From assembly GCF_003367905.1 (NCBI RefSeq), contig NZ_CP029462.1:1302001-1366000 (forward strand): a DNA stretch of 64,000 nucleotides. The letters run 5' to 3'. Positions 1-64,000 of this stretch are shown here, piece by piece. Position 1 is the stretch's first letter, and every line of letters begins with the position of its first letter. The DNA comes from Megasphaera stantonii (GTDB lineage Bacteria > Bacillota > Negativicutes > Veillonellales > Megasphaeraceae). The notes beneath the pieces are model-generated. The model was not told the DNA's origin and did not search any database. It was given only the letters and a program-made list of their open reading frames with translations. The translations under genes and the position numbers were made by a program.

Positions 1-24
1 GTGCCTTCCCCAAACCCTGCTTTG

Positions 25-59
25 CGCCCTTGCGGGCGAAAAAACTGAAAACAGTTTTT
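25..59. other. Two adjacent hairpins upstream of mobilization genes
   Basis: cgccc-ttg-cgggcg (25-38) is directly followed by a second perfect stem, aaaactg/cagtttt (41-58). They lie at the head of the mobilization block and may be an upstream terminator or part of an origin of transfer. Nothing in the sequence decides between these. Confidence 0.35.
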
Positions 60-262
60 GTTATTTTCCAAAAAGTTGCCCAATGGGAGAAGTAGAGAGT
101 TTTTTACCCCAAACGCAAAAAAATTTTTGTTATTTCCCGAAAAGTTCAGCAATGAAAGGGGTAGAGAGATTTCTCCGCCCAAAGTAGAAAAAAGTTGCCC
201 AATAGGAGGAGTGAGGGGAAAAATTCTCCGCCCAAAATCCGAAAAAATTCAGCAATAGGAAT
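54..262 (+). repeat. Four degenerate tandem repeats, candidate oriT/iteron region
   Basis: A motif of the form aaaAGTTgcccAAT or aaaAGTTcagCAAT followed by a purine run (ggagaagtagagag and variants) occurs near 68, 139, 187 and 241, spaced about 50-70 bp. Copies alternate between gttgccc (1 and 3) and ttcagc (2 and 4) cores. Each is followed by a ctccgcccaaa or ccccaaa segment. Copies 1 and 2 are also preceded by ttttgttattt. The block ends at the ribosome-binding site of the MobC-like gene, so it may bind the relaxosome or autoregulate the mob operon. Function is inferred from position only. Confidence 0.55.
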
Positions 263-284
263 AGTGAGAGGAGGTTTTCAGCCT

Positions 285-683
285 ATGCCGAAGCGATACA
301 ACACACCCCACCGCAGCCGCGTTGTGAAAACCCGGCTGTCCGAAGATGAATACGCCGACTTCACAGCGCGGCTTGCGCCCTATGGTATCAGCCAGTCCGA
401 ATTTCTCCGGCAGGCGATACGGCGCACCGCCATACGCCCCGTTATCCATGTATCAGCGGTCAATGACGAGCTGCTTTCCGCTGTCGGGAAACTCACAGCC
501 GAGTACGGCAAAATCGGCGGCAACCTTAACCAGATAGCCCGGTGTCTGAACGAGTACGGCGCACCCTACAACGCGCTGTCCGGCGAGGTACGCGCCGCCA
601 TAGCCGACCTTGCCGCCCTCAAGTATGAAGTCTTACAGAAAGTAGGTGACGCGGTTGGCAACACTCAAGCATATCAACTCTAA
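285..683 (+). CDS. MobC-like relaxosome accessory protein
   Basis: 132 aa, starting at an ATG preceded by gagaggagg (265-273); the in-frame GTG/ATG codons further upstream fall inside the repeat block. The N-terminal half (about residues 10-45) has the ribbon-helix-helix look of MobC/CopG DNA binders, with a basic strand, KTRLSEDEYADF and SQSEFLRQAIRR. The second half carries IGGNLNQIARCLNEYG, typical of the bacterial mobilization protein MobC family. These proteins help relaxases open oriT. The end overlaps the relaxase gene by 38 nt, indicating translational coupling. Confidence 0.8.
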   Translation: MPKRYNTPHRSRVVKTRLSEDEYADFTARLAPYGISQSEFLRQAIRRTAIRPVIHVSAVNDELLSAVGKLTAEYGKIGGNLNQIARCLNEYGAPYNALSGEVRAAIADLAALKYEVLQKVGDAVGNTQAYQL

Positions 684-2271
684 AAACGCCGACTACGGAG
701 CCGCCGAACAGTATCTGCTGTTTGAGCATGACGAGTTTACCATGAAGCCCGTCCTTGATGAAACCGGCAGGCTTATCCCCCGCGAGGACTACCGGCTGTC
801 CACGCTGAACTGCGGCGGGGAGGATTTTGCCGTTGCGTGTATGCGGGCAAATCTCCGCTATGAGAAAAACCAGCGGCGGGAAGATGTGAAAAGCCACCAC
901 TATATCATCAGCTTTGACCCACGGGACGGGCCGGACAACGGCTTGACCGTAGACCGGGCGCAGGCATTGGGCGAGAAGTTTTGCGCCGAACATTTCCCCG
1001 GCCACCAAGCCCTTGTATGCACTCACCCGGACGGGCATAACCACAGCGGCAATATCCATGTGCATATCGTCATTAACAGCCTGCGGATTGAGGAAGTGCC
1101 GTTCCTGCCCTACATGGACAGGCCAGCCGACACGAAAGCCGGGTGCAAGCACCGCTGTACCGACGCGGCCTTGCGCTACTTCAAGTCCGAAGTCATGGAG
1201 ATGTGCCACCGGGAGGGGCTTTATCAAATCGACCTCTTGAACGGCAGCAAGAACCGCGTCACAGACCGAGAGTATTGGGCGCAGAAAAAGGGACAGGCCG
1301 CGCTGGATAAGCAGAACGCCCCCATGATTGCAGGCGGTATCACGCCCCGGCAGACCAAGTTTGAAACGAACAAGGAGAAGCTGCGGCAGACCATACGCGC
1401 CGCGCTGTCTGCGGCGGCCTCATTCGAGGACTTTTCCTCTCTGCTGCTGCGGGAGGGCGTGGCCGTCAAGGAGAGCCGGGGGCGGCTTAGTTACCTCACG
1501 CCAGACAGGACAAAGCCCATTACCGCCCGCAAGCTGGGCGACGATTTTGAACGCGCCGCTGTCCTTGCCGTTTTGGAACAGAACGCCGCCAGAACCGCAG
1601 AAAAGGCCGCAGCTATATCCAGTACGCCGCCCTCTATCAAAGACCAACTGCGGGCAGACAGAGCCGCCCGAACCGCCCCGAATGTGCAGCGGCTTGTGGA
1701 CATTGAGCAGAAGAAAGCCGAGGGCAAAGGCCGGGGCTATGAACGCTGGGCGACCATGCACAACCTCAAACAGATGGCCGCGACGCTGAATGTGTATCAG
1801 GAATACGGCTTTACTTCCCCGGAGCAGTTAGAAGCCGCCGTTGATACTGCCTATCAGGAAATGCGCCAGACCAGCGGCGAACTGAAAGCACTGGAAACGA
1901 AGCTACAAGGGAAAAAGGAGTTGCAGCGGCAGGTGCTTGCCTACGCCAAGACCAAGCCCGCCCGCGACGGGCTGAAAGCGCAGAAATCCGAGAAAGCCCG
2001 CGCCGCATACCGGCAGGCGCATGAGAGCGACTTTATCATAGCCGACGCAGCCGCCCGGTATTTCAAGGCGCATGGTATTACCAAGCTGCCCGCCCGGAAA
2101 GCGTTGCGGGACGAGATCGAGCAGCTTGTTTCCAAGAAATCCGGCCTGTATAACACCTACCACGAACAGAAACAGCGGTATGCGGAGTTGCAGACCGTCA
2201 AGCGGAACATCGACCAGATTTTGCGCCGGGAGGAACCCCGCCGCAGAAAGGAGCAGAGCCATGAACGATAA
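646..2271 (+). CDS. Relaxase / mobilization nuclease (MobP-like)
   Basis: 541 aa with a GTG start inside the end of the MobC-like gene. It is the nickase that cuts one strand at oriT and pilots it during transfer. The N-terminal ~200 residues form the relaxase domain: candidate catalytic tyrosines near 17 and 23 (NADYGAAEQY) and the metal-binding histidine motif GHNHSGNIHVHIV at about 130-142. The remainder is helical and charged with likely coiled coil (about 380-530), as in many Firmicute relaxases. The stop overlaps the next start by 11 nt. Confidence 0.9.
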   Translation: MTRLATLKHINSKNADYGAAEQYLLFEHDEFTMKPVLDETGRLIPREDYRLSTLNCGGEDFAVACMRANLRYEKNQRREDVKSHHYIISFDPRDGPDNGLTVDRAQALGEKFCAEHFPGHQALVCTHPDGHNHSGNIHVHIVINSLRIEEVPFLPYMDRPADTKAGCKHRCTDAALRYFKSEVMEMCHREGLYQIDLLNGSKNRVTDREYWAQKKGQAALDKQNAPMIAGGITPRQTKFETNKEKLRQTIRAALSAAASFEDFSSLLLREGVAVKESRGRLSYLTPDRTKPITARKLGDDFERAAVLAVLEQNAARTAEKAAAISSTPPSIKDQLRADRAARTAPNVQRLVDIEQKKAEGKGRGYERWATMHNLKQMAATLNVYQEYGFTSPEQLEAAVDTAYQEMRQTSGELKALETKLQGKKELQRQVLAYAKTKPARDGLKAQKSEKARAAYRQAHESDFIIADAAARYFKAHGITKLPARKALRDEIEQLVSKKSGLYNTYHEQKQRYAELQTVKRNIDQILRREEPRRRKEQSHER

Positions 2272-2647
2272 GCTGCCCCGCATGGACTACCGACAGCACC
2301 GGCGGGCGCGGCGGCTGGTGCATGAGTGCTGTAACTACGATGGAGGGAACTGTCTGCTGTTAGATGACGGGGAGCCTTGCGTGTGCGTCCAGAGCATTTC
2401 CCTTTCCCTCATGTGCCGGTGGTTCCGTGTGGCTGTCCTGCCCCTTGACGGGGAACTGGCCGCAGCCCTCTTGTACCGGGGGAGCCGGAAACGGTGCGCC
2501 GTCTGCGGCGCGGCCTTTGTCCCCAAATCCAACCGGGGAAAATACTGCCCCGACTGCGCCGGACGCATGAAGAAAATCAAAGCCGCCGAGCGAAAACGGA
2601 AACAAAGGCATAAATGTCACGCTTTAGAGCCTTTCAAACCCGCATAA
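2261..2647 (+). CDS. Cysteine-rich VLP-domain protein
   Basis: 128 aa. The start ATG lies within the relaxase end, after aaaggagcag. The protein has an N-terminal Cys cluster (HECCNYDGGNC, then CVCVQ) and a C-terminal zinc-ribbon-like CAVCGAAF...KYCPDC followed by a very basic tail. This matches the Cys-rich VLP family found next to relaxases in clostridial mobilizable elements. Its role is unknown; nucleic-acid binding is inferred from the zinc ligands and basic tail. Confidence 0.75.
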   Translation: MNDKLPRMDYRQHRRARRLVHECCNYDGGNCLLLDDGEPCVCVQSISLSLMCRWFRVAVLPLDGELAAALLYRGSRKRCAVCGAAFVPKSNRGKYCPDCAGRMKKIKAAERKRKQRHKCHALEPFKPA

Positions 2648-2767
2648 ATCAAGGCTTTTTTCGTGGGTGTCAAAGGGTGTGCGATACATTTATCCTTTTC
2701 CTCCGGAAACGGCGTTCTAAATGCGTACAAACCGCCAAAATCAACCCGAACACAGGGAGGTGATACT

Positions 2768-3514
2768 ATCGCTGATTATATCACGGCAGACACGAAGCTG
2801 CCCGCCTATCTGCCCTATCCCCGTTTCCTGTTCAAAATGGAGATTTCCCAGACCGCCAAGCTGCTCTATGCGCTGCTGTTAGACCGCTCCACCCTCTCCC
2901 AGAAGAACAAGTGGCAGGACGACGAGGGCAGGATTTATATTATCTATCCCATCGCGGAGATAGCCGAAATACTGGATAAAGGCAGCACCACCATAAAGGG
3001 GGCGCTTAACGAACTGGACATGGCGGGGCTTTTGGAACGGGAACGGGGCGGCTTCTCCGCACCGAACCGGCTATATGTGAAAGTGCCGCGTGTGCCACAG
3101 GTACAGTTTTCCGACCAACTGATGGCCGGAAATCCGACCCTCACAGAGCCGGAAAACCGACCTACTGATGGTCAGAAAACCGACCTTATGATGGTCGGAA
3201 AACCGTCCCCTAACCAAACTACTATAAACAACCTTACAGAGAACCAAACAATGGGAGCGAGTGGGGAGCCGCCCGCAGCTTTTGGCAGATACCAGAATAT
3301 TTTTCTGTCACAGACCGAATACGACGAGTTGCAGGCAGAGTACCCCGACAGGCTGGAACGGTTCATCGAGGAATTGAGCCAGTATATCGCCGCCACCGGG
3401 AAAGATTACCGCAACTATGCCGCCGCTGTCCGTATGTGGGCAGACCGGGACAGAAAGGGAGCCGCAAAACAGGGCGTCCCCGATTACTCATTCAAGGAGG
3501 GAGAGAGCCTATGA
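2768..3514 (+). CDS. Replication initiator protein A (RepA_N), start codon ATC
   Basis: About 248 aa. Residues 5-110 match the RepA_N replication-initiator domain (LPYPRFLFKMEISQTAKLLY, then a winged-helix part with KGSTTIKGALNELDMAGLL). The C-terminal part (QNIFLSQTEYDELQAEYPD...FIEELSQYIAATGKDYRNYAAAV) is the usual second domain. A strong Shine-Dalgarno gggaggtgat (2755-2764) points to a start at 2768, where the codon is ATC rather than ATG. The only other in-frame start is a GTG at 2663 without a ribosome-binding site. Either ATC is used weakly or expression is impaired. The stop overlaps the next gene (ATGA). Confidence 0.75.
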   Translation: MADYITADTKLPAYLPYPRFLFKMEISQTAKLLYALLLDRSTLSQKNKWQDDEGRIYIIYPIAEIAEILDKGSTTIKGALNELDMAGLLERERGGFSAPNRLYVKVPRVPQVQFSDQLMAGNPTLTEPENRPTDGQKTDLMMVGKPSPNQTTINNLTENQTMGASGEPPAAFGRYQNIFLSQTEYDELQAEYPDRLERFIEELSQYIAATGKDYRNYAAAVRMWADRDRKGAAKQGVPDYSFKEGESL

Positions 3515-4353
3515 ACACCACATTTTCAGAAATGATTGACAGATTGACCGCCACCACCCCGGAGCAGGAGGACTACACCGGCGAGGACGGTTTACTGTAC
3601 TGCGGCAAGTGCCATAAGCCGAAAGAAGCCTATTTTGCGCCGGACAAGGCCGCTATCTTTGGCCGTGACCGCCACCCGGCAGAGTGCGACTGCCAGAGAG
3701 CCGCCCGCGAGGAACGGGAAGCCGCCGAGAAACGGCAAAAGCACCTTGACACCGTAGAGGACTTGAAACGCCGGGGCTTTACCGACCCCGCCATGCGGGA
3801 CTGGACTTTTGAGAACGACAACGGCCAGAACCCGCAGGCAATCCGGGCGCGCAACTATGTGAAGAACTGGGAACGGGCTTACGCCGGGAATGTGGGCTGC
3901 CTGTTCTGGGGGAGCGTCGGCACCGGCAAGAGTTACCTTGCGGGCTGTATCGCAAACGCCCTCATGGAGAAAGAAATCCCCGTCTATATGACGAATTTTG
4001 CCCTTATCCTCAATGACCTTGCCGCCAGCTTTGAGGGCAGGAATGAATATATTTCCCGTCTTTGCCGCTATCCGCTGCTAATCCTTGACGACTTCGGTAT
4101 GGAGCGCGGGACAGAATACGGGCTGGAACAGGTTTTCCATGTGATTGACAGCCGTTACCGCAGCCGCAAGCCGCTGATCGTCACGACCAACCTCACGCTT
4201 TCAGAGTTGCAGCACCCAAAAGACACCGCCCATTCCCGGATTTATGACCGGGTGCTGGAAATGTGTCCCCCGGTGTGCTGTACCGGCGGCAATTTCCGCA
4301 AAAAGGCCGCACAGGACAAGCTGGGGCTTTTGAAAGAACTGATGAACGAGTGA
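3511..4353 (+). CDS. DnaC/IstB-like helicase-loader ATPase
   Basis: 280 aa; ATG overlaps the Rep stop and is preceded by caaggaggg. An N-terminal zinc-binding region (CGKCHKPK ... CDCQ) is followed by an AAA+ domain with Walker A GSVGTGKSYLAG (about residue 135) and Walker B LLILDDFG (about 192), as in DnaC/IstB loaders. With the adjacent initiator it probably supports autonomous replication of the excised element. Family assignment is firm; the role is inferred from context. Confidence 0.88.
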   Translation: MNTTFSEMIDRLTATTPEQEDYTGEDGLLYCGKCHKPKEAYFAPDKAAIFGRDRHPAECDCQRAAREEREAAEKRQKHLDTVEDLKRRGFTDPAMRDWTFENDNGQNPQAIRARNYVKNWERAYAGNVGCLFWGSVGTGKSYLAGCIANALMEKEIPVYMTNFALILNDLAASFEGRNEYISRLCRYPLLILDDFGMERGTEYGLEQVFHVIDSRYRSRKPLIVTTNLTLSELQHPKDTAHSRIYDRVLEMCPPVCCTGGNFRKKAAQDKLGLLKELMNE

Positions 4354-4367
4354 AAGGAGTATTGCCT

Positions 4368-4556
4368 ATGGCAGATAACAAGCAGCCCGACACCCGCACC
4401 GCCCGCCGCCCCGACTGTGTGACGGAAATCCGCATGGGCAATTCCGTCCTTGTCGTGTCCGGCTATTTCAAGAAAGACACTACCACCACCGCCGCCGACA
4501 AAATGGCGCGGGTACTGGAAGCGGAAGCCGCTGCTACACAAAAACCGGCGATTTGA
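4368..4556 (+). CDS. TnpW-like transposon-encoded protein
   Basis: 62 aa, with RBS gaaaggag and ATG at 4368. Its core (VTEIRMGNSVLVVSGYF) resembles TnpW, a small protein of unknown function carried just upstream of tnpX-type recombinases in the Tn4451 family. It directly precedes the recombinase gene here, which supports the assignment. Confidence 0.7.
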   Translation: MADNKQPDTRTARRPDCVTEIRMGNSVLVVSGYFKKDTTTTAADKMARVLEAEAAATQKPAI

Positions 4557-4598
4557 CAAGCTGTAAAGAAGCAGATTTGACACTTTTGCCGCTATACA

Positions 4599-4646
4599 AC
4601 CAGCCCTGTTCCGTGGTACAATGAAACCACGGAATAGTGGGGCTGG
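4599..4646. promoter_or_regulatory. Imperfect inverted repeat upstream of the recombinase
   Basis: accagccctgttccgtggt (4599-4617) pairs with accacggaatagtggggctg (4626-4645) apart from a small bulge. It sits between tnpW and the recombinase start, with no U-tract after it, so an operator or a leader structure is more likely than a terminator. Confidence 0.45.
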
Positions 4647-4671
4647 CTGTCGGAAACGGAGGATTTTATGT

Positions 4672-5769
4672 GGCGAATTTACAATACAAGTGCAACACCT
4701 ATAAAAAATGACACATAGGTTTCTGATATAATAATGCTACCAAACAAAATCTATATCTCGGAGGAAACCTATGTGCCACTATCATCATCTTACTCTATCT
4801 GAACGAGAAAATCTACTCTTTTTTCGCGCGCAGTCCTATTCTATCTCTCGAATTGCGGCGGCCCTCGGCCGAGATAAATCCACGATCTCACGGGAACTAC
4901 GCAGAAATACAGTGAACGGCAAGTATCTGCCCATCACCGCACAACAACAGTATGCCCGCCGCCGTAAGGCATGCAAGCCTCACAAGCGGTTAGAGAATGC
5001 CGAGCTATTCGCATTGGTTAAAAATCTCTTCCTGGTGCATCATTGGTCCCCAGAAGAAATTGCCGGACGCTTGCAGCTGGAACATCAGAAGGCACTCCTT
5101 AGCTATGCAACGATTTACCGCGCCATATATGCCGGTATGTTTGATGAAACGTCGTCCTCCCATGGGTCCCGCGGTGCGGTCCGCCGCTTGCGGCATCATG
5201 GAAAATCCCGGCATACCCGGCAATATCAGGAACGACGGGGTTCTATTCCCATCTCTCACGATATTTCGGAACGGCCAGCAGGAGCCGCTAACCGCTCCCG
5301 GCGAGGACATTGGGAATGTGATACCATAGCAGGAAAGACAGGAAAAGCCTGTCTGGTTACGTTGGTAGATAGAAAGAGCCGGTATCTGGTAGGAGGCAAA
5401 GCAGCCAAAAAGACAGCACAAGCCGTCAATACGGTATTGCTTCAGGTACTGCAAGGGCAACCTGTAAAAAGCCTTACGCCGGACAGAGGAAAAGAGTTCG
5501 CCCATCATGCCGCTGTCACGGAGGCCTTGAACGGCGTGCCGTTTTATTTCCCGCCGCCGCATCAGCCCTGGCAGCGGGGAAGCAACGAAAATACCAATGG
5601 CCTAGTCCGAGAGTATTTCCCGAAAGGGACGGACATCACACTCGTTCCAGAAGCCTATGTGCAAGCTGTTTTTGCAGAACTAAATCGCCGTCCCCGAAAA
5701 TGTTTAGGATACAAAACGCCATACGAAGTACATTACTCTAAAAAGTTGCACTTAGCTTGACAATTCGCC
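4672..5769 (+). mobile_element. IS30-family insertion sequence (1098 bp)
   Basis: The ends are 25-bp imperfect inverted repeats (left 4672-4696, right 5745-5769; 20 of 25 match, both beginning GGCGAATT and ending AAGTGCAAC). Flanking GT dinucleotides (4670-4671 and 5770-5771) form a 2-bp target duplication, typical of IS30. Removing the IS and one GT restores an uninterrupted recombinase reading frame beginning ATG-TTA-AGA-CAA. The single gene inside is the transposase. Confidence 0.93.
4771..5760 (+). CDS. IS30-family transposase
   Basis: 329 aa after RBS cggagg. It has an N-terminal helix-turn-helix (LSERENLLFF ... ISRIAAALGRDKSTISREL) and a C-terminal rve/DDE domain with the expected acidic residues: HWECDTI, TPDRGKEF and the E in RGSNENTNGLVREYFPKGTD. 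Length matches the family (320-380 aa) and it is intact, so the IS may still be active. Confidence 0.95.
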   Translation: MCHYHHLTLSERENLLFFRAQSYSISRIAAALGRDKSTISRELRRNTVNGKYLPITAQQQYARRRKACKPHKRLENAELFALVKNLFLVHHWSPEEIAGRLQLEHQKALLSYATIYRAIYAGMFDETSSSHGSRGAVRRLRHHGKSRHTRQYQERRGSIPISHDISERPAGAANRSRRGHWECDTIAGKTGKACLVTLVDRKSRYLVGGKAAKKTAQAVNTVLLQVLQGQPVKSLTPDRGKEFAHHAAVTEALNGVPFYFPPPHQPWQRGSNENTNGLVREYFPKGTDITLVPEAYVQAVFAELNRRPRKCLGYKTPYEVHYSKKLHLA

Positions 5770-5770
5770 G

Positions 5771-7387
5771 TTAAGACAAGCCACCCAAAACCTCATTACC
5801 GCCCTTTATCCGAGATTGTCCCATGAGGACGAATTGCAAGGCGAGAGTAATTCCATATCGAACCAAAAACGGATACTCGAAACCTTTGCAAAACAGAATG
5901 GCTTTACCAACCTGCGCTGGTACACCGACGACGGCTATTCCGGCGCGAACTTTCAAAGGCCCGGTTTTCAAGCCATGCTTGCAGACATTGAAGCCGGGAA
6001 AGTGGGTACGGTCATCGTCAAGGACATGAGCCGGTTAGGGCGTAACTACTTGCAGGTGGGATTTTACACGGAAATGCTGTTCCCTCAAAAGGGAGTGCGT
6101 TTTATCGCTGTCAACGACAATGTGGACAGCGCAAACGGCGGCATGGACAACGATTTTACCCCTCTGCGAAATCTGTTCAACGAATGGCTGGTGAGAGATA
6201 CGAGCAAGAAAATCAAGGCAGTAAAACGAGCAAAAGGCATGAGCGGCAAGCCCGTTACCAGCAAGCCGGTGTATGGCTACCTCATGGACGAGGACGAGAA
6301 CTATATCGTTGACGAGGAAACCGCGCCGGTAGTCAAGCAGATATACCAGCTTTGCCTTGCCGGGAACGGCCCGACCAAGATTGCCCGTATGCTTACGGAG
6401 CAGCAAATCCCCACGCCGGGGACGCTGGAATATCAGCGGACTGGCAGCACACGCCGCTATCACCCCGGCTATGAGTGCAAATGGGCGACAAATACCGTTG
6501 TCCACCTGTTGGAAAACCGGGAGTACACCGGCTGTCTGGTAAACTTCAAGACGGAGAAGCCCTCTTACAAGACCAAGCACAGCGTAGAGAACCCCATCGA
6601 GAAGCAGGCCATTTTCCCGAACCACCATGAGCCGATTATCGACACGGAAACATGGGAGCGCGTGCAGGAGTTACGCAAGCAGCGCAAACGCCCGAACCGC
6701 TATGATGAAGTGGGGCTGTTCTCCGGTATGCTGTTCTGCGCCGACTGCGGCCATGTGATGTACCAGCAGCGGTATCAGAACAAGAACCGCAAGCAGGACT
6801 GTTACATCTGCGGCAGCTACAAGAAGCGCACCCGCGACTGTACGGCGCACTTTATCCGCACCGACCTGTTGACCGCCGGTGTCCTCTCCAATCTCCGGCA
6901 AGTGACCGAGTATGCCGCCAAGCATGAGAGCCGCTTTGTGAAGCTGCTTATCCAGCAGAACGAGATCGGCGGCAAGAGAAAGACCGCCGCAGCCACGAAG
7001 CAGCTTGAACAGGCACAGGAGCGCATTTCTGAAGTGAGCCGCATAATCAAGCGGCTGTATGAGGACAATGTGAACGGCAAAATCAGCGACGAGCGTTTCA
7101 TGGAACTGTCGGCAGACTATGAGCAGGAACAGCGGGAACTGAAAGACCGCGCCGCCGCTTTGCAGGAGGAACTTTCCAAGTCGCAGGCCGCCACCGTCAA
7201 TGCGGAAAAGTTTATGGGTATCGTCCGAAAGCACCTTGCCTTTGAGGAATTGACCCCCACCCTCTTGCGGGAGATGATTGAGAAAATCGTCGTGCATGAG
7301 TGCAGCTATGACGAGAACGGCACCCGCAGGCAGGACATTGAGATTTATTACAGCTTTGTCGGCAAGATTGACTTGCCCGAAGCCTAA
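5771..7387 (+). pseudogene. Large serine recombinase, 5' end cut off by IS30
   Basis: Site-specific recombinase that should excise and integrate the element. The resolvase catalytic domain retains the serine motif (RLSHEDE), the R-containing VKDMSRLGRNYLQVG and FNEWLVRDTSKKI. A recombinase domain, a zinc ribbon (CADCGHVMYQ...CYICGSYKK), a coiled coil (about 390-470) and a DUF4368-type tail follow. The original start ATG (4668-4670) with its RBS is now 1.1 kb away. The only in-frame start left is TTG at 5816, one codon before the catalytic serine and without a good RBS, so strand beta-1 is lost. Otherwise the frame is complete (about 538 aa if rejoined). Probably inactive unless the IS excises precisely. 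Confidence 0.88.
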
Positions 7388-7390
7388 CGC

Positions 7391-7445
7391 CCGACCTATC
7401 CGACACAACGCGCGAGTGCCGGATAGGAACGGCAAAATTTTTTAC
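7391..7445 (+). terminator. Intrinsic terminator after the recombinase
   Basis: Stem cctatccg (7395-7402) / cggatagg (7420-7427), then aacggcaaaattttttac. Confidence 0.65.
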
Positions 7446-7460
7446 ACTTCTATTACTTCT

Positions 7461-7907
7461 TTATCGCACATCAGTAAACACAGCCGGAATTAAACGTTTG
7501 GGAATATTAGCTTCTCTGAAAATAGAAGCTGCAAACGGATAAATGGCAAATACGGCAACGTATACGCTGACGCCGCCATATGCCAAAATGATGCACACCA
7601 TCATGACGGACAAAATAGCTTTATCTTTCCCAAGCTTTTGAATAACGAATTCAGCAATACTGCGGGCCATCCCCGTTTCTTCCATGACTTTGCCAAATAC
7701 AGCGCCTAACAGGAATATCGGGAAGAATGATTTTACAAATACAACTGCTTTACCCATGAATAAGTCCGTATACGCCGGCAGTAAGTGGTACTCCGCCATA
7801 CTAGCTGCAACTAAGGCGCATACCGGCGCAAACAGAATAACGGAAAAGCCTTTATATGCAATGGTAACTAATAATGCTAAACTCACTATAATCATTACGA
7901 CTTCCAT
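7461..7907 (-). pseudogene. GntP-family permease, 5' fragment split by the mobile element
   Basis: The first ~148 residues of a membrane transporter of the gluconate:H+ symporter (GntP)/ion transporter type. Hydrophobic segments lie near 4-35, 52-70 and 95-125, with family-like IFLLGAVFGKVMEETG and REANIPKRLIPA. Full-length members have about 440-460 residues; here homology stops near VFT and a stop follows four codons later, where the integrative element begins. The missing 3' part should lie left of the window. ATG 7907 is preceded by aaggatggtg. As the last gene after the acyl-CoA operon it may have imported that operon's carboxylate substrate. Confidence 0.78.
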
Positions 7908-7946
7908 ACTATTCACCATCCTTACTATAGCAGGTAATTATAGATA

Positions 7947-7985
7947 AAGGCTGCAAATCAGTAGAATGCATAATTTACAGCCTTA
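7947..7985 (-). terminator. Terminator between crotonase and permease fragment
   Basis: On the minus strand aaggctgtaaat pairs with atttgcagcctt across a short loop, followed by tatct. The U-tract is weak, so this may be only a partial terminator. Confidence 0.5.
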
Positions 7986-8000
7986 TCGTCTCACAAACTA

Positions 8001-8783
8001 TTACTTGCCTTTAAATACAGCCTTGCGTTTTTCAACAAAGGCCTGCATACCTTCTTTTTGATCTTCTGTTGCGAAGCAAAGGCCGAATACTTCCGCTTCA
8101 TAGGCAATGCCTGTAATGACATCGCAGTTAATGCCTCTATTAATCGCTGCTTTAGAAAGGTTTACGGCGACAGTTCCTTTAGAAGCAATGACCTTCGCCG
8201 TTTTCATTACTTCTTCCATGAGCTGTTCCTGAGGTACTACCTTGTTAACTAAGCCAATGCGATAGGCTTCCTGCGCGTCGATCATCTGTCCCGTATAAAT
8301 CAATTCTTTACCGTATCCGCGGCCGACGACTCTGGGCAGACGCTGCGTTCCGCCAAATCCAGGCGTAACGCCGAGCCCCACTTCGGGCTGGCCAAATTTC
8401 GCCGTATCAGCAGCGTAGCGGAAATCGCAGGCGCAAGCTAATTCGCAGCCGCCGCCTAAAGCATATCCGTTAATAGCGGCGATAACCGGCTGGGGCAGAT
8501 TTTCAATGCGTGTAAATACATCCTGTGCTAAAATCCCAAACGTCCTGCCTTCGATAGGATTCATCGTGGACATAGCCACAATGTCCGCACCGGCTACGAA
8601 AGATTTCGTTCCGCCGCCAGTAATAATGACAACTTTGATATCTGTATTGCTTTCAATCATGCCAACGCACTGGCCTAATTCATGAATTGTTTCCGGATTC
8701 AAAGCATTTAAGGCTTTAGGGCGATTGATCGTCACGGTAATGATGCCGTTATCTATAACGTATTGTATATTTTTGAATTCCAT
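8001..8783 (-). CDS. Enoyl-CoA hydratase / crotonase
   Basis: 260 aa; ATG at 8783 follows tgaggtg (the GTG nine bases upstream is part of that RBS). It hydrates 2-enoyl-CoA. Both catalytic glutamates are present: E114 in GGGCELACACD and E134 in FGQPEVGLG; the oxyanion segment is FVAGADI (about 62-68). It is the third gene of an operon after the CoA-transferase. It aligns without gaps to a second crotonase at 51637-52419, so the two are recent paralogues. Exact chain length or substituents are not readable from sequence. Confidence 0.92.
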   Translation of the reverse strand: MEFKNIQYVIDNGIITVTINRPKALNALNPETIHELGQCVGMIESNTDIKVVIITGGGTKSFVAGADIVAMSTMNPIEGRTFGILAQDVFTRIENLPQPVIAAINGYALGGGCELACACDFRYAADTAKFGQPEVGLGVTPGFGGTQRLPRVVGRGYGKELIYTGQMIDAQEAYRIGLVNKVVPQEQLMEEVMKTAKVIASKGTVAVNLSKAAINRGINCDVITGIAYEAEVFGLCFATEDQKEGMQAFVEKRKAVFKGK

Positions 8784-8819
8784 GTCGTTCACCTCACGAA
8801 AATATCTTCTGAATATGTT

Positions 8820-10058
8820 CTATTCTTCACATGAAATAGCACCAATATCTTTTAAGTGCTGAATGGCAGCGTCATCATAGCCATATTCCTTCAAGATTTC
8901 TACGGTATGTTCGCCAATTTGCGGCGCGTCCCGTTCCACCGTCGGCTCAATATCTTTCGGACTCTGCGGCTCTTCTAAGCAGAATCGTACCGGCGACATC
9001 GCCTGCAGCGTTTCCGTATGATTTAAGTTTTTAACCGGCACGACGTATTGATTTTCCAGCGCCTGCGCGTCCGTCAGTATATCCTTGACGTGGCGGATGT
9101 AGTCGAAAGCAATATCTGCTTTAGCCAGCCGTTCGGCCATTTCTTTCTGCGTATATTTCGCAAAGCCTTCACTGATAATTTCAACCAATTCTCTCGTACG
9201 TTTCTTTGCTTCTACGGCAGTGCAAAAGCGAGGATCGTCTACTAAATCCGGCCGGTCAATCACGTCTTTCATCAATGTATTGTAATACCGCTCATGCTGC
9301 AAAATACTCATGTAAATCCAGTTGCCGTCGGAGCATTTAAAACTGTCCATGACGGGAGCCATCGGATTTTTACGCGTTTTCGGATATTCGTCGCCATACT
9401 GGGTAGCAACAACCAAGGCGCTGTTGTTCCAGATAGCCTGCCCATATAAAGAAACCATAACCTTGCAGCCTTTGCCGGTCTGCGCCTTCTGATACAGTGC
9501 GCCGGCGATACCGCCTGCCAAGGAGCACGCCGTCGTCGCGTCGCCAAAACCGTATGGCGCGTTGATTGGAGACGTATCGACTTCCGCAAAGTCCATCATC
9601 GCACCGGAACGAGCCCAAAACGCAACTACGTCGAACCCAGGATTGTCCTTCGCCGGACCAAAATCGCCGTAGCCGTTCAGCTGAGCCCAAATCAGCTGGG
9701 GATATTTTTTACTCAGCGTTTCATAGTCTAAGCCCAGGCGCTTTAACGCTCCCGTACGATAGCTGGAAACAAATACGTCTGCCGATTCGAGCAGTTTCCC
9801 TAGAATCTGCTTGCCCTCTTCGGTTTTCAAATTGAGAGCCAAGCCGCGTTTATTTGCGTTATAAGCGGCCCATAAAGGGTTGCAGTCTTTTTCAATAGGA
9901 GCCTGCAAGGTCGTACCGGATGTACGAATCGGATCGCCAAAAGGAGGCTCTACTTTTATGACATCGGCGCCCCAGTCCGCTAAAATCTTCGCAGCGCCCG
10001 GGCCAGCGACAAAATAGGTTAAATCAATAACTTTAACGCCTTTCAACGGTAAAAACAT
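8820..10058 (-). CDS. CaiB/BaiF-family (class III) CoA-transferase
   Basis: 412 aa with a strong RBS (aaggaggtgtcgtc-ATG). It moves CoA between acyl-CoA and a free carboxylic acid through an aspartyl-CoA thioester. The N-terminal LKGVKVIDLTYFVAGPG and DWGADVIKVE are family signatures, and D173 in PYGFGDATT is the expected catalytic aspartate. The relatives that come to mind are 2-hydroxyacyl (phenyllactate, hydroxyisocaproate) and carnitine CoA-transferases. Between an acyl-CoA dehydrogenase and a crotonase it probably activates a 2-enoate or hydroxy acid for use as electron acceptor or carbon source. Substrate not determined. Confidence 0.88.
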   Translation of the reverse strand: MFLPLKGVKVIDLTYFVAGPGAAKILADWGADVIKVEPPFGDPIRTSGTTLQAPIEKDCNPLWAAYNANKRGLALNLKTEEGKQILGKLLESADVFVSSYRTGALKRLGLDYETLSKKYPQLIWAQLNGYGDFGPAKDNPGFDVVAFWARSGAMMDFAEVDTSPINAPYGFGDATTACSLAGGIAGALYQKAQTGKGCKVMVSLYGQAIWNNSALVVATQYGDEYPKTRKNPMAPVMDSFKCSDGNWIYMSILQHERYYNTLMKDVIDRPDLVDDPRFCTAVEAKKRTRELVEIISEGFAKYTQKEMAERLAKADIAFDYIRHVKDILTDAQALENQYVVPVKNLNHTETLQAMSPVRFCLEEPQSPKDIEPTVERDAPQIGEHTVEILKEYGYDDAAIQHLKDIGAISCEE

Positions 10059-10070
10059 GACGACACCTCC

Positions 10071-11204
10071 TTACTTCAAGATAGACCGGCTGATGACTAC
10101 GCGCTGAATCTGGTTCGTGCCTTCGTAAATCTGCGTTATCTTCGCGTCGCGCAGCAAACGTTCCACCGGGTATTCTCTGGAATAGCCATATCCGCCCATA
10201 ACCTGCACGGCGTCTAAAGCGACTTGAACGGCGATATCAGAAGCAAAGGTTTTCGCCATAGCCGCTTCCGTGCCAAAGGACTTGCCGGCGTCTTTTAATT
10301 CAGCAGCGTGGTATGTAAGCTGACGAGCAGCTTCAATTTGAATCGCCATATCGGCTAAGGTAAATCCAATCGCCTGATTTGCGCAAATCGGTTTGCCGAA
10401 TTGTTCCCGCACCTTGGAATATTCCCTGGCCGCATCATAGGCCGCCGATGCGACGCCGACGGCCAAGGCAGCAATGCCGATGCGGGCAGAGTCTAAGGTT
10501 ACCATGGCTATCTTAAATCCTTCGCCGTCTTTGCCTAACTGATTTGCTTTCGGTACTCGGCAGTTATCAAAAGCAAGTTCTACAGTAGAAGACGCGCGAA
10601 TTCCCATTTTCTTTTCATGTTTTCCAACAATAAAGCCTGGCGTGTCTTTTTCTACAATAAACGCCGTTAACCCCTTAATTCCCAAGGAACGATCTTTAGA
10701 AGCAAAAATAATGAAAGTACCGGCAGCACTGCCATTGGTAATAAAGCATTTCGTACCGTTTAAGACGTAATACTCGCCGTCTTCTTTAGCCGTTGTCGCA
10801 ACTTGGGCTGCATCGGATCCTTCACCCGGTTCGGTCAATGCAAACGCTCCGACAACTTCGCCGCTGGCCAGCGAAGGAAGATATTTTTCTTTTTGTTCTT
10901 CTGTCCCAAACATCAATATCGGCAAAATCGCCGCCGAGTTATGGACGGCCATGACCGTACCGGTCGACGCGCAGGCCTTGGAAACTTCTTCCAAAGCAGC
11001 GACGTAAGACACCGTATCCAGTTCCGCGCCGCCAAACTTTTCAGGTACGACGACGCCCATAAATCCCATATCAGCCAAAGCTTTCGCGTTGTCCCAAGGA
11101 AATTCTTCCGTTTCGTCACAATGCGCAGCCATAGGAGCAATCACTTTTTTAGCTACGTCGCCGGCAATGTTTTTAATCGCCAATTGTTCTTCGTTCAAAA
11201 TCAT
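10071..11204 (-). CDS. Acyl-CoA dehydrogenase (short-chain type)
   Basis: 377 aa; ATG 11204 is preceded by gcagagg (a GTG nine bases earlier is less well placed). A FAD flavoprotein that interconverts acyl-CoA and 2-enoyl-CoA. Signatures: AFALTEPGEGSDA (about 125-137), KCFITNG, and the catalytic-base glutamate at about 361 in IYEGTNQ. Length is typical for butyryl-CoA-type enzymes. It is first gene of the operon with the CoA-transferase and crotonase. No etfAB lies nearby, so the electron partner is elsewhere. A second dehydrogenase (50381-51526) is clearly diverged from this one. Confidence 0.92.
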   Translation of the reverse strand: MILNEEQLAIKNIAGDVAKKVIAPMAAHCDETEEFPWDNAKALADMGFMGVVVPEKFGGAELDTVSYVAALEEVSKACASTGTVMAVHNSAAILPILMFGTEEQKEKYLPSLASGEVVGAFALTEPGEGSDAAQVATTAKEDGEYYVLNGTKCFITNGSAAGTFIIFASKDRSLGIKGLTAFIVEKDTPGFIVGKHEKKMGIRASSTVELAFDNCRVPKANQLGKDGEGFKIAMVTLDSARIGIAALAVGVASAAYDAAREYSKVREQFGKPICANQAIGFTLADMAIQIEAARQLTYHAAELKDAGKSFGTEAAMAKTFASDIAVQVALDAVQVMGGYGYSREYPVERLLRDAKITQIYEGTNQIQRVVISRSILK

Positions 11205-11213
11205 ACAAATCAC

Positions 11214-11416
11214 CTCTGCAAGAAAATTTAAAAATCGTTCGTACTTATGCTTTTATTATAAATACACAAGTAGTTGAATTATATACACAAACACTCGACA
11301 CATTTTGACATGGATGTCATGGTATTTTGTCATTTTATTTGGCAAGTTTCTATTTTCACAATAACAGCCAAAGTATATCTGTCTATCCAATGTATAATTG
11401 CATTGTCTAATATGCA
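11214..11416. promoter_or_regulatory. Upstream region of the acyl-CoA operon with a palindromic operator
   Basis: AT-rich. It holds two minus-strand TATAAT boxes (plus-strand attata at 11255-11260 and 11278-11283) and a perfect inverted repeat tgacat-gg-atgtca (11306-11319) just upstream, a plausible site for a dimeric regulator. No gene is seen here. Confidence 0.5.
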
Positions 11417-11552
11417 GCAAAAAAGCCATGATATGCCTTTTGCCTCATCGCATCGGCATATCATGGCTTTGTCGTAGGTTGTCTCAGCCACGCTTAGAAA
11501 TAGATTTTATTGTTTCTTTTTTCACAAATAATATACTGCACACGGCTCTTGG
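11417..11552 (-). ncRNA. Candidate small RNA ending in a strong terminator
   Basis: No ORF fits this stretch. On the minus strand a possible promoter (TTTTTG at 11586-11581, 16-nt spacer, TATACT at 11564-11559) is followed about 85 nt later by a 15-bp perfect stem (11469-11455 / 11437-11423) and a U6 tract (11424-11419). The purL terminator lies upstream, so the second terminator needs its own transcript. A local helix agccgtg/cgtggct is also possible. I could not match it to a known RNA family. Confidence 0.35.
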
Positions 11553-11601
11553 CTCCATAGTATAATCTATAAACCGCAGCCAAAAACATGAACTATAACA
11601 C

Positions 11602-11638
11602 AAAACGCCCTGCCTCCGTATCAGAAGCAGGGCGTTTT
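11602..11638 (-). terminator. Terminator of purL
   Basis: Stem acgccctgc (11605-11613) / gcagggcgt (11627-11635), with T-runs on both sides. Confidence 0.85.
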
Positions 11639-11658
11639 CCTATATTTCTATGTCTGTA

Positions 11659-14600
11659 TTATTTAAAATACGCTACGCCGGCAGCAAAGATGGGCTGGAG
11701 TTTGTTGCCGCTGATGTTTTCGAAGATGTCATCGGCGCTGAACCGTTCTGTATGGGCCATCTTGCCGAGGACGCGGCCGTCGGGGCTGGTAATGCCTTCG
11801 ACGGCGAGGACCGACTGGTTCGGGTTGTATTCGCTGTCATAGGTCGCCTTGCCGGATAGGTCGACGTACTGCGTGGCGATCTGGCCTTTGGCGGCTAATT
11901 CGCGGATTTGTTCCGGCGAGGCGACGAAGCGGCCTTCGCCGTGGGAAATGGCCACGGTGTGGACGTCGCCGGCCTTGACGTTGCTGAACCAGGGGCTCAT
12001 GACCGATACGACCTTGGTGTCGACCATGCGGGACAGGTGACGGCCAATGGTATTGTACGTCAGCGTCGGGCTGTCGGCCTTCAAGGGCTGTACGTGGCCG
12101 TAGGGCAGGAGGCCCAGCTTAATGAGGGCCTGGAAGCCGTTGCAGATGCCGAGAGCTAAGCCGTCGCGCTGATACAGGAGCGATTCGAGGGCTTCCGTAA
12201 GAGCAGGGTTGCGGAACAATGTCGCAATGAACTTGCCCGAGCCTTCCGGTTCGTCGCCGGCGCTGAAGCCGCCGGGGAACATGATGATCTGGGCCTGGGC
12301 GATGCGCTTGGCCATTTCGTCGATCGATTCGGCCAAGTCCTGCGCCGTGTTGTTGCGCAGGACCATGACGTCCGCTACTGCGCCGGCCCGTTCAAAGGCT
12401 TCGGCCGAGTCATATTCGCAGTTCGTGCCCGGGCATACAGGGATGAAGACACGGGGCTTGCCGAAGGATTCGCTGCGGCGCGGGCCGTAGGTCGTGAACA
12501 AGGGCAGCTCGGCGTCGCCTTCGCCGCTTTCGCTCTTGATGGGGAATACGCCGTTCAGCGGTTCTTCCCAAGCCTTCTGCAGGTCGGCTAAGGCAATCTT
12601 CACATCGCCGATTTCCATGAGGCCGTTGCCGCGGGTCAGGCCGACGCGGCACACGTTGTCGCGGCGAACCCATTCGACGGCGTCGTCCGTATTGGCTTCG
12701 ACGACGATTGCGCCGTAGCGGAGGTTGAAGAGTTCCTGGGCGCTGAAGGCGCCGTCGATTTCCACGCCGAGACCGTTGCCGAAGGCCATCTGGGCGATAG
12801 CCGCGGCAACGCCGCCTTGTCCGACGGCGTGCATCGCCTTAACCTTGCCGGCGACTACGGCTTCGTGGAGGAAGTCGCAGTTCGCCTTAAAGGCGTCGAA
12901 ATCAGGCACGCCTTCGCCGTCGCAAGGCAGGTCGAAGAGGAGCACGGCGTTGCCGGGCTGTTTAAATTCAGGAGAAACGATATTCTTCGTATGTTCGGGA
13001 ACGATGGCAAAGGATACGAGGGTCGGCGGAACCGTCAGGTTTTCGAAGGTGCCGCTCATGCTGTCCTTGCCGCCGATGGCCGCAACGCCCATTTCTTTCT
13101 GGGCGATATAGGCGCCGAGAAGGGCGCTGACAGGCTGGCCCCAGGCCTTTTCGTTCGTGCCGAGGCTCTGGAAGAATTCCTGCATGGTCAAATAGACCTT
13201 CTTGCGGTCACCGCCGAGAGCCACGAGCTTGGCGATGGACTGGACGACGGCGTAGAGCGCGCCGTGGAAGGGGCTCCAAATCGCCAGATCGGGGTCGTAG
13301 CCGTGGGTGAAGATGCTGGCCGTCGTCGTCTTGCCGTTCATGACGGGGATCTTGGCGACCATGCCTTCAACGGGCGTCTTCTGGTATTTGCCGCCGAAGG
13401 GCATGAGGACCGTGCGGGCGCCGATAGTGCTGTCGAACCGTTCGGCAAGGCCCTGTTCGGAGGCGATGTTGAGCGTCCCCATCGTGTCGAGCCACGTTTT
13501 GGCGACGTCCGTCACTTCGGGAGCCGTAAAGAAATCTTTGTCTTCCGGAGCCGTGACGAAGGCCTTGCGGCGCTGGGTTACGCCGTTTGTATCGAGGAAG
13601 GCTCTCGTGATGTTGACGATATTCTGGCCGCGCCAGTGCATGACGAGGCGCTTTGTATCCGTCGCAACGGCGACGATGGTCGCTTCGAGGTTTTCTTCTG
13701 CGGCGTATTTCATGAATTCGTCGACGTGTTCCGGTGCGACGACGACGGCCATGCGTTCCTGCGATTCGGAAATAGCCAGTTCCGTGCCGTCGAGGCCTTC
13801 GTATTTCTTCGGAACCTTGTCGAGGTTGATGTCGAGGCCGTCGGTCAATTCACCGATAGCAACGGAGACGCCGCCGGCGCCGAAGTCGTTGCAGCGCTTG
13901 ATGAGGACCGTCACTTCGTGGCGGCGGAAGAGGCGCTGGATTTTCCGTTCTGTCAGGGCGTTGCCCTTCTGGACTTCAGCTCCGCACGTTTCCAGGGATT
14001 CGACAGTGTGCTTCTTCGACGAGCCCGTCGCGCCGCCGCAGCCGTCGCGGCCGGTCTTGCCGCCGAGAAGGATGATGATGTCGCCGGGGACGGGCGCTTC
14101 GCGGACGACGTTGTTCCGCGGCGCTGCGCCGAGGACTGCGCCGATTTCCATGCGCTTCGCTACGAAGCCCTGGTTATAATATTCCTTAACTTCGCCCGTC
14201 GCCAAACCGATCTGGTTGCCGTAGGAGCTGTAGCCCTTGGCCGCGCCGGTCGTCAGCGTGCGCTGGGGCAGCTTGCCCTTGAGCGTGTCCTTGACGGCCT
14301 GACGGGGATCGCCGGCGCCGGTGACGCGCATAGCCTGGTATACGTAGGAACGGCCGCTCAAGGGGTCGCGGATGCAGCCCCCCAGGCAGGTTGCCGCGCC
14401 GCCGAAGGGTTCGATTTCCGTCGGGTGGTTGTGCGTTTCGTTCTTAAACAGGAGAAGCCATTCTTCTTCCACGCCGTCGACGTCGACGGGGATGATGATG
14501 GTGCAGGCGTTGATTTCGTCCGATTCGTCGAGGTTCTGGAGCTTGCCGGCAGCCTTCAGCTCTTTGACGGCGATAGTCGCCATGTCCATGAGGGTCTGGG

Positions 14601-15402
14601 GTTTCTTGCGGTTCAGGTTTTCCCGCGTCGTTTTATACGCTTCGTAGGCCCGCTGGATAGGCGCGGTGAACTTGCCGTCTTCAAAGGCGACGTCTGTCAG
14701 TTCCGTCATAAACGTCGTATGGCGGCAGTGGTCGGACCAGTACGTATCGATGACGCGGATTTCCGTTACCGTCGGATTCCGCTTTTCTTCTTCGCCGAAA
14801 TAGGTCTGGCAGAACTTCAGATCGTCAAAGCTCATGGCAAGGCCCATGTGAGCCGACAATTCCTTCAGCGCGGCGTCGTCCATCGTCGTAAAGCCTTCGA
14901 TGACGGCGACATCTGCCGGCTGTTCCCAGGCCATTTCCAGGGTGTCTACCGGGTCGAGGGACGCTTCGCGGGCTTCGACGGGGTTGATGCAGTAATGCTT
15001 GATGGCGGCGACGTCTTCGTCGGATAAGTCTCCTGACAATACGACGACCCGGGCGGTGCGGACGAGGCTGTCGTTCTGCATCGTCAGCATCTGCAGGCAC
15101 TGCATGGCCGAGTCGGCGCGCTGGTCGTACTGGCCGGGCAGGTATTCGATAGCCAGCACCGTGTCGCCTTCTTTGACAGGCAGTTCATCGTATACGGCGT
15201 CTACCGGGGGCTCGGAGAAAATCATGGTTTTCGCCGCTTCGAAGGCGGCGTCGTCCAGACCGGCCACGTCGTAGCGGTGGAATATGTTAATATCGGTCAA
15301 CCCCTTGATAAGCAGGTTTTCCTGTAAATCAGCAAGCATGCGTTTTGCTTCATCGGCAAACACGCCTTTTTTGGCAACATACAAACGTCGAATAGACTGC
15401 AT
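11659..15402 (-). CDS. purL: Phosphoribosylformylglycinamidine synthase, single chain
   Basis: 1247 aa; ATG preceded by agggaggtcatgac. It converts FGAR to FGAM with glutamine and ATP in purine synthesis. The single chain fuses the PurS-like N-terminus, the ATP-binding synthetase halves (FKNETHNHPTEIEPFGGAATC near 330) and a C-terminal class I glutaminase: catalytic Cys in GICNGFQAL and the His/Glu pair in ISHGEGRF, with VFIPVCPGTNCEYD at its start. Clostridia and Negativicutes often use this fused form. Its promoter is divergent from xpt. Confidence 0.97.
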   Translation of the reverse strand: MQSIRRLYVAKKGVFADEAKRMLADLQENLLIKGLTDINIFHRYDVAGLDDAAFEAAKTMIFSEPPVDAVYDELPVKEGDTVLAIEYLPGQYDQRADSAMQCLQMLTMQNDSLVRTARVVVLSGDLSDEDVAAIKHYCINPVEAREASLDPVDTLEMAWEQPADVAVIEGFTTMDDAALKELSAHMGLAMSFDDLKFCQTYFGEEEKRNPTVTEIRVIDTYWSDHCRHTTFMTELTDVAFEDGKFTAPIQRAYEAYKTTRENLNRKKPQTLMDMATIAVKELKAAGKLQNLDESDEINACTIIIPVDVDGVEEEWLLLFKNETHNHPTEIEPFGGAATCLGGCIRDPLSGRSYVYQAMRVTGAGDPRQAVKDTLKGKLPQRTLTTGAAKGYSSYGNQIGLATGEVKEYYNQGFVAKRMEIGAVLGAAPRNNVVREAPVPGDIIILLGGKTGRDGCGGATGSSKKHTVESLETCGAEVQKGNALTERKIQRLFRRHEVTVLIKRCNDFGAGGVSVAIGELTDGLDINLDKVPKKYEGLDGTELAISESQERMAVVVAPEHVDEFMKYAAEENLEATIVAVATDTKRLVMHWRGQNIVNITRAFLDTNGVTQRRKAFVTAPEDKDFFTAPEVTDVAKTWLDTMGTLNIASEQGLAERFDSTIGARTVLMPFGGKYQKTPVEGMVAKIPVMNGKTTTASIFTHGYDPDLAIWSPFHGALYAVVQSIAKLVALGGDRKKVYLTMQEFFQSLGTNEKAWGQPVSALLGAYIAQKEMGVAAIGGKDSMSGTFENLTVPPTLVSFAIVPEHTKNIVSPEFKQPGNAVLLFDLPCDGEGVPDFDAFKANCDFLHEAVVAGKVKAMHAVGQGGVAAAIAQMAFGNGLGVEIDGAFSAQELFNLRYGAIVVEANTDDAVEWVRRDNVCRVGLTRGNGLMEIGDVKIALADLQKAWEEPLNGVFPIKSESGEGDAELPLFTTYGPRRSESFGKPRVFIPVCPGTNCEYDSAEAFERAGAVADVMVLRNNTAQDLAESIDEMAKRIAQAQIIMFPGGFSAGDEPEGSGKFIATLFRNPALTEALESLLYQRDGLALGICNGFQALIKLGLLPYGHVQPLKADSPTLTYNTIGRHLSRMVDTKVVSVMSPWFSNVKAGDVHTVAISHGEGRFVASPEQIRELAAKGQIATQYVDLSGKATYDSEYNPNQSVLAVEGITSPDGRVLGKMAHTERFSADDIFENISGNKLQPIFAAGVAYFK

Positions 15403-15447
15403 GTCATGACCTCCCTAAAAAGATATACATAATCGAATGCTACCCCT

Positions 15448-15476
15448 AGTATACCTGTTTTATTTCCATAAGTAAA
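15448..15476 (-). promoter_or_regulatory. purL promoter
   Basis: Minus-strand TTTACT (15476-15471), 17-bp spacer, TATACT (15453-15448), 46 bp from the purL ATG. Confidence 0.75.
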
Positions 15477-15496
15477 TTAGAAATTCAGCTCTATTA

Positions 15497-15525
15497 TTGA
15501 CTTGACTGGGGTTTCGTATTAGACT
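15497..15525 (+). promoter_or_regulatory. xpt promoter
   Basis: TTGACT (15497-15502), 17-bp spacer, TAGACT (15520-15525). The -35 is duplicated (ttgacttgact). Confidence 0.6.
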
Positions 15526-15535
15526 GTTACTATTC

Positions 15536-15551
15536 TAAACGTGTACGTTTA
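15536..15551. promoter_or_regulatory. Palindromic operator taaacgt-gt-acgttta
   Basis: A 7-bp inverted repeat with a 2-bp centre just downstream of the xpt -10, where a bound repressor would block transcription. It resembles LacI/PurR-type half sites (AAACGT), but the regulator is not identified. Confidence 0.55.
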
Positions 15552-15585
15552 CATTTGACTTTCATAATTACTAGGAGGGTTCGTA

Positions 15586-16161
15586 ATGGACGAATTGAAA
15601 CAGCGCATCCTGCAGGACGGCATCATCATCGACAACCGTATTTTAAAGATAGACAACTTTTTAAATCAGCAAATCGACACGACGCTCATCAACCACGTCG
15701 GCCAGGAATTTGCCCGTCTATTTCAGGACGTGCCTGTAGACCGCATTGTCACCATCGAATCTTCCGGCATCGCCGTAGCCTACGCCGTATCGCTGGCCAT
15801 GAACAACCGGCCCGTCGTCTTTGCCCGCAAGAAGAAATCGCTCCTGACGAGCGGCGAGCAGTACACGGCGTCGATTTACTCCTATACGAAGGAAGAAGCG
15901 TATACGGCATCTATCGGCAAATCCTATCTCCACGCCGGCGAATCCATTCTCATCATCGATGATTTTCTGGCCAGCGGCGCGGCTGCCGTAGGCCTGGCCG
16001 AAATCGCCGCCCAGGCGGGCTGTTCCGTCGCCGGCATCGGCATCGTCGTCGAGAAGACCTTCCAGGGCGGCCGACAAACCTTGGAATCCAAAGGCCTGCG
16101 CGTCGAATCGCTGGCCCGCATCGCCCGCTTTGAAAACAACGCCCCGGTTTTTGCCGATTAA
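15586..16161 (+). CDS. xpt: Xanthine phosphoribosyltransferase
   Basis: 191 aa after RBS aggagggttcgta. It salvages xanthine to XMP with PRPP. The type I PRTase PRPP loop is ILIIDDFLASGAA (about 124-136). The N-terminal LKQRILQDGIIIDNRILKID and length match Xpt. Only about 50 nt of leader separate promoter and start, too short for the purine riboswitch often found before xpt, so control is probably through the palindrome above. First gene of an apparent operon with an unknown gene and an MFS carrier. Confidence 0.93.
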   Translation: MDELKQRILQDGIIIDNRILKIDNFLNQQIDTTLINHVGQEFARLFQDVPVDRIVTIESSGIAVAYAVSLAMNNRPVVFARKKKSLLTSGEQYTASIYSYTKEEAYTASIGKSYLHAGESILIIDDFLASGAAAVGLAEIAAQAGCSVAGIGIVVEKTFQGGRQTLESKGLRVESLARIARFENNAPVFAD

Positions 16162-16210
16162 ACTCGCGCCCCCCAGACGGGGCCGGCGCCTATAAACAGG
16201 AGGAACTGCC

Positions 16211-16822
16211 ATGCGCGCTCAGTTTTTTGACGGCTTCGACTTCGCCGATTTCAAGCTCAGCATCGTCGCCGTCGAATACGTAGAAGATTTTTTCAATATC
16301 GAAGAGTTCGGCCTGCATCCCATCATGTACAACGAAGCGTGCCTGCGGGGCTACACGGCCATCTTCGGCTTTAACGATGAGAAAATGCTGACCCTCCACA
16401 AGCTGCTGACCAACAACAACGGCATGGAACCGCCGGCTATCGACGGCATAAAGCCCGTCCCATTCAACTCGCCGGCAGGAGACCTGAAGTACGACCTGAA
16501 TCATGTCATGGACTACTCCGGCTCTATCCTCATCGCAAATGGCTTCATCGACAAATATTTCGTCCCCTTCGGATTTCAGCTGCCCCACGCCTTCCGCAAG
16601 GTCTACGAGCTGACCTTCCGCCACGGTCTCTTCGTCCGCGTCGAAGACAAATCGGAAGCGGCCCGTATGCTGCGCATCGAGTACGAAGAGCCGGTAACGG
16701 CCAAAAAGAAGATGCAGATGCGCGTCGGTTCGTGGATGCGCAAATCGGAAGAATACGGCTTCGACGACGAAACGATCGCCCAGTATATGGATCTGAGCTA
16801 CGATACGAAGTATCTCTTTTAA
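16211..16822 (+). CDS. Conserved-looking protein of unknown function
   Basis: 203 aa, RBS aggaggaactgcc. I do not recognise a family. It is soluble by appearance, has no signal peptide or membrane segment, and is rich in aromatic and acidic residues (FFDGFDFADF, VEDFFNIEEFGLHP). Base and codon use match its neighbours, arguing for a real gene. It lies 49 nt after xpt and 45 nt before the MFS gene with good RBSs, so probably one transcript. The purine connection is by position only. Confidence 0.75.
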   Translation: MRAQFFDGFDFADFKLSIVAVEYVEDFFNIEEFGLHPIMYNEACLRGYTAIFGFNDEKMLTLHKLLTNNNGMEPPAIDGIKPVPFNSPAGDLKYDLNHVMDYSGSILIANGFIDKYFVPFGFQLPHAFRKVYELTFRHGLFVRVEDKSEAARMLRIEYEEPVTAKKKMQMRVGSWMRKSEEYGFDDETIAQYMDLSYDTKYLF

Positions 16823-16867
16823 AAGCTTCCGTCGGCCCCTGGGGCGTCTTGCAAAGGAGGTCTTGTC

Positions 16868-18076
16868 GTGCGCGACAGGCTATGGACTAAAGATTTTACC
16901 ATTGATGTATGCATCAACTTTCTCCTCTACGTCATCATGTACCAGCTCATGCTGTGGTCGACCCAGTTTGCCATCCACACCTGGGATGCGACGGTCAGCG
17001 AGGCTGGGCTGGCGTCGGGTATCTTCATCATCGGCGCTTTATCGTCCCGCATCGTCACAGGCCACGTCATCGATGCCTTGGGCCGCAAAAAGGCTTTACT
17101 CGTCGGCACGAGCATGTACATGCTGGGACTCTTATTATATTTCCCCGTCCACTCGCTGACGGCCTTTCTGGTCATCCGCTGCCTCCACGGCGCGGCCTAC
17201 GGCATATCCGCCACAGCGGCCAGCACCATCGTCGGGGCCATCGTCCCGCCGAAGCGGCGCGGCGAAGGCATCGGCTACTATGCCCTGGGCAACACGCTGG
17301 CTTCGGCGGCGGGTCCCTTCTTAGGCATGACCCTGTGCAGCGGCGGAAACTACTACTTGAACGTGTACGTGTGCATCGGCCTGGCCGTGCTGACCTTTGC
17401 CTTGGCTGCCGCCATCCATTCGCCGGAGCACGTCTGTACGGCAGCCGACAGGGCAGCCCTCAAATCCCTGCGCTGGGACAGTTTCATTTCCGTACAGGCC
17501 CTGCCCATTTCCATCATTTCCTTCTTCTGCGGCATCGGCTATTCTACGGTGCTCAGCTTCATCGGGGCCTATACGAATTCCCTGAATCTGGCCATTGCCG
17601 GCAGTATTTTCTTCTGCACCTATTCGGTCACGTCGTTTTTCAGCCGGCCCATTATCGGCCGCTTTCTGGACCACCACGGCGGCGACGCCGTCATGTATCC
17701 GACGCTGGCCATCTTAGCCCTGTGCATGGCTGCCGTCGGGCTTGCTGAAAGCAATGCCCTCTTTGCCATCGGCGGCATGCTCCTCGGCCTCAGCTACAGC
17801 ACCGTCACCTCGTCCGGACAGGCCCTGGCAATCCACGGCGTGCCGGAAGACCACATCGGCCTGGCCACGTCGACCTTTTTCATCTTCGTCGACCTGGGCG
17901 TCGGCGTCGGGCCTTACATGCTGGGAAGCCTCGTGCCGGCCTACGGGTTTTCCAGCGTCTACTTCGGGGCCGCCGTCATCGCCTTGGCGGCCATTCCCCT
18001 GTACTACGCCCTCATCGGCCGGACCGGCGTGTTCTCGTACAGGCAGATGGAGCAGATTCGTTCCAAAGAAAGATAA
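16868..18076 (+). CDS. MFS transporter
   Basis: 402 aa with a GTG start after aaaggaggtcttgtc. It has twelve hydrophobic segments. The loop 2-3 motif appears as GHVIDALGRKKALLVG (about 65-80), the family hallmark. The second half contains a similar RPIIGRFLDHHGGD. Drug/metabolite type; substrate not evident. Position after xpt suggests, weakly, a purine-related or other small-molecule carrier. Confidence 0.88.
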   Translation: MRDRLWTKDFTIDVCINFLLYVIMYQLMLWSTQFAIHTWDATVSEAGLASGIFIIGALSSRIVTGHVIDALGRKKALLVGTSMYMLGLLLYFPVHSLTAFLVIRCLHGAAYGISATAASTIVGAIVPPKRRGEGIGYYALGNTLASAAGPFLGMTLCSGGNYYLNVYVCIGLAVLTFALAAAIHSPEHVCTAADRAALKSLRWDSFISVQALPISIISFFCGIGYSTVLSFIGAYTNSLNLAIAGSIFFCTYSVTSFFSRPIIGRFLDHHGGDAVMYPTLAILALCMAAVGLAESNALFAIGGMLLGLSYSTVTSSGQALAIHGVPEDHIGLATSTFFIFVDLGVGVGPYMLGSLVPAYGFSSVYFGAAVIALAAIPLYYALIGRTGVFSYRQMEQIRSKER

Positions 18077-18093
18077 ATATACAGATCATGCAG

Positions 18094-18138
18094 AAACGCT
18101 GCCGCGTCAGGAAATTCTCTTGGCGCGGCAGCGTTTTT
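18094..18138. terminator. Bidirectional terminator
   Basis: Stem aaacgctgccgcgtca (18094-18109) / tggcgcggcagcgttt (18121-18136) with T6 on the plus strand; serves the MFS gene and the convergent gene at 18190. Confidence 0.85.
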
Positions 18139-18189
18139 TACGTCTGCTATATGCGGTTATGCAGCCGGCTTCCTTCTCAGGAGTCAGCG

Positions 18190-19377
18190 TCAATGCAGCT
18201 CGCCGACAGCCGGCTGGATGGAAATCGTAAGGATATCCGGCATCTGGTGCATGACGGCAATGAGTTCCTTCGCATTCCAGCGGCGATTGCGGCTTCCGCC
18301 TTCGGAAATGTCAGGGTCCAGCGTCGGCTCCGTCCCCATCATGGCCGTGACATAGGCAGCCCATGCCGCAGCGTCCCTTTCCGTCACAGGCCGTTCTCCG
18401 CCTATGACCCACAAGGATACGGCCTCTACAATCTTATCCCTGCTGCAGATCGTAAACAGGCGGCAAGGCTGTCCATGCAGCATGATTTCATAGGTCCGGC
18501 CGACGAAAAACGTGCGGTCTGCCGACCAATTTTCCCGGCCGCCGCCAAAGAGCCGCGACGTGTCCTCATCGTTCATCCCCAGCAGCCCTGTCAATTCGGA
18601 CAGGCTGTCGACGGCATAGGGCCTGATGATTTCAAATTCCGGCCGTCCCTCGCTGCCTGGAGCGATTTCATAAGCGGAAAAGACGACGACGGGGTTGCCC
18701 TTTTCATTGATGTAAAAGGGCGTGTCCTCATCTATGCCCGTAAAGGTCCCGTACGAAGCCCCGCCGTTCCAGCGGTGATCCATCTGCCGCCGGATGCTGA
18801 CGTCGGCAATCGTCCGATACTCGTCTCCCAAAATATCTTTCAGCGCGACGGTCTGTCCCGTCCGGCAGTCGAAGGTATAGTATTTCGCCCGATAGTGGGC
18901 GCGACTCCAGTTATCTGTTCCTATAACTTTCAGGGACAGGTAGTCGTCTGTCTGCGCCAGGACTTCGTACCTGACGGAAACCGCTATGCCGTGGTCTTTC
19001 CATTCCTCTTCGCTGCCGCCTGTTTCCAAAAAGGCCTTACGGTACTGCCGGGCCCAGTCTTCTGCTTCTTCAGCATACTGCTCGCACAAGCGGCGTATGC
19101 CGGCGTTTACCTGCTTCTGCCGGGCAGCGGAGACAGAAGGCCCCCAGTGTATTTCAGGAATTTTCACGGAAACAGCGATGTCCCTGTCCTCCTTCTCATA
19201 GGCCAAGGCCGTGACTACCTTCGGCGCAGGCAGAAGATCCCCTTCGGCTGCACTGACCGGCAGGACAGCCATACCCGCCGTCAGGGCAGCTGCCGCAGCA
19301 GCTTTCATAAGGCAGCCCTGCAGCAAAAAGATGGAACGTCGTCCAAAGCCTCCGTCTTTATTTCGCATAACTTTCAT
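18190..19377 (-). CDS. Secreted RsiV-like (DUF3298) protein
   Basis: 395 aa; of three nearby ATGs, 19377 has the best spacing to aaggagg. An N-terminal basic stretch and hydrophobic helix (about 20-45) end in PVSA-AEG, a typical signal-peptidase site. The C-terminal half (YYTFDCRTGQTVALKDILG ... FYINEKGNPVVVFSAYEIAPGSEG) is the DUF3298 fold of RsiV/PdaC-like proteins, which can bind lysozyme or peptidoglycan. No sigma factor gene is adjacent, so an anti-sigma role is unlikely; an extracytoplasmic binding role is inferred. Confidence 0.75.
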   Translation of the reverse strand: MKVMRNKDGGFGRRSIFLLQGCLMKAAAAAALTAGMAVLPVSAAEGDLLPAPKVVTALAYEKEDRDIAVSVKIPEIHWGPSVSAARQKQVNAGIRRLCEQYAEEAEDWARQYRKAFLETGGSEEEWKDHGIAVSVRYEVLAQTDDYLSLKVIGTDNWSRAHYRAKYYTFDCRTGQTVALKDILGDEYRTIADVSIRRQMDHRWNGGASYGTFTGIDEDTPFYINEKGNPVVVFSAYEIAPGSEGRPEFEIIRPYAVDSLSELTGLLGMNDEDTSRLFGGGRENWSADRTFFVGRTYEIMLHGQPCRLFTICSRDKIVEAVSLWVIGGERPVTERDAAAWAAYVTAMMGTEPTLDPDISEGGSRNRRWNAKELIAVMHQMPDILTISIQPAVGELH

Positions 19378-19493
19378 CTCCATCGCCTCCTTAAAAAGTA
19401 GTGTCGTTACCTTAAGCATACCCTATGCCATTGATTTCGTAAACGATAAAAAGCTGCTATAAAAAAGTTTCATGGAGGAGGCTGAGTTTTTTA

Positions 19494-19526
19494 CAAAAAA
19501 ACTGCCGCACCAGACGATGCGACAGT
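19494..19526 (-). terminator. Terminator of pepD
   Basis: Minus-strand stem actgtcgca / tgcggcagt followed by a run of T. Confidence 0.75.
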
Positions 19527-19539
19527 GTAATGAGTTCGT

Positions 19540-20991
19540 TTATTTCAATTTCGGCAGCGTACCGGCGATGATGCGGACCAATAAGGCTACCGTATCGAGC
19601 TCGAGCGATTCGTCGGCACTGTGGATGGCGTGCGTCGTCGGGCCGACCGATACGATATCGAGATTGGGATTCATGGCGTAGAAATAGCCTGTTTCCAAGC
19701 CGCCGTGCATCGCTTCCACCCGGGGAGCATGGCCTGCTTCAGCCGTATATACTTCCGAAATGATGGGCAGAAGCTGGCTGCGGGGATTTTCCGTCCATGC
19801 CGGTTCAGGCGAGGCGATGTCGACGGTGCAGCCCGTCAGCTCGCCGTATACGGGCAGTACCTGCATGAACTCGCGCAGGCGGGCGTCGGAGGACGAACGG
19901 GGGAAATACTGAATGGCAACGCGTTCTTCTTCCGTCCGAATCGTGCCGACGTTGGCTGATAAGTCCGGCAGCTTGGGCAAGGTCTGGTTCATGGCAAACA
20001 CGCCGCAGTGAAGGATTAGGAGCAGCTGTACGACGGCCTTGGCGTCGTCGGCAGCCAATACCGTTTCCGGCATGGGACGGTCTTCCATGACGATGGCCGC
20101 CGTCTTTTCTACTTCGCCGTACACCAAATCCAGTTCCGCCTTCGCTTCGTCCAGCACTGCCTGGACGGCCGCCGTATCGGCATCCGGAAGGACGAGAAGG
20201 GCTTCTGCCGACGACGGGATAGCGTTTGCCGCTACGCCGCCGTCGATGGATGCCAATTCATAGGCGATACCGGCGTCGGTCAAACGGCGCAGCGTATGAG
20301 CCAGCGCCTTGATGGCGTTGCTCTTGCCGGCGTTGATCGTTTCGCCCGAATGGCCGCCGACAAAGTCCTTGGTCATGACGGCGACGGCTTTCGCTCCCTG
20401 AGGCTGACGCCGCGTCAAGGTGCGGTAAAAATGCGTATGGACGCTGCCGGCAGAGCCGACGCACAAAACGTCGATGTATTCAGAGTCGCAGTTGAGGACG
20501 TATTTGGCGTCCTGCACATATTTCGGGTCTAAGTGCGTCGCGCCGGTCATGCCCGTTTCTTCGTCGACTGTGAAGATGAGGCGCAGCGGGCCGTGCTGCA
20601 CGTCGGGCTGCTGAATCAGGTACAGCGCGACGGCCACGGCAATGCCGTCGTCGGCGCCTAAGCTCGTGCCGTCGGCGCGCAGGATGTTGCCTTCGCGGAC
20701 CAGCTTGATTTCACTAGTCAAGGGGTCGTAGTCCACGCCGGGTTTGGCCACGCAGACCATATCCATGTGTCCTTGTACAATGGTCAATGCCAGGTCTTCA
20801 CAGCCCTGCGTGGCCGGTACGTCGGCGATGACATTGTACACCTCGTCCTGTACGACTTGGGTAATGCCCAGCTCTCCCAAGCGCTTTACGATGTAGTCGC
20901 TGACTATTTTTTCATGGCGCGACGGCCGGGGGCATTTGGCAAGGCCGGCAAACTCCTTCAGCACGCCTTCGATAATTTCGTTATCTTTCAT
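19540..20991 (-). CDS. pepD: Aminoacyl-histidine dipeptidase (M20C)
   Basis: 483 aa; ATG 20991 follows aaaaggaggaactacgtg. A zinc dipeptidase releasing N-terminal residues from Xaa-His and other dipeptides. Metal-site motifs in order: IVQGHMDMV, LGADDGIA, VDEETGMTGA and NCDSE, ending with MHGGLETGYF. Length matches PepD (about 485 aa). It faces away from an OPT peptide transporter across a 260-bp divergent region, which suggests shared work in peptide use. Confidence 0.94.
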   Translation of the reverse strand: MKDNEIIEGVLKEFAGLAKCPRPSRHEKIVSDYIVKRLGELGITQVVQDEVYNVIADVPATQGCEDLALTIVQGHMDMVCVAKPGVDYDPLTSEIKLVREGNILRADGTSLGADDGIAVAVALYLIQQPDVQHGPLRLIFTVDEETGMTGATHLDPKYVQDAKYVLNCDSEYIDVLCVGSAGSVHTHFYRTLTRRQPQGAKAVAVMTKDFVGGHSGETINAGKSNAIKALAHTLRRLTDAGIAYELASIDGGVAANAIPSSAEALLVLPDADTAAVQAVLDEAKAELDLVYGEVEKTAAIVMEDRPMPETVLAADDAKAVVQLLLILHCGVFAMNQTLPKLPDLSANVGTIRTEEERVAIQYFPRSSSDARLREFMQVLPVYGELTGCTVDIASPEPAWTENPRSQLLPIISEVYTAEAGHAPRVEAMHGGLETGYFYAMNPNLDIVSVGPTTHAIHSADESLELDTVALLVRIIAGTLPKLK

Positions 20992-21255
20992 CACGTAGTT
21001 CCTCCTTTTATCGTCTCATAGAGCACGCAAATTCATTACTTTTTATTATACCACGTATGCGCAAGATTTTCGTCTGCTTTATCGTTTTACGTTGTATAAA
21101 AATCATTGAAAACCGTCTATTTATTCTTATATGCAGCCAACCGTTCCCCTGCCGGGCCGATGTGACGAATCTATAAAAATCTAGTATACTGTATGTGAAG
21201 AATTGTCATAATATATGGTCAAATCTATCTATACTTTTCGAAGGAGGTTTCCATC

Positions 21256-23343
21256 ATGGATTCAAAACCAAACATGACGGTAAACTACCCCAACCTGCCT
21301 GAATTGACCGTCCGCGGCATGCTCCTCGGCGCGCTGATTACGGTTATCTTCACGGCGTCCAACGTCTATCTGGGGTTGAAGGTCGGCCTGACGTTCTCGT
21401 CGTCCATTCCGGCTGCCGTCATTTCCATGGCAATCCTGCGCATGTTCCAGCATTCCAATATCCTGGAAAACAACATGGTCCAGACGCAGGCTTCCGCTGC
21501 CGGCACCTTGTCGGCCATCATCTTCATCCTGCCGGGTCTGCTCATGCTCGGCTACTGGCAGGGCTTCCCCTTCTGGGAAACGCTGCTCCTGTGCGCCTGC
21601 GGCGGTTCCTTAGGCGTACTGTTTACCATTCCGTTGCGGCGGGCGATGGTCGTCAACAGCGACCTGCCCTATCCGGAAGGCCGGGCCGCCGCTGAAATCC
21701 TGAAGGTCGGCAGCGACATCCGCCAGGCCGAAGCAGCTCACGAAGATACGAGCAAGAAGGAAACGGGCATGAAGGATATCGTGTCCGGCACGGCGCTGGC
21801 CGGCTTGTTCAGCCTCTGCGCCAACGGCTTCCACATCCTGTCGTCCGAATTCAGCTATTGGATCGCCCTCGGCAAGACGGCGACGACACAGCTGCCCCTG
21901 GGCTTTTCCATGGCCCTTCTCGGCGCGGGCTACCTCATCGGCATTGCCAGCGGCATCGCCATCTTAGTCGGCACGCTCCTGGCATGGGTCGTCTTCGTCC
22001 CCTATCTGACCAGCGTCATCACGCCGGCTGAAGGCCAGGCTGCAGCCGACTTCGCCAGCCAGATCTGGGCTCAGAAGGTCCGCTTCATCGGCGCCGGCTG
22101 CATCGGCATTGCCGCCGTATGGACCCTGATCCGCCTGGCAAAACCGGTTATCGACGGCATTAAGATGTCCATCAGCGCGATTCGCGATAACGATACGGCA
22201 GAAAAGAAGGCCCTTCATCACACGGATATCGACATGACGCCGAAATCCATCGCCATCGTCTTCATCGCCATCCTCGTCGGCCTGTTCATCACGTTCTACT
22301 CCTTCGTAGGCGCTGCAGGCCTTCCCATGTCCGTCACGATTACCTACATCGTCGTCGGCATTATCGTCGCCGTCCTCATGGGCTTCTTCGTCGCCGCTGC
22401 CTGCGGCTACATGGCCGGCTTAATCGGCACCTCAGCCAGCCCGATTTCCGGCATCGGCATTTTGGGCATCATCGTATCGTCCCTCGTCGTCTTCGCCCTG
22501 AGCACGTCCTTCGGCGTCTTTGAAACAGCAGAAGGCACGAAATTCGCTACAGCCCTGGCGATCTTCATCACCAGCGTCATCGTCAGCATCGCCGCGATTT
22601 CCAACGACAACCTGCAGGACCTCAAGACAGGCTATATCGTAGGCGCTACGCCGTGGAAACAGCAGGTAGCCCTCATCCTGGGCTCGATCATCGGCGCCAT
22701 CGCCATCGCTCCCGTACTGAACCTGCTCTATCAGGCCTACGGCTTCACCGGCGCCCTGCCCCGCGAAAGCATGGACCCGTCCCAGGCCTTATCGGCTCCG
22801 CAGGCAACCCTCATGACGACCATCGCCCAGGGGATTTTCAGCTCCAGCCTCGACTGGGATTACATCCTCTTAGGTATCGGCGTCGGCATCGTCGTCATCA
22901 TCATCGACCTCTTGCTGACGAAAAACACGAAAGCCCTGGCCCTGCCGCCGCTGGCCGTAGGCATGGGCATCTACCTGCCGCCGACCTTGGAAATCCCCTT
23001 GGTCATCGGCTCGGTTATCGGCTACTTCGTACATAAGCACCTCAAGGCCAGAGCGGCGCTCCGCAGCCCGGGCCATGAAGAAGAAGACGTAGAAGCCTGC
23101 AGCCACCGCGGCGTACTCTTCGCGTCGGGCCTCATCGTCGGCGAAAGCCTTATGGGCGTCATCATCGCCCTGCTCATCGTCGTTTCCGTCACCTCCGGCG
23201 GCAGCGAAAACCCCTTGGCCCTCGTCGGCAAAGACTTCAAGAGCACGGCTGATATCCTCGGCCTCGTATGCTTCATCGGCGCCATCGCCTTGTTCGTCGG
23301 TCATATCCTTTCTACGAAGTTCACACCGGAAAAGAAAGATTAA
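21256..23343 (+). CDS. OPT-family oligopeptide transporter
   Basis: 695 aa, RBS gaaggaggtttccatc. An integral membrane carrier with about 16 hydrophobic segments. It begins LTVRGMLLGALITVIFTASN and has the OPT/EspB-type N-terminal YLGLKVGLTFSSSIPAAVISM (split over residues 39-60). The loop near 160-180 is charged. The family imports oligopeptides or metal chelates. Divergent from the dipeptidase pepD, which favours peptides. Confidence 0.92.
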   Translation: MDSKPNMTVNYPNLPELTVRGMLLGALITVIFTASNVYLGLKVGLTFSSSIPAAVISMAILRMFQHSNILENNMVQTQASAAGTLSAIIFILPGLLMLGYWQGFPFWETLLLCACGGSLGVLFTIPLRRAMVVNSDLPYPEGRAAAEILKVGSDIRQAEAAHEDTSKKETGMKDIVSGTALAGLFSLCANGFHILSSEFSYWIALGKTATTQLPLGFSMALLGAGYLIGIASGIAILVGTLLAWVVFVPYLTSVITPAEGQAAADFASQIWAQKVRFIGAGCIGIAAVWTLIRLAKPVIDGIKMSISAIRDNDTAEKKALHHTDIDMTPKSIAIVFIAILVGLFITFYSFVGAAGLPMSVTITYIVVGIIVAVLMGFFVAAACGYMAGLIGTSASPISGIGILGIIVSSLVVFALSTSFGVFETAEGTKFATALAIFITSVIVSIAAISNDNLQDLKTGYIVGATPWKQQVALILGSIIGAIAIAPVLNLLYQAYGFTGALPRESMDPSQALSAPQATLMTTIAQGIFSSSLDWDYILLGIGVGIVVIIIDLLLTKNTKALALPPLAVGMGIYLPPTLEIPLVIGSVIGYFVHKHLKARAALRSPGHEEEDVEACSHRGVLFASGLIVGESLMGVIIALLIVVSVTSGGSENPLALVGKDFKSTADILGLVCFIGAIALFVGHILSTKFTPEKKD

Positions 23344-23376
23344 AATTAGATTAGGCGAAAATTAAAATTAGATTAA
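23342..23376 (+). repeat. Short direct repeat aaaattagatta x2
   Basis: Two copies (about 23342-23353 and 23364-23375) directly after the OPT stop codon; probably replication slippage. Confidence 0.5.
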
Positions 23377-23381
23377 AAAAG

Positions 23382-23427
23382 AAATCCCGTTCCAGCCATG
23401 CCTTGTCATGGGGGAACGGGATTTTTG
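23382..23427 (+). terminator. Terminator after OPT gene
   Basis: Stem aaatcccgttcc / ggaacgggattt with a T-tract. Confidence 0.85.
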
Positions 23428-23490
23428 CATAAAAATTTTCTTTTCTGACTGTCCGGCAGCGCAGCCATATCGCTGAAATTCGGCCGTCCG

Positions 23491-24081
23491 TTACCATCTT
23501 CTGCGCCAGGCGGCCATCGCCCCGGCGAGGCCGTCGTACAGCCAGAGAACGTACGTCGCCGCCTCCTTAGCGGCGGCGCTGCGCCGAATAGCCCAGGCGC
23601 TGACCGCACCAATGGCAAAACCGCCTACCACGTCGCTGACATAATGAAGGCGGCAGACGACGCGCGAAGCGCCTAATACGACGCTGCCGGCTAAAAAGGG
23701 AAAGCCCATCCAGTTCTTTCGGCTCAATAACATGAGGGCTACGGCCATGGAATTCATAGCGTGATTGCTCGGAAAGGACGCGTTTTCCTTATGAGGAATG
23801 AGGGAAGATATCCCTCTATGGCGGACAAAGGGACGGGGACGGCTCCAAATGCGCCCGATGACAAACGATGCGGCCGAGCCCAGCCCTACGGAAAACAGGC
23901 AGTACAACAAAGTCCGGCGGCGGTACAGGGTGCCGGCCATGCGGCCGGGCCGGAACCACTCGACAAGGCCGTACAAAACGTAGGCCAAGTAGCCGAAGCG
24001 GGCAATCCAGGCAAAGGCCATCAGCACAGCCCGGCGATATACGAGCAGCCTGCCAAGGCAGAGAAATATAAAGCGAATCAT
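23491..24081 (-). CDS. PAP2-family membrane phosphatase
   Basis: 196 aa, RBS aaggggga. It has 5-6 hydrophobic helices and the three PAP2 motifs: RIWSRPRPF (about 76-84), PSNHA (about 104-108) and SRVVCRLHYVSDVVGG (about 137-152). Small enzymes of this kind usually dephosphorylate undecaprenyl diphosphate in cell-wall lipid recycling (BcrC type) or phosphatidyl phosphates; the motif set does not separate these. Confidence 0.88.
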   Translation of the reverse strand: MIRFIFLCLGRLLVYRRAVLMAFAWIARFGYLAYVLYGLVEWFRPGRMAGTLYRRRTLLYCLFSVGLGSAASFVIGRIWSRPRPFVRHRGISSLIPHKENASFPSNHAMNSMAVALMLLSRKNWMGFPFLAGSVVLGASRVVCRLHYVSDVVGGFAIGAVSAWAIRRSAAAKEAATYVLWLYDGLAGAMAAWRRRW

Positions 24082-24243
24082 GGCGCGTCCCCCTTATCGA
24101 ATCGTCGTTACAGCCTCAGTATATCAAAAATACAAATGTATGCCTAGATTCATCATAAAAGATACGGCGCGGCGAAACGTTGCCATACACTACAAAGAAG
24201 ATTACACTATAACCAAGACTTACGACAAAGGAGGTTCCCATCG

Positions 24244-25557
24244 ATGGAACTATGGATATTAGCCGCCTTTTCCGCCGCTCTCATCGCCTGCCTGGCGTCA
24301 GGGAAATCGTTGATTCTCGCCTTGCTGGCAGGCTTCCTCTTGTTTTTCAGCTACGGCGTAAAAACGGGACATCCCTTTTCAGAAATGGCCCGTCTGGCTG
24401 TCTCAGGCGTCAAAACGGCCAAAAACGTCATCGTCACCTTGATTCTCGTCGGCATGCTGACGGCGGCCTGGCGCGTCAGCGGCACTATCCCATATATCGT
24501 GTACCATGCGTCCCAATGGTGCGACGGCAGTGCCGTTCTCCTGGCATCGTTTCTGCTGTGCGCCCTCGTATCGGCCCTGACCGGCACGTCCTTCGGTACG
24601 GCGGCCACCATCGGCGTCATCTGCATGACCATCGCCAACAGTATGAATATCCCGCCCATGTATTCCGGCGGGGCCATCATGGCCGGCGCATATTTCGGCG
24701 ACCGCTGCTCCCCCATGTCGACAAGCGCCCTTCTCGTCGCCGCCATTACGAAGACCGATATCTTTACCAACTGCCGCCTCATGGTCAAGACGGCTATGGT
24801 CCCCTTCGTCCTGACCTGCGCCGTCTACGCGGCCATGGGCCTGCTGTTTCAAGACGGCGGTGCCCATCACGACGCGGCCGGAATCTTTCGACAGGCCTTT
24901 ACCCTATCGTGGATTACTCTCATACCGGCGGCCCTGGTCATCATCTTATCGGCACGGCACGTCGATGTGAAGCTCATCATGATCGCCAGTACAGCGGCAG
25001 CCGCAGCTATTGCCGTAAGCACGCAGCAACTAACTCCCCTCGAAGTCCTGACAGTCTGCCTTTTAGGGTTTCATCCTGCCGATCCGGCTCTGGCCCGCTT
25101 GGCGTCTGGCGGCGGAGCTGTTTCCATGACCGATGTCGTCGCCATTATATGCATTTCATCCAGTTACGCCGGCATGTTTTCCGGCACGGGATTTCTCCGT
25201 GGCATCCAAGGGCATATAGCCGCCCTGAGCCGACGCGCGACGCCCTTCGGAGCCGTCATTGCGACATCCGTCGCAACCTCTATGGTCTCCTGCAACCAGA
25301 CCTTAGCTACCATGCTGACACACCAGCTTTGCCAGTCTGTCGAGCCCGACCCGCAGCGCCTAGCTATTCATCTGGAAAACACGGTCATCGTCATTTCCGC
25401 CCTCGTCCCCTGGTCCATCGCCTGCTCGGCCTTTCTGGCGATTATCGACGCGCCCCTGGCCTCGGTGCCCCTGGCTTGTTACTTATATTTCCTTCCCCTT
25501 TGGAACTTCCTGACCAGCCGCCCGAAGCAACACCGCCCCCAGTCCAATAGATTATGA
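24244..25557 (+). CDS. NhaC-family Na+/H+ antiporter
   Basis: 437 aa, RBS aaaggaggttcccatcg. About eleven membrane segments with family-like ALTGTSFGTAATIGVICMTI, GGAIMAGAYFGDRCSPMSTSA and the repeat-like SCNQTLATMLT. NhaC-type carriers exchange Na+ for H+ or malate for lactate (MleN). No regulator or partner is adjacent, so the exact exchange is open. Confidence 0.87.
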   Translation: MELWILAAFSAALIACLASGKSLILALLAGFLLFFSYGVKTGHPFSEMARLAVSGVKTAKNVIVTLILVGMLTAAWRVSGTIPYIVYHASQWCDGSAVLLASFLLCALVSALTGTSFGTAATIGVICMTIANSMNIPPMYSGGAIMAGAYFGDRCSPMSTSALLVAAITKTDIFTNCRLMVKTAMVPFVLTCAVYAAMGLLFQDGGAHHDAAGIFRQAFTLSWITLIPAALVIILSARHVDVKLIMIASTAAAAAIAVSTQQLTPLEVLTVCLLGFHPADPALARLASGGGAVSMTDVVAIICISSSYAGMFSGTGFLRGIQGHIAALSRRATPFGAVIATSVATSMVSCNQTLATMLTHQLCQSVEPDPQRLAIHLENTVIVISALVPWSIACSAFLAIIDAPLASVPLACYLYFLPLWNFLTSRPKQHRPQSNRL

Positions 25558-25634
25558 TTCTCTCTTGACGGCATACGCATCTTTCGATATGATAAAATTG
25601 ATTTTTATTATCTGTTGAATGGGGTGATTTTCTC

Positions 25635-26033
25635 ATGCCGTCATTTCGTGCCGCTCCTTGGCACCGCATCTTTCAAGCCTGCTGGCTAGCCTTAGGCTTC
25701 GCGTCTCTGGCGTTAGGAACTATTGGGATATTCCTTCCTATTTTGCCGACGGTTCCCTTTTATATGCTGACGCTCTTTTGTTTTGCCAAAGGGTCAGCTC
25801 GTCTGCATCACTGGTTTCAGCAATCGGATTTATACCAAAAACATCTGGCAGATTTCCTAGAAAAGAAGTCCATGCCATTAAAAACAAAGGCTGTAATCAT
25901 GAGTACTGTTACCATTATGATGGCTTTCGCCGTATGGATCATGGACGCTTCATGGCCAGCCAGTCTTGTCGTCGCTATAATTTGGTGCATACATGTATTA
26001 TATTTTCTCTTCGCCATAAAAACAGAACGCTGA
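25635..26033 (+). CDS. YbaN-like (DUF454) inner-membrane protein
   Basis: 132 aa with RBS ggggtgattttctc. It has three membrane helices; LGFASLALGTIGIFLPILPTVPF is the DUF454 signature, followed by FAKGSARLHHWF. Function unknown across the family. Confidence 0.85.
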   Translation: MPSFRAAPWHRIFQACWLALGFASLALGTIGIFLPILPTVPFYMLTLFCFAKGSARLHHWFQQSDLYQKHLADFLEKKSMPLKTKAVIMSTVTIMMAFAVWIMDASWPASLVVAIIWCIHVLYFLFAIKTER

Positions 26034-26035
26034 AA

Positions 26036-26809
26036 TCACCCAAACAAGATACGGCTTATCTTCATGACGAGGGCCGACGGCAGCAGCTTCGCGCCGACGC
26101 GAATCAGACTGGCAACCCAGCCCGGCGTCGACACGACCTTTCCTTTTTGTAAATCATCCCAGGCGGTCTTCGCTACAAAGGCCGTCGACGACGCAAAGGG
26201 AAAGCGTCTGAAATAAGGCTGATCTTCCCCTTGTCTGGCAACGGCGATAAATTCCGTATCTCTAATCCAGTAGGGGCATACGACTGTAACGCCGACGCGC
26301 CGCGGCGCAAGTTCGACAGACAACGCCCGGCCGTAGCGATACAAAAAGGCCTTGGTCCCGGCGTATACGTTCAGATACGGAATCGGCAGAAAGGCCGCGA
26401 CAGAGCAGATGAAAGCCACGCGGCTTCCTGCGGCCATATACGGCAAGCAGACTTCAGTCAGCGTCACGGCCGCCGTATCGTTGACTCCTATCATCTGCCG
26501 CAATTCAGATAAGGGAATGCTGCCGGCCGCACCGATCTTTCCAAACCCGGCGGCATATATGTAATAGGCGACGACGGGGTTCTCTTTTTCCAGAGCCGAC
26601 CGAAAGGCCCCTATCGTCATCTCGTCGCTGATGTCTCCGGCAATGATCCGCATCGGCGTTTTTATCCCTTGGCGAAGAGCTTCCAAGCGTTCGGCACGCC
26701 GGCTGTTTACCCATATTTCATCGACGCCGCTCCGGTCGAGATAGGCCGCCAGCGCCCGTCCCAATCCGCTGGACGCGCCCGTAATAATGGCAATCTGCTT
26801 CTGTCTCAT
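26036..26809 (-). CDS. Short-chain dehydrogenase/reductase
   Basis: 257 aa; the ATG at 26809 has RBS gggaggcggaagac (upstream in-frame codons do not). Rossmann NAD(P) motif TGASSGLGRALA (about 10-20), YAAGFG in place of NAG, and the catalytic YAGTK preceded by CSVAAF. It resembles the SDR family NAD(P)-dependent oxidoreductases often annotated as fatty-acyl or ketoacyl reductases; substrate unknown. Converges with the YbaN-like gene two bases away. Confidence 0.88.
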   Translation of the reverse strand: MRQKQIAIITGASSGLGRALAAYLDRSGVDEIWVNSRRAERLEALRQGIKTPMRIIAGDISDEMTIGAFRSALEKENPVVAYYIYAAGFGKIGAAGSIPLSELRQMIGVNDTAAVTLTEVCLPYMAAGSRVAFICSVAAFLPIPYLNVYAGTKAFLYRYGRALSVELAPRRVGVTVVCPYWIRDTEFIAVARQGEDQPYFRRFPFASSTAFVAKTAWDDLQKGKVVSTPGWVASLIRVGAKLLPSALVMKISRILFG

Positions 26810-26932
26810 GTCTTCCGCCTCCCGCTGCTGTACTACGTCTATTGTAGCGTGCAGGCCCCGTCTCTTCAATCGATTTTTCCAAATAAAATTCCCCCTCCCG
26901 ACTGGCACGCAGTCTGAGAGGGGGATGTTGTA

Positions 26933-27769
26933 TTATGCCGGCAGTACGGCGGGGAAAAACCGGCGGACGACTTCTACAATGCCGCGCTCGTCGTTGGAAC
27001 GGCAGGTGACGTAATCGGCAAATTCCTTGACGGCCTGCGGCGCGTTGGCCATGGCCACGCCGACTCCGGCATACCGCAGCATGCCGATGTCATTGTAGCT
27101 GTCTCCGCAGCACACGACCTGAGACGGCGAGATATCCAAATGACAGAACAGCTTTTTAAGGCCCAGCGATTTGTCGACGCGGCACGGTGTCACTTCCAGA
27201 CAGGACGGTTCCGAATGGAATACTTCCGCCTTGCCGAGGTACAATTTCGACAGCAGCGGGTTAAGGGCCTGGAGCTGTTCCGGCTTTCCTGTAAGCAGGC
27301 ACTGGTAAATCGTCTTGGGAGCGTGCTTTAGAAAATCCTCGTGAAGGACGATAGGCATATGGCTCCACGACGACTCAGCCCGGACATAGGGGTCCGGCTC
27401 AGACGCCGTAATGATTTTCCCCTTGCCGTACGTCATGATGCCCAAGCCGTAGCAGCGGGCGTCATACCACAAGGAGCGCAGCGTTTCCTTCGACAGATAT
27501 TGCTCGTACAAACAGCGCTTCGTCTTGTACTCTATGACCTTCGAACCATTAAAAGCCACGATATATCCGCCGAACTGCTGCAGACGCAGTTGTCTGGCAA
27601 TGGGATATACGCCTTCAGGCGGCCGGCCCGACGCCAGGATAAGGCGGATGCCCTGCTTCTGTAATTGAAGCAGGGCATCTTTCGTATCTGGGTCTACGCA
27701 TTTTTGCGATGTCACCGTCGTCCCGTCTATATCCAGAACGAGGACGTTCGGTACTCCCGTTGCAGCCAT
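26933..27769 (-). CDS. Cof-type HAD phosphatase
   Basis: 278 aa, ATG at 27769, one base after the dsdA stop. Haloacid dehalogenase motif I LDIDGTT (about 11-17), motif II LASGRP (about 46-51) and motif IV CCGDSYNDIGML (about 216-227); a large C2 cap lies between them. Such enzymes dephosphorylate sugar phosphates or cofactors such as FMN and PLP. As last gene of the D-serine operon it may act on a phosphorylated pathway intermediate or on PLP. Confidence 0.9.
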   Translation of the reverse strand: MAATGVPNVLVLDIDGTTVTSQKCVDPDTKDALLQLQKQGIRLILASGRPPEGVYPIARQLRLQQFGGYIVAFNGSKVIEYKTKRCLYEQYLSKETLRSLWYDARCYGLGIMTYGKGKIITASEPDPYVRAESSWSHMPIVLHEDFLKHAPKTIYQCLLTGKPEQLQALNPLLSKLYLGKAEVFHSEPSCLEVTPCRVDKSLGLKKLFCHLDISPSQVVCCGDSYNDIGMLRYAGVGVAMANAPQAVKEFADYVTCRSNDERGIVEVVRRFFPAVLPA

Positions 27770-27770
27770 G

Positions 27771-29090
27771 TTATATCCCCGTGTTGATATAGGCCTGGCG
27801 GACGTCTTCCGGCACCATGCTGCCGCCCGTCGCCCAAGCGATGTGCGTCGCCTGTCCCATAACGGCTTCGAGGCCGGCCTGACGGACATATTCCTGCAGC
27901 GAATCCGACTGAAGGAAGGCAGCAAAGGCAGCGCATGAGCTCGGCTCGATAAATACGCCTTCCGTATCGAGAAGTCCCCGCATCAAATCGTACAGCGTCC
28001 CATCCTGAATCGTCGCAATGCCCGACAGCAGCGGTTCTACGACGCGGCCTACGAAGGCCGACGGTCTGCCGACAGCCAGTCCGTCAGCATCGGTTTTGCC
28101 GTCGATACCGATATCTTCTACGGAAATGCCGTCGTGAAGCCCCGTCGCCATTCCCAGCATCATGCAGCAGGCATGAGTCGGTTCCGTAAAGAAGCAGTGA
28201 ACGTTATCGCCGTATACTTCTTTCAGGCCGTAGGTGACGCCGCCGGGAGCGCCGCCGATGCCGCAGGGAATATAGACGAACAAGGGATGCTCGGCATCTA
28301 CAGGAATCTGCATCGCTTCCAGCTGCTTCTGGAGACGGCGGCCCGCCACGCTGTAGCCTAAGAACAAGTTCTTCGAGTTTTCATCGTCGACGAAGTAGCT
28401 CATGGGATCGGCATCGGAATTCTTCCGCCCTTGTTCTACGGCGGCGCAGTAGTTGTCTTCATATTCAATGACCGTAACGCCGCGGCTGCGGAGCAAATCT
28501 TTCTTCCACTGCTTAGCGTCGACGGACATGTGAACGATAACGCGGAAGCCCAGCTGGGCGCTCATGATGCCGATGCTCATACCTAAATTTCCTGTACTGC
28601 CGACCTGCACCGTATACTGACTGAAAAATTGACGAAATTCCGGTTCCGCCAATACGGCGTAGTTATCCGTTTCCTTCAGCTTGCCCGCTTCTATTGCCAG
28701 TTCTTCGGCGTGTTTCAGAACCTCGTAAATGCCGCCCCGGGCCTTGACTGATCCGGAAATAGGCAAATCACTGTCCATCTTGAGAAGCAGGTTTCCCTGA
28801 ATGCCGGCTTCGTAGGAGCGATTCAAAAAGTCTTTCATCTTCGGAATATCCCGAAGTTCCGATTCAATGATGCCGCCGCTGGCCTTGAGCTCGGGAAATA
28901 CCGTTTCCAAATAAGGAGCAAACCGTTGGAGGCGGGCTGCCGCATCCTGTATGTCTTCAGGCGACACAGCCGTAATATGCCAGTTTTTCTGTTCTTCCTT
29001 CTTCGGATTGATCCAGAAAACTTCTTCCAATTTGGCGGCTTTCGCTACAGCCGGCACCGTTTCTATATATTTCTTGACATCTGTGTTCAT
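27771..29090 (-). CDS. dsdA: D-serine ammonia-lyase
   Basis: 439 aa. A PLP enzyme that deaminates D-serine to pyruvate and ammonia. The PLP lysine lies in ISGSVKARGG (about 116), the phosphate loop is GSTGNLGMS, and PCGIGGAPGG forms the tetraglycine-like loop. Length matches DsdA (about 440). Sits between an AGCS amino-acid symporter and a HAD phosphatase under a DeoR-type regulator, not the usual LysR-type DsdC. Confidence 0.93.
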   Translation of the reverse strand: MNTDVKKYIETVPAVAKAAKLEEVFWINPKKEEQKNWHITAVSPEDIQDAAARLQRFAPYLETVFPELKASGGIIESELRDIPKMKDFLNRSYEAGIQGNLLLKMDSDLPISGSVKARGGIYEVLKHAEELAIEAGKLKETDNYAVLAEPEFRQFFSQYTVQVGSTGNLGMSIGIMSAQLGFRVIVHMSVDAKQWKKDLLRSRGVTVIEYEDNYCAAVEQGRKNSDADPMSYFVDDENSKNLFLGYSVAGRRLQKQLEAMQIPVDAEHPLFVYIPCGIGGAPGGVTYGLKEVYGDNVHCFFTEPTHACCMMLGMATGLHDGISVEDIGIDGKTDADGLAVGRPSAFVGRVVEPLLSGIATIQDGTLYDLMRGLLDTEGVFIEPSSCAAFAAFLQSDSLQEYVRQAGLEAVMGQATHIAWATGGSMVPEDVRQAYINTGI

Positions 29091-29095
29091 GTTGT

Positions 29096-30457
29096 TTATT
29101 CTCCTCTTTTTGCAATATACCCATTAGCCGGGTCTAAGAATTCCTTCGTAAGACGCCGAACTTCCGGCGACAAAAACAGCATCGCGACGATATTGGGAAT
29201 GATGAGCAATCCCAGCGCAATATCCTGAATGGACCAGACCAACTGTATCGTTCCCAAGCTGCCGATGACGATGAGGACAGGAAAGGCATACCGATACAGG
29301 GAATCCCATGATTCTTTCTTCAAAAACGTAAGACTGACATGGCCGAAATACCACTGGTTCATGATAGATGTGCCGGCGAATAATATCAAGCTGAAATACA
29401 TGATATACCGCATGCCGGGCACGACGGAATCAAAGGCTACAGCCGTCAGCGTCGCGGCGTTGTCGTGAAACTGTGCCGCGCCGGTCAGCAATACGACGAT
29501 GCCCGTCGCGCTGCAGATTAAAAAGGTGTCGACAAATACTTCGATGATGCCATAGAAGCCCTGCCGAACCGGATGGTCTACCTGAGCCGCCGAGTGAAGA
29601 ACGGGAGCCGTGCCCTCACCAGCTTCGTTGGAATACAGGCCCCGGGCTACACCGTAGCGCATGGCTTCTTTCATCGTATAGCCCAGCACGCCGCCGGCTC
29701 CGGCCTCCCAGGCAAAGGCGTGGGACACGATAGCTTGAAACATAGCCGGCACGGCATCCAGATGCACAACGAACACGACCAGGCCGCTCGCCAAATACAA
29801 TCCGGCCATAAACGGCACGATGCGCTGGGCGATGTATATGAGCCGCTTAAACCCGCCGCTGATGATGAAGAACATCAGCGCAGCCACAAACAGGGCCGTC
29901 ACACCGACAGGCAGATAAAAGGCCTCTTTCATGACCTGCGCAATCGTATTGGACTGGATCAGCGTTGCGCCGCAGTTTTGGATGAATAAGAACACGGCGA
30001 CGGCTGCGCCGGCTTTGCGCCACCGCAAACCTTGGGAAATATAGTACATAGAACCGCCCGTAATATTTCCCTGCCGGTCTTCGCCGTGATAGCGGACGCC
30101 CATGACGATTTCGCCGAACTTCGTAGCCATTCCCAGAAAGGCCGCCGCCCACATCCAAAACAACGCGCCGGGACCGCCGCACAGGATTGCCGTCGAAACG
30201 CCGACGATGTTGCCGCTGCCGACACAACTGGCAAGGGAGGCACACAGCGATTGGACGGACGTACAGCCCTTCTTTGCCGCGCCGTCCTTCTGGGAGGCGC
30301 GCAGAAACAGTCCCCGCCGGATATAGCAGAGAAACCGCAGCTGAATACAGCCCGTCATGATCGTATAGACCAGGCCCAGGCCCAGCAGCGCGCACAGGAG
30401 CCAGTCGCCCCACAGCAAATCGGCAGCTTGCTTCACAAAGATTTCTATATCTGCCAC
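29096..30457 (-). CDS. AGCS-family Na+:alanine/glycine symporter
   Basis: 453 aa with about ten membrane segments. Signatures: LCASLASCVGSGNIVGVSTAI, GGPGALFWMWAAAFLGM and GVARGLYSNEAGEGTAP (about 270-286). AGCS carriers take up L- or D-alanine, glycine and serine with Na+. Only five bases separate it from dsdA, so D-serine or D-alanine is the probable cargo. Confidence 0.92.
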   Translation of the reverse strand: MADIEIFVKQAADLLWGDWLLCALLGLGLVYTIMTGCIQLRFLCYIRRGLFLRASQKDGAAKKGCTSVQSLCASLASCVGSGNIVGVSTAILCGGPGALFWMWAAAFLGMATKFGEIVMGVRYHGEDRQGNITGGSMYYISQGLRWRKAGAAVAVFLFIQNCGATLIQSNTIAQVMKEAFYLPVGVTALFVAALMFFIISGGFKRLIYIAQRIVPFMAGLYLASGLVVFVVHLDAVPAMFQAIVSHAFAWEAGAGGVLGYTMKEAMRYGVARGLYSNEAGEGTAPVLHSAAQVDHPVRQGFYGIIEVFVDTFLICSATGIVVLLTGAAQFHDNAATLTAVAFDSVVPGMRYIMYFSLILFAGTSIMNQWYFGHVSLTFLKKESWDSLYRYAFPVLIVIGSLGTIQLVWSIQDIALGLLIIPNIVAMLFLSPEVRRLTKEFLDPANGYIAKRGE

Positions 30458-30468
30458 GTTCGTTCTCC

Positions 30469-31791
30469 TTATGCCAATACGTTACGGCCTTCCGCGTCGG
30501 GAAGCTCGGCCCCCATCAGGGCGGCCAGCGTCGGCGCGACGTCGATGAGGCGCATGTCGTCGACGACGCCTTCTTCGACGCCCTCGCCGGCCAGCAGGAA
30601 GGACGCCCGCATTTCGGGAAATTCCTCGTTATATCCGTGCTGCGCCTTCTGCGTCAGCTCCGTACGGATAAACTTGCCGTCCGCGTCGTCCCGTATTTCG
30701 TACCCTTTATGGGAAATCAACACGTAGTCGGCGTCGGGGAAGCCGCCGCGGGCCCGCGCTTCTTCGCCGGTCAGGACGGCCATGATGGCGTTCCGTCCGT
30801 CCTGGGCCAGCTCTCTCATGACGCCGTCCAGTATCTTCCGAGACGCTTCGTCGTCCTTGCGGGCCAGGCGGATTTCACAAATGCCGCCGGCTCGCTGGCT
30901 GTACGCTTTCCAATCGGTAACGCGGCCCGTATCGTCGCATTCGATCAGCCCGGCCTGACGCAGCAATACGTTGGGATAAACAGTGTGAGTGTTGTCCAAC
31001 GTGCCGTGGTCGGATACGACGCAGACGATGAGGCTGCCGCCCGCAATGGCTTCGGCTTCGCGAACCAGCATGCCGACCATGGCGTCGATTTTTTCCAAAC
31101 TGCGGGCCGCTTCCTTGCTGTATACGCCGAACTGATGGGCGCTTTCGTCAAAACTGGCGAAATACGCCGTCAGGAAGAAAGGCTTTTCTTCCTGGCAGGG
31201 TCCCAGCTTGTTCTGCAGCAGCCACGCGGCAGCCTTATACCGCTGAGCGTCTCCGTCGTCAGACAAATCCAAGCCTCCGGCGTAACGGCCGATATCTGCT
31301 TCCATTTCCGCAACCAAACCCTGAGGCGTCGACACGGCGTCGATAAAGGCACTGTCCATCTCCGAGCCGTCCCACCAAAATTCCGGCGCTACGTAATCGC
31401 CCTTGGCGCCGACAGAAGTAGGAAAGGCCGCGCTGCCTACGACATAGCCAGCCTGGTGGGCCGCTTCCCAAAGGGTCGTCACCCGCTTGTTGGCAAACCA
31501 GTGCCACGCGCCCTTATGGCGCGACGACGGGTCGAATACGGCGTTGTTGACGATGCCGTGAGTCACGGGGTTCGTTCCCGTAATCATGCTTTGGTGACAC
31601 GGATAGGTAAAAGGCGGGAAGACGCTTTTCATGCCCTTCGGCGCGACGCGCCCGCCCTTCAGAAAATACGACGTAAGAAACGGAAGGGAAATGCCTAATC
31701 GTTCCTGTTCAAAGAGAAATTCCGGCTTTAAGGCGTCGACGGACACCAATAAAACGCTGGGCTTTCTAGTATGTTCTACATGTTCCTTCAT
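30469..31791 (-). CDS. Alkaline-phosphatase-superfamily phosphodiesterase/pyrophosphatase
   Basis: 440 aa; ATG 31791 follows ggagcgaataagtg. Type I phosphodiesterase/nucleotide pyrophosphatase (ENPP-like) fold: metal and nucleophile region LVSVDALKPEF (about 15-25) and VFPPFTYPCHQSMITG, then SFDESAHQFG and VSDHGTLDNTH with further metal ligands. No signal peptide, so cytoplasmic. Its place in a D-serine operon is odd; it could release serine from a phosphodiester or phosphonate. That is inference. Confidence 0.82.
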   Translation of the reverse strand: MKEHVEHTRKPSVLLVSVDALKPEFLFEQERLGISLPFLTSYFLKGGRVAPKGMKSVFPPFTYPCHQSMITGTNPVTHGIVNNAVFDPSSRHKGAWHWFANKRVTTLWEAAHQAGYVVGSAAFPTSVGAKGDYVAPEFWWDGSEMDSAFIDAVSTPQGLVAEMEADIGRYAGGLDLSDDGDAQRYKAAAWLLQNKLGPCQEEKPFFLTAYFASFDESAHQFGVYSKEAARSLEKIDAMVGMLVREAEAIAGGSLIVCVVSDHGTLDNTHTVYPNVLLRQAGLIECDDTGRVTDWKAYSQRAGGICEIRLARKDDEASRKILDGVMRELAQDGRNAIMAVLTGEEARARGGFPDADYVLISHKGYEIRDDADGKFIRTELTQKAQHGYNEEFPEMRASFLLAGEGVEEGVVDDMRLIDVAPTLAALMGAELPDAEGRNVLA

Positions 31792-31794
31792 CAC

Positions 31795-32583
31795 TTATTC
31801 GCTCCTTTCCGGCGCTACGACGACGTGTACGCCGGCTTTTTCAAAACGCCGCCTCTGCTCGGCAGAAATACCGACGTCGGTAACCAGGGCGGCGATGCTT
31901 TCGATGCCGCACATGCGCACCAGGGAATTGACGCCCAGCTTCGAGCTGTCGACGATGGCGATCGTGCAGTCCGCCGCCTTCATCATCTTGGTCTGGACCG
32001 GTATTTCGTCCATTCGCTGATATGTAACGCCCGCTTCTACCGAAATGCCGCAAGTAGTCAAAAAGAAAATATCAACGTGAATTTTTGAAAATATCAGGCT
32101 GGCAAAATCAGATAAAAAGGCTTCTTCATCTTCTTTATATACACCGCCCGTCACGATGAGCTCTATACCCGCCGCGCCAGCCAGCTCATTTGTAATTGCC
32201 AGGGAATTCGTCACGACAGTCAAAGACCGAAACCGGCCTTTCAACTCTCTTGCCAACAGCAAGGCCGTCGTCCCTGAATCCAGAGCGACGACTTGGCCGT
32301 CCTGAATCAGTTTCACCGCTTCTTTAGCGATATGTTCTTTATATACCACCTGGCTCTGCTTGCGTTCGTGAAACGACTCGTACGCCGACGGCGCAGATCC
32401 TTTAGCGATCTTCATGGCTCCGCCGCGGATGCGCTTGAGGAGTCCTTTCTCTTCCAGAGTCATTAAATCCCGCCGGACTGTTTCCCTCGTCGTCGACATC
32501 AATTTGCACAAGGCGTTGTTTTTGACAATCGGTTCCTGTTCCAATAAATCCATTATGATCTTATATCGTTGTTCAGACAGCAT
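31795..32583 (-). CDS. DeoR-family transcription regulator
   Basis: 262 aa, RBS agaaggagagatag. N-terminal winged helix (QRYKIIMDLLEQEP ... TTRETVRRDLMTLEEKGLLKRIRGGA) and the C-terminal DeoRC sensor with ALDSGTTALLLARELKG and TNSLAITNEL. Usually a repressor that responds to a phosphorylated sugar. It is divergent from an MFS gene, and four TTTTGNCA repeats fill the space between, so it probably controls both units. Confidence 0.92.
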   Translation of the reverse strand: MLSEQRYKIIMDLLEQEPIVKNNALCKLMSTTRETVRRDLMTLEEKGLLKRIRGGAMKIAKGSAPSAYESFHERKQSQVVYKEHIAKEAVKLIQDGQVVALDSGTTALLLARELKGRFRSLTVVTNSLAITNELAGAAGIELIVTGGVYKEDEEAFLSDFASLIFSKIHVDIFFLTTCGISVEAGVTYQRMDEIPVQTKMMKAADCTIAIVDSSKLGVNSLVRMCGIESIAALVTDVGISAEQRRRFEKAGVHVVVAPERSE

Positions 32584-32629
32584 ATCTATCTCTCCTTCTG
32601 TCCGCGTGCACCAAATCTGTTCTGATAGT

Positions 32630-32658
32630 ATCTTAACACATTTTGCCACAATTTGCAA
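32630..32658 (-). promoter_or_regulatory. Promoter of the deoR-dsdA operon
   Basis: Minus-strand TTGCAA (32658-32653), 17-bp spacer, TAAGAT (32635-32630). Confidence 0.6.
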
Positions 32659-32720
32659 CGCATTTACTTTTTATTTTGCCAAATAATTACATATTTTGAC
32701 TTGACATTACACATTTTCAC
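32641..32720. promoter_or_regulatory. Four direct operator-like repeats (TTTTGCC/TTTTGAC/TTTTCAC)
   Basis: Copies begin at 32641, 32674, 32694 and 32714, i.e. 33, 20 and 20 bp apart, close to whole helical turns. They overlap both divergent promoters, as expected for DeoR-family sites. Confidence 0.55.
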
Positions 32721-32729
32721 ACATATACT
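32701..32729 (+). promoter_or_regulatory. Strong promoter of the MFS gene
   Basis: Perfect TTGACA (32701-32706), 17-bp spacer, TATACT (32724-32729). Confidence 0.8.
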
Positions 32730-32811
32730 AAAGGTGTCAAATCTGTTCGACACGACAACGACATTCCTTTAAGATTATCTATACTTACTTGATACGGAGA
32801 GTGATTCAGAA

Positions 32812-34095
32812 ATGGCTGAACAAGCGGTAATGCGCCCGAAGAAAGCAGGCTTAGACAAAAAATGGATATCCTTTGGTACCCTGGTGCTGGGAGCCGGCAC
32901 GATTTACAAGCTCGGCTTTTTAAAAGATGCCTTCTACGTACCGATGCAGGACTTCATGGGATTATCCCACACGCAGATCGGCGCAGCGATGAGCGTCGCC
33001 GGCTTAATTTCCACCTTCGGCTTCCTGGCTTCTATCTATTTGACCGACCGGGTGTCGAAAAAAATAATGATTCCTTTGGCATTACTTGGCATTTGCCTTT
33101 GCGGGTTGTGGCTTTCTACGTTCCCATCGTATACGTCCTTCCTGCTCATTTACTGTCTGCTGGCAGTCTGCGCTGACATGCTTTACTGGCCGACGATGCT
33201 TAAAACGGTCCGCCTGTTGGGAACCCGCGAAGAACAAGGCCGCATGTTCGGCATCATGGAAGCCGGCCGTGGTCTCGTAGACACCCTTGTCGCGTTCTGT
33301 GCCTTAGGTATTTTCTCTGCCTTGGGAAGCACGGCCGAAGGGCTGCGTGCGGCAATCCTGTTTTACGCGGCCGTCCCCGGCGTCATCGGCGTTGTCATGT
33401 ATTTCTTATTAGAACCTGACGCAAAACAAGACAAGACAGCGCAAAGCGAATCAGTCAGCAAAAATCAGCAGGCATGGCAGGGCGCCGTACAGGCTTTGAA
33501 AAACAAAAATATCTGGCTCGTATCGTGCAATATCTTCCTGGTCTACAGCGTATATTGCGGTATTACGTATTTTATCCCCTTCCTGAATGAAGCCTATGCC
33601 CTTCCGGCAGCGCTGGTCGGCGTATACGGCATCATTAACCAATACGGCCTGAAAATGGTTGGCGGTCCTATCGGCGGTCTGATCTCCGACAAAGTCCTTC
33701 ATTCCCCGACCAAATACCTGCGGGTTGGATTCCTCGCGACAGGCGTCGTCCTCGCAGCCTTCGCCTATCTCCCCCACGAAGCCCTCGGCATCTGGGCCGG
33801 CATCGTCATTTCCCTGGTCATCAGCGCCTGCGTCTACAGCATGCGCGCCGTCTTCTTCGCCCCGATGGACGAAGTCAACGTCCCCCGCGAAATTACCGGC
33901 TCGGCCATGTCCATGGCCTCCTTCGTCGGGTACCTCCCCGGCGCATTCATGTATGCCGTATACGGCTCCATCTTAGACTCCCATGCAGGCATCGCCGGCT
34001 ACCAAATCGTCTTTACGGTCATGGCGGTCTTCGCATTGCTGGGCATTCTCCTGAGCACGTATATTGTCAAACGTATCCATCCCATTACAAAATAA
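32812..34095 (+). CDS. MFS transporter
   Basis: 427 aa, RBS ggagagtgattcaga. Twelve hydrophobic segments, with YLTDRVSKKIMIPLALLG (about 82-99) as the loop 2-3 motif and the region around GREEQGRMFG/GRGLVD of organic-phosphate-antiporter-like and YihN-type carriers. Divergent from the DeoR regulator and sharing its operator region. Given two phosphatases in the opposite operon, a phosphorylated or amino-acid-like substrate is possible. Confidence 0.85.
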   Translation: MAEQAVMRPKKAGLDKKWISFGTLVLGAGTIYKLGFLKDAFYVPMQDFMGLSHTQIGAAMSVAGLISTFGFLASIYLTDRVSKKIMIPLALLGICLCGLWLSTFPSYTSFLLIYCLLAVCADMLYWPTMLKTVRLLGTREEQGRMFGIMEAGRGLVDTLVAFCALGIFSALGSTAEGLRAAILFYAAVPGVIGVVMYFLLEPDAKQDKTAQSESVSKNQQAWQGAVQALKNKNIWLVSCNIFLVYSVYCGITYFIPFLNEAYALPAALVGVYGIINQYGLKMVGGPIGGLISDKVLHSPTKYLRVGFLATGVVLAAFAYLPHEALGIWAGIVISLVISACVYSMRAVFFAPMDEVNVPREITGSAMSMASFVGYLPGAFMYAVYGSILDSHAGIAGYQIVFTVMAVFALLGILLSTYIVKRIHPITK

Positions 34096-34109
34096 TCGAT
34101 ATATGACAA

Positions 34110-34156
34110 AACAGCTGCCGCATATCAAATACGATGATATGCGGCAGCTGTTTTTT
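34110..34156. terminator. Bidirectional terminator (18-bp perfect stem)
   Basis: aacagctgccgcatatca / tgatatgcggcagctgtt with T6 on the plus strand; between convergent MFS and rpoN genes. Confidence 0.9.
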
Positions 34157-34172
34157 ACATGCATGGAGAAGA

Positions 34173-35456
34173 TTATTCCTTCATTCTCCTTCGCATGCGG
34201 CTGTTGGGGATATTCATTTTAAATCGAAATTTCGTAATCGTCCGCCGTGCCACGTGCACGGACTGCTGGCTGAAGTAATCGGCTAAATCCTGATCAGACC
34301 AGGGACGCCGACAGTCTTCTTCCGCAATAAGCCGCGCCATTTTCTCCATGATAGCCTTGTCGGAAATACTGCCGTCCCGCTCCCTATCGCAGCGGTAATG
34401 GTGGGCCAAAAAAGACTGAATTGGATAGATGCGGCCGCGAAACAAGGCGTAGCGGTCGCGGCAGACGCGGCTCACCGTCGCCGCGCTGAGCCCTGTCGCC
34501 GCAGCGATGTCTTTTTGAGTCAAAGGACGCAGGCTGCCGCCATGGAGGAAATGTTCGCCCTGTTCCTTTACTATATGCTCCACGACTGTAAAAATTGACT
34601 GGCGGCGGTACGCCAGGGCTGTCTGTAAATCCAAAAACTGCCGCTTGGCCTTGCGGATAAAATCCTGCGTCGCCTTATCGCCGTCCTTACCATAAGCCGT
34701 ATACAAATCGTCGCGGAAAAATACATCCGGCAGGTCTTCCAGAGACCGCACCGTCAGATGTCCCTCTTCATCGCAGAGGATTTCTATATCAGCCCGCACG
34801 AATTCCGTCCGCTCGTCGGCCGGCGCGACCGGCTGCAGGGCCAGCTTCTTCAAAAAGCGCCGGATTCGTCCCAGCCCTTCCGGCGACAAGCCCATTTGTT
34901 CTTCCAGCCGCTTCCAATGGCCGCGGATGAAATCGTCGTAATGGTTCAGCAGCAGCTCTTCCGCCCCTGCCGGCGCGTCCTTCCGGCGGCGCGTCTGAAT
35001 CAGCAAGGCTTCCTGTATCGTCCGCGCGCCGACGCCCGGCGGGTCGAAGGTTTGGACCAGGCGCAGCCCCTCTTCCATATCGGCGACAGACAAGCCGTAG
35101 TCGACGCCGATGTCCTCTAACGCGGCGGCGAAAAATCCTTTCTCGTCGAGGGACTGGATGACCAGCCCGGCGGCCAGCATCACCTTTTTGGAAACGGCCT
35201 GGACGCGGAGCTCTTTCATGAGCTTTTCCTCCAGCGAGTCGCCGCCGCTGCGGATATTGTCGATAGGCTTTTCCATACCTCCGCCAGATCTAGGCCGCAC
35301 GTCAGGGTAGCGAATATCCAGCAGGGGATTTTCCGTTACCTTTTCGTGAAGAAATTCCACCAAATCCTGTCCCCGCAGGGTCATCATCTGAATGGTCAGG
35401 CGCTGCATCTGCGATAATTTAATCTTTTGCTCTAACGTTAACGCGATTTTTGCCAT
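34173..35456 (-). CDS. rpoN: RNA polymerase sigma-54 factor
   Basis: 427 aa; ATG 35456 is six bases after gagggg. N-terminal region I is LTLEQKIKLSQMQRLTIQMMTL, core-binding region II includes TFDPPGVGARTIQEALLIQ, and the C-terminal RpoN box reads ARRTITKFRFKMNIPNSRMRR, a divergent form of ARRTVAKYREMLNIPSSSERR. It directs transcription from -24/-12 promoters with an enhancer-binding ATPase; none is encoded in the window. Slightly shorter than most homologues (about 450-480). Confidence 0.92.
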   Translation of the reverse strand: MAKIALTLEQKIKLSQMQRLTIQMMTLRGQDLVEFLHEKVTENPLLDIRYPDVRPRSGGGMEKPIDNIRSGGDSLEEKLMKELRVQAVSKKVMLAAGLVIQSLDEKGFFAAALEDIGVDYGLSVADMEEGLRLVQTFDPPGVGARTIQEALLIQTRRRKDAPAGAEELLLNHYDDFIRGHWKRLEEQMGLSPEGLGRIRRFLKKLALQPVAPADERTEFVRADIEILCDEEGHLTVRSLEDLPDVFFRDDLYTAYGKDGDKATQDFIRKAKRQFLDLQTALAYRRQSIFTVVEHIVKEQGEHFLHGGSLRPLTQKDIAAATGLSAATVSRVCRDRYALFRGRIYPIQSFLAHHYRCDRERDGSISDKAIMEKMARLIAEEDCRRPWSDQDLADYFSQQSVHVARRTITKFRFKMNIPNSRMRRRMKE

Positions 35457-35506
35457 ACTCATCCCCTCGCATCGATGCGCCCGCTGCAGGCGCGCTGCAA
35501 ATCAGC

Positions 35507-37096
35507 CTAAGGCCGCAGCTGCATCCGCCCCTGCGGCGCGGCGTATTCCGTCCCGATCCGCCCCTGCAGCTCGTCCTGAATGTAGTGGACGATGGCTTCG
35601 GCGTCGGTATAGCCGACATACTTCGTCTCGGCCCTTCCCGCCTCGGCCAGTGCGCTGTAGGCGTCGCCGCCGCGGCTGATGAATTCATACGTGGCGATCG
35701 TATATACCGCGTCGGGAGAAAAGGCCCTGCCGCCGACGGAATGAATCGTCACGCGCTGCCCGGGCTTTGCCGGCTTGTAATATTTCCCATTTCCATAGGC
35801 CGGTCCCTTCGCGAAAGGGATATCCGTACGAACCGTCATTTCGATGCCCGAAACCTGAGGAAAGGCCCCCGCCGGATAGGGAGCCGCCGCCGTCGCCGCT
35901 TCCATGATTTCCAGCAAGGTTTGGCCGGTCATAGTCACGACGCACACCTGATTTCGGTATGGCAGCACGCTTTGGATACCTCCCTGCGTGACTACTCCAG
36001 CCGGAATAGAAGCGCGCAGGCCGCCGCCATTTACGACAGCGCCGTCGATACTCGTTCCTTCTGCGGCCGTCGCCATGCGGGCTTGCCACAAGACGGCATC
36101 GGCAATAAAGTCGCCTAAGTTCGTTTCTTCCATCCGCACCTTAGGCCGGCTGCCGTCCAGCATGATATCTGCCGTGCCGATAGGCCGGGATAATTCGGCC
36201 TGTACGTCGGCCGCCGCCTTGTCGACTAAGGCCTTGACGGCCTCGTCTTCCTTGGCAAAGGCGCCGTAGGGAAGGTTCTGTTCCTGCCATTGGCCGTCCG
36301 CATAGGAAACGACGCCGATGTTGGCTAAATGGCTGCCTGTCGCCGCCAGCAGCACGCCGTCGACGCGGTAGTTCTTCACGCGGTGGTCGTGGCCGTCGAT
36401 AAAGAGATCGATGCCCCGCACGCGGCGCAGGATGTCGTCAGATCGATGGCCCTCGCTGATCGGCTCGCTGCCCACATGCCCCAGAGCCACGATGAGATCG
36501 CAGCCAGCGCCGCGCAGATAATCCACGTTAGATTGCACGGCATCATACAAATCCTGTCCGTCTAAAAAGGTCAGGCCGTATACGTGTTTCGGATTCGTCG
36601 CCCCCGCTGTTTCCGGCGTCGTGATGCCGATGATGCCGACGGTTACGCCGCCTTTTTTAACGATCGTATAAGGTCGGACGAAGGGCTTTCCCGTCGCGTC
36701 GACGAGGATATTGCAGGAGAGGAAGGGAAAGTCCGCTTCCGCTGCCCGTTCGAGGGTTACGTCCTGGCCGTAGTCGAATTCGTGATTTCCCAGCGTCATG
36801 GCGTCGTAGCCTGCAGCGTTCATAAAGGCGATAGCCGTCGCGCCCTGACTCAGATTAACTAAATTATGGTCCTGTATGGCGTCGCCGGCGTCGACGAGAA
36901 GCACGTCCTTGCCCTTCGCCTCGTACTCCTGTTTCAGCGCCGCTACGGCTGCCATGCCGTACACGCCGTCGGCCTTCTGGTCGTAGCCGTGGGTGTCATT
37001 GGTATGAATGACGACGAGATTGGAAAAGTCCGCCGCCCCGATGACCTGGAAGACCGCTATCGACAGGGCCAGGGCCAGCCAAAGAATTTTTCTCAT
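35507..37096 (-). CDS. Secreted 5'-nucleotidase / UshA-like metallophosphatase
   Basis: 529 aa with a signal peptide (about 1-21, hydrophobic, ending IGA-AD). The N-terminal metallophosphoesterase domain shows all metal ligands: HTNDTHG, DAGDAIQ, GNHEFDYG, ALGHVG and GHDHR. The C-terminal 5_nucleotid_C domain has NGGGLRASIPAG. It probably releases nucleosides and phosphate from nucleotides outside the membrane. Transcribed alone, 50 bp upstream of rpoN. Confidence 0.93.
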   Translation of the reverse strand: MRKILWLALALSIAVFQVIGAADFSNLVVIHTNDTHGYDQKADGVYGMAAVAALKQEYEAKGKDVLLVDAGDAIQDHNLVNLSQGATAIAFMNAAGYDAMTLGNHEFDYGQDVTLERAAEADFPFLSCNILVDATGKPFVRPYTIVKKGGVTVGIIGITTPETAGATNPKHVYGLTFLDGQDLYDAVQSNVDYLRGAGCDLIVALGHVGSEPISEGHRSDDILRRVRGIDLFIDGHDHRVKNYRVDGVLLAATGSHLANIGVVSYADGQWQEQNLPYGAFAKEDEAVKALVDKAAADVQAELSRPIGTADIMLDGSRPKVRMEETNLGDFIADAVLWQARMATAAEGTSIDGAVVNGGGLRASIPAGVVTQGGIQSVLPYRNQVCVVTMTGQTLLEIMEAATAAAPYPAGAFPQVSGIEMTVRTDIPFAKGPAYGNGKYYKPAKPGQRVTIHSVGGRAFSPDAVYTIATYEFISRGGDAYSALAEAGRAETKYVGYTDAEAIVHYIQDELQGRIGTEYAAPQGRMQLRP

Positions 37097-37183
37097 ATAT
37101 ACGCTCCATTTCTCAAAATTTGTCTTTATTATAGCATATATGCTGTCATTCCCCTATAGCAGCTGGAGTGAACGATCGGGCGC

Positions 37184-37222
37184 GAAAAAATATCCCGGGA
37201 GCTCGCAGAGAACTCTCGGGAT
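37184..37222 (-). terminator. Terminator of the hydF/nif-like/hyp cluster
   Basis: Minus-strand stem atcccgagag / ctcccgggat followed by atttttt. Confidence 0.8.
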
Positions 37223-37230
37223 GTTTTGCG

Positions 37231-38430
37231 TTATTTCACCAAGGCCGCCAAATGGGGGAACGGCCCCAGGGATCGTTTTAAGATGCCCTTCATGTAGGCG
37301 ATGGCGATGCCGTAGTTAGTCATCGGCACGCCTTGCCGACCGGCGAACTTCATACGCCACTGCACTTCCCGCTCGTTGAGCATGCAGGCACCGCAGTGAA
37401 TGACCATGGCGTACGGCGACAGGTCTTCGGGAAATTCCCGGCCGCTGCAGGTCTGGATGGCAATATCCTTTCCCGTGTGCGCCCTGAGCCAACGGGGAAT
37501 TTTCACCGTGCCGATGTCGTCGCACTGGCGGTGGTGGGTGCAGCCTTCAGCCACGAGAACCGTATCGCCGTCCTTTAATCCTTCGATAGCCGTCACGCCT
37601 TGCACGGCGTCCCGGAGAAACCCCTTATGACGGGCCATGAGGATGGAAAAGGACGTCAACGTCATTTCGTCCGACACGACGGCGGCGACTTCGCCGAAGA
37701 CCTGGCTGTCCGTCACGACCATGCGCGGGGCCTTGCCCAGTTCTTCCAGCGTCTTCGACAGGGCGTTTTCCTTGACGACAACGGCCGTACAGCCAGCGTC
37801 GAGGATTTCCCGGATGGTCTGCTGCTGCGGCAGGATGAGCCGGCCCTTCGGAGCCGCCGTATCAATCGGCACGACGAGGACGACGAAGTCGCCGGCCGTC
37901 AGCAAGTCGCCGATAATCGGCGTGTCCTCGCCGACGGGCTTCAGGCGGGCCATCCGTTCTTTTAATTCAAAGATGCCGTCCTTCGTGACGGCGCTGACGT
38001 ATATGTCATGGTCTCCGGCCTGCGGGCAGGCTGCCAGCAGGTCTTTTTTATTGTACACCGTAATATAGGGTATGTTCTTTTCTTTAAATAAGGCCAGCAG
38101 GTCTTCGTCGCATCCCTTCAGGCCTTCCGTCCCGTCGACGACAAGGACGGCGATGTCCGTCTTGTTGAGAACCTGCTTCGTCCGCTGGACGCGCATTTCC
38201 CCCAAAGCGCCTTCATCGTCGAAGCCCGGCGTGTCGATGATCATGACCGGCCCTAAAGGCAGCAGCTCCATAGCCTTGTAGACCGGGTCCGTCGTCGTGC
38301 CCTTCGTATCAGACACGATGGCCAGATTCTGGCCCGTCACGGCGTTGACCACGCTGGACTTGCCGGCGTTGCGGCGGCCGAAAAAGCCGATATGGACCCG
38401 TTCACCCGACGGCGTATCATTCATAGACAT
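37231..38430 (-). CDS. hydF: FeFe-hydrogenase maturation GTPase HydF
   Basis: 399 aa, RBS gaggggga. HydF is the scaffold on which the diiron subcluster of the H-cluster is finished and handed to HydA. GTPase motifs: GRRNAGKSS (18-26), G2 TKGTTTDPV, DTPGFDD (66-72) and NKKD (127-130). The C-terminal cluster-binding cysteines are C297 (EGCTHH), C346 and C349 (HCGAC), all present. It is the last gene of the 12-gene cluster. HydE and HydG, its usual partners, are not in the window. Confidence 0.96.
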   Translation of the reverse strand: MSMNDTPSGERVHIGFFGRRNAGKSSVVNAVTGQNLAIVSDTKGTTTDPVYKAMELLPLGPVMIIDTPGFDDEGALGEMRVQRTKQVLNKTDIAVLVVDGTEGLKGCDEDLLALFKEKNIPYITVYNKKDLLAACPQAGDHDIYVSAVTKDGIFELKERMARLKPVGEDTPIIGDLLTAGDFVVLVVPIDTAAPKGRLILPQQQTIREILDAGCTAVVVKENALSKTLEELGKAPRMVVTDSQVFGEVAAVVSDEMTLTSFSILMARHKGFLRDAVQGVTAIEGLKDGDTVLVAEGCTHHRQCDDIGTVKIPRWLRAHTGKDIAIQTCSGREFPEDLSPYAMVIHCGACMLNEREVQWRMKFAGRQGVPMTNYGIAIAYMKGILKRSLGPFPHLAALVK

Positions 38431-38453
38431 GGCGATTCCCCCTCTTATACCGT

Positions 38454-39695
38454 CTAAACCAAGGCGGCGAAATCATTGATCTTTTTGACAAAGGATTCGA
38501 ACTCATCGATCAGATTCGGGATGACCTTTTGGTACAGCCGCCCGGAAAAGGCCGTATGGCCCAAGCCGACGAAATGAGCGCTTGCCGGAATGACAGGCCC
38601 GTACAAGGGATCGGCGATGACCGTCCCCGTCCAGTCCGCCAAGCGGCGGCGCAGCTCGCCTTCGGAAGAAACAAAGACGTCTTCTTGTCCCAAAACGCCT
38701 GGCCACTCGTTCAGCAGGCAGTACACCTTCGCCGTCCGGCCTTCCCGTCCGAGAGCGGCCGCCAGAGACGCCGAATAGACGCTTTCGCCGATGATAATCG
38801 TATCGGCTTCGCTGCAATCGGCCCGGCTGTCGGCGCAAACGTAGATATCTTCCTTCATTTCTGCGGCGCGGCGCAGTCCCCGGGCGATTTCTTCCTGCAT
38901 ATAAGGGCCGATGGGAACGCCGACGACATAGGGTATGCCGAAGCGCTTCTTCATCACCTTGGCCCCTTCGACAGCGCCGGCCGACACGACGAGGTTCACG
39001 TCGGCCAGGCCGGCCATTTCGATTTCTTCCAGCGGGCTTCCCATAGCCCAGACGCTGTGCGGGGAAAAGCCGCTGCGGCGCAGAAACCGCTTCATCGACT
39101 TTTCGCTGCCGTTATAGGAAAAATCGAGAGGCGTTGCGCCGATGACGTTGACCCGCAGCGGTTTAGCCGATGTTCCCGCACCGCCGCAGGCTGCAAATTC
39201 AGGCTGCCACGAGCAGCACATAGGCCCGGCCGGCGCCGGCGCAGGTACGTCCTTTACGATTCGTTCGGCCAGCATGTTCATGGCCCAGGCGATGCCCTTG
39301 TCGTACAGATTCATATTATTCGTCGTCGCAGCCATCGTCATGATGCCCGTCTGTTCTTCAATCAGCGCCGCCAGGGCGTCCATATCGGCCCCCGTCATGA
39401 GCGGCACAGGCGTGCACAGGATGACGATGAATTTCGGTGAAAAATCGCGGGCCGCCGACACGACGTCGTGGACGAACTTGTCATCGTTGCCCATGATGGC
39501 GTCCATTTCGGTGACGCCGGAGATGAAGATGAGGCTGTCCTGGTCGTACCAGCGCGGCTCGTCGTGGGTCGCATACGTCGAGTTGCAGCCCGACGGGTCG
39601 TGAATGACCACCATGCCTCTGAGCTCATACAGGGACGAGCAGACGCCGAAGGTGTCGGCAGAGTACGTCGATATACGGCTTACGGCTTCTTTCAT
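38454..39695 (-). CDS. NifK-like nitrogenase component 1 homologue, module 2
   Basis: 413 aa. Start 39695 (MKEAVSR) overlaps the preceding stop as ATGA and aligns residue for residue with the start of the module 1 paralogue; ATGs at 39701 and 39716 are less likely. It shares GMVVIHDPSGCNSTY...DEPRW and TPVPLMTGAD with the nitrogenase component 1 fold. Cysteines at 19, 37 and 94 are spaced much like the three P-cluster ligands of NifK, so it may bind a bridging Fe-S cluster with its D-like partner. Shorter than NifK (about 520). Substrate unknown. Confidence 0.82.
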   Translation of the reverse strand: MKEAVSRISTYSADTFGVCSSLYELRGMVVIHDPSGCNSTYATHDEPRWYDQDSLIFISGVTEMDAIMGNDDKFVHDVVSAARDFSPKFIVILCTPVPLMTGADMDALAALIEEQTGIMTMAATTNNMNLYDKGIAWAMNMLAERIVKDVPAPAPAGPMCCSWQPEFAACGGAGTSAKPLRVNVIGATPLDFSYNGSEKSMKRFLRRSGFSPHSVWAMGSPLEEIEMAGLADVNLVVSAGAVEGAKVMKKRFGIPYVVGVPIGPYMQEEIARGLRRAAEMKEDIYVCADSRADCSEADTIIIGESVYSASLAAALGREGRTAKVYCLLNEWPGVLGQEDVFVSSEGELRRRLADWTGTVIADPLYGPVIPASAHFVGLGHTAFSGRLYQKVIPNLIDEFESFVKKINDFAALV

Positions 39696-41023
39696 ACACA
39701 TGACCGGCACCCCCATCCTTTCAGGTTAATCGATTCGCGGGCTTCCTTTTCCGTCTGGAAAGCCTCGGTCATCCAGTCCAGCAGCGTCCGAATGCCGCGG
39801 AAATCGCGGAGGCCGCCGTTTTCCGCCATATCGACGAAATGGGCCGTCCCCGTAAAATAGGCCGCCTTTTGTCCTATAGCCAGCATAGGCACGTCTGTAT
39901 GGCGGTCTATGCGGCGCATCTTGGCGTGGCGCATGGAATACAGCTCCAGATCAGGATAGTGCTCCTGTACCCAGAAGAAATCGTCGCCGTCTTCGCCGCT
40001 TACGCCGTCCGTATAGACGCGCCGGACGGCAAAGCCGTGCTGCAACAAGGTCTTCGCCAAGCTAAAGGGCCGGAACACAGCGGCGCTGTCAATGGCGACG
40101 GGCATAGAGCCGATGATGTCCCTGGCCGCTGCAAAGGCCTGCTCGCACTGCTCCACTTCTCTGTCATAAGACTGCCGCGGCAGCTGAAGGGCGTCGGCGA
40201 CGGCGTGGAGATTGGCGATGATTTCGTCGTAGCCGAAGCTGTTGGAAAGATACAGCCCTTTTTGTCCTAATTCCCGTTCCATATCTTCCAAGGGGCCGCG
40301 GGCGTAGGGCTCCTGACCGATATTCAATATGCTTTCGGCCATTTTTTCATAATCTTCATAGGTCTTGCAGACCGGCAGTTCCCGCAGGATAAAACCGTTC
40401 TGCTTCAGCAGCAGCGCCAGCTCGCAGTCCTGGGGCACGGCGAGATTGCTGCCGACGATGTTGACCGATTTAGGATTGATGGGGCCCTTTTCCAGCAGGC
40501 TGTACAACTGCCGCCGCGTCCGCATTTCCGCCGTCAAATCGGAATGGCGGCGGATAGGGTCCATCCAGCAGGCGACGAAGCGCGTCTGCGGATAGGCCTC
40601 TTCCAGGCGGCGGTATACGTCGTCCATATCGCAGCCCATGAAATGATGAATGCAGGCCGGATAGATAAAGCAGGCCGTCGGCACCTGAGGCAGCAGCCCC
40701 TGCAGGATTTCGCCGACGCCGTCGACGATACAGTCTTCCATGGTGCCGTCATATAAATGATGCTCTTCGACGACGATGGAGGAAAAGCGGTCCATCGCCC
40801 CCATTTCGGCCGCCGTCAGGACGACGCCGCGCAGGCAGCCGAGAGCGCAGATATAGATTTGATGAGAACCGGGAACGAGCATGTTCGTGTGGACGATGTT
40901 CCATGTCCCCCGGGCCGGCGGCGTGTACTGAAGGCCGTCGTAAAAGATGCCGGGAAATACGGCGTCCTTTATGGCCACGCAGGCACCCGACGTGTCTTCC
41001 CGTCCGTCAATTCGTTTCAGCAT
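39692..41023 (-). CDS. NifD-like nitrogenase component 1 homologue, module 2
   Basis: 443 aa. Nitrogenase component 1 fold with ICALGCLRGVVL (C59, C63), YPACIHHFMGCD (C124, C131), FVACWM (C152) and QDCELALLL (C200). Cysteines 63, 124, 152 and 200 are conserved in the module 1 paralogue (72, 132, 159, 207). C63 and C124 correspond in position to P-cluster ligands of NifD. The C-terminus has two further cysteines (WGCRSCV). Presumed alpha-type subunit fed by the NifH-like protein just upstream; the reduced substrate is not known. Confidence 0.82.
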   Translation of the reverse strand: MLKRIDGREDTSGACVAIKDAVFPGIFYDGLQYTPPARGTWNIVHTNMLVPGSHQIYICALGCLRGVVLTAAEMGAMDRFSSIVVEEHHLYDGTMEDCIVDGVGEILQGLLPQVPTACFIYPACIHHFMGCDMDDVYRRLEEAYPQTRFVACWMDPIRRHSDLTAEMRTRRQLYSLLEKGPINPKSVNIVGSNLAVPQDCELALLLKQNGFILRELPVCKTYEDYEKMAESILNIGQEPYARGPLEDMERELGQKGLYLSNSFGYDEIIANLHAVADALQLPRQSYDREVEQCEQAFAAARDIIGSMPVAIDSAAVFRPFSLAKTLLQHGFAVRRVYTDGVSGEDGDDFFWVQEHYPDLELYSMRHAKMRRIDRHTDVPMLAIGQKAAYFTGTAHFVDMAENGGLRDFRGIRTLLDWMTEAFQTEKEARESINLKGWGCRSCV

Positions 41024-41027
41024 CGTA

Positions 41028-41783
41028 TCACCCCTTTGCTGCCGCCAGGACAGCGTCGGCCAAGGCGCGGTACTGGCCGGCCATGGGGCTGTCCGGAAAG
41101 GCTTCGACGACGGTCTTTCCCAGCTCTTCCGCCTGAGACACGATGTCGCTCCGGTCGAGGGTCCCGACGACGGCCGAATGGATGTCGCCGGCCAGCTCCC
41201 GTACCTTTTCCTCTTCGTTCTTTACGCTGCGGCGGTTCAGGATAAGGCCGCCCAGGCGAGCGTAGCCCCGACCCTTAAAGGATTCAACGGCCATGGCGAT
41301 GTTGGCCGCCGCATGGATGGCCATGTTTTCTCCCGACGTGACGATGAATACGGCGTCGGCATAGCCCTTGTGCATGGGCATGGCGAAGCCGCCGCAGACG
41401 ACGTCGCCCAGGACGTCGTAGAAAATGACATCGGGCTGATATACCTCGTAAGCCCCCTTTGCCTTGAGCAGATCCAGGGCGGCGATGATGCCCCGGCCAG
41501 CGCAGCCCCGGCCCGGAGCAGGGCCGCCGGCTTCTACGCAGACGACGCCGCCGTAGCCGGCGACGGTCATCTCGTCTAAGGAAACATCCCGGCCCTTTTC
41601 CCGCATGAGGTCGAGAACTGTAGGAATCGCCGCGCCGCCGTGAAGGCCCGCCGTCGAGTCGGCCTTCGGGTCGCAGCCGATCTGCATGACCTTCAGGCCC
41701 CGTTCCGCCAGGGCCGCCGCCATGTTGGAGACCGTCGTCGACTTGCCGATGCCGCCCTTTCCATATACAGCAATTTTTATCAT
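41028..41783 (-). CDS. NifH-like reductase ATPase, module 2
   Basis: 251 aa. Homodimeric Fe protein type: P-loop GKGGIGKST (8-16), switch region CDPKADST (37-44), and the two [4Fe-4S] ligand cysteines C94 (GCAGRGI) and C130 (VVCGGFAMP). These pass low-potential electrons to a component 1 partner with ATP hydrolysis. Shorter than NifH (about 275-295), as in NifH-like proteins of non-fixing systems. Separated from hypE by 20 bp and from its D-like partner by 4 bp. Confidence 0.93.
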
Positions 41784-41803
41784 AGGTTACATCCTCCGTC
41801 TTC

Positions 41804-42808
41804 TCAGCAAATGCGGGGCAGCAATTCGCCGCCCGGCGGCGGCAGCAGCGTTTCCGCGCCGATTTCCGTGCGGACGACGACCCGTCCCGGCCGCTCTGCC
41901 GTCACTTCGCCGATAATCGCCGCTTCGCCGGAGTATTTCCCCTGCCGCAGCGTTTCCACGATGGCCGGAGCCTTATCCTTCGGCGCGAAGATGACCAGAC
42001 GGCCTTCGCAGGCCAGATACAGGGGCTCTAAGCCCAGCATGCCGCAGACGCCGCGGACCGACGGGGCGACGGGGATAGCCGCTCCGTCCAGTCGGATGCC
42101 GACGCCGCTCTGGGCAGCAATTTCGTGGAGGACCGTACCGACGCCGCCGCGGGTCGCATCGCGGATGACGTGAATGTCCTTCGTCGTTTCCAGCATGGAC
42201 TGCACGGTCCCCCACAAGGGAGCGCAGTCGCTGGTTACGTCGGCGTCGATGCCGAACTGGCTGCGGGCCAGTAAAATCGTGCAGCCGTGACGGCCGATAT
42301 CGCCGCTGACGATGACGGCGTCGCCGGGCCGGGCCAGGGCGCCCGACAAATGAACGCCTTCCGTCGCCAGGCCGATACCCGTCGTCGTAATGAACAGGCC
42401 GTCGACCTGTCCCTTGCCGGCTACCTTCGTATCGCCGGCGACGATGCGCACGCCCGCCTCGGCCGCCGTCTCGGCCATGGCCGCAGCGTACGCTTCCACC
42501 TTCGCCAAGGGAAAGCCTTCTTCCAGGACGAAGGCGCAGGTCATATACAGGGGCTTCGCGCCCATGCAGGCCAGGTCGTTGACGGTGCCGCAGATGCTGA
42601 GCTTGCCGATGTTGCCGCCGGGAAACTCAGGAGGCGACACGATGAACCCGTCCGTCGTAAAAGCCAGGTTTGCGCCGCCGACGGACAAGAGAGCCGCGTC
42701 GTCGGCCGTAAATTCAGGATTAGAAAAATGAGCTTTAAATACCGTATCGATTAATTCCGCCGTCTGTTTGCCGCCGCTTCCATGGGCCAGCGTCACTACG
42801 TCATTCAT
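41804..42808 (-). CDS. hypE: Hydrogenase maturation protein HypE
   Basis: 334 aa; ATG 42808 after tggaggcggaaatc, overlapping the end of hypD. HypE dehydrates the thiocarboxamide made by HypF to thiocyanate, the source of the CN- ligands. AIR-synthase fold with LAHGSGGK at the start and the required C-terminal cysteine in PRIC. Complete. Confidence 0.97.
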   Translation of the reverse strand: MNDVVTLAHGSGGKQTAELIDTVFKAHFSNPEFTADDAALLSVGGANLAFTTDGFIVSPPEFPGGNIGKLSICGTVNDLACMGAKPLYMTCAFVLEEGFPLAKVEAYAAAMAETAAEAGVRIVAGDTKVAGKGQVDGLFITTTGIGLATEGVHLSGALARPGDAVIVSGDIGRHGCTILLARSQFGIDADVTSDCAPLWGTVQSMLETTKDIHVIRDATRGGVGTVLHEIAAQSGVGIRLDGAAIPVAPSVRGVCGMLGLEPLYLACEGRLVIFAPKDKAPAIVETLRQGKYSGEAAIIGEVTAERPGRVVVRTEIGAETLLPPPGGELLPRIC

Positions 42809-43862
42809 GATTTCCGCCTCCATATTGATAATAGGCCGAGCAGGCTCCTTCGTGCGATACCATGCAGGCCCCTACGGGATGGTCCGGCGTGCAGCCCCTG
42901 CCGAATACAGGGCACTGCGGCGGCGTGCAGATTCCCTGCAGGACTTCGCCGCAGCGGCAGGCCGGATTAGACCGCCCATGCATAGGCGGCACGCCGTATT
43001 TCTGCCGCGCGTCATAAGCCGCATACCGCTGCTGCAGCCGCTGGCCCGACATCGGAATCACGCCGAGGCCCCGCCATTCCGAATCGCAGGGCTCCATGAC
43101 CTCCGCCATGAGCCGCTGGCCCGGCAAGCTGCCTTCTGCCGTGACGACGCGGGGATAGCAGTTTTTGAAAAAGGGCTTTCCCTGAGGAAATTTCGCCAAG
43201 ATGACGGCAAAGGCCGTCAAGAGTTCTTTCGCCGTAAATCCGGCAACGACGCCGGAAATCCCCTGCTCCGCCAGTCCTTCGCAGTGCTTCGTCCCCATGA
43301 CGGCTTCGACATGTCCCGGATAGAGGAATACGTCGGCGCTGTTCTTGAGAGCCTCGTAGGCCTGGGGCATCGTCTTGTTCGCCGTTAAGATAGAAAAATT
43401 AGTCAATTCTTGTTCCGCTGCCTCTTTGACAGCCAGACAGGCTGCCGGCGTCGTCGTTTCAAAGCCGACGGACAGGAATACGACCTGTTCATCCCGATGA
43501 GCCGCCGCATAGCTGCAGGCATCGACAGGCGAATAGACGATTTCTACCCTCGCCCCCTGACTGCGGGCTGTGGCCAGGCTGCCTTCCGAGCCGGGCACGC
43601 GGACCAGGTCGCCGAAGGTACAGATCGTAACGCCTCGTTCCAGCGCCAGCCAGATCGCTTCGTCAATGAAGCTGACCGGCGTCACGCAGACCGGGCAGCC
43701 CGGCCCGGAAATGAGCGTGACCTCCTTGGGCAGAATCTGCCGCAGGCCTAAGCGGAATATTTCGTGCGTATGGGTCCCGCAGACTTCCATGATGCGCACC
43801 GGCGGCCCATCGTAACTTTTAATGATGTCCAGGGCCGATTTTTTCTTTCCATCTGCCATCAT
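42801..43862 (-). CDS. hypD: Hydrogenase maturation protein HypD
   Basis: 353 aa. With HypC it assembles the Fe(CN)2CO unit. Conserved CGTHTHE (28-34), GPGCPVC (about 53-59), GFETTTPA, and the C-terminal cysteine-rich [4Fe-4S] region from CRCGEVLQGIC to GACSAYY. The start overlaps the hypC stop (ATGATG). Confidence 0.97.
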   Translation of the reverse strand: MMADGKKKSALDIIKSYDGPPVRIMEVCGTHTHEIFRLGLRQILPKEVTLISGPGCPVCVTPVSFIDEAIWLALERGVTICTFGDLVRVPGSEGSLATARSQGARVEIVYSPVDACSYAAAHRDEQVVFLSVGFETTTPAACLAVKEAAEQELTNFSILTANKTMPQAYEALKNSADVFLYPGHVEAVMGTKHCEGLAEQGISGVVAGFTAKELLTAFAVILAKFPQGKPFFKNCYPRVVTAEGSLPGQRLMAEVMEPCDSEWRGLGVIPMSGQRLQQRYAAYDARQKYGVPPMHGRSNPACRCGEVLQGICTPPQCPVFGRGCTPDHPVGACMVSHEGACSAYYQYGGGNHE

Positions 43863-44065
43863 AAGTCCTCCAGGATATCGTCCATTTCATGATCGTCCGT
43901 ATCGGTAATCTTGGCGATAGCCATGCCGGCATGGACCATGACGTAATCGCCCGGGTCCAACTCGTCAATGAGCTCGGCCGACACGGCGCGCCGCGCGCCG
44001 GACGCGTCGACTAAGGCCATGCCGTCCTTTATCGTAACCACTCGCGCTGGTAATCCTACACACAT
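43859..44065 (-). CDS. hypC: Hydrogenase maturation chaperone HypC
   Basis: 68 aa starting MCVGLPARVV, with the essential Cys2. Small OB-fold chaperone that carries the Fe(CN)2CO unit with HypD and, in NiFe systems, delivers it to the large subunit. The acidic C-terminal tail is common in the family. Confidence 0.96.
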   Translation of the reverse strand: MCVGLPARVVTIKDGMALVDASGARRAVSAELIDELDPGDYVMVHAGMAIAKITDTDDHEMDDILEDL

Positions 44066-44083
44066 CGTAATTCCTCCTTCAAT

Positions 44084-46375
44084 CTATTGCAGATGGTACA
44101 TGCCGTACAAAGCCTGCCCTAAGGCCAGTCCGCCGTCGTTCGGCGGCACGAGGCGATGACGCAGTACCGTAAATCCATCTCGTTCCAAGGCCCGGCAGCA
44201 CAGGCGCAGGAGCAACGTATTCTGAAAGACGCCGCCGCTCAGGGCCACGGCATTCCGTCCCGTCTCTTCGCGAGCCTGCCGGGCCGCCGCCAGCACCATG
44301 CCGGCTAATCCCCTATGAAAGGCATAGGCCTCCCTGCCGGCGTCGCCGTGCTTTACATACGACTGGACGCATCCGTCGAAGACGCGCTGCGTCGCCAGGA
44401 CGTATCGATCGGAAAGCCGTTCCAACGGGCCGGGGACGACAGCCTCTTCTCCGTGGGTTTGCTCCCACGCTTCAGCGGCAAACTGGAGGGCCATGGCCCC
44501 CTGTCCTTCAAAGGTCGACTGTCGGCACAGGCCCAGGGCGGCGCTGAGGCCGTCAAAGAGGCGTCCGGCGCTGGTCGACATGACCGTGTTGACACCGTTG
44601 TCAGCTAGGAAAAACTGGGCCTGCAATTCTTCCCGGCTGCAGAGACGGAGCTTTTCAGCCAGAGCCGCCGTTTGTTCCTTATTCCGTCCCGTATTGTCGT
44701 ACAGCAGGCTTACGGCAATGCGCCAGCCCTCGCGGGACGCTGCGTCGCCGCCGACATGATGGAAGGGCGCGACGGAAGCAAAGCGGCTGTAACCGTGCAC
44801 GTCGGCCAAAAGCACTTCGCCGCCCCAAATCGTGCCGTCGCCGCCGTAGCCCGTGCCGTCAAAGGAAACGCCGATGACCGGCTCGAGGTAATTGTTCTCG
44901 GCCATGCACGACAAGACGTGGGCGTAATGATGCTGTACCTTCAGGACCGGCAATCCCAATTCCTCAGCAACGGCGACGGAATTGTACTGCCGATGCGTAT
45001 CGCAGACGACGGCCGACGGCGTCGCTTCTAGGAGCGATTCCATGCGCTCCACCGATTCGCGCAGGGCGTCGACGGTCCGCGCGTCGCTCAGATCGCCGAT
45101 GTACGGCGACAGGTAATATAAATTGCCTTTGGCAAGGCAGAATGTATTTTTCAGTTCGCCGCCGACAGCCAGCACCTGCTTTCCCTCGTCGGGGCCGACG
45201 AAAAAGGGCAGGGGCGCGTAGCCGCGGGAACGGCGTATCATATACGGTTCGCCATCGAAAAAGTCCATGACCGAATCGTCGGCCCGCAGGCGTATGCGGC
45301 GGTTATGCGACAATACGGCGTCGCACAGGGACGACAATTCCTTGTTCGCGTCGTCGTCGGTCCGGCAAATCGGCGCACCCGATTCGTTGGCGCTGGTCAT
45401 GACCAGGCAATCAGGCATGGCGACGCCGTCGTCGTACGTAAACAGCAGGAGCTGCAGGGGCGCATAGGGAAGCATGACGCCGACCTTGGGATTGCCCGGC
45501 GCAATAGACGGGCACAGCCGTCCGCCCTCCTTTCTGCGCAGCAACAGAATCGGCTTCTGGCATCCGTCCAGTATCTCCGCTTCGCCGGCTTCGACGACGC
45601 ATTCGCGCCGGACGACGTCCATATCGCGCATCATGACGGCCAGGGGCTTGACGGGGCGGTGCTTCGACTGGCGCAGGCGGCGCACAGCGTCTTCGTTCCC
45701 GGCATCGCAGCACAGATGAAAGCCGCCGATGCCCTTGACGGCGACGATGCCGCCGCCTGCGATGATGCGCCGGGCCTCCGTAATGGCCTCCCTGCGCCGT
45801 TCCGTCCGGCCCAGCAGATACACTTCGGGGCCGCAGTCGTTGCAGCACACCGGCTGGGCGTCGTAGCGCCGCGTTTCGGCGTGGGTGTATTCGTATTCGC
45901 AGGCCGGGCACATGGGAAAGGCGCCCATGCTGGTCCGTTCCCGGTCATAGGGCATGGCGTCGAGAATCGTCAGGCGCGGCCCGCAGGCCGTGCAGTTGAT
46001 GAAGGGATGGAGATAGCGCCGGTCCGACGGGTCGAAGAGCTCGGCCTTGCAGGCGTCGCAGACAGCGATATCGGGAGAGACGAAGATATGACCTTCTTCC
46101 CTGGCGCTTTCTACGATGTCAAAGGATGAATAGGACTTCGGCTCTGCCGCCGACCGGTCGATGTTCAAGATAGCCGACCGCTCCGGAGCCAATTCCGGCA
46201 AGTCGCGGCAGAAGGCCTCTACGGCGTCGTCCGCTCCCTGAGCGACGATTTCTACATACGAGCCCTTATTGCAGACCGTGCCGCCCAAGCCGTGCTTCGC
46301 CGCCAGACGGCTCACGAAGGGCCGGAAGCCTACGCCCTGGACGATGCCGAACACGCAGATCCGTTCCGTCTTCAT
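44084..46375 (-). CDS. hypF: Carbamoyltransferase HypF
   Basis: 763 aa. Uses carbamoyl phosphate and ATP to carbamoylate the HypE C-terminal cysteine, first step of CN- synthesis. N-terminal acylphosphatase domain (GIVQGVGFRPFV, 9-20), two zinc-finger pairs (CDACKAEL, CTACGP, CPACEYEY, CNDCGP), a YrdC-like domain (GGIVAVKGIGGFHLCCDA) and the C-terminal Kae1-like domain (VQHHYAHVLSCMAEN, GVSFDGTGYGGDGTIWGGE). Length is typical. Confidence 0.97.
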   Translation of the reverse strand: MKTERICVFGIVQGVGFRPFVSRLAAKHGLGGTVCNKGSYVEIVAQGADDAVEAFCRDLPELAPERSAILNIDRSAAEPKSYSSFDIVESAREEGHIFVSPDIAVCDACKAELFDPSDRRYLHPFINCTACGPRLTILDAMPYDRERTSMGAFPMCPACEYEYTHAETRRYDAQPVCCNDCGPEVYLLGRTERRREAITEARRIIAGGGIVAVKGIGGFHLCCDAGNEDAVRRLRQSKHRPVKPLAVMMRDMDVVRRECVVEAGEAEILDGCQKPILLLRRKEGGRLCPSIAPGNPKVGVMLPYAPLQLLLFTYDDGVAMPDCLVMTSANESGAPICRTDDDANKELSSLCDAVLSHNRRIRLRADDSVMDFFDGEPYMIRRSRGYAPLPFFVGPDEGKQVLAVGGELKNTFCLAKGNLYYLSPYIGDLSDARTVDALRESVERMESLLEATPSAVVCDTHRQYNSVAVAEELGLPVLKVQHHYAHVLSCMAENNYLEPVIGVSFDGTGYGGDGTIWGGEVLLADVHGYSRFASVAPFHHVGGDAASREGWRIAVSLLYDNTGRNKEQTAALAEKLRLCSREELQAQFFLADNGVNTVMSTSAGRLFDGLSAALGLCRQSTFEGQGAMALQFAAEAWEQTHGEEAVVPGPLERLSDRYVLATQRVFDGCVQSYVKHGDAGREAYAFHRGLAGMVLAAARQAREETGRNAVALSGGVFQNTLLLRLCCRALERDGFTVLRHRLVPPNDGGLALGQALYGMYHLQ

Positions 46376-46378
46376 GGC

Positions 46379-47410
46379 TCATTCCCTCCCCGATACGGCA
46401 AAATGAGGAAAATCTATATAGATGCCCCGGAAATGGGGCAGGGCTTTCTTAAAATACAGGTCGCCGATGACGATATCAAAGGCGTCGTTATCGGCCAGGC
46501 TGCGGAAATCGTCTTCTTCTTTCAGCAGGATGTCTCCTTCGCGGCGGCATTCCTGGGGCTCCATAAACCACGACGCGACGGTGACGGCCTTCGCCCCCCG
46601 CCGTTCCGCCAGCTCCCGCATGGCGTTGGCCGCCGTCTGCTGGTGAACGACGAGGACCGACGCGCCGGAAAGGTCGAGCCCCTCCGGCAGCACCGATTCC
46701 AAACCGAAATAACGAAATTCGTAGGGCGTGCCGAAGGTTTCTTTCAGGTACTTCGCACTCCGAAGGCCCGACGGCGACACGACGATGTTGCGGCTGACCT
46801 TGCCGGCCTGGGCAAATTCGCCGAAGGTATCGTACAGCCATACCTGCCGCCAGCCCTCTTCCCGAAGGGCGCCGACGATGCCTTCCCTGTCGCAGGGATG
46901 CATGAGGTCCAAGGGGACGGCGCCGATGACGCCGACGATGCCGTCTTCAGCCTGCATAGACAAGTCGGCAAAGGCCCTGAACAGCGTATCATACGCTTTT
47001 TCAATGCCTGCGTCGTACAGCTCCATGCCCGTCGTATCCAGCGTGACGACTGGGATAGACAGTTCCTTCTCAGCCATGCGCTTCAAAGCCCGGTAATCCG
47101 TGCCGATGACCGACGGCACGGGCGTACCGACGATGGCGGCGAAGGAGGCGTCGATTTGCCGGGCCGCGTCGGCCAATTTCGCCACCAGGCGGTCGTCGCG
47201 GCCCAAGATGGCGTCCATATCGCGCAGGCCGGCGCTGAATACGGCGCTCTTGCCGCCGCTGAACCAGCGCGGCTCGTCAAAGCCGCAGATATTGCCGGCG
47301 CAGCCGCCGGCGTCGCAGATGACGACGATGCCGTTCAATCCGTACATCACCGCCGCCGCTCCGGACTGGTCCGGCGCAAAGGGCGATATATATTTCCAAA
47401 GACCTTTCAT
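46379..47410 (-). CDS. NifK-like nitrogenase component 1 homologue, module 1
   Basis: 343 aa; ATG 47410 overlaps the preceding stop and follows gggaggtcggcccg. Homologous to the module 2 NifK-like protein (shared DEPRW, TPVP, ELYD and the invariant C37), but 70 residues shorter and with a different cysteine set: C32, C37 and C42 (ICDAGGCAGNIC), while C19 and C94 of the paralogue are A19 and G94. This suggests a different metal cluster. Presumed beta-type subunit with the D-like gene upstream. Confidence 0.8.
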   Translation of the reverse strand: MKGLWKYISPFAPDQSGAAAVMYGLNGIVVICDAGGCAGNICGFDEPRWFSGGKSAVFSAGLRDMDAILGRDDRLVAKLADAARQIDASFAAIVGTPVPSVIGTDYRALKRMAEKELSIPVVTLDTTGMELYDAGIEKAYDTLFRAFADLSMQAEDGIVGVIGAVPLDLMHPCDREGIVGALREEGWRQVWLYDTFGEFAQAGKVSRNIVVSPSGLRSAKYLKETFGTPYEFRYFGLESVLPEGLDLSGASVLVVHQQTAANAMRELAERRGAKAVTVASWFMEPQECRREGDILLKEEDDFRSLADNDAFDIVIGDLYFKKALPHFRGIYIDFPHFAVSGRE

Positions 47411-48711
47411 CGGGCCGACCTCCCTTCCAATGCCGCCGAAATCTGGCGCAGCAGCTCCCGCAGCCCGTCGTATCCGAAGGGCTGAATCTCTTCGTCCCAA
47501 AAGACATGGGCCGCATCGTCGTGATAATAGGCCGCGTCCTTGCCGATCGTCAGCTCGACGGGATGGTCCCCGCCTTCGTAATACAGCATCGACGGCGACA
47601 AATTAGAGTATACCTCCGTGTCGGGGCTTAGCGCTTCCAAGCGGCGGATATAGGCGAAATCATAGGGCGACACGCTGGCGTAAATCTCCTTGACCACAAA
47701 GCCGTACTGCGTCAGAGCCAGAGCCATTTCAAAGGCGTTGCCGTTCTGCATTTCCCCGACAGCGATAGTCGTACCGCCGTACCGCTTCGCCGCTTCCGCC
47801 GCGTCGGCCGCCGCTTCGTCATACCATACCGTATCGTCTGCGGCCCCGCCTAAGGCGCCGGCAAAAGCCTGGTACTGGCTGCGAATCTTGTCGATCTGGT
47901 ACAGCCGCGTCAGCTCGATGCTGGGAATGCCCAGCCGCTTTTCCATATCCTGGGCGGCCAGCCGCGCCTCGGGATGGAGGATGACGTTGAAATTGGCCTT
48001 GGACATGGCCTTATATTCGGCGAAATCGCGGCAGCGGGAAATCTCGTTTATCCGGCGGATGCCCAGCTGGCGCAGGACGCCGTAGAGCTCGCACGTATCG
48101 CGGAGCGGCGCAAAATGCCCTAATATATTGACGGTACGGCTGTCGCGGTCGTCCCTTTCGAGAAGGGAGTAAATGGCCCGGCGCACGTCGACCATAGGAG
48201 GCTTGCGGCCTTCGCGGGTCAGGGCGTACATATAGCAGGGCACGACGGGCAGGCCCACCTTAGCCTCGGCCTTGCGGCACACCCGTTCCATGTCGGTGCC
48301 CAGCAGGGCGTCGACGCAGGTCATGCAGATCATGACGACAGTCGGCTCCTGGGGCAGTGCTTCGACGACTTCCGCCACGGCCTGGGGAATTTTTCGCAGA
48401 TGGCGTCCCGTCACGATATCCGTTTCATCCATGATGTAGTAGAAAAACCTGTCGCTGTAGCCGCCCATTTCGCTCAATATCGTCGTGTTGCGGCCGCAGC
48501 ATCCCGGGCCGACGAGCAGCATGACCGAGCCGGGAATGGCCAGGCCGGCCCGCTTGACGCCGAAGCCCTGGGCTCCGGGAGAGTTAAAGGCCAGTGCCGC
48601 CGGCGAATTGTAAATGAGGTGAGCCGACGACACGAGGTCCGACGGAATATCGCCGCGGCCCCGCCGGGCCAGCTCCCTGACAGTAATCGCATAGGGTTTT
48701 CGTTGTGTCAT
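47407..48711 (-). CDS. NifD-like nitrogenase component 1 homologue, module 1
   Basis: 434 aa; ATG 48711 overlaps the NifH-like stop. Component 1 fold with [11 protein letters not shown] (C71, C72), [14 protein letters not shown] (C129, C132), VVPCYM (C159) and RDTCELYG (C207). A GPxxCxxR motif and a second Cys about 60 residues later recall the NifD P-cluster ligands C88 and C154, but the first NifD ligand has no equivalent. Probably alpha subunit of a reductase complex; substrate unknown. Confidence 0.82.
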
Positions 48712-49472
48712 ATCGCAGTATCCTTGTCTTTCCATAATGTCTGCGCCAGCTGGATGAACACCTGGCTGATGGGCAGCTCCGGATTGCCCTCGACGACGGT
48801 CTTGCCTTCTTCCTCAAAGCGGTTTATGTCGTCGCTGCGGGGAATATCGCCGACGATTGCCAGGCCCCGTTCCGCCGCGAAGGCCCGGACCTTTTCTTCT
48901 TCTCCCGGCACGTTGCGGCGGTTCAGGATGATGCCCTTGACCTTTGCATAGCTGCGGTCGGCGAAATTCTTGACGGCCGTGTTGATGTTGTTCGCCGCAT
49001 AGAGGGCCATCTTTTCACCCGACGTGACGATGAGGACCTGAGCGGCATAGCCCTCGCGGATCGGCGCGGCAAAGCCGCCGCAGACGACGTCGCCCAGCAC
49101 GTCGTACAGCACGACGTCGGGCTCGTACTGTTCAAACAATCCCATGTCTTCCAATAAGTCAAAGGTCGCGATGATGCCCCGGCCGGCACAGCCCAGGCCC
49201 GGCGTCGGGCCTCCCGTTTCGATGCACAGGACGCCGCCGTAGCCGACGCGAGAAATCTCTTCGATAGCCTGCGGGTCGTCGTCGTGCTCGCGCAGGTAAT
49301 TCATGACCGGCTCGAGCAGCTCGCCGCCCAGCAGGTTCAGCGTCGAATCGGCCTTGGGGTCGCAGCCGATTTGTATGACTTTCTTTCCCAAATAGGCGAA
49401 GGCCGCCGCCAGGTTGCTGGTCATAGTCGACTTGCCGATGCCGCCCTTTCCGTAAATCGCAAGTTTCAGCAT
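48708..49472 (-). CDS. NifH-like reductase ATPase, module 1
   Basis: 254 aa. P-loop GKGGIGKST (8-16), CDPKADST (37-44), [4Fe-4S] ligands C95 (GCAGRGI) and C131 (VVCGGFAAP). Close paralogue of the module 2 protein. Follows the TM1266-type regulator by 4 bp, so translation is probably coupled. Confidence 0.93.
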
Positions 49473-49476
49473 GGTC

Positions 49477-49734
49477 TCACCTCTGCTGCGGCAGCGGCGG
49501 GTAGATCGTCTTCGTGCTCACGTCGGGAAGCATGCCGAGCTTTCCCGACAAGGCGCTGATCGTATCCTGCGGCGCGTCGATAATAATGCTGATGACGTTG
49601 ATATCCTTATCCTTATACGGAATACCCATGCGACCGACGATATACTGTCCGTATTCGTGAAGGAGCTCGTTGAGCTTCGTCGTCTCGTCCCGCTTGCCTA
49701 CGATGATTCCGATAAGGGCTAATCTCGTTTCCAT
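49477..49734 (-). CDS. TM1266-type iron-only hydrogenase system regulator
   Basis: 85 aa; ATG 49734 has a strong RBS (aaaaggaggaagact). The in-frame extension to 49878 runs through a leader structure and is rejected. ACT/ferredoxin-like fold of the TM1266 family: [20 protein letters not shown], then [13 protein letters not shown] and VISIIIDAP. Members sit beside hydE/hydG/hydF in many anaerobes and are thought to regulate FeFe-hydrogenase systems. Here it opens the nif-like/hyp/hydF cluster. Confidence 0.9.
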
Positions 49735-49756
49735 AGTCTTCCTCCTTTTGTATAAA

Positions 49757-49903
49757 CAAAAAGGCTCTGTGCGAAAACACAGAGCCTCGTAGCTTTCCAC
49801 TATACGTGCTTTCGCCTCGCCTGCGCAGAATCTCTTCTTTGCAGATAAGTACGGCTGCATGCCTATGACGTTTTCCATCAGAAGTCCTTCTGGAGCACGT
49901 GTT
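49757..49903 (-). promoter_or_regulatory. Structured 5' leader with intrinsic terminator (candidate riboswitch)
   Basis: About 170 nt lie between the predicted transcript start (~49903) and the TM1266 ATG. A 7-bp helix acgtgct (49900-49894) / agcacgt (49810-49804) closes a domain of ~97 nt with internal hairpins (agaag/cttct near 49885; gatg/cgtc near 49875). Then comes a perfect 9-bp terminator stem ggctctgtg/cacagagcc (49786-49763) with a U-tract, ending just before the RBS. The layout is that of a transcription-attenuating riboswitch. I could not assign it to a known class (no cobalamin, TPP, FMN or THF consensus seen). Confidence 0.6.
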
Positions 49904-49909
49904 TTATTT

Positions 49910-49938
49910 ATTATAGCAAAAAACGAGGGAAATGTATA
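49910..49938 (-). promoter_or_regulatory. Promoter of the nif-like/hyp/hydF cluster
   Basis: Perfect TATAAT (49915-49910) with a 17-bp spacer to a weak TATACA (49938-49933). Confidence 0.6.
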
Positions 49939-49975
49939 TCAATTTAGGGGAGAATACATTCCGCCGGCCCGCCTC

Positions 49976-50004
49976 TTGACAGCCCCCGCCTATCCCCCTA
50001 TAGT
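49976..50004 (+). promoter_or_regulatory. Promoter of the zinc-ribbon protein gene
   Basis: TTGACA (49976-49981), 17-bp C-rich spacer, TATAGT (49999-50004). Confidence 0.75.
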
Positions 50005-50036
50005 AATAGTGATATATAGAAATAGGAGATGATACC

Positions 50037-50240
50037 GTGATTTGTCCTACCTGCGGCACAGAGCTGCGCGACGGCGTCCTCATGTGCCCCATCTGCGGCA
50101 CGAAGCAAATCGTCCCGCCGCCGGCGCCGCCGAAAAACATGCAGAACAATCCGAAAATTTTCTCCAAGACCCGGGTCGTCAGCTTTATCATCGTCATGAT
50201 ATTCTTGATCATCGGCCTTTGGAGAGTCTTTCTGCAATAG
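50037..50240 (+). CDS. Small zinc-ribbon membrane protein
   Basis: 67 aa, GTG start after aggagatgatacc. An N-terminal zinc ribbon (ICPTCGTEL ... MCPICGTKQ), a proline-rich linker and one C-terminal membrane helix (VVSFIIVMIFLIIGLW). Proteins of this layout are common in Firmicutes and uncharacterised. It has its own promoter and terminator. Confidence 0.8.
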   Translation: MICPTCGTELRDGVLMCPICGTKQIVPPPAPPKNMQNNPKIFSKTRVVSFIIVMIFLIIGLWRVFLQ

Positions 50241-50267
50241 CCTATCCGCCACAATTCCCCGTATATG

Positions 50268-50308
50268 ATAAAAGGAGCCGCAGCAAGCGAAACTGCGGCT
50301 CCTTTTTT
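50268..50308 (+). terminator. Terminator after zinc-ribbon gene
   Basis: Stem aaaggagccgcag (50271-50283) / ctgcggctccttt (50293-50305) with T6. Confidence 0.88.
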
Positions 50309-50380
50309 ACGAGCGATTTTTCTATAAGCGTTTTCGTACTCTACTATGTGAATGCGTATTTCTAAAGAGGTCCTGCCGAA

Positions 50381-51526
50381 TTATTTCAGGATAGCGCCGG
50401 AAATAATCATCTGCTGTACCTGGTTCGTGCCTTCGTAGATCTGAGTGATCTTAGCGTCGCGCATGTACCGTTCTACCGGGTATTCGCGGGTGAAACCGTA
50501 GCCGCCGAAGACCTGTACGGCGTCCGTCGTAACCTGCATCGCGATGTCGGAAGCGTATTTCTTAGCAATAGCCGCGTCCATGGAGTAGGACTTCACGTCG
50601 GGCTGGCCCATCTTCCAGGCTGCTTTGTATACGGCGAGGCGAGCCGTTTCGATCTTGAGCTTCATGTCAGCGAGCATGAAGGCGATAGCCTGCTTCGTAG
50701 CGATGGGTTTGCCGAACTGAACGCGTTCTTTCGCGTATTTAACAGCTTCGTTGTATGCGCCTTCGGCGATGCCGAGAGCCTGTGCGCCGACGCCTACGCG
50801 GCCGCCGTCGAGGGTCATCATCGCAATCTTGAAGCCTTCGCCTTCTTTGCCGAGGAGGTTGGCTGCCGGAACTTTAACGTTCTGGAATACGAGTTCGCGC
50901 TGTACGGAAGCGCGGATACCCATTTTGACTTCCTGTTTGCCGTAGGTGAAGCCTTCCATGCCTTTTTCAACGATGAACGCGCTCATGCCCTTCGCGCCCT
51001 TGGATTTATCCGTAGCTGCAAATACGATGGTTACGTCGGCTTCGCCGCCGTTGGTGTTGAAGACCTTGGATCCGTTGAGGATGTAGTAGTCGCCTTCCTT
51101 AACAGCCGTGGAGGAACCGTTGAGGGCATCCGTGCCGGCGTTGGGTTCGGTCAGGCCGAAAGCGCCGAGTTTCGTGCCTTCTGCCAGGGGTTTCAAATAT
51201 TTTTCCTTCTGTTCTGCCGTGCCGAACTTCCAGATAGGCCAGGAGCAGAGCATGGTGTGAACTTCGAAGCTCAGGGCGATGGAGGGGTCAACTTTGGCAA
51301 CTTCTTCGCAGGCAACGGCCAGGCTGAGGAAGTCGGCGCCAACGCCGCCATTTTCTTCTTCCCAGGGAATGCCGAGGAGGCCGAGGGTGCCCATTTCATC
51401 GAGGATAGCGCGGTCGAAGATTTCCTTTTCGTCGCGTTCTTTTACGGTCGGAGCCAAGCGTTTTGTAGCAAAATCTTTGGCGAGATTGGCAATGTCTTGC
51501 TGCATTTCTGTGAGTTTAAAATCCAT
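50381..51526 (-). CDS. Butyryl-CoA-type acyl-CoA dehydrogenase
   Basis: 381 aa, RBS taggaggaatattactc. FAD enzyme of the crotonyl-CoA/butyryl-CoA step. AFGLTEPNAGTDA (about 122-134), SKVFNTNGGEADV, the arginine-rich RVQFGKPI and the catalytic base E365 in IYEGTNQ. Begins MDFKLTEMQQDIANLAKDFA, reminiscent of the Megasphaera butyryl-CoA dehydrogenase. Downstream of a crotonase but separated by a terminator, so it may have its own promoter. The main central-metabolism copy cannot be told from the one at 10071 by sequence alone. Confidence 0.92.
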   Translation of the reverse strand: MDFKLTEMQQDIANLAKDFATKRLAPTVKERDEKEIFDRAILDEMGTLGLLGIPWEEENGGVGADFLSLAVACEEVAKVDPSIALSFEVHTMLCSWPIWKFGTAEQKEKYLKPLAEGTKLGAFGLTEPNAGTDALNGSSTAVKEGDYYILNGSKVFNTNGGEADVTIVFAATDKSKGAKGMSAFIVEKGMEGFTYGKQEVKMGIRASVQRELVFQNVKVPAANLLGKEGEGFKIAMMTLDGGRVGVGAQALGIAEGAYNEAVKYAKERVQFGKPIATKQAIAFMLADMKLKIETARLAVYKAAWKMGQPDVKSYSMDAAIAKKYASDIAMQVTTDAVQVFGGYGFTREYPVERYMRDAKITQIYEGTNQVQQMIISGAILK

Positions 51527-51577
51527 GAGTAATATTCCTCCTAAAAATATTTCCTAATACATACTATAGGTTATTAA

Positions 51578-51608
51578 GAAAGGCGTCACGATACATGACG
51601 CCTTTTTT
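51578..51608 (-). terminator. Terminator between crotonase and acyl-CoA dehydrogenase
   Basis: Stem aaggcgtca (51580-51588) / tgacgcctt (51596-51604); T-rich on both sides. Confidence 0.75.
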
Positions 51609-51636
51609 AACCGATGCAGGTCAGGCAGACAGTCTA

Positions 51637-52419
51637 TTATTTGTCTGTGAAGTTTGCTTTGCGTTTTTCAACGAAAGCAGCCATGCCTTCCTTCTGGTCT
51701 TCCGTAGCAAAGCAGAGGCCGAATACTTCGTCTTCATAGGCGATACCGGTAATAACGTCGCAGTTGATGCCGCGGTTGATAGCTGCTTTAGCAAGCTGTA
51801 CGGCGATTTTAGCGTTGGAAGCGATCTTCTTAGCCGTCTTTTTAGCTTCGTCCATGAGCTGTTCCTGAGGAACGACTTTATTTACGAGGCCGATGCGGTA
51901 TGCTTCCTGAGCGTCGATCATCTGAGCCGTGAAGATCAGTTCTTTGCCGTAGCCGCGGCCAACGACACGGGGAAGGCGCTGCGTGCCGCCGAAACCGGGA
52001 GTAATGCCGAGGCCGACTTCGGGCTGGCCGAATTTAGCGTTGTCGGAAGCATAGCGGAAATCGCAAGCGCAGGCGAGTTCGCAGCCGCCGCCGAGAGCGT
52101 AGCCGTTTACAGCGGCGATAACCGGCTGGGGAAGATTTTCAATACGAGTAAACGTATCCTGAGCGATCTTGCCGAAGTGACGGCCTTCTACGGCGTTCTT
52201 CGTGGACATTTCGACGATATCTGCGCCGGCTACGAAGGATTTAGCGCCGCCGCCGGTAACGATGAGGACTTTAACTTCCGCGTCGTTTTCGATTTTGCCG
52301 ACGCAGTCATTCAGTTCCATAACCGTTTCTGTATTCAAGGCGTTGAGAGCCTTCGGACGATTAATCGTCAAGATACCGATGCCGTCTTCTTTTGTAAATT
52401 CAATGTTCTGATAAGCCAT
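51637..52419 (-). CDS. Enoyl-CoA hydratase / crotonase
   Basis: 260 aa; ATG 52419 with RBS ccaaggaggtttattcaaa. Catalytic E114 (GGGCELACACD) and E134 (FGQPEVGLG). It aligns without gaps with the crotonase at 8001-8783, sharing long identical blocks such as GTQRLPRVVGRGYGKELI and NRGINCDVITGIAYE. With the downstream butyryl-CoA dehydrogenase it covers 3-hydroxybutyryl-CoA to butyryl-CoA. Confidence 0.93.
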   Translation of the reverse strand: MAYQNIEFTKEDGIGILTINRPKALNALNTETVMELNDCVGKIENDAEVKVLIVTGGGAKSFVAGADIVEMSTKNAVEGRHFGKIAQDTFTRIENLPQPVIAAVNGYALGGGCELACACDFRYASDNAKFGQPEVGLGITPGFGGTQRLPRVVGRGYGKELIFTAQMIDAQEAYRIGLVNKVVPQEQLMDEAKKTAKKIASNAKIAVQLAKAAINRGINCDVITGIAYEDEVFGLCFATEDQKEGMAAFVEKRKANFTDK

Positions 52420-52720
52420 TTTGAATAAACCTCCTTGGGAGAAATAATAAATTGGCCGAGCAGCGTTTTGCTTCCGCTTGACTTTGTGCTTTAAGTATAC
52501 AAACTTTCCCGACGAAATGAAACAGGACGGTTTGGCATAAATTCGCACGCATTTCCAGTCTATAACATTCCTTTGCCTTCTTTTTGACTTTTTTTCTTCC
52601 TTCGTGAAATCCTTTTGCCACCCCATATATGCTGTGCTATAATGATGATACATTATTCAGACGGGCATTGGCCATTTTTTGCATTTTTAGGCAAACGAAC
52701 GAAAAAGGAGGGATTCCACG
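52420..52720. promoter_or_regulatory. Divergent intergenic region
   Basis: Plus strand: TTGCCA (52615-52620), 17-bp spacer, TATAAT (52638-52643), a clear promoter for the HTH regulator. The part next to the crotonase is AT-rich; I see no gene and no defined operator. Confidence 0.65.
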
Positions 52721-54184
52721 ATGATTTCAGACGGCTACGCATCGACGTTAAAGAGGCTGATTACGTTTACGCAGGCGAAATTTATTTCCCTCGCCGATAT
52801 CGTAGGCTACGACGTATCGTACGTCAACAAGTGGAGCAACGGCACAAAGTTGCCTTCGTCCCGGTATGTAGAACGCATCAACGAAGAAATGGGCAATTAT
52901 TTTGCCGAATTAATCGTAAAACAGAAAAAAGAAGAAAAATTTTATAAAACCTTCCCCATTTCCTGTGAAGTCAAGGATTTGGGCTTTGAAATCAGTCAAT
53001 ATCTCTGCGCCGCCTACCGATCGACGCTGCACCAGAACCACGCGACAAAGGTAAAGGAAAACCGCCCGTCCATTCAGGTCATTACGGGCCACCACGACAC
53101 GGCGGCCTTCCTGGCCGACCTGCTGCAGAAGGGCGTCCAGAACCTCGAAAACGACGGCGAGCTCCTCATCCTCGGCGAATTCTGCACCTTGTACCAGGCC
53201 GGTTTTTGGAAATACTTCGATTCGATTCAGCTGGACTCGGTGAAGCTAACCATCCGCGTGGGACTGGACATGGACAAGCTGGAGCAGAACCCTGAATACG
53301 TGCAGCAGCTGTATAAGATGATCAACCGCTTTTTGGACTTCGATTTCGTCTTCTACGACTTCTGCGACATTCAAAACGCCAACCTCATCATCCTGCGCGG
53401 CGCCTTCGCCGTCCAGTACGCCATGTCCAACAATCCGCCCCGGTTCACCATGTGCACGTACATCTTCGACGAATCGACGGTTTGGGACATTTATGAAAAA
53501 TTCAGCTTTACAGGCACGGAAAAGGAGCCTCTCATTTCCGTCAGCAGCTCTCTCGGCATGGACGAAATGGGCTACCGCACGGCATTCTACGCAGCGAACA
53601 GCTTTTTCTTCTTCCTGACGAACGGCTTCGAATTCCTGCTGCCTCACGAAGTCTTTGAAAGTATTATCCGCCAAGTGTCGCCGGAGCAGGCCTTCTCGGT
53701 CCAGCGCCTCTGCGTCACGTGGGAAGAAATCGTCAACGCGGCGGAAATCGAATTCATTACGACGACGTCGTCCCTCATGCGGTATTTAGAAACAGGGTAC
53801 ATCTACCTGACCGACGTGGAATACTCCCTGACGGCGGAAGAACGGAAGGAACACATTCAGACCGTACTGGAAACGATGCAGGTCAACCCGCACATCGTCA
53901 TCGGCGTGCTGCCCTCCTTCGGCGGCGATTCGACGTACAAGGGTGAAAACGTGTCCTTCTACTCCAACTATAAGACGGGCTTCCTGAAAAAGAATAAGAA
54001 ATACATCCACAATCAGGCCAGCCCCTTTTACCTCATCGTCAACCGCCGGCTCCACTCTATCTTCCTCAAGTATTTCCAGGGCTTAAAGGACTTGAACGTA
54101 TACCATCAGTATACGCTGGAGCAGCTGAACCAAAAATACGACCAGTACAAGCCCCTCATCGAGCGAACGCTATCCTTAAAATAA
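52721..54184 (+). CDS. Large HTH-domain regulator of unknown class
   Basis: 487 aa, RBS aaaaaggagggattccacg. The first ~60 residues resemble a Cro/C1-type helix-turn-helix (ISLADIVGYDVSYVNKWSNGTKLPS). The remaining ~420 residues do not match a sensor domain I know; they are aromatic-rich, soluble, and contain GHHDTAAFLADLLQKG and LLILGEFCTLYQAGFW. Divergent from the crotonase gene, so it may control the butyrate genes. Regulator by N-terminus; ligand unknown. Confidence 0.75.
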   Translation: MISDGYASTLKRLITFTQAKFISLADIVGYDVSYVNKWSNGTKLPSSRYVERINEEMGNYFAELIVKQKKEEKFYKTFPISCEVKDLGFEISQYLCAAYRSTLHQNHATKVKENRPSIQVITGHHDTAAFLADLLQKGVQNLENDGELLILGEFCTLYQAGFWKYFDSIQLDSVKLTIRVGLDMDKLEQNPEYVQQLYKMINRFLDFDFVFYDFCDIQNANLIILRGAFAVQYAMSNNPPRFTMCTYIFDESTVWDIYEKFSFTGTEKEPLISVSSSLGMDEMGYRTAFYAANSFFFFLTNGFEFLLPHEVFESIIRQVSPEQAFSVQRLCVTWEEIVNAAEIEFITTTSSLMRYLETGYIYLTDVEYSLTAEERKEHIQTVLETMQVNPHIVIGVLPSFGGDSTYKGENVSFYSNYKTGFLKKNKKYIHNQASPFYLIVNRRLHSIFLKYFQGLKDLNVYHQYTLEQLNQKYDQYKPLIERTLSLK

Positions 54185-54198
54185 CGATAACCGTATGT

Positions 54199-54239
54199 AA
54201 AAGCGGCATCGGGAACGCATACCCGATGCCGCTTTTTGC
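54199..54239. terminator. Bidirectional terminator
   Basis: Stem aagcggcatcggg (54201-54213) / cccgatgccgctt (54222-54234) with T-runs on both strands. Confidence 0.88.
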
Positions 54240-54259
54240 ATGCCTAAATCAATATTATA

Positions 54260-55270
54260 TTATTTCGCAGGTTCTTCCAGCGCATCCCAGGCCTCGTCAG
54301 CCCGCTCCACGAACAACTGCCGGACGGCTTCGTTTTCACCTAAGCCGTGAATATACGGCGTGACGGCAAAGCCCGCCTGTTCCAGTATGCTTTTATGAGA
54401 ATCGGCTTCGTCCCCGGCCATGTCGTTGTTGGCATGGTCGCCGGCGACGACCATCATAGGCATGATAGTCACATGCTCGATACCCTTAGCCTTCAGCATC
54501 GGAATGACCGTATCCAGGTGAGGCCAGCCTTCGACGGAATAGACGAAGACCTTCCCCAGGCAGGCCGCGTCAAAGCGGCTCTGCAGGACGGAATAATAGG
54601 CGTTGGCCGGATGGGGCGTGCCGTGGGCCATGACCAGGACGGCGTCGGTCTCGCCTAACGGCGGGAACTGCGTCGCTATGGCCTGCACGAATTCGGCCAC
54701 GTCGTCGCGCTGGTTTTCCTGGCCCATCCAGTACAGGACGGGCGTGCCCAAGGTCATCTTTTTAAACTGGCCCTTGTACATATCGAACAAGGCGGCGTTG
54801 TAATCGTACTCTATGCCGGGAATGACGTTGAGCGTCGTCACGGCGACGCGCGTATAGCCTTCGGCCTTCAGCTGTTCCAGGGCCTGCTCCGGCGTAGGAA
54901 TCCGCAGGCCTTCGTTTTTTTGAATGCGGTCGATAATGATGTGGGACGTAAAGGCCGAGACGACCTTCGTATCGGGATGGGCGGCCTGAATTTCCGCTAC
55001 GGTCTTATCGATCGTCGCCGCCCTGTTTTCCGCGTACGTCGTGCCGAAGCTCAATACGAGGATAGCGTCTTTATTTTCCGCCTCCTTCATGGCCGGATTG
55101 TCGTATGACCGGACGCCGATCTGCGCCGCCTGACGCAGGGCCGGCGTAGCGTTCTTTACCTCCCGATTCAGGGTATAGCCGGCCGAGCTGGCCGGAAGGG
55201 CGCCGACCGCGCCGATTGAAATGCCAAGTACTGCCATTGTCACAACCTTCTTCCATCGTTCCTTCTTCAT
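54260..55270 (-). CDS. cbiK: Exported sirohydrochlorin cobaltochelatase
   Basis: 336 aa, RBS ggagtgatagt. Inserts Co2+ into sirohydrochlorin in anaerobic B12 synthesis. An N-terminal signal peptide (KKERWKK, then a hydrophobic stretch, cleavage near ASSA-GY) makes it extracytoplasmic, like the periplasmic CbiK of Desulfovibrio. Chelatase domain: LVLSFGTTYAENR (about 70-82), metal-site histidine in MAHGTPHPANAYY and MMVVAGDHANNDMAG. A cobalamin riboswitch lies directly upstream. An exported form might handle haem or cobalt traffic rather than B12 synthesis. Confidence 0.92.
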   Translation of the reverse strand: MKKERWKKVVTMAVLGISIGAVGALPASSAGYTLNREVKNATPALRQAAQIGVRSYDNPAMKEAENKDAILVLSFGTTYAENRAATIDKTVAEIQAAHPDTKVVSAFTSHIIIDRIQKNEGLRIPTPEQALEQLKAEGYTRVAVTTLNVIPGIEYDYNAALFDMYKGQFKKMTLGTPVLYWMGQENQRDDVAEFVQAIATQFPPLGETDAVLVMAHGTPHPANAYYSVLQSRFDAACLGKVFVYSVEGWPHLDTVIPMLKAKGIEHVTIMPMMVVAGDHANNDMAGDEADSHKSILEQAGFAVTPYIHGLGENEAVRQLFVERADEAWDALEEPAK

Positions 55271-55338
55271 ACTATCACTCCTATGTCCGTTGATGATTAC
55301 ATACTGCCGTCACCACCCAACGCATAGGCATATATAAA

Positions 55339-55363
55339 ATGCCGCACGAATCCCGTGCGGCAT
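55339..55363 (-). terminator. Expression-platform terminator of the cobalamin riboswitch
   Basis: Stem atgccgcacg / cgtgcggcat followed on the minus strand by ttttatata; between the aptamer and cbiK. Confidence 0.7.
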
Positions 55364-55407
55364 AGTCATAGCGTCATATACGCATTCAATCTCCATCCCC
55401 ATCGCTC

Positions 55408-55586
55408 GCAGGTCTGTCGGTGATTATCAGTCAGGCAGTTCTTCTGGCTCGGATTCATCGCTCCGCTGCGCCTTCCCATGCCTATGGGGCACAGTGACAT
55501 CATGCAGCATAGCTCATCCTTACAGCGGCGGGACCGCGCCGGCCTTTCACCGGTCTTCTCTATTAAGTCTGCGACACCTGACCTGC
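55408..55586 (-). promoter_or_regulatory. Cobalamin riboswitch
   Basis: Closing helix gcaggtc (55586-55580) / gacctgc (55414-55408). In order on the minus strand: aatagagaagaccggtgaaa, gcggtcccgccgctgtaa, and the B12 box gagccagaagaactgcc (within 55450-55430). All fit the cobalamin aptamer consensus. It should switch off cbiK when adenosyl- or another cobalamin is plentiful. Confidence 0.92.
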
Positions 55587-55639
55587 AATATGTAATTTCA
55601 TTTACTATAGCATGACATATATCCCTATGTCAAAGACTT

Positions 55640-56539
55640 TTATTTCATGCTTTCTTTGATGGATTTCAAGTCTTCAATGTCGATGTTTTTCAAAATCTTG
55701 CGGAACTGCTCCAGCTGGCTTTCTACCTCCGCCGACAGCTTGGGGAAATCAGGATTGATTTCCCGCAGCGATTTCAGGACGATCTGAGCCACGACGTACC
55801 GCGTATACCACTTGTTGTCCGCCGGTACGACATACCACGGCGCGTAGTTCTTCGTCGTCGCCGAGATGACCTCGCTGTACACCTTCTGATAGCGGTTCCA
55901 GTACTGCCGTTCTTCGATATCGGACATGGAAAACTTCCAGTTCTTCTGCTTGGTCACGATGCGGTCGATGAGGCGCTTTTTCTGCTCGGCCTTCGACACG
56001 TGGAGAAAAATCTTGATGACCGGGAACCCATTTTCCGTCAGGTATTTTTCCCAGTCGCAAATCTGGCGGTACCGCTTCTTCCAGATGCCGTCGCTGATCA
56101 GCTCTTCCGGCAGGCCGTCGCTTTCAATCAAGTTGTGAATGCGTGCTATGACGACGTCCTCGTAGTGAGAGCGGTTGAATATGCCGATTTCGCCGCGGCT
56201 GGGCAGGGCCTTGTTGACGCGCCACATGTAGTCGTGTTCCTTTTCTTCCGTGCTGGGCTGCTTGAAGCTGTGAACGTGGACCGCCGCCGGGTTCAGGCGG
56301 GCGAACACGTGCTTGATCGTGCCGTCCTTGCCGGCCGCATCCATGGCCTGCAGCACGATCAAAATGCCGTACTGGCCTTCGGCAAACAGCTTTTCCTGCC
56401 ACTGCTTCATTTCTTCAATGGCCTGGGGCATGAGCTCCGTCTTGACCTTTTCCTTATCTATGTCGACGTCGCAGACTGTAGAAAACTTGCTCAAATCAAT
56501 TTTTTCGCCTTCCTTGGCTAAATATCTCTTGATGTCCAT
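55640..56539 (-). CDS. PPK2-family polyphosphate:nucleotide phosphotransferase
   Basis: 299 aa. Transfers phosphate between polyphosphate and nucleotides. Walker A-like LQAMDAAGKDGTIKHV (about 63-78), then FKQPSTEEKEHDYMWR, FNRSHYEDV with the Walker B-like region and lid arginines. Size and motifs fit the single-domain PPK2 class III group (AMP/ADP phosphorylation), but class cannot be fixed by eye. Independently transcribed. Confidence 0.9.
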   Translation of the reverse strand: MDIKRYLAKEGEKIDLSKFSTVCDVDIDKEKVKTELMPQAIEEMKQWQEKLFAEGQYGILIVLQAMDAAGKDGTIKHVFARLNPAAVHVHSFKQPSTEEKEHDYMWRVNKALPSRGEIGIFNRSHYEDVVIARIHNLIESDGLPEELISDGIWKKRYRQICDWEKYLTENGFPVIKIFLHVSKAEQKKRLIDRIVTKQKNWKFSMSDIEERQYWNRYQKVYSEVISATTKNYAPWYVVPADNKWYTRYVVAQIVLKSLREINPDFPKLSAEVESQLEQFRKILKNIDIEDLKSIKESMK

Positions 56540-56827
56540 ACCTAACCTGCCTTCCCCCTCTCCCGAAGGAACTATATCATTTATTTATATTGTACATCGT
56601 ATCATGAATTTTATAAATAATAAAAAAACATATTTACCATTACAAATTCACATTAAAAATCTTCATCTATCCCGAAACTGCCGGCCATAAGCCGTCTGCC
56701 GCGTCGTGTCTCCCCGTCCGGGCCGGCGCGGCGCTCCTTGCAGATTTTGAAAGTCCCCGTCCCTACACATTGCCGGAAGTCCTGCTATAATAAAGCTGTA
56801 CAATGGCTCTGGACAGGAGGTACCCGG

Positions 56828-57535
56828 ATGGACAAGATGTCGATAGAATTACTCCAGCAACAAAACCCGTTCATGTCGCTGAACGACATTACCTACACGA
56901 TTCTGCTTCAAGAAATCGTATGCTTCCGCATCCCTCCCGGCAGCTGGATTAACGAAAACGCCATTGCCAAGCAGCTGGGCATCAGCCGGTCGCCCATGAA
57001 ATACGCCCTGAGCCGGTTGGAAAAGGAAGGCTACGTCAAAAAATCCCATAAGTACAGCGTGACGGGCTTTTCCATCAAAGAGTACACCGACTTAAAGGAG
57101 CTGTGCTTTCTCTTGGAATCGTACGCCGCCGGCCGGGCCGCCGTCGCCGCGACGGATACTCAGCTAGAAGAGCTGCGCGAGTTGGCACACCAGATGAACG
57201 ACATATGCTGCCGCGCAGACGAAACGCCTCGCGACATCCTGTCACGGACGATCATGGATCTGGAATACCAATTCCACCTGAAGCTCGTCCTATTCGCTGA
57301 TTCGCCTTTATTGTCCGACCTGTACGAGCAAATCAAGTTCAAGCTGTTCCGCTACCGCAGCTACATGATTTACAATCCGCCCGAAGGGTATTACGACATC
57401 ATCGCCACGGATCACCTGGTCATCTGCGACGTCCTGGCCCTGCACGACCGCCAGCTGGCCGAATCTATCCTGCGCCGCCACCTGAATTTCTTTAACACCC
57501 ACTTCCTTAAATTATTTCACCTAAACAGTTTATAA
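56828..57535 (+). CDS. GntR-family (FCD) transcription regulator
   Basis: 235 aa; ATG 56828 follows ggacaggaggtacccgg. Winged helix at 20-75 (FRIPPGSWINENAIAKQLGI, SRSPMKYALSRLEKEGYVKK), then an all-helical FCD sensor with metal-type histidines (DLEYQFHLKL, RRHLNFFNTH). FCD regulators respond to organic acids such as lactate or glycolate. Next to a carrier and a D-lactate/glycolate dehydrogenase, it likely controls them. Confidence 0.9.
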   Translation: MDKMSIELLQQQNPFMSLNDITYTILLQEIVCFRIPPGSWINENAIAKQLGISRSPMKYALSRLEKEGYVKKSHKYSVTGFSIKEYTDLKELCFLLESYAAGRAAVAATDTQLEELRELAHQMNDICCRADETPRDILSRTIMDLEYQFHLKLVLFADSPLLSDLYEQIKFKLFRYRSYMIYNPPEGYYDIIATDHLVICDVLALHDRQLAESILRRHLNFFNTHFLKLFHLNSL

Positions 57536-57552
57536 ATATCATATTTCAAAAG

Positions 57553-57600
57553 CAAAAAGCATTGTTCGTAATTAAATTTACGGCAATGCTTTTATTTTTT
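57553..57600 (+). terminator. Terminator after the gntR gene
   Basis: Stem aaaagcattg / caatgctttt followed by attttttg. Confidence 0.75.
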
Positions 57601-57672
57601 GTTTCACATTCCAGTCATTTTACCGCCTTCGGCTGAATAATTCCCTCGTTTTTCCGGCCTTTTGTACAAATT

Positions 57673-57701
57673 TTGACACATTCGGAAGGATAGGATATTC
57701 T
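57673..57701 (+). promoter_or_regulatory. Promoter of the carrier/dehydrogenase operon
   Basis: TTGACA (57673-57678), 17-bp spacer, TATTCT (57696-57701). The following leader of ~110 nt is AT-rich with no clear structure. Confidence 0.55.
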
Positions 57702-57820
57702 ACAATTAACTAAAACGCATTTATAATATGCATTTAAAATATGTTATAAATGGAACGTGTTCGTTTTATCAAAGCCGATTGCACAAAGCAGATTCTTTTA
57801 CAAGCGGAGGTGTTTAGGTC

Positions 57821-58753
57821 ATGGCTGGTTTATTAAAATTTATTTCCTTTTTTACCAAATACGTCACGTTGTGGGTCATCCTCTGCGCCGTATTTGCCTA
57901 CTTCTATCCCGAGCCGCTGAAGCCTTACGGCAGCTGGATTTCCTATTTTTTAGGCATTATCATGCTCAGCATGGGCCTGTCCATGTCACCCAACGACTTT
58001 AAGCTCATCTTCTCCCGACCGAAGGACGTCATCATCGGCGTCGTCACCTTGTACGTCTTTATGCCCCTCGTCGGGCTCGGCATCGGCACCTTCCTCAACC
58101 TCTCGCCTATGCTCCTCGTCGGCTTCGTCCTCCTCGGCTGCTGCCCTACGGGCACGTCGTCCAACGTCATGACCTTCCTGGCAAAGGGCGATAAGGCCTT
58201 GTCCGTCACCATTTCCAGCATCAGCACCATCGTCGCCCCCTTTATCATGCCCGTGCTGCTCCTGTTTTACGTAAAGCAGTACGTAGATATCGACGCCGTG
58301 GGGTTATTCATCAGCATCATTCAGATTATCATCATCCCTATCGTCTTAGGGCTTATTGTCAATAAGGTCTGCAAAAAACAGATGCCGGTCATTCAGAAGA
58401 TCGTCCCCTTATTTACGGTACTGGCCCTGCTGGGCATCATCCTCGTCGTCGTAGCCCTGAACGTCGAACGGCTGCAGACCGTGGCCCTGATGGCCGCCGT
58501 CGCCATGATCCTCTACACCGTCATCGGCCTGATCGTCGGCTTTTCCGTATCCCGCCTCCTGCGCATGCCCCAGGCTAAGGGCAAGGCCATGACCTTCGTC
58601 ATCGGCGTGCAGAACACGGCCTTAGCCGTAACGCTGGGCATTACGTACTTCGATCCCCTGGCCGCCATCCCCGGAGCCATCGGCGTCGTCTTTACGACGG
58701 TATTCTGTTCGTTTATCGCCTCTCTCTGGGGCAACCGGACCGTCGAAGAATAA
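57821..58753 (+). CDS. BASS-family (bile acid:Na+ symporter-like) carrier
   Basis: 310 aa, RBS gcggaggtgtttaggtc. About nine to ten membrane helices; LSMGLSMSPNDFKLIFSRP (about 47-65), GCCPTGTSSNVMTFLAKGD (about 106-124) and the C-terminal VIGVQNTALAVTLGI are family marks. BASS proteins carry organic anions with Na+, including pyruvate and glycolate-like acids. Directly before a FAD lactate/glycolate dehydrogenase, so uptake of a 2-hydroxy acid or export of pyruvate is likely. Confidence 0.88.
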   Translation: MAGLLKFISFFTKYVTLWVILCAVFAYFYPEPLKPYGSWISYFLGIIMLSMGLSMSPNDFKLIFSRPKDVIIGVVTLYVFMPLVGLGIGTFLNLSPMLLVGFVLLGCCPTGTSSNVMTFLAKGDKALSVTISSISTIVAPFIMPVLLLFYVKQYVDIDAVGLFISIIQIIIIPIVLGLIVNKVCKKQMPVIQKIVPLFTVLALLGIILVVVALNVERLQTVALMAAVAMILYTVIGLIVGFSVSRLLRMPQAKGKAMTFVIGVQNTALAVTLGITYFDPLAAIPGAIGVVFTTVFCSFIASLWGNRTVEE

Positions 58754-58811
58754 GGCATTATCAGCATATCCTGTTTATTTTTAATCACTTGCAGAAGGAG
58801 CGTGTCATCGT

Positions 58812-60224
58812 ATGTCAACATTCAACAAAGTAACGGACGAATTAGTACAGGAACTGAAAAGCGTATTAGGCGAAAAGGGCGTCACTGTCGACCCGGAAAA
58901 ATTAGACGTCTACAAAACGGACGAAGAAGGTAACTCCTATTGGTTCCACACGCCGGAAGTCGTCGTCTTCCCCGAAACGACGGAACAAGTAGCGGAAGTC
59001 GTAAAGCTCGCCAATAAATACCTCGTACCGATTACGCCCCGCGCAGCTGGCTCCGGCGTCGCCTGCGGCGCCATCCCCGTCCACGGCGGCATGGTCATGG
59101 AACTGGACCGCATGGACAAAATCCTGAAAATTGATACGGACAACATGTACGCCGTCGTCCAGACCGGCGTCCGCACCAGCGTCATCCAAAAGACGGTCAA
59201 CGAATACGGCCTGCTCTACGCCGGCGACCCCTGCAGCGCCGACAGCTGCCAGATCGGCGGCAACGTCGCGACCAACGCCGGCGGCAACAAGGCCGTCAAA
59301 TACGGCACGACGCGCAACCAGATTTACGGCATGAAGGTCGTCACGCCGACAGGCGACATCGTCGACGTCGGCGCGCGCCTGCAGAAATGCTCCACAGGCT
59401 ACTGCCTGGAACAGCTCATCTGCGGCTCCGAAGGCACCCTGGGCATCGTAACGGAAGTCACGCTGAAGCTCCGTCCCCTGCCGCCGTATAAATTCGACCT
59501 CGTCGCCATCTTCAAGGAAGATGAAAAGGGATTCGCCCTGCCCAACAAGATCCTCAAGGCCGGCCTCGAACCGACGAGCATCGAATACATGGACAACAAG
59601 GCCCTGTCCATGTGCAGCAAGTTCTGCAAGGTATCCCTGCCCCACGTCGACGAAGGCTGCTGCTACGTCATCATTACGGTAGAAACGTTCGACGAAGACG
59701 AACTGGACAAGAAGATGGAAAAACTGAGCGATTTGTGCGACGCCATGGGCGCCGTCGACGTCATCCAGGCCGACGACCGCATCTGGGGATGCCGCCGTCA
59801 ATTCGCCGAAGCGGCCCGCGACATCGACATCATGTTCGTCGCCGAAGACTTCGTCGTTCCCCTCGAACACATCGCCGAAATCACCTCCAAGATTCCGGGA
59901 TTGGAAGAAAAACACGGCATTTACAGCGTAACGTCGGCTCATATCGGCGACGGCAACATCCACGTCCTGCCGCTGAACGTCGACAAGCTGTCTCCTATCG
60001 AATGGATGGAAAAGATGGAAGGCTTCCATAAAGACCTGTTCGACGAAGTATACGCCTTAGGCGGCAAGATGTCCGGCGAACACGGCATCGGCTACAAGAA
60101 GCTCCACGACTTCAAGCGCTGCACGCCTCCCGGCGAATACAAGATGATCTGCGCCATCAAGAAGGCCCTCGACCCCAACAACATCCTCAACCCGTCGAAG
60201 ATCATCAACGTCGACGACCAATAA
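58812..60224 (+). CDS. FAD-dependent D-lactate/glycolate dehydrogenase
   Basis: 470 aa, RBS gaaggagcgtgtcatcgt. Oxidises a 2-hydroxy acid to the 2-oxo acid. N-terminal FAD-binding type 4 domain (PRAAGSGVACGAIPVHGG about 76-93; QIGGNVATNAGGNKAVKYG; EGTLGIVTEVTL) and C-terminal domain with metal ligands AHIGDGNIH (about 376-384) and SGEHGIG. Homologous to GlcD and to the Zn/FAD D-lactate dehydrogenase long known from Megasphaera. Cotranscribed with the BASS carrier. Confidence 0.9.
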   Translation: MSTFNKVTDELVQELKSVLGEKGVTVDPEKLDVYKTDEEGNSYWFHTPEVVVFPETTEQVAEVVKLANKYLVPITPRAAGSGVACGAIPVHGGMVMELDRMDKILKIDTDNMYAVVQTGVRTSVIQKTVNEYGLLYAGDPCSADSCQIGGNVATNAGGNKAVKYGTTRNQIYGMKVVTPTGDIVDVGARLQKCSTGYCLEQLICGSEGTLGIVTEVTLKLRPLPPYKFDLVAIFKEDEKGFALPNKILKAGLEPTSIEYMDNKALSMCSKFCKVSLPHVDEGCCYVIITVETFDEDELDKKMEKLSDLCDAMGAVDVIQADDRIWGCRRQFAEAARDIDIMFVAEDFVVPLEHIAEITSKIPGLEEKHGIYSVTSAHIGDGNIHVLPLNVDKLSPIEWMEKMEGFHKDLFDEVYALGGKMSGEHGIGYKKLHDFKRCTPPGEYKMICAIKKALDPNNILNPSKIINVDDQ

Positions 60225-60276
60225 TTCCGCATTTTCTCCTATGATTCCCATATTCAACTAAATCACCTTAATGAAC

Positions 60277-60312
60277 GAAAGGCCCGCCGTCTTCATGGAC
60301 GGAGGGCCTTTC
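60277..60312. terminator. Bidirectional terminator
   Basis: Stem gaaaggcccgccgtc / gacggagggcctttc (one mismatch) between convergent genes. Confidence 0.75.
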
Positions 60313-60329
60313 GCCGCGCCGGGAAGCTT

Positions 60330-61262
60330 TCATATCCATTTGTCAAATACGAATAAAAGGGACGGCATCGTAAGGATAGACAAGATCGTCGACAAGACGC
60401 ACAGCTCGGCCGAATACACCGGGTCCTTGTCGTATAAGGCGGCCATAGACGTGACGATGGCCGCCGTCGGCGTAATAGACGCTAAAAATATGGTCATGAG
60501 AATGTTCTTCCCGTCGTCGACAAAAGATGCCGCACCCAACAGGGCCAGGACGCTGGCCAGGACGACAGGATATACGATGAGCCGCAGGCCTACGGGCAGA
60601 TAGGCACGAAGCTTGCCGAAGATTTCCTTCAAATCGCAGTCGGCAATAGCCATGCCCGTAATGAGCATGCCGACGGGACCGATCATAGAGCCGACGCTGC
60701 CCATAGTCTGGTCGATGAGGGGAGGCAGGGAAATATGCAGCAGAAAGAGGGCTGCGCCGAAGCATATGGCCAAGATATTGATGTTGCAGACGATGCTGCG
60801 GATATGGATTTCTCCTCGCCCGCAGAGCAGGCAGGAGCCGTGCGTCCATAGCAATATCAGCTGGACTACGGCGTAGGCGCAGGGATAAATGAGATACTCC
60901 GTCCCCAGCAGGGCTGTGACCAGGGGAAAGACCAGTATGCCCGCATTGGTATAAATCAAGGCCATTTGCTCGACAGCCTTCAGGCTAAAGATGGGACGGA
61001 AAGCCGCCGTGAGGAGGATGAACAAGGCGTGAACAGCGACGGCGGCACAAAAGGCGAAGAACAGCCCCCTGCGCACGGCCTCGCTCGGCTCTACCTGAAA
61101 GGAATGGATGATGACGCACGGCAGGATGAGATAGACCAGCAGGACAGACAAGGCCTTGCCGTCGGAGCTGCGCAGCTTGCCCGTCCGTATGAGGGCGAAG
61201 CCCATGAGCATGATGAGAAACAGCTTTACCGTTTCCTTTAGTAATATCAGACTGATTTCCAC
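60330..61262 (-). CDS. AEC-family (auxin efflux carrier-like) transporter
   Basis: 310 aa with ten membrane helices. N-terminal LFLIMLMGFALIRTGKL and LLVYLILPCVI, middle YTNAGILVFPLVTALLG, and C-terminal PTAAIVTSMAALYDKD are typical of the PIN/AEC group. Bacterial members carry malate, malonate or lactate; lies convergent with the lactate dehydrogenase gene but is separately transcribed. Confidence 0.88.
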   Translation of the reverse strand: MEISLILLKETVKLFLIMLMGFALIRTGKLRSSDGKALSVLLVYLILPCVIIHSFQVEPSEAVRRGLFFAFCAAVAVHALFILLTAAFRPIFSLKAVEQMALIYTNAGILVFPLVTALLGTEYLIYPCAYAVVQLILLWTHGSCLLCGRGEIHIRSIVCNINILAICFGAALFLLHISLPPLIDQTMGSVGSMIGPVGMLITGMAIADCDLKEIFGKLRAYLPVGLRLIVYPVVLASVLALLGAASFVDDGKNILMTIFLASITPTAAIVTSMAALYDKDPVYSAELCVLSTILSILTMPSLLFVFDKWI

Positions 61263-61607
61263 TGAAACTTCCTTCTTTCTCCATAGACGACGAAGCCAAG
61301 GAAGACCATATCCCCTATTTCATGGCGCTGTCGTTCGTCCTGTTCCATTATATGAACACTTTTATTTTTGTATAAGTTTATACTATTTTCCTTTCTTGTC
61401 AATGGAGTCTGATAACTTTACCGTATCATTTTTATATGACCAGTATGCTCATGATTTATATATCATACAGGTATCAGCGTCGCTTTCCTGCAGCAAAAAA
61501 ACAGGCCGCCTTGCCGCGCGCGTTCGTACCGCGGCCACCGACGGCCTGTTTCGTCGGACAATTCCGTATATCGTTACGGCCCGATTACCTTTCGTTTAAA
61601 AATGCCG
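61263..61607. other. Intergenic region between carrier and amidohydrolase
   Basis: Holds the AEC promoter region on the minus strand (AT-rich, 61360-61450) and the amidohydrolase terminator (61497-61552). No gene is supported. Confidence 0.5.
61494..61553 (-). terminator. Terminator of the M20 amidohydrolase gene
   Basis: Minus-strand stem aaacaggccg / cggcctgttt enclosing a GC-rich arm, followed by T6. Confidence 0.75.
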
Positions 61608-62915
61608 TTATTTTATGGACGCCATATACTCCAGATATTCTTCCTTCGTCATGAGGGGCTTGTAGCCGTCCAGCAGGTCTTCGATGCCCTGGGCGTCGCC
61701 GTAAAGCAAGTCGATGAGGACGCAGGCCAGCGCCTGGGGCGTCTTCGTGTACGCCGTCTTTTCTTCAAAGAGGGTGAAATCCACACTGTGCAGCGCGCCG
61801 TGGACGCAGCCGACCCAGGGATGGATAATCGGCATGAGGTGCGATACGTCGCCCATATCGGTGCTGCCCGTATCCTGAGGCGTATAGCGGATGTGCTCTG
61901 CGCCGAAGATGGACTGGCAGTTTTCTTCCAGCAGCTTCGTCAGTTTTGTATCCTGACGCATGGGCAGGTAGCCCGGCAGATTCTGAATTTCACAGGTCGC
62001 GCCGACGGCCATCGCCCCAGCCTGCAGGGCCCTGTCGACGCTGGCGTTATATTCCTTAATGGCCTCGACAGAGGCGGCGCGGACGTAGCTTTCCATCCGC
62101 ACGTGATCGGGAACGACGTTTACCAAGTCGCCGCCGCTGGTGATGATGGGATGGAAGCGGACGTAATCTTCTTCGCGGAAGGTTTCGCGCAGGGCGTTGA
62201 CGCCCATGAGGCCCAGCATGGCCGCGTTCAGGGCGTTAATGCCGTCGTGCGGAGCCGCCGCGGCGTGCGCCGCTTTGCCGTGGTATTCGACGAGCTTGCT
62301 GATGAAGCCGTCGCAGGGGCTGCCGAGCTGGATTTCGCCTTGCGGGTCGTCCGTCGTCGTGACGTGCATCTGCATCGCCGCGTCGATATCGTCGAAGCCG
62401 CCCTGGTAAATAATTTCTTCTTTGCCGCCGAAGAAATGAATTTTTCCCTTATTCCGCAGGGAATTTCTGTATTCGATTTCAATGCATTCTTCAGCAGGCA
62501 CGGCGAATAAAACGACGTCGCCGCCCAAATATTTCATGGCGTCCGTATCGTGCAGGGCCATGGCGACGGCCATCAGGTTGGCCATCTGTACGTAGTGGCC
62601 GCAGCAGTGCGCCGCTCCTGTCGTTTCGTCGGCGCCGGGATGATTGCGGCAGACCAGGGCGTCCAGCTCGCCGAAGACGGCGACGGTGCGGTCCGATTTC
62701 GTCCCCTTCATGCGGCCTTTTACGCCGTTGATTCCCCAGCCGTCCGTATAGGAAATGCCCAATTCGTCGAAGGCTTTCTTTACCTTGGCCGACGTCTTAT
62801 ATTCCTTATAGCCCAATTCCGGTTCGGCGAAGATAGATTCGCCGAAGGCCTTTATGTCGTCGAAGCGCTTTTCAATGGCTTCGCACACCGCTTTTTTTAA
62901 TTCTTCTTTTGTCAT
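61608..62915 (-). CDS. M20-family amidohydrolase (AbgB/HipO-like)
   Basis: 435 aa; ATG 62915 after aaaaaggtgtgtgcga. A metal-dependent peptidase/amidohydrolase for N-acyl amino acids or p-aminobenzoyl-glutamate. FAEPELGYKEYKT (about 28-40), FGELDAL, AAHCCGHYVQM (metal Cys/His), VPAEEC and the C-terminal MGDVSHLMP are subfamily features. The gene downstream of a DUF3100 membrane protein, a pairing that suggests uptake and hydrolysis of one substrate. Confidence 0.9.
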   Translation of the reverse strand: MTKEELKKAVCEAIEKRFDDIKAFGESIFAEPELGYKEYKTSAKVKKAFDELGISYTDGWGINGVKGRMKGTKSDRTVAVFGELDALVCRNHPGADETTGAAHCCGHYVQMANLMAVAMALHDTDAMKYLGGDVVLFAVPAEECIEIEYRNSLRNKGKIHFFGGKEEIIYQGGFDDIDAAMQMHVTTTDDPQGEIQLGSPCDGFISKLVEYHGKAAHAAAAPHDGINALNAAMLGLMGVNALRETFREEDYVRFHPIITSGGDLVNVVPDHVRMESYVRAASVEAIKEYNASVDRALQAGAMAVGATCEIQNLPGYLPMRQDTKLTKLLEENCQSIFGAEHIRYTPQDTGSTDMGDVSHLMPIIHPWVGCVHGALHSVDFTLFEEKTAYTKTPQALACVLIDLLYGDAQGIEDLLDGYKPLMTKEEYLEYMASIK

Positions 62916-62948
62916 TCGCACACACCTTTTTTCATAAGATTTGCTTGC

Positions 62949-64000
62949 TTAGAATATGCCTTCCAGATGAAGGACGATTTCCGCCATAATCGTCGCGCCG
63001 AGGAACGAACCTGTCGCTACCATAAGCGCTACGGGAACGATACGCCAGGACAGGCGCTTAAAGGCCGGAATATCTTTGCCCAGCGACAAGCCGGCATAGG
63101 CCAGGATCGGCGTCGTCGCAGCCAGTACGCTGAACTTGCCCGTCGTCTGAGTAATCCAGGCTTCGCCGGGGAATCCGGGAATCGACACGATGACGGCGAT
63201 GATAGATGCCCAGAACACGATAGGCAGCTTATTCAGGCCGGGAACATGGGCCAGCAGCACGCCGATAAGAGACAGGACGACAAAGACGATAGAGCTGATA
63301 GCCGAATCGGCAAAGTTGCCGCCGAAGCCGACGCAGTTGCCGACAGTGCAGAAAATACCGGTCAATACTAAAATGATGATCGTGTCGCGCATCATGTCGC
63401 CAAAGCTCTGCTTTTCCGCAGCCTTGGGAACGGCGTCGGCAACGACGTTTTCTTCCTGAACCGCTTCGACAGGAGCGTTTTTAGACCGTTTATCACCCGT
63501 AACCAGCTCATATACCTTAACCGTAACGGGCAGGGAAATGAACAGGGCGAAGTAAATACCCAAAATGGTCGTCATGAGGTTTGCCGCGCCGGCATAGGCC
63601 TGGATGCGCTGCGCTTCTTCCGGGAATACGGCGACCAGAGAGCCGATAGACGCGGCCATCATGCTGGCGCTGCCGATGCCGCCGCCCATCGCCAGGGCAT
63701 AAGGATGGAAAAATCCCGTCCTGGCAATGATGCCGCTCAGAATAGAAATCCACAGCGCGCCGAACAAGGTACCGCAGATGTACATACCCATAACGCCGCG
63801 GCCTTCAGGAGAAAAAATACCGTATTTTTCAGCAATAATCGCTACGTTCGGTTCGCGGTCGATAGAATAGCAGGCGCCGATAGCTTCGCGGCCCATCTTC
63901 AAGGCCAGCGCCATGGGAAGGCCGAAGACGATCGTGCCGAAGAAGTGGCCTAATTCCTGCATGATCAACGCCCAGCCGGAATTCAGCAGCATGTGCAGGT
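62949..64000 (-). CDS. DUF3100-type membrane protein, N-terminus beyond the window
   Basis: At least 349 residues are visible. The frame is open through the right edge (CTG-CAC before the first visible ATG at 63992), so the true start is probably outside. About ten membrane helices with a hydrophilic loop (roughly 175-205 of the visible part) rich in K/E/A; MGMYICGTLFGALWISILSG and YALAMGGGIGSASMMAA are conserved-looking. Transporter-like; resembles the DUF3100 family. It precedes the M20 amidohydrolase by 33 bp, so one operon. Confidence 0.75.
   Translation of the reverse strand, partial: LHMLLNSGWALIMQELGHFFGTIVFGLPMALALKMGREAIGACYSIDREPNVAIIAEKYGIFSPEGRGVMGMYICGTLFGALWISILSGIIARTGFFHPYALAMGGGIGSASMMAASIGSLVAVFPEEAQRIQAYAGAANLMTTILGIYFALFISLPVTVKVYELVTGDKRSKNAPVEAVQEENVVADAVPKAAEKQSFGDMMRDTIIILVLTGIFCTVGNCVGFGGNFADSAISSIVFVVLSLIGVLLAHVPGLNKLPIVFWASIIAVIVSIPGFPGEAWITQTTGKFSVLAATTPILAYAGLSLGKDIPAFKRLSWRIVPVALMVATGSFLGATIMAEIVLHLEGIF

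Follow-up and report, generated by a model that had tools for sequence, protein, structure and literature searches.

How is the active site of [FeFe] hydrogenase built in bacteria that lack HydG? The described pathway relies on the radical SAM enzyme HydG, a tyrosine lyase that generates CO, CN- and an Fe(CO)2(CN) synthon; HydE converts this synthon to a diiron unit, which HydF finishes and delivers. A synthetic precursor, [Fe2(SH)2(CO)4(CN)2]2-, requires HydF alone (PMC13360658). The question is raised by a gene cluster of Megasphaera stantonii, found in a stretch of 64,000 nucleotides (contig NZ_CP029462.1, positions 1,302,001 to 1,366,000; hereafter the window), in which hydF stands together with hyp genes and two sets of nitrogenase-like genes. 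A sequence-only reading of the window had proposed that Hyp proteins, nitrogenase-like reductases and HydF are joined in an alternative route to the H-cluster, and the comparative genomics described below strongly supports this proposal. HydG is missing from many gut bacteria and gas-fermenting acetogens that have the cluster, although it is the enzyme described as supplying the H-cluster with CO and CN.

Gene content of the cluster

The cluster comprises 12 genes, all on the minus strand, in the order TM1266-H1-D1-K1-hypF-hypC-hypD-hypE-H2-D2-K2-hydF; neighboring genes overlap or are separated by at most 23 bases. Open reading frames and profile matches (Pfam profiles and NCBIfam curated cut-offs) bear out both the order and the tight packing (most genes overlapping or within 25 bp) that had been read from the sequence. 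The first gene encodes a TM1266-family putative regulator of the [FeFe]-hydrogenase system (49477..49734; TIGR03959, 118 bits, cut-off 61), and the last encodes HydF, the H-cluster scaffold GTPase (37231..38430; TIGR03918, 563 bits, cut-off 326). Upstream of TM1266, the predicted leader is indeed seen: a leader RNA (49735..49938, minus strand) with a promoter-like site (49938-49910) and a terminator-like hairpin (49788-49761). This leader is conserved in a DNA alignment of 13 distinct Megasphaeraceae upstream sequences, the window's included, and no Rfam family was matched in it or in the cluster. The terminator expected 3' of the cluster was not recovered, none being detected after hydF in positions 37000-37300.

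The central genes are hypF, encoding a carbamoyltransferase (44084..46375; TIGR00143, 747 bits, cut-off 466), hypC (43859..44065; TIGR00074, 68.5 bits, cut-off 48), hypD (42801..43862; TIGR00075, 380 bits, cut-off 193), and hypE (41804..42823; TIGR02124, 408 bits, cut-off 252). As in HypABCDEF maturation of [NiFe] hydrogenase, HypF, HypC, HypD, and HypE are present and, in alignments, the catalytic cysteines of HypC, HypD, and HypE are conserved, including Cys2 of HypC and the C-terminal Cys339 of HypE. The differences from that system are several: neither hypA nor hypB lies inside the cluster, the hyp genes are linked to nitrogenase-like genes and hydF, and the cluster HypD and HypE form clades of their own, separate from the [NiFe]-linked copies with support of 100/100 in trees whose [NiFe]-linked reference consisted of 12 HypD and 11 HypE sequences, all from one family. 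Cluster HypD also differs from [NiFe]-linked HypD at His33 and Cys142. The [NiFe] hydrogenase large subunit (PF00374) had no match in the window's genome or in 16 other genomes of its family (0/17), so HypFCDE has no known customer there, and service to a [NiFe] hydrogenase is rejected for this family.

Nitrogenase-like proteins flank the hyp genes on both sides. The first set consists of a NifH-like ATPase, H1 (48708..49472; Pfam Fer4_NifH, 287 bits), in which the P-loop and the NifH-type cysteine are present, and two subunits similar to nitrogenase component 1: D1 (47407..48735; Pfam Oxidored_nitro, 126 bits; Cys 79, 80, 137, and 140 invariant) and K1 (46379..47410; 62 bits; an invariant Cys in GGCAGN and an EPR motif). 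K1 begins near position 47410 and shares 4 bases with D1; its listed TTG start at 47500 is an over-extension. The second set comprises the NifH-like ATPase H2 (41028..41783; Fer4_NifH, 304 bits) and the component 1-like subunits D2 (39692..41023; Oxidored_nitro, 60 bits; Cys 63 and 124 invariant, Cys 59 nearly so) and K2 (38454..39716; 97 bits; Cys44 invariant).

With nitrogenase and NifEN these proteins share NifH-like partners and the D/K fold, the predicted fold of D1 being of the nitrogenase/NifEN type and that of K2 of the NifEN/DPOR type, and their cysteine pattern is compatible with an Fe-S cluster at the D/K interface as in NifEN. They differ in that the cysteine of the NifE 'NMMVCSKAM' site, which we take to be a cofactor ligand, has no counterpart in D1, K1, D2, or K2 in profile alignments, and in that no score for the NifD, NifK, NifE, and NifN equivalogs exceeds 75 bits, the cut-off being 505. 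A genome-wide profile search found no D/K proteins in the window's genome besides the cluster's four; we therefore reject nitrogen fixation as its function.

DPOR (BchLNB), COR, CfbCD, and methylthio-alkane reductase are likewise two-component reductases with NifH-like and D/K-like parts, in which an FeMoco-type cofactor is not expected. The cluster proteins nevertheless fall far under the NCBIfam cut-offs for BchB, BchN, BchY, and CfbD; indeed no named NCBIfam subfamily has a cut-off that D1, K1, D2, or K2 comes near (at 1e-3, D2 matches nothing in NCBIfam), and H1 and H2 are under the cut-offs for nifH, CfbC, bchL, and BchX. No methylthio-alkane reductase model was among the NCBIfam matches. 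The presence of two D/K pairs set among hyp genes and hydF also distinguishes the cluster from the other nitrogenase-like reductases.

Mutual exclusion of the cluster and HydG

The genome that contains the window has three [FeFe]-hydrogenase genes (PF02906), two of which exceed TIGR02512, with H-cluster motifs present, and a HydE (322 bits, cut-off 255). No HydG was found in it; the best match to the HydG model (198 bits, cut-off 312) is ThiH, a HydG relative that scores 498 bits against the thiH model. An overlooked HydG is rejected, since HydG scores at least 848 bits in 28/28 genomes of another family (f4). ThiH-strength matches accompany true HydG in that same family, and ThiH is therefore rejected as a marker of HydG loss.

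Among 380 Negativicutes genomes, D1 (matches at E 2e-70 or better) was found in 39 and HydG in 187, with both in none, whereas 19 such genomes would be expected (P 4e-13, relatedness ignored). Weaker D1 matches in four HydG-positive genomes (G075, G079, G153, and G364) were treated as other nitrogenase-like proteins. The carriers are 16 of the 17 genomes of the window's family (f1) together with 23 from another family of Negativicutes, and the loci read share their gene order.

The same order recurs in loci from Clostridia. HydG was sought in 50 of the 69 Clostridia genomes with cluster loci and is missing from 48, the exceptions being C. drakei and C. thailandense, which have both. One carrier that lacks HydG is Clostridium ljungdahlii. 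In a sample of 245 Clostridia, HydG was found in 156 overall and in 0/7 genomes with a strong D1; seven weaker D1-profile matches in this sample (E 3e-70 to 3e-37), three of them in genomes with HydG, were not taken as the cluster.

This distribution and the conserved order indicate that the assembly is more than chance. Some weight for a historical accident, in which leftover [NiFe] hyp genes came to lie next to a nitrogenase-like reductase belonging to a different pathway (of the methylthio-alkane, F430, or chlorophyll type), comes from the fold and the distant similarity to NifEN, NifD, and DPOR; in genomes with both sets, however, the cluster HypCDE are intact paralogues distinct from the [NiFe] set, and the order holds across Negativicutes and Clostridia. 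We consider such an accident extremely improbable and reject it on the conserved gene order. The sequence-only reading had named features that would mark a chance assembly; what was found instead is a genome with neither hydG nor a [NiFe] hydrogenase and a cluster order shared with relatives.

A panel of 80 genomes, hand-picked chiefly from families f1 and f24, was examined for the remaining maturation genes. Its carriers include G321, despite broken frames, and G345, in which only hypE-D2-K2 is seen at a contig end and which lies outside the 39. The expectation had been that hydA would accompany the cluster and that hydE and hydG would be absent. HydA was found in 40/40 carriers, and HydG in 0/40 of them against 26/35 of the other HydA-positive genomes; the expectation failed for HydE, which is present in 38/40, as is HydF in 39/40 (one carrier, G285, matched neither). 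G020, the one genome of the window's family in which D1 is missing, has no HydA, HydE, or HydF either.

The panel also contains HydA-positive genomes with neither HydG nor cluster. Four of these belong to genus g78 and have HydE and HydF; of five more, two also lack HydE and HydF, and the other three either are incomplete genomes or have hydF close to the end of a contig. The genes around hydE/hydF in G331, one of the exceptions, include no candidate substitute, and the stretches examined in G324 contain no HydG fragment. The g78 genomes lend some credit to the idea that HydA is matured by free CO/CN, or by ThiH acting as HydG, with the cluster merely adding cyanide or serving as an auxiliary. 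So do the ThiH of the window's genome and a result cited in a published survey, that activation of HydA reaches about 1% without HydG and is doubled by added CO or CN- (PMC9431212). Free ligands leave the mutual exclusion of cluster and HydG unexplained, and the ThiH matches beside true HydG in family f4 also speak against this idea, which we regard as quite improbable.

A putative replacement for HydG

Replacement of HydG by the cluster, with HydA, HydE, and HydF kept and Hyp and nitrogenase-like proteins supplying HydG's products, is well supported by these genome comparisons, and we hold it to be highly likely. The cluster would very probably represent an undescribed second way of building the [FeFe]-hydrogenase active site. 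It shares with HydE-HydF-HydG maturation the HydA target and the hydrogenase-system gene TM1266, as well as HydE and HydF in the majority of carriers; it differs in having hyp and nitrogenase-like genes instead of HydG, which in that system provides CO, CN, and the iron synthon.

We infer, as follows, each chemical step, where the CO comes from, how the two D/K pairs share the work, and the transfer to HydE. HypF and HypE would form cyanide from carbamoyl phosphate, and the dedicated HypC-HypD pair would hold iron and accept the cyanide. D1K1 and D2K2, ATP-driven and fed by H1 and H2, could perform the low-potential reductions otherwise missing, most likely yielding CO (e.g., from CO2) and/or a reduced Fe-CN/CO unit. 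The synthon would then pass to HydE and on to HydF. The sequence-only reading, in which Fe-CN/CO units are handed to HydF, is amended accordingly: retention of HydE suggests that only HydG is replaced and that the product more likely reaches HydE before HydF.

A more specific version of this scheme is one to which we give slightly less than an even chance: an independent second pathway to the H-cluster's Fe(CO)x(CN) unit, with HypF/HypE cyanide from carbamoyl phosphate, specialized HypC-HypD assembly on iron, and two nitrogenase-like enzymes, one an ATP-driven synthase making CO from CO2 and the other a synthon reductase feeding HydE. If true, it would unite nitrogenase-, [NiFe]-, and [FeFe]-type assembly in one pathway.

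Should the cluster replace HydG, nitrogenase-like enzymes would gain a further role, possibly the enzymatic synthesis of CO, and active [FeFe] hydrogenase could be produced with a new set of genes. Such a replacement would also explain a puzzle that the survey mentioned above reports in acetogens, from which HydG is missing and in which HypCDEF is unexplained and occurs without HypAB (PMC9431212). A literature search, with preprints and most subscription journals outside its reach and hence no proof of absence, returned no description of such a system, and the cluster genes go unmentioned in the main text of a transposon paper on CO-grown C. autoethanogenum (PMC9004356).

The cluster might instead make another, undescribed Fe-CO/CN (or other) cofactor, its link to HydA and its exclusion of HydG reflecting shared ecology. 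Several cofactor pathways use Hyp and nitrogenase-like proteins, and hydF is not part of the cluster in the majority of f24 loci or in 51/69 Clostridia loci, many of which are cut by contig ends. We judge this unlikely: HydG is excluded in two bacterial classes, G020 has neither the cluster nor HydA, HydE, or HydF, and both hydF and TM1266 recur as cluster members. In Clostridia, hydF is found in or beside the cluster in 18/69 loci, at several distinct positions, and in lineages other than the window's, H2, like hydF, is frequently not in the cluster.

The cluster and the hydrogenases of its genome

Profile searches bore out the twelve genes, on one strand and in the order claimed by the sequence-only reading: TM1266 (a putative [FeFe]-hydrogenase system regulator), H1, D1, K1, hypF, hypC, hypD, hypE, H2, D2, K2, and hydF, at 37231–49734 on the minus strand, with neighbors that overlap or lie at most 23 bases apart (25 bp had been claimed). 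HydF, HypF, HypE, HypD, HypC, and TM1266 pass curated cut-offs; H1 and H2 are NifH-like, and D1, K1, D2, and K2 match Pfam Oxidored_nitro and no named NCBIfam subfamily. The proposed single leader was also recovered: TM1266 is preceded by a promoter-like site and by a leader that contains a terminator-like hairpin. The proposed downstream terminator was not recovered, none being found after hydF. The sequence and predicted hairpins of the leader (49735–49938, minus strand), with the terminator at its end, are kept in 13 distinct Megasphaeraceae upstream sequences; it was not seen in one relative (L062). This leader fits no Rfam family and could be a riboswitch or attenuator acting on the cluster. 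Further downstream, two genes past hydF, is an ORF (34173–35462, minus strand) that we take to resemble the sigma-54 factor RpoN.

The window's genome, one contig of 2.65 Mb, has three matches to HydA ([FeFe] hydrogenase), in which H-cluster motifs were found. Two are group A by the model TIGR02512 (scores of 528 and 501 bits), and one of these clears the A6 model as well (884 bits); the third (L081:6780-8024, minus strand, 414 aa), with H-cluster-type motifs, is group B-like but under the group B1 cut-off. HydE is present (322 bits). The sequence-only reading had tied a chance assembly of these genes to HydE, HydG, and a NiFe hydrogenase occurring together in a genome whose cluster order is not conserved. 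HydG, the described source of H-cluster CO and CN, was not found in this genome (the two matches of its model are HydE itself and a ThiH that scores 498 bits against thiH), nor was a [NiFe] large subunit, and the order recurs in relatives. Exactly four Oxidored_nitro matches occur in the genome, all inside the cluster.

Distribution of the cluster and of HydG

D1 matched in 44 of 380 Negativicutes genomes searched at E 1e-20; the 39 strong matches (E 2e-70 or better) come from 16 of 17 Megasphaeraceae genomes and 23 genomes of a second family (f24). The gene order, which the earlier reading proposed seeking elsewhere, recurs: the exact run H1-D1-K1-hypF-hypC-hypD-hypE is present in 22/40 fetched Negativicutes loci and 49/69 Clostridia loci, the remaining Negativicutes loci running into contig ends or having fused genes, split or broken frames, or missing genes. 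Megasphaeraceae loci retain the twelve-gene set, with a frequent variant that has diverged D2/K2 (35–40% identity) and a NifH-like gene after K2. In f24, H2, TM1266, and hydF mostly lie outside the cluster, and five loci (L037, L041, L049, L050, and L071) have a D1 frame of about twice the length and no K1 frame apart from it, suggesting that D1 and K1 are fused into one protein.

A D1-alignment scan of named genomes gave 503 relatives, and the best 80 of these, which were retained, include Clostridium ljungdahlii, C. ragsdalei, C. carboxidivorans, C. drakei, Anaerobutyricum hallii, and Eubacterium ramulus. Clostridia loci have the H2-D2-K2 block on either side of the other block; TM1266 was found in 25/69, and hydF lies within or adjoining the cluster in 18/69, at several distinct positions (separating D1 from K1, following hypE or K2, or upstream of H2/D2); such repeated and independent placement argues for a functional tie. 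Copies on a contig binned as Atopobiaceae (Actinomycetota; L149) and a 3 kb contig binned as Synergistaceae (L148) reflect either inter-phylum transfer or mis-binning.

HydG (E 1e-90 or better) was detected in 187 of the 380 Negativicutes genomes and in none of the 39 with strong D1, against 19.2 expected (hypergeometric P 4e-13, relatedness ignored). We also picked a panel of 80 genomes, mostly Megasphaeraceae and f24, comprising 40 carriers and 40 others. HydA was found in 40/40 carriers and 35/40 others, and among these HydA-positive genomes HydG was found in 0/40 versus 26/35 (P 7e-13, relatedness ignored). HydF matched in 39/40 carriers (exception G285) and HydE in 38/40 (exceptions G025 and G285), with partial matches under cut-off for both proteins in G015. 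Of the co-occurrence pattern suggested by the sequence-only reading, presence of HydA and absence of HydG thus held, and absence of HydE did not. In the sole Megasphaeraceae genome without D1 (G020, 89% complete), HydA, HydE, and HydF were likewise not found. Among 245 evenly sampled Clostridia, which include C. ljungdahlii (the center of the sample) and one more previously known carrier, HydG occurs in 156 genomes and in 0/7 with strong D1 (P 7e-4, relatedness ignored).

Dedicated Hyp proteins and nitrogenase-like subunits

A [NiFe] large subunit was found in 0/17 Megasphaeraceae genomes and in 23/24 f24 carriers. Twelve f24 [NiFe] stretches were read, eight from carriers and four from HydG genomes; further copies of hypC and hypD (12/12) and hypE (11/12) surround the [NiFe] genes and are 35–50% identical to the window's. 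Where the cluster Hyp copies of these eight carriers were read, their identity to the window's is 63–76%. In trees of HypD (27 cluster-linked and 12 [NiFe]-linked) and HypE (26 and 11), one branch splits the two groups with support of 100/100. Catalytic cysteines are present in both groups, and cluster HypD has His33 (27/27) and Cys142 (26/27) where [NiFe]-linked HypD has Val and Ala (12/12). By these sequence comparisons, the cluster carries its own dedicated Hyp set, apart from the [NiFe]-linked one.

Predicted models of D1 (pLDDT 83.7) and K2 (pLDDT 82.6) match nitrogenase MoFe protein and NifEN, and K2 also DPOR, at 10–20% identity; profiles of D1, K1, D2, and K2 all match PDB nitrogenase-type chains, including NifE. 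D1 has four invariant cysteines, D2 two and a third that is nearly invariant, and K1 and K2 one each, a pattern compatible with an interface Fe-S cluster like that of NifEN. In the profile alignment, NifE-type chains have a cysteine in NMMVCSKAM, a cofactor ligand, whereas all four D/K proteins lack one at that position, which makes a FeMoco-type cofactor unlikely.

A probable replacement for HydG

Comparative genomics points to a cluster that very probably replaces HydG while HydE and HydF are retained. HydG is described as converting tyrosine to CO and CN-, yielding an Fe(CO)2(CN) synthon; HydE then builds the diiron unit, to which HydF, together with lipoyl H-protein, adds the bridge (PMC13360658). 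Where HydG is lost and HydE and HydF stay, the pathway is short of CO, CN, and the mononuclear synthon. According to PMC9431212, HypCDEF make the Fe(CN)2CO unit for [NiFe] hydrogenase; they are therefore plausible suppliers, and here would provide cyanide for the H-cluster. CO2 reduction is described for the nitrogenase Fe protein alone (PMC9571451; PMC6747716 concerns CO2 capture). The H-cluster iron needs more CO per CN than the [NiFe] unit. Given that need and the Fe protein activity, the likeliest job that we can propose for the nitrogenase-like pairs, and a tentative one, is to form CO and/or reduce the synthon.

The available part of an earlier survey of eight acetogenic Clostridium (PMC9431212) reports HydE and HydF in 8/8, HydG by motif in three (C. 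autoethanogenum, C. drakei, and C. scatologenes), and HypCDEF without HypA/HypB in five. Divergent HydG, free CO/CN, or unknown ligand mechanisms are its hypotheses; that part neither connects the two gaps nor mentions the nitrogenase-like cluster. Our HydG search of Clostridia carriers agrees on C. drakei and found no HydG in C. ljungdahlii, C. ragsdalei, or C. carboxidivorans. For C. carboxidivorans the survey describes two HypC/D/E sets and a single HypF, as would be expected if one set is this cluster's. The [FeFe] hydrogenase of M. elsdenii has already been studied as an enzyme (PMC13397568).

Some genomes fit replacement of HydG poorly. Four genomes of one genus (G331, G333, G334, and G335; loci L087, L088, L091, and L092; 90–99% complete) have HydA, HydE, and HydF, and neither HydG nor the cluster was found in them; an unrelated nif-like pair occurs in G333 and fragments in G335, and their sisters G329, G330, and G332 are carriers. 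A third route or an inactive hydrogenase is possible in these four. G282 and G283 have HydA, with HydE, HydF, HydG, and D1 not found; both routes are absent from G288 (86% complete) and G322 (82%), along with one further maturase each, and from G324, where hydF is close to a contig end. Counting against the replacement reading are the 2 of 50 Clostridia carriers searched that hold HydG above cut-off together with the cluster, C. drakei and C. thailandense (the L129/L141 pair). Having both systems, these two are suited to asking which route serves which hydrogenase.
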